DNA of 34,561 nt, from assembly GCA_947428835.1 (NCBI GenBank), contig CANENE010000017.1, forward strand, positions 1 to 34,561, given 5' to 3'. Shown in pieces: positions 1 through 34,561 of this stretch. A program made the position numbers and the translations under genes. Every line of letters starts with the position of its first letter. The first letter of the stretch is position 1. This DNA comes from an uncultured bacterium (GTDB lineage Bacteria; Cyanobacteriota; Vampirovibrionia; Gastranaerophilales; Gastranaerophilaceae). The notes under the pieces were generated by a model that was given only the letters and a program-made list of their open reading frames with translations, ran no database searches and was not told where the DNA came from.

Positions 1-1007
1 CTGATAATCCTGCTTCCATGGCTAATTGGTATCCAATAAATTCTACAGCCTCAACAGGACTAATGCTTTGTGACAATTCGGCATCAGGTGCCGCTGCCTC
101 TAATTGTGCTTACGCGGCTAGCTGCCCGGGTTCTTGTGATGGTAATTGCGGCTCGCACTTTGTGTGGACCAATAGTAATGGTGGTACTACTGCTCAAAGC
201 AGGCGTTTGCGTGGCGGTAGCTGGGTTGTAGAAACAGACGCTAAGTCAAACGCATTTAGTACCAGATGTATATTGGATACTGTTGCAAAAGATTTTGGAA
301 AAGAAGAAGAGAAAAAGCCTGATAACGAGATTTTAACTGATGATGATTGTCCCGATGGATGTAGTGTGTGCACAAAAGAAAAGTGTTATGTTTGTGAATC
401 AGACTATACATTAGATTCAGGAAAATGTACAAAAGAATGCAATCCTGAAACTGTAACGTTAGCAGGTACAAATACAAAAGTAACAAGATTTAATATGGGA
501 GATGACCCAAAGTGCTCAAGAGAGATAATAGAATCGGTGACAGGTGTTAAATTTGTACCTGTAGGTTCGCAATGCTCGGATGATTTGTGCTGTTGGTATG
601 GTACAACAGCCGTTGGTAGCACATGCACAAATGTAGGTAATATATATTCAGGATGCAATAGAACAGTATGCAAATGGTATGCTGCAAAGAAAATATGTGA
701 GTCAATTGGCAAGGGTTGGAAACTTCCTGATACATCAAATTCTATGGCAATTTGGTATCCTGCTAATTCTACATCATCAACAGGCTTGATGCTTTGCGAC
801 CTCTCGGCGTCTAGTGCCTCGGCCTCTCGGTGCACCTACACGGCTAGCTGCCCCGGCTCTTACGGTGGTAGCTGCCGCTCGCACCACGTGTGGGCTCGCA
901 GTGAGAGCGGTGGCGCTGCCCAGTATAGGTACCTGAATGGCGGTGCTTGGTACGAGGATACCCGCGATAAGTCGTACGCCTTTGGCGTCCGCTGTATTAA
1001 AGAATAA
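1..1007 (+). CDS. Secreted Cys-rich protein with two FISUMP/lectin-like domains (5' end missing)
   Basis: The frame is open from the left edge (codons begin at base 3) and stops with TAA at 1005-1007. The ATG at 18 is internal, because the residues before it (DNPAS) match the same place in the second domain. Two homologous domains are visible: one ends near base 270 with 'RCILD', the other runs from about 440 to the stop and ends 'RCIKE'. Between them lies a Cys-rich linker (CPDGC, CTKEKC, CESDYTL). Each domain carries a 'GWKLP'-like element, 'TGLMLCD', 'SCPGS', 'VW' and 'GG-W', as in FISUMP/formylglycine-enzyme-like C-type lectin folds. By analogy with the paralogues at 8278-9381 and 33169 onwards, the missing N-terminus probably holds a type IV prepilin leader, making this an exported surface protein. 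The 3' end has strikingly high GC. The exact ligand is unknown. Confidence 0.8.
   Translation, partial: DNPASMANWYPINSTASTGLMLCDNSASGAAASNCAYAASCPGSCDGNCGSHFVWTNSNGGTTAQSRRLRGGSWVVETDAKSNAFSTRCILDTVAKDFGKEEEKKPDNEILTDDDCPDGCSVCTKEKCYVCESDYTLDSGKCTKECNPETVTLAGTNTKVTRFNMGDDPKCSREIIESVTGVKFVPVGSQCSDDLCCWYGTTAVGSTCTNVGNIYSGCNRTVCKWYAAKKICESIGKGWKLPDTSNSMAIWYPANSTSSTGLMLCDLSASSASASRCTYTASCPGSYGGSCRSHHVWARSESGGAAQYRYLNGGAWYEDTRDKSYAFGVRCIKE
54..269 (+). repeat. Variable-region-like segment A (internal domain)
   Basis: This segment encodes the C-terminal half of the first lectin-like domain and aligns codon for codon with segments B (780-1004) and C (8281-8505, minus). Fixed codons (Trp, Cys, Gly, 'GCTAGCTG') alternate with codons that differ at their first two bases and end in C or T. 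It is less GC-rich than B or C, so it may be an older or inactive copy. Confidence 0.5.
780..1004 (+). repeat. Variable-region-like segment B (DGR-like hypervariable 3' end)
   Basis: This is the last 75 codons of the left-edge gene. By hand count GC is about 61% over 781-1004, against about 39% over 601-720 of the same gene. Adenine falls from about 37% to about 14% (781-960). Differences from segment C concentrate in the first two positions of NNY codons, with Trp, Cys and Gly scaffold codons conserved. This fits adenine-directed mutagenesis of an AAY-rich template. No template copy is in the window. Confidence 0.55.
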
Positions 1008-1013
1008 ATTAAA

Positions 1014-1047
1014 AAACAGGTTTCATGTTATTTTTTGTGTTAGATTA
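1014..1047 (+). repeat. 34-nt conserved 3' flank, copy 1
   Basis: This noncoding block starts 6 nt after the stop codon and is identical base for base to the reverse complement of 8237-8270, which lies in the same place behind the pilin-like gene at 8278-9381. The two coding regions have diverged at synonymous sites, so identity here suggests selection, gene conversion, or a cis-acting site. It lies between the variable segment and a hairpin. Confidence 0.85.
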
Positions 1048-1048
1048 T

Positions 1049-1079
1049 GAGGCTTTAATATATCAAAGCCTCTTTTTTT
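1049..1079 (+). terminator. Rho-independent terminator / post-VR hairpin
   Basis: A perfect 8-bp stem GAGGCTTT/AAAGCCTC (1049-1056 with 1065-1072) is followed by seven T (1073-1079). It lies just after the 34-nt conserved block. It would terminate the left-edge gene, and a hairpin at this place is also what DGR target sites use. Confidence 0.85.
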
Positions 1080-1089
1080 ACCACCCGTC

Positions 1090-1110
1090 ACCCTGAACTC
1101 GTTTCAGGGT
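1090..1110. repeat. Intergenic palindromic repeat, copy 1
   Basis: 8-bp inverted repeat ACCCTGAA/TTCAGGGT around a CTCGT loop, followed by CTGA. The family recurs at 8040-8060 and 8114-8134. Similar short palindromes are scattered through many bacterial genomes. Confidence 0.75.
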
Positions 1111-1372
1111 CTGACCAGGTCTGTGTATTAAATCTGTTTTTACATTCCAAAACATCAGATGCGCAAACAAGTTCAGTATGACGTAATTAAAAAATAAAAT
1201 AAAGTAAGCGGCTATACACCCGAGAACCGGACTATCACCGTCACAAACCCAATTAAATAAAAATTGCCAAAATGTAAACAAATGTAACAAAAAAAGTATA
1301 TACTGAAATCATAATAAGTATATCGTTTTTATATATATGTAAGTGTTAATTAAAACGAAAAGGTAAAAAGAT
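1111..1372. other. Intergenic stretch with repeat remnants and leader of the coiled-coil gene
   Basis: No gene is supported here. The first ~90 bases look like the degraded remainder of the palindromic-repeat block (ending in GTATGACG near 1185). The rest is very AT-rich and ends in the leader of the gene at 1373, with AAAGGT upstream of its ATG and one inverted copy of the 12-bp TTAACACTTACA motif at 1338-1349. No clean -35/-10 pair was found. Confidence 0.5.
1338..1349 (-). promoter_or_regulatory. TTAACACTTACA motif, copy 1 (inverted)
   Basis: Exact reverse complement of the 12-bp motif that also occurs at 1842-1853 and 1927-1938. This copy lies 24 nt upstream of the start codon of the coiled-coil gene. 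Confidence 0.45.
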
Positions 1373-1789
1373 ATGGCAGCTACATGGCTCACAATTCAAA
1401 GTTATAAACAAAAATCCGCTGATTTAGAATTTCAGGCAACTACATCATATGAAACAAAACTTTTAAAACAAAAAATTTCTGCAAATGAAAAAGCAGACGT
1501 TATCCTTGAATTCAATACCGATAAAGAAATTATCAGAAACAAAATGGAAGGTATTGAAGATAAAACAGGAAGCGAATACAAAGATTGTTTAGCTGAACTT
1601 CAAGAACTTCAAGATGCAAAAGATGATGCCCTAAAACTTATTGAAGATGAAGCAAAAAGATACGAAGAAGAAATCGACCAGGAAGTAAGCAGCCTTCAAA
1701 CTCAAAAAGAAGCAGTTGATGCTGATGTAGAATCATTAGAACAAGCAAGACAAGAAGACATCGAAAGCTTCTATGATATGTTCCAATAA
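1373..1789 (+). CDS. Acidic coiled-coil protein of unknown function
   Basis: 138 residues starting at ATG with AAAGGT about 9 nt upstream. From about residue 25 the protein is almost entirely charged heptad-like helix, rich in Glu, Lys, Asp and Gln. There is no signal peptide, membrane segment, Cys or recognisable catalytic motif. It ends 'YDMFQ'. It stands alone, with palindromic repeats upstream and a long-stem hairpin downstream, and it is framed by three copies of a 12-bp motif. The first residues (MAATWLTIQSY) are hydrophobic enough to seed an interaction. I do not recognise the family; a filament, tether or chaperone-like role is possible but unsupported. Its acidity argues against the basic DGR accessory protein Avd. 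Confidence 0.8.
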   Translation: MAATWLTIQSYKQKSADLEFQATTSYETKLLKQKISANEKADVILEFNTDKEIIRNKMEGIEDKTGSEYKDCLAELQELQDAKDDALKLIEDEAKRYEEEIDQEVSSLQTQKEAVDADVESLEQARQEDIESFYDMFQ

Positions 1790-1814
1790 TAAAGATTTAA
1801 ATTAAAGCTTATAC

Positions 1815-1898
1815 AAGCGCAAAGACAAATAAATTTAATTTTTAACACTTACACTTACAAACCTTTTCCATTAAAAGTTTTTGCGCTTTTCTTTTTTT
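1815..1898 (+). terminator. Long-loop hairpin with T tract
   Basis: A perfect 9-bp inverted repeat AAGCGCAAA (1815-1823) / TTTGCGCTT (1880-1888), followed by TTTT-C-T7, ends the transcript of the coiled-coil gene. The 56-nt loop is unusually long for a simple terminator and holds one copy of the TTAACACTTACA motif. Confidence 0.5.
1842..1853 (+). promoter_or_regulatory. TTAACACTTACA motif, copy 2
   Basis: Exact 12-bp copy inside the loop of the downstream hairpin, followed by a partial repeat (CTTACAA). Confidence 0.4.
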
Positions 1899-1926
1899 AA
1901 AAAATATTTTCCAATACCTTTTCAAA

Positions 1927-1938
1927 TTAACACTTACA
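1927..1938 (+). promoter_or_regulatory. TTAACACTTACA motif, copy 3
   Basis: Exact 12-bp copy between the hairpin and the end of gpsA, again followed by a partial repeat (ACTTACAAC). Confidence 0.4.
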
Positions 1939-1973
1939 CAACTTACAACATTTGCACTTTTAAAATTAAATAT

Positions 1974-2966
1974 TTAATCTTCGGTTTTAAGTTTTCTATT
2001 CATAAGCTTATCTAAGATTTCCTGGTTTGTGATATCAGTATAGACTGCTTCATAAATCGCATTAGATAAAGGCAGGTCGATATTTAGCTTTTTACCAAGT
2101 TCTACAAGAGCTTTAGAGGTCTTAACACCTTCTGCGACAGAACCAAGCTCACCTAAAATATCATCAATTTTTTTACCTTTAGCAATCATAGTGCCGACTG
2201 TGAAATTTCTTGAATAGGGGCTTGTCGCCGTTGCAATCAAATCGCCCATACCTGATAGCCCGTATAATGTTTGAGCTTTAGCGCCAAGAGCCGTGCTTAC
2301 TCTAACCATCTCTGCCATACCGCGGGTTAGAAGCGAACCTTTCAAATTATCTCCAAGACCCATAGCATTTGCAAATCCTGAAGCTATAGCTATGACGTTT
2401 TTGAGGCTGCCGCCTAGTTCTACTCCGGCCATATCATCATTTGCATATAGTCTGAAAAGAGATGGAACAGTAAGATGTTTTTGAACTTTTTTAGCAACTT
2501 CTATGTCATTTGAAGCAATGGAAGCCAAAGTAGGCTTGCCTTCCAGGATTTCTCTTGCAAGTGTTGGGCCCGATAATACTGCAAAATTAATATCAGGAAG
2601 TTCTTCTAAAATAACTTCTGACATTCTTTTTAGGCTTGGAAGCTCAATTCCTTTTGATAAATTTACAAGGATTTGATTATCTTTAAGCCCGATTTGCTTA
2701 ATTTGCTGACATACAGGGCGGATACCTCCTGTAGCTACTACAAGAAGAATAATTTCAGCATCTTTAAGAGCTATTTTAAGGTCATCTGTGATTTCAACTT
2801 TTTTATCAAGTTCGATTTTGAGCGGCTTTTCAATTCTTTTTTCATTTTTAAGCATTGGGGTAATATCTTGGCTTCTTCCCCAAACGCAGATTTCATCAAA
2901 GTTATTATTTAATAACTTTGCAATTGTAAGACCCCAACACCCCGGTCCAAGAACAGTAAGTTTCAT
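1974..2966 (-). CDS. gpsA: NAD(P)H-dependent glycerol-3-phosphate dehydrogenase
   Basis: 330 residues, the normal length for GpsA (EC 1.1.1.94). It makes sn-glycerol 3-phosphate from dihydroxyacetone phosphate for phospholipid synthesis, in the cytosol. Visible motifs: the Rossmann dinucleotide loop GPGCWG at residues 7-12, 'NLSKGIE' near 102-108, the catalytic lysine in 'GSLKN' (K189), and 'GLSGMGDLIATATSPYSRN' in two stretches near 236-254, with the substrate-binding arginine. Its ATG abuts the stop codon of the upstream transporter gene with no spacer. The ribosome site AAGGAG lies inside the end of that gene, so the two are almost certainly cotranscribed and translationally coupled. Confidence 0.95.
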   Translation of the reverse strand: MKLTVLGPGCWGLTIAKLLNNNFDEICVWGRSQDITPMLKNEKRIEKPLKIELDKKVEITDDLKIALKDAEIILLVVATGGIRPVCQQIKQIGLKDNQILVNLSKGIELPSLKRMSEVILEELPDINFAVLSGPTLAREILEGKPTLASIASNDIEVAKKVQKHLTVPSLFRLYANDDMAGVELGGSLKNVIAIASGFANAMGLGDNLKGSLLTRGMAEMVRVSTALGAKAQTLYGLSGMGDLIATATSPYSRNFTVGTMIAKGKKIDDILGELGSVAEGVKTSKALVELGKKLNIDLPLSNAIYEAVYTDITNQEILDKLMNRKLKTED

Positions 2967-4790
2967 CTATTCTCCTTTTTGAATTTCTAATTCTTCTTTT
3001 TGTTTTTCAAGATTATCTACAAATGGCGTATTTTTTTTCATTTGTATTTTTTGAATTTTAATTCCATCCACCTCTAAAATTGTGTAGGTAATGTTTTTAT
3101 CTTCAACGATATCGCCTTTTTCAGGCTCTCTTCCAAGAAGCCCAAAGACATATCCTCCGATGGTTTGGAAGTCTTCATTTGGAATGTCTTGGTCAAAGCG
3201 CTCATTGATATCATCTATGCTTGCTTTAGATAGAACATTTATAATAAAATCATCAACTTTTTCTATTTCTGCATTTTCAACTTTATCAAATTCATCATAA
3301 ATTTCACCTACAATTTCTTCGATAATATCTTCAATAGTAACAATACCTTCAATGCCGCCGTGTTCGTCCACAATAGCTGCTATTTGATTTTTTGAAGAAG
3401 TAAAATCAGATAATAAATCAGAAATAAATTTGTTTTCAGGAATAATCATAAGGTCGCGCGCAAGCGTTTTGATTGAAAAATCTGAAGTTATATTATTATT
3501 CTTAATAACTTTTAAAACATCTTTTGCATTGATTACACCAAGAATGTTATCAACATTATCTTCATAAACGGGAATTCTTGTGTGTCCGGAGCTTATTATT
3601 ATATCAGCAAGTTCGTATATTGAAGCGGAAGCTTCTACAAAGACGATTTCTGTTCTTGGGACCATAATTTCTCTAACAACTGCATTTGCAAAAGAAAAGA
3701 AATTAGATAGCATTGTTGCCTCATGCCCGTCTATGGCACCTATGTTTTGTCCTTCTTTGATTAGTTTTTCAAATTTTTCTTCCCAGTTATCTTCGGCATC
3801 AAATGCTTCCAGTTCAATTGTAACGTGATTTACATTGCGAACGTATTTTTTAATTTTTCTTTCCAGCATCTGCGCGATATCATCGGCATCTTTCATTTGG
3901 GTTTCAGGGTCAACTTCAATTTTCATATTGATTACAAGCCCGCCTGTTCCAAGATCCATTGTCTTAAGCTCGGAAACATTGGTGATACCGTGGATTGTTC
4001 CTGCAACATTTCTTATAATTTCTTCTGTTCTTGGCTGTGCCGATTGAACGGTGAGGCTGTTTACATTGTTTTTAATTAAATAAATTGCAAGTAAAAACAG
4101 AATTAAACCGATAATGATAGAAGCGATAGCATCGGGAATATAGGCATATTGAGCAGGTATTAATTTTGCAATACATAGAGAAATTAAAGCAGTAACTACC
4201 CCTAAAAATGCGGCAGTATCTTCGTACCAAACAAATTTGGTTGTGGGAGACTGGATTTTTCTAATATGTTTTAAAGATATAAGAAATCTTTTAAAAGGAT
4301 TTCTTTCAACAACCTGTGCTTCAACAATAACGGCATCTGTAGCACTGTTTACTGCCCAAGCTTCAAAGCACAGGCTTAAAACAAGAGCAACAGCAATATA
4401 ATTAAAATTATCTAAAAGTTCTTTGGAACTGTGTGCGCCAATTAACTTATCAAACCCGTGGAAAATTGCAACAAATGTACCAATTAACATTAATAATGAT
4501 GCAAACATTGCCCAAACATTAGCTTCCAAACCATATCCAAAGGGATGCTCGCTATCAGCGGGACGCGAACCTCTTTTTATCCCAACCAAAAGACAAATGC
4601 TATTAAAAGAATCAACACCGCTATGGATGGATTCAGCAAGCATTGCCGAACTTTTTGAAAAAAGAAAACAGACAAATTTAATTAGCGCAATACCAATGTT
4701 TGCAACAAACGCCCTTATTACTGCGTTTAGTTTTACTTTTCCTTCGTTATGTTCTATATTTTCCGTTTGTATGTTACTGTCTTCTGTCAT
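2967..4790 (-). CDS. CDF-family cation transporter fused to CBS pair and CorC/HlyC domain
   Basis: 607 residues. Residues ~20-330 are a cation diffusion facilitator: transmembrane helices, 'AESIHSGVDS' near 52-61, 'EHPFGYG' near 81-87, 'WYEDTAAFLG' near 188-197, and a cytoplasmic ferredoxin-like tail near 260-330. The E-D in place of the usual His/Asp of helix 5 recalls the ZnT9-like branch. Residues ~350-500 hold a linker and CBS pair ('MVPRTEIVFV', 'GHTRIPVY', 'VDEHGGIEGIVTIEDIIEEIVGEI' in part), and ~510-580 the CorC/HlyC transporter-associated domain ('QTIGGYVFGLLGR'). The second half is what normally follows a CNNM/DUF21 membrane domain in CorB/CorC proteins, so a CDF pore seems to have replaced it. 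It probably exports a divalent metal (Zn, Fe or Mg) under nucleotide control. It is followed without a gap by gpsA. Confidence 0.9.
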   Translation of the reverse strand: MTEDSNIQTENIEHNEGKVKLNAVIRAFVANIGIALIKFVCFLFSKSSAMLAESIHSGVDSFNSICLLVGIKRGSRPADSEHPFGYGLEANVWAMFASLLMLIGTFVAIFHGFDKLIGAHSSKELLDNFNYIAVALVLSLCFEAWAVNSATDAVIVEAQVVERNPFKRFLISLKHIRKIQSPTTKFVWYEDTAAFLGVVTALISLCIAKLIPAQYAYIPDAIASIIIGLILFLLAIYLIKNNVNSLTVQSAQPRTEEIIRNVAGTIHGITNVSELKTMDLGTGGLVINMKIEVDPETQMKDADDIAQMLERKIKKYVRNVNHVTIELEAFDAEDNWEEKFEKLIKEGQNIGAIDGHEATMLSNFFSFANAVVREIMVPRTEIVFVEASASIYELADIIISSGHTRIPVYEDNVDNILGVINAKDVLKVIKNNNITSDFSIKTLARDLMIIPENKFISDLLSDFTSSKNQIAAIVDEHGGIEGIVTIEDIIEEIVGEIYDEFDKVENAEIEKVDDFIINVLSKASIDDINERFDQDIPNEDFQTIGGYVFGLLGREPEKGDIVEDKNITYTILEVDGIKIQKIQMKKNTPFVDNLEKQKEELEIQKGE

Positions 4791-4935
4791 ATATAGTTAA
4801 TAAGCTGCTTGTGTGTATAATAATAATATATGCAAAACGCTAATTTTGCAATTTCTTATTAAAAATATATAAATATTCCTGATGTTTATAATATAATGAT
4901 ATTTGTACTATGCTAAAACAAAGGAAGTAAAATTT

Positions 4936-6180
4936 TTGAAAGGCTCTAAACAGCTTACTTTACATATATTTATAGCATTAATCCTCGGTGTTTTGTGCGG
5001 TTGGATTGTGCCTGATTTTGCAATTAAGATGCAGCCATTGGGCGATATATTTTTAAGAATGGTTAAAATGATAATCGCGCCTTTAATTTTTGCAACTTTA
5101 ACAGTCGGTATAGCAGGTCACGGAGACGTTAAAAACCTTGGCAAAATCGGGCTTAAAACAATAGTTTATTTTGAAATTGCAACAACAATAGCACTTATTT
5201 TAGGGCTTGTTATGGCAAATGTATTAAAACCGGGAGTCGGTTTTAACATTGATTTAAATTCGGTTTCAATGAATGCAGTTCAAGGAATGCAGACTGTTCA
5301 GGCGCATTCATTTGTTGATATGCTTATTGAATCGGTTCCGGTAAGCATCGTTGAATCCATGGCAAAAGGGGATTTGCTGCAAATTGTTGTATTTGCAATA
5401 TTTTTTGCTCTTGCTATTTGTTCAATTGGCCCAAAAGCGCGCCCTGTGCTGGATTTTTTGCACAGTACCTGCGATATTATGTTTAAATTTACGGAATATG
5501 TTATGAAATTTGCACCAATCGGTGTTTTTGGGGCAATTTCTTCTGCAATAGGACATAACGGAATTGAAATTCTTCTAAGCTACGCAAAATTAATCGGTAT
5601 AACTTATCTTTCGCTTTGTGTGTTTATAGTTGCAGTTTTAGCTGTCGCTTGTAAAATTATCAATGTTCCTTTTATGGGATTATTAAAAATTATAAAAGAT
5701 CCGGCACTTCTTGCTTTTACAACTGCATCATCAGAAGCAGCACTTCCTAAAGCGATGGATAAAATGGAAAAATTTGGTGTCCCAAAAAGTATCGTAAGCT
5801 TTGTAATGCCAATGGGATATACTTTTAACCTTGATGGGTCTACTTTATATCTGACGCTTGCCACCTTATTTTGCGCACAAATAGCAGGAATTGACCTGCC
5901 GATTGATAAGCAATTGATGATAATGTTTACTTTAATGCTCACTTCAAAAGGAATAGCAGGGGTGCCGAGAGTTTCTCTTGTTATTTTAACAGGGACTTTA
6001 ACAAGCTTTAATCTGCCTTTGGTTGGCGTTGCAATTTTATTGGGAATTGATCAAATCCTCGATATGGGAAGAACAACAGTCAATCTAATTGGAAATTGTG
6101 TTGCAACAGCCGTTGTTGCAAGATGGGAAAATGAATTTGACCACAAAAAGATGGAAGAATTTCTTTTGAAGGAAAAATAA
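4936..6180 (+). CDS. Dicarboxylate/amino acid:cation symporter (DAACS/SLC1 family)
   Basis: 414 residues from the TTG at 4936. That start has AAGGAA at 4921-4926, 9 nt upstream; an earlier TTG at 4903 lacks a ribosome site. The inner-membrane transporter probably takes up glutamate, aspartate or C4-dicarboxylates with H+ or Na+. Family signatures are clear: the serine-rich hairpin 'TTASSEAALPKAM', 'MPMGYTFNLDGSTLY' in the seventh helix, 'SKGIAGVPR' in hairpin 2, and 'DQILDMGRTTVNLIGN' in the eighth helix, where most members have GD rather than GN. About eight helices plus two hairpins are predictable. The gene is divergent from the CDF fusion gene, with a 145-nt gap. TATAAT at 4887-4892 may be its -10 box, though no good -35 was seen. 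Substrate cannot be fixed from sequence. Confidence 0.9.
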   Translation: MKGSKQLTLHIFIALILGVLCGWIVPDFAIKMQPLGDIFLRMVKMIIAPLIFATLTVGIAGHGDVKNLGKIGLKTIVYFEIATTIALILGLVMANVLKPGVGFNIDLNSVSMNAVQGMQTVQAHSFVDMLIESVPVSIVESMAKGDLLQIVVFAIFFALAICSIGPKARPVLDFLHSTCDIMFKFTEYVMKFAPIGVFGAISSAIGHNGIEILLSYAKLIGITYLSLCVFIVAVLAVACKIINVPFMGLLKIIKDPALLAFTTASSEAALPKAMDKMEKFGVPKSIVSFVMPMGYTFNLDGSTLYLTLATLFCAQIAGIDLPIDKQLMIMFTLMLTSKGIAGVPRVSLVILTGTLTSFNLPLVGVAILLGIDQILDMGRTTVNLIGNCVATAVVARWENEFDHKKMEEFLLKEK

Positions 6181-6246
6181 AAATAAAATTTTTTATTTAC
6201 GCTTTTTATATCTATTGCAGCGAGGATATTAAAAGAAAGTAAATTT

Positions 6247-7953
6247 ATGCGCGTAGCTTCTATATTGAATATAAATTTCAAACAAAAATTAAATAATAAA
6301 TCTGGTAATACAAATACTTCAAATTCAATATTCACCCCCCCCTTTTTTTTGCCGCTATATGATTATGATAGCAATATTTTTAAAAACTTATATTTCCTTG
6401 GAGGCCGAAGCTTAATCTTGCCCAAACCATTGATAAATTTAAAAGAAGTGGTGTTCAATGCCCCGATGGAGTATATGAACTTGCCCTAAGTGAAATTGTA
6501 AAAGGGAACCCTGATGACAAAACACTAATTGATATTCATCTTGAAAGATACAAAGACCTCGAAGGCTGCTATAGCTTAGATGAAGCAAAAAAGTTATATC
6601 CGGAATTCAATGGGGTTTTATCTGATGATGAAGTTGATTATAGAAAATTTTCTTTTATAGACAGAGCCAAAAAAGGTGAGCTTGAATTTTTTAATAGTGA
6701 CGAAGATTTGTCTTTACAGATACTAAAATTTTACTGGGACAAGGGTTTGTCATTGAATGGTTTAAAAGATAAGACCGATAATGTTCAGATTTATAGCGTG
6801 GTGAAAAAACTCCATATTCCTGTGGTTTCGTCTGAATACGGGCATATATTGAAATTATCCGACAGTCAATATAATGAAAGATTAATGCAGGAAGTTGCAA
6901 AAAAAGAAGAGAAACTTTGGATAGAAAAGAGCAAAAAGAAAAAGGGCTCCCTGTTTATATTCCAAAAGGCCCGATGTCTCAAGAACACAAAGACCATATT
7001 TCAGAAGGGCTTTTAAAATATTATGCACAAAAGAGGTTTCTTGAAGGCTCAGCGGATTTTAGCGAAGCCGAAAAAAGATATTTTAGCCAAAATCCCGAGC
7101 AAAAACAAAGAATGTCAAAAGCAATGCTCTATGCCTGGAAGACTCCTCAAGGAAGAGGCATACAAAAGAATATGATAAAATTCTTTAAGAAAAACCATGT
7201 CCAAATGGTTGAAATTGCGCAAGATATCTTTGAAGAACAAACAGTCGAACAAAAAACGATTTTAAAACTATTTTGGGCTAAAAATGCTTGGGCTGCAAAA
7301 GAAATGTCAACTGCAGTTAATGCAGGATGGAAGAAATTAAAAGATGAAGAAAATCAAACTGAAATTGAAGATAATACTAAAAAAGTTGATGCAATAGAAA
7401 CTAATTATATGTCTCAAAGTGCAAAAACAACTCTAAGATTTGCTCCAAAACCGATATTTGATAAAATAACAAAAGAGCTTCGAGCTTCTGGCAGGCAGAA
7501 TAATTATACATCCGGGTTTTGGATTATTCTAAAGGCTTGGATCAAGATATTAAAGAACGCAATAAAGAAAATTTTTATGAATACTGCAGCAAGAAAAATG
7601 CCACTTTTAAAATAATTTTATTTACGGTTGCCGCACATATGTTAGACAAATTTGAAAAAAATGAAATTTACGATCCAAGGATTTCCAAAGATAAAAAATT
7701 TGTTAAAGATGTCTATACATTTTTGTATTTGTTGATGGAAGATTGTCTTAAAAGCCCTGTACCTGACGATTGCAAAATGCTTAGCGGTTTTAGATGTCTC
7801 GGGAGACTTGCTTATTGTAATAATCATCCTGAAATGCTTGAATATATTGAAAATAGAATAGATAAAGCTTATGAATTGTATCTGAAAAAAGATACTCCCG
7901 AAGGCAGCCTTGAATTTGACAGGTTCAAAGGAAGATGTTTAAAGAGGGTATAG
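6247..7953 (+). pseudogene. Lineage-specific NUMOD3-like protein gene with three frameshifts
   Basis: One ancestral gene of about 570 codons is split over three frames. The ATG at 6247 opens 'MRVASILNINFKQ' and 'FTPPFFLPLYDYD', which breaks near 6400-6420. The next part (~6405 to ~6940) reads 'LAQTIDKFKRSG' and 'CPDGVYELAL', then breaks in an A-rich run. The third part (~6917 to ~7530) contains 'PMSQEHKDHISEGLLKYY', close to the NUMOD3 DNA-binding helix found with homing endonucleases, plus two further W-rich helices ('AMLYAWKTPQGR', 'KNAWAAKEMS'). The last part (from ~7519) ends at TAG 7951-7953. Each break is a net -1, so the last part is back in the first frame. No nuclease core (HNH, GIY-YIG) is recognisable. 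It could be genuine decay or sequence error, but neighbouring genes with equally long homopolymers are intact. Confidence 0.7.
6335..6350 (+). repeat. C8-T8 homopolymer tract in a 5' coding region
   Basis: Eight C (6335-6342) followed by eight T (6343-6350) encode 'TPPFF' about 30 codons into the broken gene. C8 is striking in so AT-rich a genome. A second C8 run at 31256-31263 encodes T-P-P at nearly the same place in another lineage-specific gene. Confidence 0.9.
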
Positions 7954-7970
7954 GTTGTTTTATTATATTG

Positions 7971-7999
7971 TCATTGCGAGGGCTTCTTTGAAGCCCTCG
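7971..7999. repeat. TCATTGCGAG-type palindrome, copy 1
   Basis: TCATTGCGAG leads into a perfect 10-bp inverted repeat CGAGGGCTTC/GAAGCCCTCG (7977-7986 with 7990-7999) with a TTT loop. It resembles the widespread 'tcattgcgag...gcaatcca' intergenic repeats of many bacteria. Confidence 0.7.
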
Positions 8000-8039
8000 G
8001 CACTCCGAAAAGATGCAGGCACTATAGTGCAGTAATGTC

Positions 8040-8060
8040 ATGCTGAACTCGTTTCAGCAT
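8040..8060. repeat. Intergenic palindromic repeat, copy 2
   Basis: ATGCTGAA/TTCAGCAT around the same CTCGT loop as copy 1 at 1090-1110, followed by CTGA. The two bases that differ on the left arm are matched by compensating changes on the right arm, so the stem is conserved. Confidence 0.75.
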
Positions 8061-8113
8061 CTGATGTGTTGGTATGAAGCAACAGATTTATGCAATATCT
8101 TAAACCTGGTAAG

Positions 8114-8134
8114 ACCCTGAAATAAATTCAGGGT
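8114..8134. repeat. Intergenic palindromic repeat, copy 3 (inverted)
   Basis: ACCCTGAA/TTCAGGGT with an ATAAA loop, followed by GACG. It is the same family as copies 1 and 2, in the opposite orientation. Confidence 0.7.
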
Positions 8135-8165
8135 GACGTACGGAAGCATTGTTGCGCAGAATGCG

Positions 8166-8203
8166 TCATTGCGAGAGGTAATTTATTGCCTCGTAGCAAT
8201 CCA
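8166..8203. repeat. TCATTGCGAG-type palindrome, copy 2
   Basis: TCATTGCGAG at 8166-8175 and GCAATCCA at 8196-8203 flank an imperfect stem (ATTGC/GCAAT and GAG/CTC pair). It ends right where the terminator of the pilin-like gene begins. Confidence 0.65.
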
Positions 8204-8235
8204 CAAAAAAAGCACCCTTGAAAAACCAAAGGTGC
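8204..8235 (-). terminator. Rho-independent terminator / post-VR hairpin of the pilin-like gene
   Basis: On the minus strand, GCACCTTTG pairs with CAAGGGTGC (one G-T pair) and is followed by seven T. It holds the same position relative to the conserved 34-nt block as the hairpin at 1049-1079, although the stem sequence is different. Confidence 0.85.
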
Positions 8236-8236
8236 G

Positions 8237-8270
8237 TAATCTAACACAAAAAATAACATGAAACCTGTTT
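8237..8270 (-). repeat. 34-nt conserved 3' flank, copy 2
   Basis: Identical to 1014-1047 when read on the minus strand. It starts 7 nt after the TAG stop codon of the pilin-like gene and ends just before its hairpin. Confidence 0.85.
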
Positions 8271-8277
8271 CTATAAT

Positions 8278-9381
8278 CTATTCTTTTACACAGCGAACAC
8301 TGAAGGCGTATGACTTGTCGAACGCCTTCATGCCCCAAGTACCACCACCCAGGTCTCTGCGCTGAGCGCTGCCGCCACTTTCACTTCTAGCCCACACACC
8401 ACCAGGGCTGCAGTAACCATTGTAAGAACCCGGACAGCTAGCCGCGCCGGCGCATCCGGAGGCAGAAGTACCGGATACAATATAATCGCAAAGCATTAAA
8501 CCTGTGCTTGCAGTAGAATTATTGGGGTACCAACTTGCCATAGAATTAGATGTATCAGGAAGTTTCCACCCATCACCTATGGATTCGCATATCTTTTTTG
8601 CAGCCCACCATTTGCACACTGTTCTATTGCATCCTGAATATATGCCGCCTACATTTGTACAAGTGTTTCCAACAGCAGTTACCCCATACCAGCAGCAAAG
8701 TTCTCCTTCGCATTTTGTGCCAACAGGTACAAAAGTCACTCCCGATATTCCTTCTGCTACGCTTCTTGGGTAGCTTGGGTCATCTCCCATATTAAATCTT
8801 GTTACTTTGGTATTAGTTCCAGCAAGTGTAACCGTTTGAGGATTACAAGAAAGAATACAGCTGTTTGAACTTAAAGTATAATTATCTATACATTTTGAAC
8901 AAGTATTTGCATCAGAATAAGATATGCAATTTGTAATATTCTTAGCACAGAAACCATTGTATCGAGTGTAGCCCAAGTCACAGCTTGAACATGAACCATC
9001 AGAATAAGAAGTACAGTTTGCTATTGGAGTATGACATAAACCATTAAGAAGAATGTAGCCGTCTTTGCATTTTAAACAGGTGCTTTCATTTTTATAGCTT
9101 ATACAATTTGCAATTTCAGATATACATTCGGTTCCATATTTAACATATCCTGTTTTACACATTAAACAGTTGTTTTGTGTACATAGAGCACAATTGCTTG
9201 TGCATTTGTCTCCCGTAAAAAATTCATCAGCAGCATAAGAACTTCCGACTGTAACATCTGAGGCTTTGAGTTTTTTGGTGATAATTGGTGCGAAAGCTCC
9301 TATTAAAAGCGAGATGATAATAAGCGATATTAATAGTTCAATAAGGCTAAACGCCTTTGTACTTAATAATAATTTTTTCAT
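8278..9381 (-). CDS. Type IV pilin-like surface protein with Cys-rich repeats and hypervariable lectin-like C-terminus
   Basis: 367 residues from the ATG at 9381, chosen because it puts a class III prepilin leader first: MKKLLLSTKA, then F+1 and E+5 in 'FSLIELLISL', then a hydrophobic helix and 'FAPIITKKLKASD', shared word for word with the protein at 33169. A frame-consistent ATG at 9417 would bury the leader. Residues ~60-175 are four Cys-rich units of CxxC...CxxGY...GxC form, like the furin/EGF-type repeats of eukaryotic variant surface proteins. Residues ~180-367 form a FISUMP/C-type-lectin-like domain ('CCWYG', 'GCNRTVCKW', 'GDGWKLPDTS', 'GG-W', 'VRCVKE'). A prepilin peptidase should cleave after A10, leaving it in a pseudopilus or the outer surface. 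The last 75 codons (segment C) look hypermutated. Host or prey binding is an inference. Confidence 0.85.
   Translation of the reverse strand: MKKLLLSTKAFSLIELLISLIIISLLIGAFAPIITKKLKASDVTVGSSYAADEFFTGDKCTSNCALCTQNNCLMCKTGYVKYGTECISEIANCISYKNESTCLKCKDGYILLNGLCHTPIANCTSYSDGSCSSCDLGYTRYNGFCAKNITNCISYSDANTCSKCIDNYTLSSNSCILSCNPQTVTLAGTNTKVTRFNMGDDPSYPRSVAEGISGVTFVPVGTKCEGELCCWYGVTAVGNTCTNVGGIYSGCNRTVCKWWAAKKICESIGDGWKLPDTSNSMASWYPNNSTASTGLMLCDYIVSGTSASGCAGAASCPGSYNGYCSPGGVWARSESGGSAQRRDLGGGTWGMKAFDKSYAFSVRCVKE
8281..8505 (-). repeat. Variable-region-like segment C (DGR-like hypervariable 3' end)
   Basis: By hand count GC is about 63% over 8341-8460, with only about 15% adenine on the coding strand. 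It aligns without gaps to segment B over 75 codons. Scaffold codons are kept (TGG, TGC/T, GCTAGCTG, GTGTGGGCT), while many NNY codons differ at both first positions (for example TAT/CGC, TAC/GAC, AAT/GGT, TAC/GGC). Confidence 0.55.
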
Positions 9382-9526
9382 GCTAGTTATTCTAATACCT
9401 AAATTAAAACATGTCAATATATACTAAAAAATTACTTTGTTCATTACCTAAATATTCATATTAAAGGTTTTATTTTATTATTACAAATGTAGGTTTAAAC
9501 TATGTTAGCGCTTTAAGGAACAATAA

Positions 9527-9883
9527 ATGACAAAAATTGCAAAAAATGAGCCTTTCTATCAAATATCGCAGGTTTCAAAGTTAATCGGGATATCTAGCGA
9601 CAGGCTCAGAACCTATGAAGAAGAAGGGCTTATAAAACCATATAGAGCAAAAGACACTAAAAGCGGCAAAAGACTATTTTCTATGGAAGAAATAGAATGG
9701 CTTGAAATAATAAGAGAACTTATAAAATTAGGTGTTACAATACCTTTAATTAGAATAATTTTGGCAAGTGATATAAGATTTGCAAAGAAATTTACAAAAG
9801 AAAAAGATGAACAAATCTCAAATCTATTAAACAAACTATATCTGCATCCTATTGGCGCGCAAATTCGAAAATTAAACAATTAA
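9527..9883 (+). CDS. MerR-family transcriptional regulator
   Basis: 118 residues with AAGGAAC 8 nt before the ATG. Residues ~11-80 form a winged helix-turn-helix of the MerR type: 'YQISQVSKLIGISSDRLRTY' then 'EEEGLIKP' and 'GKRLFSMEEIEWLEIIREL'. A short helical tail (residues ~85-118) takes the place of a long effector domain, and there is no Cys for metal sensing, which fits the small HspR/GlnR-like members. It is divergent from the pilin-like gene (145-nt gap) and could control it or itself. Target and effector are unknown. Confidence 0.88.
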   Translation: MTKIAKNEPFYQISQVSKLIGISSDRLRTYEEEGLIKPYRAKDTKSGKRLFSMEEIEWLEIIRELIKLGVTIPLIRIILASDIRFAKKFTKEKDEQISNLLNKLYLHPIGAQIRKLNN

Positions 9884-9950
9884 TCAGGCAACATTTATTT
9901 TTTACAGGGTTTGTATTTACAACAAACATTTATTGTTTTTTGTTAAAAAA

Positions 9951-9965
9951 AATGATATTATCATT
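9951..9965. promoter_or_regulatory. 15-bp palindrome AATGATATTATCATT
   Basis: Near-perfect palindrome between the MerR gene and the small charged protein gene, 53 nt before the latter's start. It could be an operator (for the MerR protein next door) or a weak terminator stem. Confidence 0.3.
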
Positions 9966-10017
9966 CTAATTTAATAAGGTAATAAAGAAATAAATTTTAT
10001 CAAACGAGGGAGATAAA

Positions 10018-10362
10018 ATGGTCGATAACAGAGGAATAACCCCTGTTACATCCGGATTTAATTTTAAATCAGGCGATATTTCAGGAACTGCCGCAAAGAC
10101 TTCTGATGAAAAAATGGGGCAGGGAGGGGAATATTTTCTGCAGGAACAATATGAAGAACAAGAGCAGGAAAATAAAAATTTCCAGGATAGATCTGCTCAA
10201 TTAAGGGCATCATTGGATAGTCTGGCACTTGCAAATGCAGGCTCCATCAGGCTTATGAAAACTCTAAAAGAAAAAGAAGAAAAAGATAAAAAAATCAAAG
10301 AAGAAAAAGAAGAAAAAAATAAAAAGAAAAACAGCCCTCACGAATATCTTTATGATGAATAA
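10018..10362 (+). CDS. Small charged protein with N-terminal NF motif and Lys/Glu-rich tail
   Basis: 114 residues with a strong ribosome site (GAGGGAG) 5 nt before the ATG. The N-terminus is 'MVDNRGITPVTSGFNFKSGD', carrying the 'NFKS' word that recurs in other lineage-specific proteins of the window. The middle (about residues 38-60) is Glu/Gln-rich, and the tail (about 82-106) is an almost pure run of K and E, a single charged helix. There is no membrane segment and no Cys. It lies 50 nt upstream of bioA in the same direction but has no obvious link to biotin. I do not recognise the family. Confidence 0.78.
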   Translation: MVDNRGITPVTSGFNFKSGDISGTAAKTSDEKMGQGGEYFLQEQYEEQEQENKNFQDRSAQLRASLDSLALANAGSIRLMKTLKEKEEKDKKIKEEKEEKNKKKNSPHEYLYDE

Positions 10363-10412
10363 AATTATCAGATTAATAATTTTAAAATTTTTTCAAGTGA
10401 TAGAATAAAGAT

Positions 10413-11807
10413 ATGGAAAAGATAAATAACGAAATAGACTGGCAAAAAGAAGATTTAAAATATATTTGGCATCCCTGTTCACAGATGAAAGACTATGAAA
10501 GTCTTCCTCCAATTGTAATTGAGCGCGCCAAAGGAATAAATCTTTATGATACGGATGGAAAATGCTATAAAGATGTTGTATCAAGCTGGTGGTGCAATTT
10601 ATTAGGACATTGCAATGAAAAAATTTCCGCCCGTCTAAAAGAGCAGGCTGATAAATTAGAACATGTTATTTTTGCAAATTTTTCCCATAAGACAATAATA
10701 GAATTATGCATTAGATTATCAAAGCTTATGCCAAAGGGATTAGTTAAATTTAATTTTGCAGATAACGGTTCTTCTTCTATTGAAATGGCAATGAAAATGA
10801 GCTTTCAATATTTTCAGCAGGTGGGAAAACCAAACAAAACAAGATTTATGGCATTAACTGATGCTTACCACGGAGAAACCATAGGAGCATTGTCTGTTGG
10901 GGCTTGCGACCTTTATTCAAAAATATATAAGCCTATTTTAATGGATGTTATAAGAATTCAAGCGCCCGATTGCTATCGTTGCCCTTTTAATAAAAACAGG
11001 GACAATTGCGATTGTGAATGTTTTATTGATGCTCAAAAACAATTTGAAAAATACGGCAACCAAACGGCTGCAATTTTGGTTGAACCATTGCTTCAAGGTT
11101 CTGCGGGGATGAAGATTTATCCTGCTTTGTATCTAAAAAAACTTCGAAAGCTATGTGATGAATATAATGTTCATATAATAGCAGATGAAATTGCAACAGG
11201 ATACTATAGAACAGGGGAAATGTTTGCTTTCAATCATGCAGGTGTAAGTCCTGATTTGATGTGTCTTTCAAAAGGACTTACAGGCGGCTATATGCCAATG
11301 TCTGTGGTTGTGACAACAGATGAAATATATAATGCTTTTTATGATGATTATTTAAAATACAAGGCTTTTATGCACTCTCACACATACGCAGGAAACCCCT
11401 TAGGGGCTTCTTGTGCGCTTGGAGTATTGGATATACTTGAAGAAGGCTCAATTCAAAAACATCTAAAAGAAGTGACACTTTATTTTAATAATTTAATTAA
11501 AGAAAACTTTTTGAATTTAAGTTTTGATGGCAAACTATCTGCCGCAGGCGCGGGAGAAGTTCGAAGTATCGGGCTAATTAACGCTATTGAACTTGTTTAT
11601 AATAAAAACACAAAACAAAGTTTTGACTATAAAACAAGACTCGGCTATCAAATATACAAAAAAGCTCTTAAAAAAGGTGTTTTATTGCGTCCTTTAGGCG
11701 ATGTTATTTATTTCAATCCGCCATTAATTATTGAAAAGCAAGATATGGATTTTGTTGTTAAAGTTGCAAGAGATTGCACAATTGAAGCAATGAAAGAACT
11801 TAATTAA
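10413..11807 (+). CDS. bioA: Adenosylmethionine-8-amino-7-oxononanoate aminotransferase
   Basis: 464 residues, full length for BioA. This PLP enzyme makes 7,8-diaminononanoate from 8-amino-7-oxononanoate, the third-last step of biotin synthesis. Signatures: 'IWHPCSQMKDYE' at the N-terminus, 'SSWWCNLLGH' near 55, 'TDAYHGETIGALSVG' near 150, 'IADEIATGYYRTG' near 255, and the PLP lysine in 'SKGLTGGYMP' (K287). A Cys-rich insert (CYRCPF...CDCECF) near 190-206 is like that of the Bacillus-type enzymes. A bioF-like gene lies 5 kb away on the other strand; bioB and bioD are not in the window. A 'Thr/His-Thr-Tyr-Ala-Gly-Asn' stretch ('HSHTYAGNPLG') supports the assignment over other class III aminotransferases. 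Confidence 0.93.
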   Translation: MEKINNEIDWQKEDLKYIWHPCSQMKDYESLPPIVIERAKGINLYDTDGKCYKDVVSSWWCNLLGHCNEKISARLKEQADKLEHVIFANFSHKTIIELCIRLSKLMPKGLVKFNFADNGSSSIEMAMKMSFQYFQQVGKPNKTRFMALTDAYHGETIGALSVGACDLYSKIYKPILMDVIRIQAPDCYRCPFNKNRDNCDCECFIDAQKQFEKYGNQTAAILVEPLLQGSAGMKIYPALYLKKLRKLCDEYNVHIIADEIATGYYRTGEMFAFNHAGVSPDLMCLSKGLTGGYMPMSVVVTTDEIYNAFYDDYLKYKAFMHSHTYAGNPLGASCALGVLDILEEGSIQKHLKEVTLYFNNLIKENFLNLSFDGKLSAAGAGEVRSIGLINAIELVYNKNTKQSFDYKTRLGYQIYKKALKKGVLLRPLGDVIYFNPPLIIEKQDMDFVVKVARDCTIEAMKELN

Positions 11808-11860
11808 AGAAAGTCTAAAAACACCTTTTCAATTATCCTCTTTTATTATAAAATACTTAA

Positions 11861-14746
11861 ATGGATAAAATTTTTAACTTGAGTTTTAAGAAGAATGATA
11901 TTGAAAAGCTTCTTTTAAATTTGGATCAAAATCCTTATAGCCAAAAGAACAAAGATTTCAGATACACACTTTCTTTAATATATGAACTTATCGAAGAAGA
12001 ATTTGCCGATACTTTTGACAATAAAAACCAAATCTTAAGACAGACTGAAATATATCTTGATTGTGATGAAAAAAACGCAGATGTCTTTATAACGCCTCCT
12101 TATGGTTTTGATTATTATTTAAAATCAAAAGGCTCCCTATACAGGCTTCGTCCTCAATATAGAGGTGAAGACTATGGCTACAAGATAAATCTTGATATGT
12201 TTTTTGAATATTTTACAGGAGTAGATGAAAACCTTGATTTATCCGATTGCACAGATAGCTACAAATTTTATTTTAATTTATGCCAATTTGTTAAAAAAAC
12301 GGTTGAAAAAATGCATTTTGTTCCTGCCGTTAATTTCAAAAAAGAAAGTTTCAGTGTTTATTGGGAACCGTATTTTAAAAACAAAGATTTCGTAAAAGCT
12401 TATGTGGAAATTGTTGAAAACAGTTTCTTAAACCCCGAAGTTACCAAAAAACTAATCGAAAGATATTTAAATTATCTGATTTTTACGTTTTTACACGTTA
12501 AACACTATCGCTTCAAAGACCTTAAAGCTGCCGATTATCTTGTTAAAAATGCTTCTCAAAAAAGGATGTTTAAAGGTAATGATTTAGCATCAGATATTCA
12601 AGCTTGGTTTGATGAAATGAGTCTTGGAAGCTATGATATTATTCCTATATTTAATATAGAACAATTAAGCGATGAAAAGTTTTTGCTTCGAATTTTGGCT
12701 AAAGATAAAAACAAAAACGAAGTAAAAAATCTTGAAGATTTAAACGATGAAGAAAAGATTTTAATTGAAAAACAGATAAATTGGGCAACAAAATACATAG
12801 AAGATTTGGATGATGTCACTATGGAGCTTGATTTATCGGGCGTTTATAAGATTATTACAAGAATAACTTATTATCTGTCTCAAGCAGGCATGGAAGTTAA
12901 CCTTCCCGAAGGTCTCAATAATGTTATTATTCCACGAGCTTCAATTAATGCTAAAATCAAAGAAAAAAGACTCCAAGACCTTGAGGATTTACTTAATCAC
13001 CCGACAGGCTCCACCATTTCGCTTGATGAAATAATGAGCTTCAATGTTGAAATCGCTCTTGGTGATAATGAAAAAATGTCTGCAGAAGAATTTAAAGAAC
13101 TTGCCAAAAATTCTCAAGGGCTCATTAAATACAAAGATAAATACATCTTAATTGATAAAGAAGAAACGGATAAATTGCTTCAAAAACTTGAAAAGACTCC
13201 AAATCTAAATGTCAACAAAATGCAATTGCTGCACAATGCATTATCCGGCAAAATTGATGATTATGATTTTGACTACGATGAAGCATTTGCGCGTGTTATA
13301 TCTGATTTTACAAAAGTTGAAGATATATCGCTTCCAAAAGATCTTAAAGGAACTTTAAGAGCGTATCAGGAAATTGGTTTCAGATGGCTTTATACAAATA
13401 TTTCAAAAGGTTTTGGCTGCTGTATAGCAGATGATATGGGTCTTGGTAAGACAATTCAGGTTATAAGCCTTATTTTAAAATTAAAAGAAGAAAATAAACT
13501 TAAAAAACCTGTTCTTGTTGTATGTCCTACAACTCTTATGGGTAATTGGAAAAGGGAGTTAAATACATTTTCTCCGACGTTGGATGTTTTAACCTATCAC
13601 GGAGTGAACCGTGAATTTGACACCAAATGCGATGTGCTTCTTACAACCTACGCTATACTTAGAATTGACCTTGAAAAATTCCAAAAAAATAACTGGGATT
13701 TGATTATAATTGATGAAGCTCAAAATATCAAAAACCCATCAACAAGCCAAACGCAGGCAATCAAGGCAATTAAAGCGTCCATGAAAGTTGCAATGACAGG
13801 CACTCCTGTTGAAAATAGACTTTCCGAGCTATGGTCTATATTTGATTTTATAAATAAAGGGTATTTAGGTTCTCTTGTTGATTTTGGCAAAAATTACTCA
13901 ATTCCTATTGAAAAATTCAAAGAATTTACAAGAGCCTCCAAGCTTAAAAAAGCAATCAGCCCGTTTATGCTAAGAAGACTTAAAACAGATAAAACTATTA
14001 TTTCGGATTTACCTGAAAAAGTTGTTCTTGATGATTTCTGCTACCTTACAAAACCGCAGGTTGCTCTGTATGAAAGAATTCTAAAAGAATCAATGGAAAA
14101 TATTTCAAAATCAGAATCAAGGATGAACAGACGCGGTGCCATCTTTAAGCTTATTACAAACCTGAAACAAGTATGCAATCACCCCTATCATTACCTAAAA
14201 CACGGCGATATGAGTGCAAATGCATCGGGTAAAACTCAAAAACTGATTGATATAGTGGGAAATATACTGGATAACGATGAAAAGGTTTTAATTTTTACCC
14301 AATACAAAGAAATGGGTTCAATTCTTGAAAACATCATTGCAGAAGAATTTTCTCTAAATCCTTTATTTTTCCACGGAAGCTTGAATGTTAAACAAAGAGA
14401 AGAAACAATCAAGAGTTTTCAAGAGGATTTAAATAAAAAAATTATGATATTGTCTCTTAAAGCAGGAGGCTTGGGGCTTAACCTTACAAGCGCTTCAAAC
14501 GTTATCCATTACGATTTATGGTGGAATCCTGCCGTAGAAGATCAAGCAACAGATAGAACCTATCGTATCGGACAGGATAAAAATGTTATGATACATAGAT
14601 TTATCACTCTTTCAACTTTTGAAGAAAAGATAGATAAAATCATTAAAGATAAAAGAGAGCTTGCAAATGCTGCCGTATTTGAAGGTGAAAGAACAATTAC
14701 GGAATTAACGGATGATGAAATCTATGAAATTTTCTCGCTTGCTTAA
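11861..14746 (+). CDS. SNF2/Swi2-family DNA-dependent ATPase (helicase-like)
   Basis: 961 residues. The N-terminal ~480 residues are poorly conserved and include a bacterial SNF2-associated region near 330-450 ('YYLSQAGMEVNLPEGL'). The motor follows: Walker A 'DDMGLGKT' at 524-531, 'VVCPTTLMGNW', 'IIDEAQNIKNP' near 615-625, 'MTGTPVENRLSELWSIFDF', then the second lobe with 'LKQVCNHP', 'VLIFTQYKEM', 'FFHGSLN', 'LSLKAGGLGLNLT' and 'RTYRIGQ'. It translocates on double-stranded DNA to remodel protein-DNA complexes, in the manner of RapA/HepA relatives. The stop codon overlaps the end of the convergent gene at 14743 by 4 bp. There is no methylase or nuclease partner next to it, so a defence role is not supported. 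Confidence 0.93.
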   Translation: MDKIFNLSFKKNDIEKLLLNLDQNPYSQKNKDFRYTLSLIYELIEEEFADTFDNKNQILRQTEIYLDCDEKNADVFITPPYGFDYYLKSKGSLYRLRPQYRGEDYGYKINLDMFFEYFTGVDENLDLSDCTDSYKFYFNLCQFVKKTVEKMHFVPAVNFKKESFSVYWEPYFKNKDFVKAYVEIVENSFLNPEVTKKLIERYLNYLIFTFLHVKHYRFKDLKAADYLVKNASQKRMFKGNDLASDIQAWFDEMSLGSYDIIPIFNIEQLSDEKFLLRILAKDKNKNEVKNLEDLNDEEKILIEKQINWATKYIEDLDDVTMELDLSGVYKIITRITYYLSQAGMEVNLPEGLNNVIIPRASINAKIKEKRLQDLEDLLNHPTGSTISLDEIMSFNVEIALGDNEKMSAEEFKELAKNSQGLIKYKDKYILIDKEETDKLLQKLEKTPNLNVNKMQLLHNALSGKIDDYDFDYDEAFARVISDFTKVEDISLPKDLKGTLRAYQEIGFRWLYTNISKGFGCCIADDMGLGKTIQVISLILKLKEENKLKKPVLVVCPTTLMGNWKRELNTFSPTLDVLTYHGVNREFDTKCDVLLTTYAILRIDLEKFQKNNWDLIIIDEAQNIKNPSTSQTQAIKAIKASMKVAMTGTPVENRLSELWSIFDFINKGYLGSLVDFGKNYSIPIEKFKEFTRASKLKKAISPFMLRRLKTDKTIISDLPEKVVLDDFCYLTKPQVALYERILKESMENISKSESRMNRRGAIFKLITNLKQVCNHPYHYLKHGDMSANASGKTQKLIDIVGNILDNDEKVLIFTQYKEMGSILENIIAEEFSLNPLFFHGSLNVKQREETIKSFQEDLNKKIMILSLKAGGLGLNLTSASNVIHYDLWWNPAVEDQATDRTYRIGQDKNVMIHRFITLSTFEEKIDKIIKDKRELANAAVFEGERTITELTDDEIYEIFSLA

Positions 14747-16593
14747 AGCTCAAAAGATTTTATAAATTCTAAAGCCGTGTCAAGGAAGCTTTCATCAGAA
14801 TATTTTTTCGCTTCAAGAATACCTGCAAGTAAATTTTCTTTCATTTTATCAAATTCCGCCTTTTCTTCAGGTGACATTTTTGCTGCCATATCTTTTTGGC
14901 TTTCATATATAATTGTTGCAGGCGCTTTTTCTTTTAATTGACCACATATAAAAAGACCTTTATCTTTGTGAATTCCAACACAAGAACCTTGGTGTTTGGA
15001 TGTTTGGAATTTGTTAGGGAAAATATACAGTTGTTGGTCCGGTTCATAATTGTAACTAAATCCATTGTCGTGACGACTATATAATTTGATTGTTGAGGGG
15101 TTTCTTGAAAATTCTGCTTTTTGATTATCTACAATATCTTCTATGCTGCTTAGAATTTTGATGCCTTCTACTATCGTCCGCCCGGAACCGTTATTAGTGA
15201 TTACTTCATATTCGTCAGAATTTGTGTTAAAACTAAGTCTGTTTCTATCCTTTTCAAATATTGTGACATCATTTCCATTGTTATAGAATCGAATTTCGGC
15301 AATTTGTTTTTCCTTTTCAAACGATTTTCTTTCGGTTATGCTTAACTTTGTTTGTTTGCCATTATTAAATATATATTCAATTCCGGTTATTGTGCCATCT
15401 TGATTTGTTTTATCAACCGTCATATAACCTGTATACATCTTACCATCTTTGTGTTTTGCAATGCCGTCTTCAACAATTACATCATGGTATATGTGCAAAT
15501 TTCCATCAAAAAATTCAATTTTATCGGGTACTTTAATATGAACTGCATCCGATATATTATCTGAGCAGGATGCAACTTCTTTGGCTTTTTGGGCTGAATT
15601 ATCAATTTTGGCTGCCTGCTCAACAATATCAGCTTTAGGCTGCGGCTGCAAAGCTTCAATATCTTTAAATTTAATATCTTCAACAGGTGTTTTTAAGAAA
15701 TAATTCGGGTCATTTTGGGGAATTTCGGCAGAGACTGTTTTTGTAACATATCCGCTGTCTTTGTATTCTGTAATTTCATATTTTAAAAGATTTTCGTCTT
15801 TTAGAATAATTTTTTTGTCATCTAAATATGCATATTCCAAAATTCCATTGTTGTTATATCCGATTTCTTGACCATTTCTGTTTTCAAGATAACAAAAATT
15901 GTTACCGTCTTTTATTTGGATTTTATCGATATTGCGTTTTGATTTTCCGTTTTCATCAAAATATTGAATGGAGACTATTTCGCCTGATGAATTTTTTACA
16001 ATTTGCCCTTCTTTTCTTGAAAGTGTTTGTCCTGTAGGGCTTAGTTCTTCGGGTATGTTTTCAAATTTTTTGCACACAACATCATCTACCGCAGATTCAT
16101 TGATATAACCGTTTTCAAACCTGATTGTAACATCGTGTCCATTTTTGCTTGTAGTATCCATAATGCCCGTGAATCCGCTTCCATCTTCAAGTTTGGCAAA
16201 GCCTTTTTCAACAGTTACGCCTTCAATCGCTTCCCCTTCTTTATTTGTAAACATAGTAATTTTATTTGCTTCGGGAGCATTTATATTTTCAGTTTTTGAA
16301 GGTGGCTGAATTTGGGTTTTAGATGAGGATTTAAATAAATTGCTTGCAAATTCCTGTAGTTTGTCACCAAGTTTTCCTGATTTTGCAAGAGCATAAAATC
16401 CGCCAAGCGCTGCAATAATTCCTGCAGCAGAAGCGGCTATGATAATTTTTTTATTCTTTTTAACGAATTCATCTTTTGCTTCAGGTGTTTTTGAAGCTGT
16501 GTTTGTTTGACTGTTATTATTTGAAATTGCGGGCTTTGAAACTACAAACTGATTAAAAACAGTTGGTTTTGATAAATCCGAAAAATTCTCCAT
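14743..16593 (-). CDS. Membrane-anchored protein with duplicated beta-rich module, unknown function
   Basis: 616 residues with AAGGA 8 nt before the ATG. A disordered Ser/Asn/Thr-rich N-terminus (1-45) precedes one transmembrane helix (about 49-70, 'IIIAASAAGIIAALGGFYAL') and a basic 'AKSGKLGDKL'. The long remainder is rich in Asn, Gly, Asp and aromatic residues. Two copies of a module of the form 'V-V-x-G-A-K-x-x-D-G-x-x-x-T-G-x-M' followed by an 'F-N-G' strand lie near residues 120-165 and 365-410, recalling MORN or toxin-antidote-like beta repeats. The C-terminal ~60 residues are helical. The gene is convergent with the SNF2 gene and overlaps it by 4 bp. I do not recognise the family; a lineage-specific envelope protein is likely. 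Confidence 0.78.
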   Translation of the reverse strand: MENFSDLSKPTVFNQFVVSKPAISNNNSQTNTASKTPEAKDEFVKKNKKIIIAASAAGIIAALGGFYALAKSGKLGDKLQEFASNLFKSSSKTQIQPPSKTENINAPEANKITMFTNKEGEAIEGVTVEKGFAKLEDGSGFTGIMDTTSKNGHDVTIRFENGYINESAVDDVVCKKFENIPEELSPTGQTLSRKEGQIVKNSSGEIVSIQYFDENGKSKRNIDKIQIKDGNNFCYLENRNGQEIGYNNNGILEYAYLDDKKIILKDENLLKYEITEYKDSGYVTKTVSAEIPQNDPNYFLKTPVEDIKFKDIEALQPQPKADIVEQAAKIDNSAQKAKEVASCSDNISDAVHIKVPDKIEFFDGNLHIYHDVIVEDGIAKHKDGKMYTGYMTVDKTNQDGTITGIEYIFNNGKQTKLSITERKSFEKEKQIAEIRFYNNGNDVTIFEKDRNRLSFNTNSDEYEVITNNGSGRTIVEGIKILSSIEDIVDNQKAEFSRNPSTIKLYSRHDNGFSYNYEPDQQLYIFPNKFQTSKHQGSCVGIHKDKGLFICGQLKEKAPATIIYESQKDMAAKMSPEEKAEFDKMKENLLAGILEAKKYSDESFLDTALEFIKSFEL

Positions 16594-16651
16594 AAAGAAA
16601 TTCCTTTTAATGCTTATGTAAATATAAAAACATTAAAAGATTAATATTTGC

Positions 16652-17917
16652 TTAAATTATTTCGTATTGTTTCCCTTTTTTAACAATTATTTCAACTGCT
16701 TTATCTAGTTCTTTATATGTTAAATCTTTCATAACGCAAAGTCTCAGGCGGCACTGTTTTCTTCTTACTGCAGGATAAGTTACTATATTTACATAAACAC
16801 CTTCCTGTCTTAGTTCCTGATAGAGCCTGAAAAGCTTATTTTCATCATAAATCATCACAGGTATAATTGCGCTTTGTGAATTTCCTATTTGAAAGCCTGC
16901 CGATGTCAGTTTATTTTTAAGATAGTCTGTTTTTTTAAGAAGTTCTTTTCTTCCGGCTCTGTCTTTTTCAAAAAGATTAAACACTTCGACAAGTCCTCCT
17001 GCAATAGGGGCAGGAAGTGCTGTTGAAAAGAAATAGGTTCTTGCATAAAGTCTTAGGTACTGAACAACTTGTCTGCTGGAGGCGCAATATCCTCCAAGAC
17101 CGCCGGGACCTTTAGAGAGCATTCCGACGTTAAGGTCAATTTTATCTTGAACGCCATAATACTCGCTGCTTCCTCTGCCTGTTTTGCCTACAATTCCAAT
17201 ACCGTGGGCATCATCTACCATAACTTTGCAATTATATTTTTGAGCAAGTTCAACTATTTTATCAAGCCTTGCAATGTCGCCGTCCATTGAAAAAACGCCA
17301 TCTGTAATAATTAATCTGCCTTTGATGTTATCAGGAATTCTATCAAGTATTTTTTCCAGTTGCGCCATATTTTGATGAGGATATACTTTGATTTTAGCTC
17401 TTGATAGCTCGCACCCGTCAAAAATTGATGCGTGGTTGGCGCTATCGTTGATTATAATATCTTCGTTATTGCAAAGTGCTGTGATAACTCCAATGTTTGC
17501 GCCATAGCCTGATGGGAAAACAATGGCATCTTCTGTACCATAGAATTTTGCAATTTTTTGCTCAAGTTCTTTATGAATATCGCAAATGCCTGCATAATTT
17601 GAAACAGCGCCCATTCCAATTCCAAATTTTTCAAGAGCTTTTTTTGAAGCTTTGACGACTCTTTTATTGTTTGCAATATTGAGATAAGAATTGCTTCCAA
17701 GCATAATGACGTCATGGATTTTGCCATCCTTTTCTTTGATTTTTATGCTGCCATTTAATTTATTTAAGCTTACCATTCCAAGAGCTTCAGAACCTGTAAG
17801 AACCCCGCTTTTTAAGATGTTATCAAGTCTTTCGACTTTGCCAAAAAGGTCTTGTTCATCTTCTTGTGTGTGGATATAACTTTCAAACTTGGTATTAATA
17901 GTGTCTTTTGTAAGCAA
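16652..17917 (-). CDS. bioF: Alpha-oxoamine synthase, probably 8-amino-7-oxononanoate synthase
   Basis: 421 residues from a TTG start with GGAG 7 nt upstream. It is a fold-type I PLP enzyme of the BioF/Kbl/serine palmitoyltransferase family, which condenses an amino acid with an acyl-CoA. Motifs: 'GSNSYLNIANN' near 74-84, 'NHASIFDG' (H162), 'DGVFSMDGD' near 206, 'DDAHGIG' (D235, H238) and the PLP lysine in 'LSKGPGGLGG' (K269). About 40 extra N-terminal residues precede the core. Odd points: the usual G-x-R-x-x-x-G loop reads 'GAVSNYAG', without the arginine, and the C-terminal motif is 'RLRLCVMKDLTYKEL'. BioF is preferred because bioA is in the window, but Kbl or a sphingolipid-type synthase cannot be excluded. 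Confidence 0.7.
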   Translation of the reverse strand: MLTKDTINTKFESYIHTQEDEQDLFGKVERLDNILKSGVLTGSEALGMVSLNKLNGSIKIKEKDGKIHDVIMLGSNSYLNIANNKRVVKASKKALEKFGIGMGAVSNYAGICDIHKELEQKIAKFYGTEDAIVFPSGYGANIGVITALCNNEDIIINDSANHASIFDGCELSRAKIKVYPHQNMAQLEKILDRIPDNIKGRLIITDGVFSMDGDIARLDKIVELAQKYNCKVMVDDAHGIGIVGKTGRGSSEYYGVQDKIDLNVGMLSKGPGGLGGYCASSRQVVQYLRLYARTYFFSTALPAPIAGGLVEVFNLFEKDRAGRKELLKKTDYLKNKLTSAGFQIGNSQSAIIPVMIYDENKLFRLYQELRQEGVYVNIVTYPAVRRKQCRLRLCVMKDLTYKELDKAVEIIVKKGKQYEII

Positions 17918-18027
17918 TTTTAGTCTCCGAAATAATTTATTGTAACAAACAATCTTTAAAAATTATTTAAAAAAAATCACCGTATGCCAATTAGACAATA
18001 AGCTAGTCTTGTGTTAGCATAAAGGAT

Positions 18028-19299
18028 ATGGAAAGAATTTATAAAATATTTTTTAAAATTTATTCAAAATTAGACCCGATTGTGTTAGAAATTATTATCC
18101 CCATAATTGATTTATTTAGGAAATTTAAAAATAAACCACCTATTCCAAAGAAAGAAAAGCTCGCTAAAATTGATTATCCATTTTTAGGTTCTAAAGTCAT
18201 AATGCTTCATGGCGTGAGTGTCGGAGAAGTTATGTCATTAGAAAATTTGATCAAAAAAATAAAAGAAAATTTTGCCGATTATAAGCTTGTAATTACAACA
18301 GGAACTGTAACAGGGCAAGAGCTTGCTCATAAAAAATATGATAGTATCGCTGATTTTATTACATATTTTCCGCTTGATGCTTATAAAGCTGTTGAAAAAT
18401 TCTTAGATAAAATTAACCCAAGTGTAATTTTGATAGCTGAAACCGAGCTTTGGCCAAATTTTGTATATTGTGCAAAACAAAAAAATATCCCGACATACAT
18501 TATAAATGGAAGAATTTCAGACAAATCTTATCCAAGCTATCTTAAAATCAAAGGGTTTTTGAAAATTGTTTTAAATTGCTTTAGTGGTATATTTTGCCAA
18601 AGTGATATTGATAGAGAAAGATTTATTTCTCTTGGAGCGGATAAAAATATAGTTGAGGTTATGAAAAACCTAAAATTTGAAATAGAAAAGAAACAAGCAG
18701 ACATATCATTTGGGGATATTTCAAAATATAAAATAATGATTGCAGGCTCAACTCATAGAGGTGAAGAAGAAATTGCCTTAGAAACATATAACAAGTTAAA
18801 AAAAGAAATTGAAAATTTAAAATTAATTATTGCCCCAAGACACCTTACAAGATTAGATGAAGTTGTTGAAATTTTAAAAGGTTCAAATTTCGGGTACAGA
18901 AGCAAAAACGATGTTTTTGAAGATAAGGACATAATCATCCTTGATACACTTGGAGAGCTTGCAAAAGTATATTCATTTGTTGATATTGCTTATATTGCAG
19001 GAAGCTTTGACAAATCAAAAACAGGAGGGCACAATCCTCTTGAAGCTGCAATTTATTCAAAACCCACTGTTTCAGGTCCTTGTATCAAAAACTTTAGAGA
19101 TATTTATGCAATTTTAACCAGAGCGGGCGCTTCCTTTGTAGTTAAAAATAAGCAGGAATTTCTTGAAATATCAAAAAAACTCTTATCGGATGAAAATTTC
19201 TATGATGAAACCTGCTCAAACTGTTTGGCTTGTTTGAATAACCAAAAAGGCGCGCTTGATTTTGTAATCAATAGACTTAATGAATGTTTAAAGCCTTAG
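18028..19299 (+). CDS. waaA: 3-deoxy-D-manno-octulosonic acid (Kdo) transferase
   Basis: 423 residues, the usual WaaA/KdtA length. It transfers Kdo from CMP-Kdo to the lipid A precursor at the inner face of the inner membrane; its presence implies lipopolysaccharide and an outer membrane. Motifs: an N-terminal hydrophobic anchor (about 5-30), 'HGVSVGEV' with the catalytic glutamate E67, 'TTGTVTGQELA' near 90-101, 'AETELWPN', 'MIAGSTHRGEEE', 'APRHLTRLDEV' and 'GGHNPLEAA' near 337-345. AAAGGAT lies very close to the ATG (1-2 nt spacing), which is unusually tight, so a slightly different start is possible. It is divergent from the bioF-like gene and convergent (1 nt apart) with the gene at 19301. 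Confidence 0.95.
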   Translation: MERIYKIFFKIYSKLDPIVLEIIIPIIDLFRKFKNKPPIPKKEKLAKIDYPFLGSKVIMLHGVSVGEVMSLENLIKKIKENFADYKLVITTGTVTGQELAHKKYDSIADFITYFPLDAYKAVEKFLDKINPSVILIAETELWPNFVYCAKQKNIPTYIINGRISDKSYPSYLKIKGFLKIVLNCFSGIFCQSDIDRERFISLGADKNIVEVMKNLKFEIEKKQADISFGDISKYKIMIAGSTHRGEEEIALETYNKLKKEIENLKLIIAPRHLTRLDEVVEILKGSNFGYRSKNDVFEDKDIIILDTLGELAKVYSFVDIAYIAGSFDKSKTGGHNPLEAAIYSKPTVSGPCIKNFRDIYAILTRAGASFVVKNKQEFLEISKKLLSDENFYDETCSNCLACLNNQKGALDFVINRLNECLKP

Positions 19300-19300
19300 T

Positions 19301-21640
19301 TTACATATATTGTTCGGCTCTGGCCAATACCTTATCCGCTTTTGCCATTGCTTCATTGATTTGCTGCGTTTGAGTGTCCGTATAATTGCTATCTTTTGCG
19401 ACAAAATCGCTTGATGGAATATATGTTACATTATCTATGTTTTTTGTTTCGTTTTTAACTTCTTCTGTTTTATTTTCTATAGTTGCCGCATTTTCATTTT
19501 GTGTTTTTTGTAAATCAATAGCATTTGTATTTGTGCCTGCATTATTATTTAACAAAGGTGCAGCTGCGGCTGGGTTTTGATTTAAATTTGGATTTAAATT
19601 GCGGTTTGTGCCTCTATTTAAAATTGCAGAATTAGCGGGACTCAAGCCGTTTTTTGAAATATTTGTTGCAATAGGATTTTCATCAATTGGTTTGCCATCT
19701 AAATAATCAATTAAAAGCTTTGGATTTTTTTGCATTTGAGCAAGTAACTGCGGTTTATTTTGCAGTGCTTCAATAGCTTGAGGATTGCTGTTTATTTTTT
19801 CAATAAATTCGCCTTGAGTTATACCAAGCTCCGGTATAATTGTATTTTTCTGTGTTTCTATTTGAGCTTGTCTTTCGGCTTCTGCCGGATCATACGGTTT
19901 TCCAAATATTTTATGGGTAAGCTTTTGGATTGGTTTTCTAAACATATTGCTGAATGTAACCATAATCAGGACAAATCTCATAACGCCGCCGACTTTTCCT
20001 CCAATCCAGCCCAATTTGCCTTTTGGAGATGTTATTGTGCTATCTGCTGCGATTTTATCAAGACCCATATTAAAGAATTTACCAACCGGTTTTAATATTT
20101 TTGTAAAGATGCTTTCTCCTTTAAGATTAGCTAAAGTTGCAAGGCCGTATGTTGCTTTAAATGCCAAAGGAGTCGCCAATACAAATCCGCCCATTGTTGT
20201 GATAAAGTCATCTGCTACAGTTGAGACTTTTTGTTCTTTTGGTGCATCTTGGACGTTATTGAATAAATTCAGCATTTGATAACATAAGAAGAAACCCATT
20301 CCTGATTTATCATTATAGAAGTTTGAAACAGATTCAGCCGGTGCTCCGATTAAATTTTGAATGAATTTAGCAGGAAGAGTTTGTGCCATATTTCCTTTTA
20401 CGACATTGTATTTAATCATAGAATCGCCAAAATTACCAAGACAAATTGGTTTATATTTATTTGGAGCGATTTTCTTACCTATGCTATTTACTATATTTGT
20501 AGGCCACCAATCGGAAATAAGCCTCATCGGGCTAAATCCGCTATCTTTCATTACAATATCGTTGAATTCTGTGAAATCAAAATCAACGCCATTAATCTTG
20601 CCTTTGCCTTTTTTCATGGTTTCTAAGACATTGTACAATCCTTTTTTATCGCCTTTGGCGATACCAAAGTTTTCTGCAATGCCATCAGTTAGCATACTGC
20701 ACAATTCAATATTTGTTCTTTTGCCCTTAGCTAAAGGTTTGCCGCCTTCTGCAAAACCAAGAATTTCTTTGGCAAGATCTGTAGAATTTTTGCTGCCTAC
20801 AAGATTTTCAAGAACTTTAGCAACATCATCAATAGATTTATCTTGAAGAGTACTTTTGCACGATGAAACTTCTGCCAAAATATTTTTACATATTTCAGTT
20901 GCCTTTGCTTCGTCGAAACTGCCTTTTTGAATTTCTTTTATAAGCTTATTTGTCTTTCCTTTTAGTGCAAGAGTACTGATTTCTTCAATAGCTTCATCGC
21001 TAAAACCGCTCAAATTACCTATAGTTTTTAAGGTTTTTGCAGTTTCCTGCTGAACTTTTTTATTATCTACAAGCAGCCCTTTCTTTTTGAATACTTTATC
21101 TAAAATATCTAAAGGAGTCATAGCGTGAATACCAAGAAGACCGTTACCGTAGCCTCTTGCCGCGTCGCATTTTTGTTTTGCGTGTCTGTTTTTAAAAGTA
21201 TCAACTATATCGTTATATGTTTTTGAATGATCCGATAAAAATCCTGCAAGACCTTTTTTGGCATTTTTCATTGTATCGCCGATTTGTGTATACCATTTAC
21301 TATTAAGAAGAACATCATCTACTTTTAGACCCAATTTAGTCATAAAATTGGTTGATTTATTACCTAAAACAGCAAAACCAATAGTAGTTGCCAAAACCAA
21401 ACCAAGCGAAGTAAAGAATTTTTTAATATTATTTTTAGGAACGGCATTTTTTGCAGCTTTAACAAGTCCTACGTTTTGAATATCTTCTTTAACATTTTCT
21501 TGGGTTTTTTGGCTGAATTGTGCTGTATCTTGTTTTAATTTTTCTTTGTCTATTGCGCCAAAATTTTCCTGTGACCCCATTCTATGCTGCAGTTCAGGAC
21601 TTTGAATATATGTATTATTTGAATTAAAATTAACTCCCAT
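19301..21640 (-). CDS. Large lineage-specific protein with NF motifs and hydrophobic segments
   Basis: 779 residues; no ribosome site is visible before the ATG. The N-terminus has two short 'NF' words ('GVNFNSN' at 2-8, 'ENFGAI' at 25-30), then a charged helix and a hydrophobic segment near 75-93 ('FFTSLGLVLATTIGFAVLG'). A helical, Lys-rich middle (100-430) lacks known motifs. Further hydrophobic stretches lie near 490-520 and 565-580, so it is probably membrane-associated. The last ~170 residues are low-complexity, Asn/Gln/Ala-rich and likely disordered, with a short terminal helix. Proteins of this style (NF-rich N-terminus, one or more GxxxG-like hydrophobic helices, disordered tail) seem typical of gut Melainabacteria. 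No function can be assigned. Confidence 0.78.
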   Translation of the reverse strand: MGVNFNSNNTYIQSPELQHRMGSQENFGAIDKEKLKQDTAQFSQKTQENVKEDIQNVGLVKAAKNAVPKNNIKKFFTSLGLVLATTIGFAVLGNKSTNFMTKLGLKVDDVLLNSKWYTQIGDTMKNAKKGLAGFLSDHSKTYNDIVDTFKNRHAKQKCDAARGYGNGLLGIHAMTPLDILDKVFKKKGLLVDNKKVQQETAKTLKTIGNLSGFSDEAIEEISTLALKGKTNKLIKEIQKGSFDEAKATEICKNILAEVSSCKSTLQDKSIDDVAKVLENLVGSKNSTDLAKEILGFAEGGKPLAKGKRTNIELCSMLTDGIAENFGIAKGDKKGLYNVLETMKKGKGKINGVDFDFTEFNDIVMKDSGFSPMRLISDWWPTNIVNSIGKKIAPNKYKPICLGNFGDSMIKYNVVKGNMAQTLPAKFIQNLIGAPAESVSNFYNDKSGMGFFLCYQMLNLFNNVQDAPKEQKVSTVADDFITTMGGFVLATPLAFKATYGLATLANLKGESIFTKILKPVGKFFNMGLDKIAADSTITSPKGKLGWIGGKVGGVMRFVLIMVTFSNMFRKPIQKLTHKIFGKPYDPAEAERQAQIETQKNTIIPELGITQGEFIEKINSNPQAIEALQNKPQLLAQMQKNPKLLIDYLDGKPIDENPIATNISKNGLSPANSAILNRGTNRNLNPNLNQNPAAAAPLLNNNAGTNTNAIDLQKTQNENAATIENKTEEVKNETKNIDNVTYIPSSDFVAKDSNYTDTQTQQINEAMAKADKVLARAEQYM

Positions 21641-21685
21641 AACATAATAAAGTATTTTTGGTTAAAAAAATTGCCAAAAATCATG

Positions 21686-22987
21686 TTATAGGCTGTTTAT
21701 TAAACTTAAAATTTCATCAAAACTATAGTAATCTTTTTGGATATGAACTTTCATTTTTTTGTTTGTTTTTCTTATATCATCAACACTTTTACCGTCTAAA
21801 AAGATTTCTTCATAGTTTTCGCCTGTTTTTTTGAGCATAACGGATGGAATGAGAAGATGTTCTATTTCTTGGTTTTTAATGGTTTCGATGATATCAGATG
21901 CTGTAATTAAGCCTGCGACATTAATTTCGCTTCCAAAAAATTTGTTTTCAACCTCAATTACTTCAAAAGTTAGGTTTTTGACTTTGTTTTCAATTTCGCA
22001 TTTAAAACTTTGAAAAATTTTTGCAGCTGTTGCTGCTGTTGCAATAGTGAGTTTCGTTGGTTTTTTTAAAGATTTTTTCATTTTTTTTAGCGAACTTTGA
22101 AAACTGTCTTTTAAAAGCCTTATGGCTCCTACTCCATCTTCAATTTGAAGAAAATCGCCATAGTATTTTTTATTTGGCACCTCAATTCCGGCTAAAACAA
22201 AAAACTCATCCGATGCCATTATGACTTGTTTTTTAAATTTTTCATTGTATTTTTCTACAATTTTGATTGTCTCAAGGGCGACTTTTTTATCAACCCTTTT
22301 AAATTCTTCTTTTCTGAATTTTGAAATTCCTACAGGAACTATTGCAACAGATTTTATAATTGATTTTACTTTTAATAAATCTTCTAAAGTCCGCTCTAGT
22401 TCCGCACCATCATTAATGGAAGGACAAAGAACAATTTGGGCATGGATATTTGTTTTGATTTTTTTAAATCTTTTTAATTGTTCGATGATAAGCCCGGCTT
22501 TTGGGTTTCTTGTCATTTTTTGCCTTAAAACGGGATTTGTTGTGTGAACAGATACAAATAAAGGCGAAATATGAAACTGTTCAATCCTTTGCCAGTCTTC
22601 TTCTTTTAGATTGGTTAAAGTTACATATGTGCCTTGAATATAAGATAATCGCCAATCATCATCTTTTATATAAAGGCTATCTCTCAATCCTTTTGGCTGC
22701 TGGTCTACAAAACAAAATATACAGTGATTTTGGCATCTTTTGATATTATCAAAAACGGCAGAAGTAAAGACAATTCCGAGGTCTTCGTCTAAATCTTTTT
22801 CTATTTCAATTTCTTCAAGCTCATCTTTTTCGTGTTCCACTAAAAGATTAATTTCTTCATCATTTATAATGAAACTGTATTCAATAATATCTTTTGGTTT
22901 GATTCCATTGATTGATATAATTTTATCGCCTTTTTTAAGCCCGATTTCATCTGCTATGGAATTTTTTATAATATCTTCAACAATCAT
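21686..22987 (-). CDS. DUF512-family PDZ / radical-SAM-like iron-sulfur protein
   Basis: 433 residues. Residues ~1-55 are a PDZ-like domain ('ADEIGLKKGDKIISINGIKP'). A radical-SAM-type cluster C85-x3-C89-x2-C92 ('CQNHCIFCF') follows, then 'DQQPKGLRDSLYIKDDDWRLSY' in two stretches, 'GTYVTLTNL', 'HTTNPVLR' and a DUF512 C-terminal half. The family is described in cyanobacteria as a conserved FeS oxidoreductase of unknown substrate and is also found in clostridia. The ATG abuts the stop of the PadR gene with no spacer, so the two are cotranscribed. Whether it has true SAM activity is open; the cysteine spacing fits. Confidence 0.9.
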   Translation of the reverse strand: MIVEDIIKNSIADEIGLKKGDKIISINGIKPKDIIEYSFIINDEEINLLVEHEKDELEEIEIEKDLDEDLGIVFTSAVFDNIKRCQNHCIFCFVDQQPKGLRDSLYIKDDDWRLSYIQGTYVTLTNLKEEDWQRIEQFHISPLFVSVHTTNPVLRQKMTRNPKAGLIIEQLKRFKKIKTNIHAQIVLCPSINDGAELERTLEDLLKVKSIIKSVAIVPVGISKFRKEEFKRVDKKVALETIKIVEKYNEKFKKQVIMASDEFFVLAGIEVPNKKYYGDFLQIEDGVGAIRLLKDSFQSSLKKMKKSLKKPTKLTIATAATAAKIFQSFKCEIENKVKNLTFEVIEVENKFFGSEINVAGLITASDIIETIKNQEIEHLLIPSVMLKKTGENYEEIFLDGKSVDDIRKTNKKMKVHIQKDYYSFDEILSLINSL

Positions 22988-23479
22988 CTATAGAAGCTCT
23001 ATTACTTTATTAACATTATCTAAAGTTATTTCGACAGTTTTTCTTTGAGTATCGTTCATCTTGATATATTCATTTTCAAGCCCTTTAATAAGCTTTATTT
23101 TATATAATTCAAGGTTATTTAGCATATTTTTTTTGAATTCTTCGTATTCATTTGGTTTTAAGACTTCGCTGCACCAGATTGCAACTTTTGCCTCATTTAA
23201 AATATGGTAAGGATTTTCACATCTGAAATTTAAAAGATAATTTTTTAAATAATTTTCGCCTTCTTTTGTGATAGAAAAAGTTTTAGAAAGCATTCCGCCA
23301 TCGGACATTTTTTGAAGGCAAGTAACGCATCCTATGTTTTCAAGGCGCTTGAACGCGGGGCTTATGGTTCCTGTGCTCGATTTTAAAAACCCGAAGAAAT
23401 CTTCATCAATTATTCTTCTAACCTTATATATAGTTGCATCATATTTTGTTAAAATGAATAAAATAACAGCTTCAAACAT
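22988..23479 (-). CDS. PadR-family transcriptional regulator
   Basis: 163 residues. The N-terminal ~80 residues are a winged helix: 'MFEAVILFILTKYDATIYKVRRIIDEDF', 'STGTISPAFKRLENIGCV' (recognition helix and wing) and 'SKTFSITKEGENYL'. The C-terminal half is a helical dimerisation arm ('EEFKKNMLNNLELYKIKLIKGLE'), as in PadR subfamily 2. It is divergent from uppS, and the 66-nt gap holds a 9-bp inverted repeat that is a natural operator candidate. Coupling to the DUF512 gene suggests autoregulation. The effector is unknown. Confidence 0.85.
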   Translation of the reverse strand: MFEAVILFILTKYDATIYKVRRIIDEDFFGFLKSSTGTISPAFKRLENIGCVTCLQKMSDGGMLSKTFSITKEGENYLKNYLLNFRCENPYHILNEAKVAIWCSEVLKPNEYEEFKKNMLNNLELYKIKLIKGLENEYIKMNDTQRKTVEITLDNVNKVIELL

Positions 23480-23486
23480 GGTTTTA

Positions 23487-23512
23487 ATTTTATCATAACT
23501 TTGTGATAAAAT
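23487..23512. promoter_or_regulatory. Candidate PadR operator in the divergent padR-uppS gap
   Basis: Perfect inverted repeat ATTTTATCA (23487-23495) / TGATAAAAT (23504-23512) with an 8-nt spacer. It starts 8 nt upstream of the PadR start codon and lies 34 nt upstream of the uppS start. An AT-rich spacer and this size suit a dimeric winged-helix protein. Confidence 0.5.
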
Positions 23513-23545
23513 AAAATTTGGAAAAAGAGGTCAAAAGGGAATATT

Positions 23546-24250
23546 TTGAGTAGCACGGCTGAAATTGTTAAAGAAACAAATTTAGATCATATCGCTATAA
23601 TAATGGATGGCAACAGGCGTTGGGCAAAAAATCGCCATCTGCCTTCTATGATGGGGCACAAAAAAGGTGTGGACGCTCTTAAGGCAATTGTAAAAGCAGC
23701 AGATGATTTTGGAATTAAGTATTTAACAGTCTACGCTTTTTCTACTGAAAATTGGAACAGAAAAAAAGAAGAAGTTGATTTTTTAATGGATTTGCTTGCA
23801 AATACCTTGAAAAATGAATTAAACGAGCTTTATCAAAAAAATGTCAAAATGAATTTTATTGGAGACCTTGAAGCCTTAAGTGACAATTTAAAAAAAATAT
23901 TAAACCATTCAAAAGAAATAACAAAAGATAATACAGGTGTTGTTTTGACTGTTGCAATAAACTATGGTTCAAGAGATGAAATTGTTAAAGCAATTCAAAA
24001 AATAGCAGATGATAAAATTGAAAAAATAACACCTGAGGTTGTTTCAAAATACCTTTATACGAAGGATTTGCCCGACCCTGATTTTTTAATTAGAACTTCA
24101 GGCGAAAAAAGAATAAGTAACTATTTATTGTGGCAGATAGCTTATAGCGAAATATATGTAACAGACAAATTATGGCCCGAATTTGATAAAAGTGAGCTTG
24201 AAAAGGCAATTTTAGAGTTCAGCCAAAGAAAAAGAAGATATGGTAAATAA
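23546..24250 (+). CDS. uppS: Undecaprenyl diphosphate synthase (cis-prenyltransferase)
   Basis: 234 residues from a TTG start, supported by AAGGGA 5 nt upstream; no ATG precedes the conserved core. It adds isopentenyl units to farnesyl diphosphate to give C55-PP, the carrier for peptidoglycan and LPS. Signatures: 'HIAIIMDGNRRWAKNR' with the catalytic D21, 'GHKKGVDAL', 'YAFSTENWNR', 'NYGSRDEI' and 'RTSGEKRISNYLLWQIAYSE'. First gene of a tight operon with rdgB (overlapping by 11 nt) and an antiporter. Confidence 0.96.
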   Translation: MSSTAEIVKETNLDHIAIIMDGNRRWAKNRHLPSMMGHKKGVDALKAIVKAADDFGIKYLTVYAFSTENWNRKKEEVDFLMDLLANTLKNELNELYQKNVKMNFIGDLEALSDNLKKILNHSKEITKDNTGVVLTVAINYGSRDEIVKAIQKIADDKIEKITPEVVSKYLYTKDLPDPDFLIRTSGEKRISNYLLWQIAYSEIYVTDKLWPEFDKSELEKAILEFSQRKRRYGK

Positions 24251-24848
24251 TATGGAAGCAATTGACGTAACTTTAGCAACAGGAAATGCTCACAAAGTTG
24301 AAGAAATTAATCTTATTGCAAAAAAAGCCGGTTTTAATATTAATTTTATTTTACCTGATGGCGATTTTAATCCGGTCGAAGATGGAACAACCTTCCTTCA
24401 AAACGCATATTGCAAGGCAAAAGAAGCCTCTAAAAATTCTTTAAGTGATTATATTTTAGCGGACGATTCAGGGCTCTGTGTTGAAGCATTAAATGGCGGC
24501 CCCGGTATAAAATCTGCCCGCTACGCAGACACTGCTCAGGCAAGAATAGATAAGCTTTTAAAAAACTTAAGTCACATTAAAGATATGAAAGAAAGAGGTG
24601 CTAAATTTACCTGCGCAATGGTGGTTTGTGATAAAACAGGAAAAAAACTCTTTGAAACGCAGCAATATTGTTTTGGCTCCATTCTTTTTGAACGCATAGG
24701 CAAAAACGGCTTTGGCTATGACCCTGTATTTCTTTTGAAAGACAGCAGTCTTTCTATGGCGGAATTATCAGATGATGAAAAAGCAAAAGTCTCTCATAGG
24801 TCAAAAGCTCTAAGTGAAGTATTAAAATGGTTTAAGGAAAATCTGTAA
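24240..24848 (+). CDS. rdgB: Non-canonical purine NTP pyrophosphatase (RdgB/HAM1)
   Basis: 202 residues. It hydrolyses dITP, ITP and XTP to monophosphates to clean the nucleotide pool. Signatures: 'LATGNAHKVEEI' near the N-terminus, 'LADDSGLCVEALNGGPGIKSARYA' in two stretches near 75-97, 'GFGYDPVF' and 'SHRSKAL' at the C-terminus. The ATG at 24240 lies within the end of uppS (11-nt overlap). A second ATG at 24252, four codons later, would also give a full-length enzyme, so the exact start is uncertain. Its stop overlaps the next ATG by 1 nt (TAATG). Confidence 0.95.
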   Translation: MVNNMEAIDVTLATGNAHKVEEINLIAKKAGFNINFILPDGDFNPVEDGTTFLQNAYCKAKEASKNSLSDYILADDSGLCVEALNGGPGIKSARYADTAQARIDKLLKNLSHIKDMKERGAKFTCAMVVCDKTGKKLFETQQYCFGSILFERIGKNGFGYDPVFLLKDSSLSMAELSDDEKAKVSHRSKALSEVLKWFKENL

Positions 24849-26167
24849 TGGATATAACGGATATAATTTTAAACCCTGTTATAGTTTCTGTTATTTGTCT
24901 TTGTGTACTTTGCGTGCTTAAAGTCAATGTGCTTTTTTCGCTTATGATAAGTGCGCTTGCAGCAGGGTTTTTAGCTGATATGGATATATCAGATATTATG
25001 GATTATTTTATATCAGGCATGGGTCAAAATTCCGAAACTGCCCTAAGCTACATTTTGCTTGGTACTTTGGCCGCTGCAATAGAACATACAGGGCTATCTG
25101 ATATTTTATCAAATGGTATTTCAAAATTTATTAAAGATAACAAATACCTTCTTATTGCAATTTTGGTTATAATTTCGATATTGTCCCAAAATCTTATACC
25201 TGTCCATATTGCTTTTATTCCTATAGTTATACCTCCATTAATCGGGCTTATGGATAAATTAAAAATAGACAGACGCGCCATTGCCTGCTCTCTTGCATTT
25301 GGTCTAAAGGCTCCATATATAGCGCTACCTTTGGGTTTTGGATTAATTTTTCAGGGTTTGATTGCAGACAATATGACAATAAATGGTATAAGAGTTTTTA
25401 AAGATGAAATTTGGCAATATAGTATAATTCTTGGTTTTGCTATGTTTATGGCGCTTTTGGTTGCAATTTTTATAACCTATAGTAAGCCAAGATATTATAA
25501 AGAAGCATCTGACAGCGTCAATCCTTTTGAAAAAAATATGACAAAATTTAATAAAAAACACCTTATAACTCTTTTTGGAGCCTGCACAACGTTATTTATC
25601 CAAATTCTTACCGGGTCTTTGCCTCTTGGAGCGTTAATCGGGCTTGCGATAATTTTTGGCTTTAGGGCGGTTCCTCATGGAAAAATGGATATTTTATTAA
25701 ACCAGGGTGTTAGTCTTATGGGATATATTGCTTTTGTAATGCTTGTTTGTGCAGGTTTTGCTCTTGTTTTGAAGCAAACAGAAGGAATAGAAGAACTTAT
25801 AAATAGCATAATTCCATTTATAGGTGATTCAAAAATCCTTGCAACAATCATTATGCTTATTATAGGGCTTGTGATAACAATTGGAATCGGTTCATCTTTT
25901 GGGACAATTCCGATTTTGGCTGTTCTTTTTGTACCTTTGTGTGCTAAATTAGGTTTCAGTACTCCTTCATCAATTATTATTCTCTGCGCTGCAGCTGCCT
26001 TGGGTGATGCGGGTTCTCCAGCTTCTGATACAACGCTTGGACCAACTGCAGGATTGAATGTTGATGGTCAGCATGATCATATTAAAGATACTTGTATTCC
26101 AACCTTCATCCACTTCAATACCGCCTTAATTGTTGCTGCAATTGTTGCAGTTTGCTTGTTTGGCTAA
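24848..26167 (+). CDS. Na+/H+ antiporter family protein (YuiF/NhaC-like)
   Basis: 439 residues with about 11-12 hydrophobic helices. The C-terminal signature 'GDAGSPASDTTLGPTAGLNVDGQHDHI' (here in two stretches, near 392-418) is typical of the Na_H_antiport_2/NhaC-like family, of which Bacillus YuiF is a member. 'HIAFIPIVIPPLI' and 'GLKAPYIALPLGFG' mark the first half. It probably exchanges Na+ or an amino acid for H+ at the inner membrane. The start codon overlaps the rdgB stop (TAATG), so it is translated by coupling as the third gene of the uppS operon. Substrate is not determined by the sequence. Confidence 0.88.
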   Translation: MDITDIILNPVIVSVICLCVLCVLKVNVLFSLMISALAAGFLADMDISDIMDYFISGMGQNSETALSYILLGTLAAAIEHTGLSDILSNGISKFIKDNKYLLIAILVIISILSQNLIPVHIAFIPIVIPPLIGLMDKLKIDRRAIACSLAFGLKAPYIALPLGFGLIFQGLIADNMTINGIRVFKDEIWQYSIILGFAMFMALLVAIFITYSKPRYYKEASDSVNPFEKNMTKFNKKHLITLFGACTTLFIQILTGSLPLGALIGLAIIFGFRAVPHGKMDILLNQGVSLMGYIAFVMLVCAGFALVLKQTEGIEELINSIIPFIGDSKILATIIMLIIGLVITIGIGSSFGTIPILAVLFVPLCAKLGFSTPSSIIILCAAAALGDAGSPASDTTLGPTAGLNVDGQHDHIKDTCIPTFIHFNTALIVAAIVAVCLFG

Positions 26168-26208
26168 GAATTATCAGAATTTAATATTGTCGGAATTCTA
26201 TAAATAGT

Positions 26209-26238
26209 TTGCAATAATATTGCGAATCTGAGTATAAT
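26209..26238 (+). promoter_or_regulatory. Promoter of the restriction-modification gene with overlapping palindrome
   Basis: TTGCAA (26209-26214), 18 nt, then TATAAT (26233-26238), 57 nt before the start codon at 26296. The hairpin GCAAT-AAT-ATTGC (26211-26223) overlaps the -35 box and could serve as an operator. Confidence 0.5.
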
Positions 26239-26295
26239 GAAAAATGGGGATATGTTTAAATATATTTAAATTATGAAAAGGGTTGTATTGTAATT

Positions 26296-28875
26296 ATGAA
26301 AAAGAATGTTGATATAAGTGAATATGTTTCAGAAGCTGACGTTGAAACAAAATATATATATGGAATTTTGTTGGATAAAGTTTTTAAATTTTCGAGCAAT
26401 TTGGTTAACTTCCATGTACCTGTTGAAATAACACAAGGAAGGGAAAAAACGATAAAAGAAGCTGATGTTGTAATAAAAGATGAAAAAGGTGAAAATGTAA
26501 TAGTTATTGATTCAAAAGCACCTTGTGAAAAATTGGAAAATTGGTTTGCACAAGTGGATTCTTATGCGGCTCATTTGGAAGCACCCATATCAATTTTGAG
26601 TAATTACCATAGAACGATAGTCAGAACATATTTAGACGGAAACAAAAAACAAATAATTTTCGACAAGCCAATTGATTTTTTGCTTACGGACAATTTTTTA
26701 AGCTTAAAAGAAGTTGTTTTAAAAAGACTGGAGCAGTTATCTTTGAGTTCTAAAGCTAATATTGTTTGTGAAAATAAAGAAAATAAAACAAAAATTACAG
26801 ATTATCGTAGATTATTTAGACAAATTCATACCAAAATACGCTCAATAGACAAATTAGATCCGACCGCATCGTTTGATGAGTTTTCTAAAGTATTGTTTAT
26901 AAAAATAATTAATGATGTTTTGGAACAAAAAGGTGACAAATTAACGGTTGAAAGAATTAATTGCTATGACAATGAAAAATCAAAGAAATTTTATATTAAT
27001 ACCTGGTTTAAAGAAAAAATTTCCGAATTTTATCCCGGAATATTCGATAGCAATGAAACAGTCAATATTTCTTCAAGAACCTTGTGTATTGCTTTGGAAT
27101 TATTAGATAAGGAATTTGATTTAAAAGATTCAATGGTGGATATAAAAGGCAGAGCGTTTGAAGAATTTTTGCCCAGTCAATTAAGAGGCAAGGGCTTGGG
27201 ACAGTTTTTTACACCAAGACCCATTGTTGATTTTATGGTTGATTTAGCGGATATATCAATTACGGATAAGGTCCTAGATTTCGCTGCCGGTTCCGGCGGT
27301 TTTTTAATCAAGGCATTTGACAAAAAAAGCCAATTAATAAAAGATGTTCAGAAACAATACCTTGATATAATAGGGAAGAGCCGCTTAGATTTATTAGAAG
27401 AAGCAAAATATCAAATTTTTGGAATTGATGCAGAAAAGCGTGCAGTAAGAACAGCAAAGATGAATATGCTTTTATGGGGTGACGGAAAGCAAATACAACA
27501 TGGGAACGGACTGGATATAAAAGATAATAATAACTTGCCGTATTATGCAAAAGAATATGTATCAGGCAATAAAGAAACGGGAGTGGATATAATTTTGGCA
27601 AACCCCCCGTTTGGTTCAAAAGAAGAAGAAAATCAAGATATTTTAAAAAGATATGAGTTGTCCGGAAAAAAGAAATCAAAGGATAATCCCAATCAAATAG
27701 TCAATAAAGCCGAAAAAACAGAGCACTTATTTATAGAAAAAGCATATAAAATGTTAAAGCCAAATGGGAAACTTTTAATTGTTTTGCCTGAGGGTATCTT
27801 TAGCAACAAGAACAGTAAAATTCGTGATTATGTATTAAGTCATTTTACAGTTGAAACAATTGTAAAATTACCAAAACATACTTTTGTAATGTCCGGGGTT
27901 GATACTATCAATACCGTAATTTTGTCAGCCAAAAAAAATACGGTTGAACGTGAATCTGTCATTATAAAATCTGATAAAAATACTTGGATTAATAAAGAAA
28001 ATATAATGTCTGTCAATTTCGTTTCGGTAAATCAAGTAGGTATTGAACCTTCAGGTAAAGCTATAGGGCTTGGTTATGAAACATCTGATTTAAAGTTGGT
28101 TGCAGACAAACTGAAACAGAAAGATTATAAATCCATATTGGCTAATCCATACGAATATGCCGAAATTGAATTTTCGGATGATACTAAAAGTCAAAATTGG
28201 AAGCAATCTATGGTGAAGTTTATTCGAAAGGATTTTATAAGCGTTCCAAAAAGATTAGATCCGACATTCTATTTCTTCAATGAAGAGACAAAAAATATTT
28301 TAAAAACATATACAACCCTTGATATCAAAGCTGAAAATATCAAAAAAATAAAACTTACAGAAGAGGAATTGAACAATGATATAGAAAAAAATTATAAATA
28401 TGTGTCAGTTGTAAAAAATATAAAGGGAAATATAACAGAAACAGAGGAAAAAACCGTAGCTGACATATTAACCACCAAAGAGCTGCCTCAGAAATTGTTT
28501 AAAGGTGATATCGTTTTTAATCCTTATCGTATTAATACCGGTTCTATTATTGTAGTAGATTTAGATGAAGATAATCTGGTAACAAGCCCGTTATATGTAA
28601 TTTTAAGGGGGTTAAATATAAATGCGGAATATTTTGTGCAGTTACTTAAAACTCCTTTTATTAAATATCAAATTCAGGTACTTGCTTCGGGTTCAGTAAG
28701 AGATAGTTTTTCTGCTGAGGATTTAAAATTATTAAAACTGCCTAAAATTTCAATATTAGAGCAAGCAAAAGTGATGAAAGAGATAGAAAGCAATATAGAA
28801 CAAATAGATAAATATAATTCAAAAATAAATGAAAATATAGAAAATATAAATAAAGTTTTAATAAAAAAATCCTAA
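26296..28875 (+). CDS. Single-chain restriction-modification protein (nuclease, N6-adenine methylase, specificity domain)
   Basis: 859 residues. Residues ~15-130 form an HsdR_N-like PD-(D/E)xK nuclease: D57, D72-S-K74 and QVDSY (86-90). Residues ~170-560 are a HsdM-like methylase: helical N-domain, 'GRAFEEFLPSQLRGKGLGQFFTPRP' in two stretches, SAM motif 'LDFAAGSGGF' near 325-335, catalytic NPPF (436-439) and 'LPEGIF'. Residues ~610-859 resemble one target-recognition domain of HsdS followed by a coiled-coil helix ('IEQIDKYNSKINENIENINKV' in part). All three functions sit in one chain, as in type IIG/IIC enzymes, so it would both methylate adenine and cut. No separate hsdR, hsdM or hsdS is adjacent. 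The gene stands alone behind its own promoter and could be horizontally acquired. Confidence 0.9.
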   Translation: MKKNVDISEYVSEADVETKYIYGILLDKVFKFSSNLVNFHVPVEITQGREKTIKEADVVIKDEKGENVIVIDSKAPCEKLENWFAQVDSYAAHLEAPISILSNYHRTIVRTYLDGNKKQIIFDKPIDFLLTDNFLSLKEVVLKRLEQLSLSSKANIVCENKENKTKITDYRRLFRQIHTKIRSIDKLDPTASFDEFSKVLFIKIINDVLEQKGDKLTVERINCYDNEKSKKFYINTWFKEKISEFYPGIFDSNETVNISSRTLCIALELLDKEFDLKDSMVDIKGRAFEEFLPSQLRGKGLGQFFTPRPIVDFMVDLADISITDKVLDFAAGSGGFLIKAFDKKSQLIKDVQKQYLDIIGKSRLDLLEEAKYQIFGIDAEKRAVRTAKMNMLLWGDGKQIQHGNGLDIKDNNNLPYYAKEYVSGNKETGVDIILANPPFGSKEEENQDILKRYELSGKKKSKDNPNQIVNKAEKTEHLFIEKAYKMLKPNGKLLIVLPEGIFSNKNSKIRDYVLSHFTVETIVKLPKHTFVMSGVDTINTVILSAKKNTVERESVIIKSDKNTWINKENIMSVNFVSVNQVGIEPSGKAIGLGYETSDLKLVADKLKQKDYKSILANPYEYAEIEFSDDTKSQNWKQSMVKFIRKDFISVPKRLDPTFYFFNEETKNILKTYTTLDIKAENIKKIKLTEEELNNDIEKNYKYVSVVKNIKGNITETEEKTVADILTTKELPQKLFKGDIVFNPYRINTGSIIVVDLDEDNLVTSPLYVILRGLNINAEYFVQLLKTPFIKYQIQVLASGSVRDSFSAEDLKLLKLPKISILEQAKVMKEIESNIEQIDKYNSKINENIENINKVLIKKS

Positions 28876-28880
28876 AATAA

Positions 28881-29867
28881 TCAGGTGGAGTTTTTATATA
28901 ATTTTTTAATTAAATTTATATCAAAATTTGCCTTTTTTTCAGAAGGGATTTGTTTTAGGATATTTTCAATTTCTTGGGTTTTGTTTAGTCCTTTTTTGAT
29001 TAAAAAACCGGCGTAGTCGCTGTGCACCTTGTATAAGCCTGCAAGATAATAAGGATAAGAATTTCCCCAGGGGTTTTTTAGCCAAAATTCGTTGAGCTCT
29101 TCTTCTATGATATCTTCTAAAACAGAAATATTATATATGTTTTTATCTCCATTTAATATTTCACAAATAAGCTCGCTGCATAGGTTTCCGGCTCCTCTTC
29201 CCATTCCTGCAAGGCTGCAGTCTATAACAATCTGTCTTTCGGTTGGAAAAGAAATAATTTCTCTTGCATTAATAAAAGCACGCTCGTTGTTGTTGTGCAG
29301 ATGAAAACATATTGAAATACTTTTGTCTAAGAAGCTATCAATATTTTTATATATCTCAATAAGTTCTTCTTTATAAAATGTGCCCATTGAATCAACTATG
29401 CTTATTCCTTTTGGCTTTAGTTCAGATATAGTCTTAATCAAATTAATATATTCTTCTTTTTCATATTCTTGTATAAAAACAGGGTTGATAAAAAGCTTGT
29501 AGCCTTTATCTATAATTTTTTTGCAGTCTGAAAACGCTTTTTTAGCAGCGTTTTTTTTAAAAATATATCTTAAATTGATGTCTTTTTCTTTTGCCTTTGG
29601 AAGATTTTGAAGGTCAAAATCACCTTGTTTCATCATTAAGAAAAATTTAGATAAATCATAATTTTGAGTATATTTTGAAGCTTCATCAATATTTAAAAAA
29701 ATACTTGTCTGCCGAAAGCTTTTGTTGTTTTTTAAAAAACCAAGCTCAATAAAATCTATGTTAGATAAAATTAAGTTATCAATGATTGCTTTTGTTTTAT
29801 TTTCTCCAAAAGCAAAATCAACTATATATCCGCCATCTCTTAATGTGCAATCAAGTAATTTTATCAT
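28881..29867 (-). CDS. DRE-TIM aldolase/acyltransferase-like enzyme (HMGL-like)
   Basis: 328 residues. A TIM barrel of the HMG-CoA lyase / isopropylmalate synthase / hydroxy-oxovalerate aldolase superfamily. 'LLDCTLRDGGY' (4-14) supplies D6 and the R10-D11 pair; 'HLHNN' (189-193) gives the metal-binding histidines; 'VDSMG' near 158-162 and 'GMGRGAGNLCSE' near 221-232 complete the site. The C-terminal communication or acyl-CoA-binding domain is absent, so an aldol-type cleavage or condensation is more likely than LeuA-like synthesis. Relatives of this size are often found in surface-polysaccharide loci, but there is no such locus here. No ribosome site is visible. The gene is convergent with the restriction gene (5-nt gap) and divergent from the HNH gene. 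Confidence 0.82.
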   Translation of the reverse strand: MIKLLDCTLRDGGYIVDFAFGENKTKAIIDNLILSNIDFIELGFLKNNKSFRQTSIFLNIDEASKYTQNYDLSKFFLMMKQGDFDLQNLPKAKEKDINLRYIFKKNAAKKAFSDCKKIIDKGYKLFINPVFIQEYEKEEYINLIKTISELKPKGISIVDSMGTFYKEELIEIYKNIDSFLDKSISICFHLHNNNERAFINAREIISFPTERQIVIDCSLAGMGRGAGNLCSELICEILNGDKNIYNISVLEDIIEEELNEFWLKNPWGNSYPYYLAGLYKVHSDYAGFLIKKGLNKTQEIENILKQIPSEKKANFDINLIKKLYKNST

Positions 29868-29929
29868 ATTTTGATTTTATCATATTTGGGCAAAAAATAA
29901 TTTTTTTAAATTTTATACAAACAGTCATT

Positions 29930-31090
29930 ATGAAAGTCAGTTTAAATTTATCAAATTTTCAATATTACAGCCCCAAACAAATAACGGCAGACAGAAGCGC
30001 AAAAACTTCTTTGAATTCTGCCGGGCGAAATAGGAATTCTATTAATATTTCTTGTAATTATAATAATTTAATTAACTTTACTTCAAACAACTTTCGTACA
30101 GATAAACTTGAAGGGTTGAGTTGTCCTTTTTGTGAACATATGATGCTTGCAACTTCACAGGCAGCTGAATTTGTTTCTTTTGTTGAAGATTTGAGAGGTA
30201 AAGACCTCATAAAAGCACTTGAAAAGTATGAAAATGATAAAAATATTTCAGATTGCCGCAGTGGAAAAACAATCTATAGACCAATAGAACAGGATATTGT
30301 TGAAATTTTAAAACAATTGGCATCAAAGCATCAAGATGCGAATATAAAGAAATTGGCCGTTTTGGGTGACCAATTTTTAAGGCTAAAAAAACATAAAGTT
30401 CCAATAAGTGCAAGCGAAGATGTTCAGCGTTGGTTTCAAAGTGCGGCATCTAAAAAAACATCATCTAAAAATATTGCAGAAAAATTAATATCTCCTTCAA
30501 AAATAACTGTAGAGCATCTTGTTCCAAAATCTAAAAAAGGCGGTAATGCAAAAAGTAATTTTATTTGTGATTGTTCGAATTGCAATGCCGAAAGAGATAC
30601 TTTGGATTTTTATACATGGATGAAAAAGTATCCAAATTTGAAAGAAAATATAGAACAACAATTGGAAGATATAAAACAATTAATCGAAAAAGATCAATTG
30701 CCGCTATGTTATCGAGATTATATAAAACAAGTTATAGGCACTATCTTCAAAATATCAAAAGGCGAGCTTGAGCTTGATTATCCTAAGCAATTTGATGAAT
30801 TTGAAGAAAATGTTGATAATATAATTCAAAAAAGAAAGGAAATTGTAGAAAACCTCAGACAAGCCCAGAAAGATTATAAAATTGAAATGCAGCAAAATTA
30901 TCAAAAAATTGAAGAGCTAAAGCAAATGGAAGAAAAGAAAGCTTATACGCAGGAGCTTGAAGAACTGCTGGAATCAACTTATCGTTTGAGTGAAATTGTA
31001 GAAAATAATGAGGAAGTATTAAAAAATCTGCGATTTTTTGATTCAATAAAGCAATCCAAATTCGAAAGAATAACAGCGGAATTCTATTGA
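29930..31090 (+). CDS. HNH endonuclease-like protein, paralogue 1
   Basis: 386 residues from the ATG at 29930, chosen because 'MKVSLNLSNF' matches the starts of its neighbours; the frame is open further upstream but unlike coding sequence. An unstructured N-terminus with 'LINFTS' (48-52) precedes a zinc-binding CPFC (65-68) and a helical spacer. The HNH core follows: E195-H196 in 'VEHLVPKSKKGG', N210, then C213, C215, C218 and N219 in 'ICDCSNCNAER'. The two CxxC pairs should bind one structural zinc. The C-terminal ~150 residues are a long coiled coil. It is a metal-dependent DNA nuclease by fold; target and role are unknown. A second, longer copy follows 50 nt downstream in the same direction. 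Confidence 0.82.
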   Translation: MKVSLNLSNFQYYSPKQITADRSAKTSLNSAGRNRNSINISCNYNNLINFTSNNFRTDKLEGLSCPFCEHMMLATSQAAEFVSFVEDLRGKDLIKALEKYENDKNISDCRSGKTIYRPIEQDIVEILKQLASKHQDANIKKLAVLGDQFLRLKKHKVPISASEDVQRWFQSAASKKTSSKNIAEKLISPSKITVEHLVPKSKKGGNAKSNFICDCSNCNAERDTLDFYTWMKKYPNLKENIEQQLEDIKQLIEKDQLPLCYRDYIKQVIGTIFKISKGELELDYPKQFDEFEENVDNIIQKRKEIVENLRQAQKDYKIEMQQNYQKIEELKQMEEKKAYTQELEELLESTYRLSEIVENNEEVLKNLRFFDSIKQSKFERITAEFY

Positions 31091-31140
31091 TTTTCATTAT
31101 CAAAAAATTCTTTTGAGGTGTTTTTATACATTAAATTCTT

Positions 31141-32622
31141 ATGAGAGTCAGTTTTAATACATTAAATACACTGAACCATTATCGAAGGATGCCTCAAAAG
31201 CCAAAAAGTGCCCAAAATCCTTCTATATATAATGCTGAAAATTCAAAAGTCCTCACCCCCCCCTCTTTATATAATTGCCTAATCAATTTTGCTTCAAGCA
31301 AAGAGAGTTTTGAAGTAACAAGATTGGCGGGGCTCACCTGCCCTATTTGCGAGCAGTTGATGCTAAATCTTTCCCAGATAGAAGAATTTGTAAGATTTAT
31401 TTCAAATAAAAAAGGAAAAGACCTTAAAGCCGCTCTTGAAAAATATGAAGATGACAGAAACATCTCAAAGCATGCCTTTGGAAAAACAATATATAAATCC
31501 GAAGAGCAGGAAGTCATTGATATTCTTAAAGAAATGACTAAGAAATATCCAAATTGCAACTTAAAGCAGCTTGTTAATATTAAAGCGACGGAATTAGGCA
31601 GGCGCAATGCTCAATATATAAAAACCTCAATGGGAGAAGCCGTTAACCATTTCTTTGTAGGTAGCGCAGATAAGAACTTGAATTCGGAACAAATTGCCTA
31701 TAAATTGATTTTTCCTTCTATGGCAACAAAAGAACATCTTGTGCCAAGAGCAAAAAAAGGTAAAGATTCTTTTTCTAATTATCTTTGTGACTGTTATAAC
31801 TGTAATGCAGACAGGCATGAGCTTAGTTTTGATAAGTGGATGCAGGATTTTCCAAATTTAAAACATAATCTTGATAAACATTTTGCCACTTTAGCGCACG
31901 AAATAGAAGCAGGAAGACTGCCTGTTGAATATTGTGAATATATAAGAGATGTTCAAAATACCATTTATCAAATTTCAAATGAAAAAATAAAAGTTTTGCT
32001 TCCCGAAAAACTTTGTGAAATTGAAAAAAATTGTCTGGAAAAACAAGATGCAAGAAGAAAAACCGTAGTTGAGCTTAATATGAGACACAAGCAAGATAAA
32101 GACAGACAAGAAGAGATATCTAAAAAAATTGCAAGACTTAAAAATAATGAAGAATATAAGAATATTGCAAAATACATTTCCCTGATAAAGGCATCTGAAA
32201 TAAATGCGGAAAAATTATTCCAAGCGCAAAGAGAGCTTGATTTTCTTCAAAAGAAAAGAAAAAATGAAAAAAGAGACAAAATGAAACAAAGGCAAGACGC
32301 AAGAATTAATACTTTAAATTCTGAAATTGCGAGATATCAAAAAAGGAAAAACAAGCTTAAAGTCTTGAAACAGGAATTATTTAATCTAATTGAGCCTTTG
32401 GTTAAACTGCAGAATTTAAGTTCTGATGACCCTGATTATGTGATAAAAGCTAAAAAGCGAGACAATCTTAAGGCAATATATGATGAGATTTTGGATTTGG
32501 AAGAAAGAAAAATGCTTTTAAAAGAAACTATTAGAAGTAATGCCTGGATTTTAACAAAGCTCAAAGACTATGAAGATATGAGTGAAGATGAATTTAAGAA
32601 ATTAGTCGGCAAATTTTATTAA
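31141..32622 (+). CDS. HNH endonuclease-like protein, paralogue 2, with C8 tract
   Basis: 493 residues. It aligns with the upstream paralogue through the N-terminus ('MRVSFN', 'YNCLINFAS' at 44-52), CPIC (67-70), the conserved 'GKDL-AALEKYEDDRNIS' segment, and the HNH core ('KEHLVPRAKKGKDS', E198-H199, N213, CDC and C221-N222). It then extends about 100 residues further as highly charged coiled coil (about 300-485). The T39-P40-P41 codons are made by a C8 run (31256-31263), where slippage would stop translation before the nuclease. No ribosome site is evident in the 50-nt gap, so expression may depend on the upstream gene. The function is unknown beyond a likely DNA nuclease. Confidence 0.82.
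   Translation: MRVSFNTLNTLNHYRRMPQKPKSAQNPSIYNAENSKVLTPPSLYNCLINFASSKESFEVTRLAGLTCPICEQLMLNLSQIEEFVRFISNKKGKDLKAALEKYEDDRNISKHAFGKTIYKSEEQEVIDILKEMTKKYPNCNLKQLVNIKATELGRRNAQYIKTSMGEAVNHFFVGSADKNLNSEQIAYKLIFPSMATKEHLVPRAKKGKDSFSNYLCDCYNCNADRHELSFDKWMQDFPNLKHNLDKHFATLAHEIEAGRLPVEYCEYIRDVQNTIYQISNEKIKVLLPEKLCEIEKNCLEKQDARRKTVVELNMRHKQDKDRQEEISKKIARLKNNEEYKNIAKYISLIKASEINAEKLFQAQRELDFLQKKRKNEKRDKMKQRQDARINTLNSEIARYQKRKNKLKVLKQELFNLIEPLVKLQNLSSDDPDYVIKAKKRDNLKAIYDEILDLEERKMLLKETIRSNAWILTKLKDYEDMSEDEFKKLVGKFY
31256..31263 (+). repeat. C8 tract in the second HNH gene
   Basis: Eight C in a row encode part of T-P-P at codons 39-41. The gene is in frame with eight; seven or nine would shift the frame before the catalytic core. 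It matches the C8 tract at 6335-6342. Confidence 0.9.
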
Positions 32623-32635
32623 TGGCGCGTATAGT

Positions 32636-32932
32636 TTAGAGTCCTCTTTTTTGAAACATTTCTTCGACTTCTTTTAATATTTGTTTGTGCATATCTTCAA
32701 GCTTTTCAGGTGAATTTTTTATAAAAGGATCCCCGATATCGGCTAGAAGCCAATTTGAATTGACATTAAAGTACAATATCATTTTACTTAAAAAATCAAT
32801 GGATGGGTTGCATAGCTCGTTTTCAATATTTGAAACCTGCTGCTTTGTAATTTTGATTTCATCTGCCAAATTCTTTTGAGTCAAGCCTTTTTCTTTTCTG
32901 ATATACTTAATTTTTTTGCCAATTGTATCCAA
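32636..32932 (-). CDS. XRE/Cro-CI family transcriptional regulator
   Basis: 98 residues from a TTG start with AGGA 6 nt upstream. Residues ~5-62 are a classic lambda-repressor helix-turn-helix ('IGKKIKYIRKEKGLTQKNLA', 'ITKQQVSNIENELCNPSIDFL', 'YFNVNSNWLL'), followed by a short helical tail. There is no peptidase or sensor domain. It is convergent with the HNH gene (13-nt gap) and divergent from the pilin-like gene at 33169. Two 11-bp direct repeats and a strong outward promoter lie in the shared upstream region, so it is a good candidate regulator of that surface protein. Confidence 0.9.
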   Translation of the reverse strand: MDTIGKKIKYIRKEKGLTQKNLADEIKITKQQVSNIENELCNPSIDFLSKMILYFNVNSNWLLADIGDPFIKNSPEKLEDMHKQILKEVEEMFQKRGL

Positions 32933-32945
32933 GATTATTCCTTTT

Positions 32946-32968
32946 TTGATAAATCTTTTGATAAATCT
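32946..32968. promoter_or_regulatory. Tandem 11-bp direct repeat, candidate XRE operator
   Basis: TTGATAAATCT occurs at 32946-32956 and again at 32958-32968, a 12-bp period. It lies 14 nt upstream of the XRE start and 13 nt before the -35 box of the outward promoter. Confidence 0.45.
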
Positions 32969-32980
32969 AATTTAAAATAC

Positions 32981-33009
32981 TTGACAAAAGAACAAAACTA
33001 TTGTATATT
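32981..33009 (+). promoter_or_regulatory. Near-consensus promoter of the right-edge pilin-like gene
   Basis: TTGACA (32981-32986), exactly 17 nt, then TATATT (33004-33009). This is the best sigma-70-type match seen in the window. It points at the gene starting at 33169 and would give a leader of about 150 nt. Confidence 0.75.
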
Positions 33010-33061
33010 TTGTACAGTATTTTAGAATCATTTGCTTTAATTTGATTATACTATACATCTG

Positions 33062-33119
33062 CAAGAATTGAAAAATTTCTTGAATTTTTGTGTACCCAAA
33101 TTTATATATGAAAAATTTG
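33062..33119 (+). promoter_or_regulatory. Structured leader with two hairpins
   Basis: Within the untranslated leader, CAAGAA (33062-33067) pairs with TTCTTG (33077-33082), followed by a short T run, and CAAATTT (33097-33103) pairs with AAATTTG (33113-33119). They might attenuate or stabilise the transcript. Both are short and AT-rich, so this is tentative. Confidence 0.3.
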
Positions 33120-33168
33120 CACAAAAATATCTAAATCGACACTATTTTAAACACAAAAAAGGTAAAAC

Positions 33169-34561
33169 ATGATTGAAATTTTTAAAAAAGCCCAAAATAG
33201 GGTTAATTTTGGCGCATTTTCTTTAATTGAAATTTTGATATCATTAATTATTATTTCTCTTCTCGTTGCAGCATTTGCGCCGATTATTACAAAGAAGCTT
33301 AAAGCATCAGATATTTCAATAGGTTCTTTTGGAAGCGGAAGTAATGTAAATATGACATTAGAAAGACAAGTTACAAAAGAAGATTGCGATAAATATGATG
33401 CTTTATTTATTCCTGCTGCAATGAACGGAGGGACAAGAAACCTTTGTGTTACTAAATACAATATGGGAGATAATGACCTTCCACTGGCCGACAGTGTTAA
33501 AAAATTAACTGTCGGAAATACATGTACCGATAAAGATAAAGGAAACTGCTGCTGGAGCGGCAAAACTGCAGCAAGCTGCGGAAATAGCGGAAATGAAGGA
33601 AGTGATTATTCAGGATGCAGTAGAACAGCCTGTCAATATCAAGCGGCAAACGCCAGCTGTGCCGCTTACGCTCCAAATAATGAAAATGAAGGAAGTTGGA
33701 GATTGCCGGTTAAAGAAGAACTTGGTTATTGGGGGAGCAATCTTGCATCTATAAATAATAATAAAGGCAAAGATGGTCTTCAACTTTGTGGCTATCAGTC
33801 ATCAAATAAAGGGTCTGTTGAATGTGAAAGTCTTACAGGTGGCTGCCTGGGTTCGCAAAATGGAGGATGTAACCCTCATAGCGTTTGGTCTATGACACAA
33901 GGAAGCGACGATAGCAGCTTTAATATGTATTATCTAGACGGCAACAGTTTTAAAAATTCTATAAACAACGCCAATTATGCTTTTTCAACAAGATGTGTAT
34001 TGGATAAAATAGCTGTAGATATCTCTGAGCTTCCAAATGGTGGCGGAATAAAAGATCCGACCACCGACCCTTTTTATGGAGAACCAAAAGACCAAGCCGA
34101 TTGCGATAAGATTGTCGGGATATTCATTGGTAAAAAAATGTCAGGAGCAAACAGAAATATTTGTGTTTCTAAATACAACGTAGGAGACGCAGGTCCCGAT
34201 GGCTTTGGCCCGCCTATACCCGAAAGCTTTAGCCAATATATAATGTCAATTGGTCAATCTTGTCCATATAATGGCCATTGCTGTTGGAAAGGCAAAACTG
34301 CGGGCACCTGCGGCATCACTGGTAATGCCGGAGCTAACTACTCAGGATGCAACAGAACAGTCTGTCAATGGCATGCAGCAAATAGTGCTTGCAGAGAGTA
34401 CAATGCCTTTGGTGCAACGGCTGTTGGTGCCTGGAGGTTACCAAAAAGCTCAGAACTTACTGTTTGGGCTCAATATATGGGAACAATCAATAATAATAAA
34501 GGTCCTGATGGCCTCCAGTTGTGTTCGCATTATGGTAGTTCGGGTTTTGTACAGTGTGAAA
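33169..34561 (+). CDS. Type IV pilin-like surface protein with tandem FISUMP-like domains (3' end missing)
   Basis: The frame is open from ATG 33169 (AAAAGGT upstream) to the right edge, 464 residues without a stop. A prepilin leader ends at A16, with F+1 and E+5 in 'FSLIEILISL', then the helix and 'FAPIITKKLKASD' shared with the protein at 8278-9381. Two tandem Cys-rich domains follow, at about residues 73-280 and from about 312 to the edge. Each has 'CVTKYNMGD'- or 'CVSKYNVGD'-like, 'CCWSGKTA', 'YSGC-RT-CQ', 'W-RLP' and 'GLQLC' words. The first ends 'FSTRCVLD', like the internal domain of the left-edge gene. Unlike the other two, its variable-like part is ordinary AT-rich sequence rather than GC-rich. 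It has a strong promoter and a neighbouring XRE gene. Confidence 0.85.
   Translation, partial: MIEIFKKAQNRVNFGAFSLIEILISLIIISLLVAAFAPIITKKLKASDISIGSFGSGSNVNMTLERQVTKEDCDKYDALFIPAAMNGGTRNLCVTKYNMGDNDLPLADSVKKLTVGNTCTDKDKGNCCWSGKTAASCGNSGNEGSDYSGCSRTACQYQAANASCAAYAPNNENEGSWRLPVKEELGYWGSNLASINNNKGKDGLQLCGYQSSNKGSVECESLTGGCLGSQNGGCNPHSVWSMTQGSDDSSFNMYYLDGNSFKNSINNANYAFSTRCVLDKIAVDISELPNGGGIKDPTTDPFYGEPKDQADCDKIVGIFIGKKMSGANRNICVSKYNVGDAGPDGFGPPIPESFSQYIMSIGQSCPYNGHCCWKGKTAGTCGITGNAGANYSGCNRTVCQWHAANSACREYNAFGATAVGAWRLPKSSELTVWAQYMGTINNNKGPDGLQLCSHYGSSGFVQCE

Follow-up and report, generated by a model that had tools for sequence, protein, structure and literature searches.

A candidate variable repeat in a gut Gastranaerophilales genome and the diversity-generating retroelement that probably diversifies it

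Target genes and repeat copies in the window

The 34,561-nucleotide stretch analysed here (the window) corresponds to contig C17 in a draft assembly of 1.80 Mb that comprises 24 contigs and has a completeness of 97.7%. It opens with a gene at 3-1007 on the forward strand, whose 5' end lies beyond the contig and whose product, according to its open reading frame and domain matches, contains two C-type-lectin-like domains. Within the coding sequence of the C-terminal domain, at 793-995 on the same strand, lies a putative fresh variable repeat (VR) belonging to a diversity-generating retroelement (DGR). These 203 bases are 89% identical to a non-coding repeat on contig C3 that occupies the position of a template repeat (TR), hereafter the TR-locus copy, and differ from it by 15 nonsynonymous and 2 silent codon changes. 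The first domain contains an older, drifted homologue of the VR (69-269, forward strand; 75% DNA match) that differs silently from the TR-locus copy at 14 codons. Positions 1-55 of the window are common to the end of contig C23 and the start of contig C6, and C23 encodes a prepilin N terminus in the matching frame. As the window tip fits both contigs, the upstream half of gene 3-1007 has no unique assignment. Reading the sequence 42 bases past the stop codon, we found an 8-bp inverted repeat (GAGGCTTT/AAAGCCTC) and then a run of T residues (1049-1072, forward strand). In DGRs, VR and TR differ at their 3' ends (IMH versus IMH*) and a hairpin follows the IMH; the hairpin predicted here could be either an ordinary terminator or a DGR-target hairpin.

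Two further genes of the window belong to the same family. A complete prepilin-type protein of 379 amino acids with one C-terminal lectin-like domain is encoded at 8278-9417 on the reverse strand, as indicated by profile matches to N_methyl (E = 2.5e-4, slightly below the Pfam cut-off) and TIGR02532 (18.2 bits, cut-off 16.3). Its VR (8290-8490, reverse strand) is old and drifted, with a 70% DNA match and 20 silent differences to the TR-locus copy. The other, at 33169-34561 on the forward strand, is truncated by the contig end, and its prepilin-type product (N_methyl, E = 7.6e-4) has Lcl_C/DUF1566-like domains arranged in tandem (Lcl_C, E = 1.9e-8); a DNA search of the assembly with positions 700-1010 returned no match between this gene and the TR. 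Elsewhere in the window, 26296-28875 encodes a large protein that resembles an N6-adenine DNA methylase with a restriction-type N terminus. The adjoining paralogues at 29786-31090 and 31141-32622 both start with CPxCEx(2)ML and share a motif, EHLVP(K/R)(S/A)KKG...CDCxNCNA, that recalls HNH-type nucleases.

Exact counts place the GC content of gene 3-1007 at 39.2% in positions 601-720 and 61.2% in positions 781-1004, in line with the jump from about 39% to about 61% counted by hand in a preliminary description of this DNA. The accompanying drop in adenine is real, from 36.7% to 15.6%, the latter slightly above the 14% or so first given. Among 224-base stretches, GC content reaches its maximum for the window (62%) at position 769, against a mean of 33% (s.d. 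5.4 points). The same description had located the hypermutated cassette at 780-1004, which is the right region, with the homologous cassette itself spanning about 793-995. It had also aligned the 75 codons of 781-1004 with those of 8281-8505 on the reverse strand; this alignment is indeed gapless codon for codon, but the partner was poorly chosen, as a copy that has drifted by 20 silent codon differences is unsuited to a test for hypermutation.

A retroelement core on contig C3 and the pattern of variation

Within the same assembly (G000), a DGR core lies on contig C3 at approximately 76,830-80,310 and comprises a target gene with a VR, an Avd gene, a reverse transcriptase (RT) gene and the non-coding repeat at the TR position. 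The RT gene (77,182-78,351) is full-length and is the sole RVT_1 gene found in a whole-assembly family search (57.3 bits). Its product has the motifs IGNLTSQ and YVDD; in DGR-type RTs, IGxxxSQ replaces the QGxxxSP of group II enzymes and is accompanied by YxDD. The best PDB match is the RT of the BPP-1 DGR (8ub7, E = 9e-37), compared with E values of 1e-8 or worse for group II and retron-like enzymes. The search for an IGxxxSQ-type RT that had been proposed as a check on the DGR interpretation therefore returned one full-length enzyme in this very assembly. Upstream of the RT gene lies that of a 144-residue Avd protein, which scores 48.8 bits against PF22296 (bAvd; cut-off 40) and 56.1 bits against the NCBIfam Avd model, below the cut-off of 80 for that model. 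The local target, upstream of Avd, is a 450-residue prepilin-type protein (TIGR02532, 19.7 bits versus a cut-off of 16.3; PF07963, 22.3 versus 21.2) with a VR at the 3' end of its gene. A 143-base direct repeat, 89% identical between its two copies, is also present at this locus (L022 8354-8496 and 9170-9312), with one copy just upstream of the local target gene.

The TR-locus copy lies at approximately 76,833-77,042 of C3 (L022 4,834-5,042, minus strand), about 140 bases 3' of the RT stop codon. It is non-coding, with a longest open frame of 74 amino acids, and is 92% identical to the local VR. The 3' ends of the VRs and of the TR have GGCGTCCGCTGT in common, which is followed by GAATAAA in the VRs and by TAATTTTT at the TR locus. 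The presence of an RT, Avd and a repeat at the TR position in one assembly upholds the DGR interpretation. The second expectation, a template repeat matching the VR except at adenines, was borne out in part: a non-coding repeat directly follows the RT gene, but its adenines at the variable codons have been replaced.

Searching the assembly with positions 700-1010 recovered the query, the TR-locus copy and copies at eight or more other places (at least eight). Three VRs, those on C3, at 793-995 of the window and at C6b, are fresh, with 13-15 nonsynonymous and 1-3 silent codon differences each to the TR-locus copy, whereas five others (C6a, window 69-269, window 8290-8490, C6c and C7) have 14-22 silent differences; a copy on C1 was left out of the counts. 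By this sequence comparison, the assembly has at least six older, drifted homologous copies in addition to three VRs that appear to have been recently overwritten. Among the three fresh VRs, 31 of 198 columns are variable, distributed 16:12:3 over the three codon positions. Variation in fourteen NNY codons affects the first two bases and leaves the third constant, and with codon positions 1 and 2 accounting for 28 of the 31 variable columns, the NNY pattern noted earlier holds. Thirteen of these 14 codons align with AAC or AAT in the TR of one related species; VR differences that do not derive from adenine fall in codons 13, 14, 16, 20, 29 and 40. Only about ten of the 96 stretches related to the lectin-like domain match the TR at the DNA level. 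All 96 lie within a 1.8-Mb genome, many of them in proteins that have tandem domains and reach about 1,000 amino acids. The VR core had no exact match in the viral contigs searched.

Adenine loss accounts for about 7 points of the GC jump; most of the jump reflects the GC-rich codon choice of the template. The window VR has a GC content of 64.6% and the remainder of gene 3-1007 one of 36.8%. The TR-locus copy is at 59% (117 of 198 bases) and, by arithmetic, would be at 57% with all fourteen NNY codons reverted to AAY. These values assign about 20 points to template composition and about 7 to adenine loss.

To place the element among its relatives, we compared RT genes and repeat pairs across genomes. 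The C3 RT has matches at E = 0.001 or better in 13 of 58 near genomes, eight of which, the window's own excepted, are strong (53-64% identity), and an RT match was found in 50 of 286 genomes of the order. Close RT matches also occur in a genome collection under the label Candidatus Gastranaerophilales. In DGRs, adenines of the template are replaced by any base. At related loci with a TR/VR pair inside the fetched stretch, the mismatches facing a template A numbered 24 of 26 (L033), 13 of 14 (L088), 19 of 20 (L094), 13 of 16 (L038) and 6 of 7 (L031), and an older pair (L032) had 20 of 45. At L036, all 11 mismatches are at a template A, with the template on the other strand: read with the RT forward, the pair at 2,680-2,819 and 4,004-4,143 has its template opposite the RT strand, so that 11 of 11 mismatches face T on that strand. 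When seven pairs are pooled, AAY codons had their first A changed in 69% of cases (63 of 91) and their second in 33% (30 of 91), compared with 11% for other adenines at positions 1 and 2, 16% for third-position adenines and 5% for non-A bases. Two relatives have 12 and 14 TR-like copies, suggesting that many targets per DGR are usual in the genus.

Taken together, the RT, Avd, the non-coding repeat, the codon pattern and the adenine rule in relatives indicate, with a probability of about 93%, that 793-995 is a VR of the DGR with its core on C3, and that this element diversifies the lectin-like tips of prepilin-type proteins. By analogy with the DGR family, RNA from the TR locus would be copied by an RT-Avd complex with errors at adenines, mostly those of AAC and AAT codons, and the mutagenic cDNA would replace the 3' end of target genes, homing at the 3' end of the VR. 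Complete targets have an N-terminal prepilin motif. The targets are predicted to be secreted or pilus-associated proteins of the prepilin type, with the variable residues in a C-terminal C-type-lectin-like domain, and most likely constitute an adhesin repertoire. An AlphaFold model of the C-terminal domain (pLDDT 77.5) has structural matches at Z 6-7.6, below Z 8 and with Foldseek E values above 0.001, to the Bd2740 C terminus, snake lectins, Legionella Lcl, TvpA (2y3c) and formylglycine-type enzymes. All top matches of the model, at Z values too low to establish the fold by themselves (at most 7.6), are of the lectin or formylglycine-enzyme types originally suggested for this C terminus.

A template repeat that resembles its variable repeats

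In relatives, an A-rich TR adjoins the RT gene and has AAC or AAT at 12-13 of the 14 variable codons. The TR-locus copy on C3 has them at 2 of 14, with TAC, CAC, CAT, CTT or TAT elsewhere; the three fresh VRs have AAY at 6, 1 and 3 of 14. Only 1 of 16 mismatches between the TR-locus copy and its neighbouring VR faces A, compared with 24 of 26 in L033. No better template was found among the other copies in the assembly by DNA search. The stretch between the RT gene and the repeat is conserved with the TR leaders of relatives (AAAAWTCGTCG and more), and this leader, along with a 3' flank unlike the GAATAAA of VRs, identifies the C3 copy as the TR locus and not as a target gene.

We rejected the TR-locus copy in its present form as the maker of the present VRs, because fresh VRs retain A at positions occupied by T or C in that copy (for example, in codons 3, 48, 53 and 55 of the C3 VR). 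The retained adenines suggest instead that the fresh VRs came from an earlier, A-bearing template, in which case the change in the TR would be younger than the homing events that produced them. An RT that mutates T was also considered and rejected: 12 of 16 mismatches of the local pair are at T, but the other fresh VRs have 9 of 23 and 9 of 22, and mutation is at A in every related locus whose TR/VR pair is clear and recent.

We give even odds to the proposal that the template repeat of this DGR was overwritten, whether through the element's own machinery or from a VR, such that the TR is not a fixed master copy. The likeliest origin of the VR-like TR would be mutated cDNA or VR sequence copied into it, either by cDNA homing into the TR itself or by recombination that moved VR sequence there. 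Adenines retained outside AAY codons are uninformative as to self-homing versus VR-to-TR conversion, as they are rarely changed in relatives too (11-16%). In the TR-locus copy, the first base is T or C at twelve codons and second-position adenines are kept at 13 of 14. With this TR, the element could diversify its targets further, within smaller sets of amino acids.

A VR-like template could also be an artefact of assembly, with VR reads threaded into an A-rich TR or the true TR residing in a left-out contig. The A-rich TRs of relatives, the breaking of contigs at VR-bearing genes and the draft state of the assembly (24 contigs, 97.7% completeness) all fit such an error. Several features of the contigs argue against it. 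The overlap between contig tips is exactly 55 bases at nearly all junctions found (1 of 33 is partial). We attribute this to assembly from a de Bruijn graph at k = 55, in which case every 56-mer should be read-supported. The longest exact match between the TR locus and any VR locus compared is 39 bases, and the first and last altered codons lie 8 and about 20 bases, respectively, from unique TR flank, placing each junction inside a single 56-mer. Threading of VR reads is thus improbable, and overall we regard an artefact as unlikely.

Gene conversion among adhesin paralogues, without reverse transcription, could likewise produce mosaic repeats. The genome offers many paralogous domains for such exchange in its 96 related stretches, and codons 12-16 of 793-995 share a block of non-adenine changes with C6a. 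Conversion leaves unexplained, however, why variation is restricted to NNY codons with a fixed third base, why a non-coding copy sits beside RT and Avd genes and why orthologous loci follow the adenine rule, and we consider it very improbable as the source of the pattern. Least credible of all is a horizontally acquired, GC-rich foreign 3' end without hypermutation, which would fit the GC jump of more than 20 points inside one gene but not the recurrence of the same cassette in three genes and the TR locus of one genome, in copies that differ almost only at amino-acid-changing positions (28:3 for codon positions 1 and 2 versus 3); these copies refute it.

Relation to known diversity-generating retroelements

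The DGR assigned to C3 resembles that of Bordetella phage BPP-1 (mtd, avd, TR, brt) in its type of RT, in Avd, in having the TR by the RT gene and in a VR that ends the gene for a C-type-lectin-type protein. It differs in being chromosomal with many remote targets, in the TR following the RT gene (in BPP-1 it precedes it) and in a TR-locus copy that is VR-like, whereas the TR of BPP-1 'remains unchanged' (PMC3240598). The DGR of Treponema denticola, with its target TvpA, is likewise chromosomal and has several remote targets and a lectin-like variable domain (PMC4891356); the prepilin N terminus of the targets and a TR without most adenines at variable codons set the present element apart from it. 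Cyanobacterial DGRs also combine one core with scattered paralogous C-type-lectin targets and relic copies, but their targets are mostly predicted cytosolic signalling proteins and not of the prepilin type (PMC7517822); a text search of that study found neither Melainabacteria nor Vampirovibrio. DUF1566 (Lcl_C) has been described as the most frequent Pfam domain among DGR targets, and pilin-like contexts have been noted for it (PMC6642488). In keeping with such targets, a member of the present family matches Lcl_C, the C-terminal domain of Legionella Lcl is among the fold matches and DUF1566 has been reported in structures of putative pilins. The variable domain here differs in falling below the Pfam threshold, including that of Lcl_C, and in having about 96 related stretches in 1.8 Mb.

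Full-text literature searches returned no paper naming Gastranaerophilales with diversity-generating elements and none on Melainabacteria with DGRs. With this element, the gut Gastranaerophilales, uncultured bacteria related to cyanobacteria, would gain a DGR that has many prepilin-type targets. It appears ordinary in kind, and the apparently rewritten template is the novel lead. Published accounts describe a TR that stays unaltered and so allows diversification to be repeated (PMC3240598, PMC10907252), and our literature search found no report of mutated TRs. If the template was rewritten, its repertoire would have shifted from AAY codons (Asn; about 15 amino acids reachable) to TAY and CAY codons (Tyr and His; about 4 each), and a ratchet of adenine loss could follow, ending diversification. 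A natural TR with VR-type substitutions would offer a way to study failing TR protection and the ageing or re-coding of DGRs.

In a global survey, at least 75% of mismatches faced A in almost all cases; the genuine exceptions were 7 clusters (PMC8144416), and 26 DGRs have been described with pairs showing only non-A changes (PMC6642488). Cases like the apparently rewritten TR may be hidden among these clusters and pairs. Among the relatives studied here, L047 contains tandem TR-locus copies with the same leader (1,851-2,228 and 2,285-2,665, RT forward), of which the copy near the RT gene has AAY at 8 of 14 codons and the far copy at 13 of 14. This locus is possibly a second case of an altered template, or simply holds a second template.
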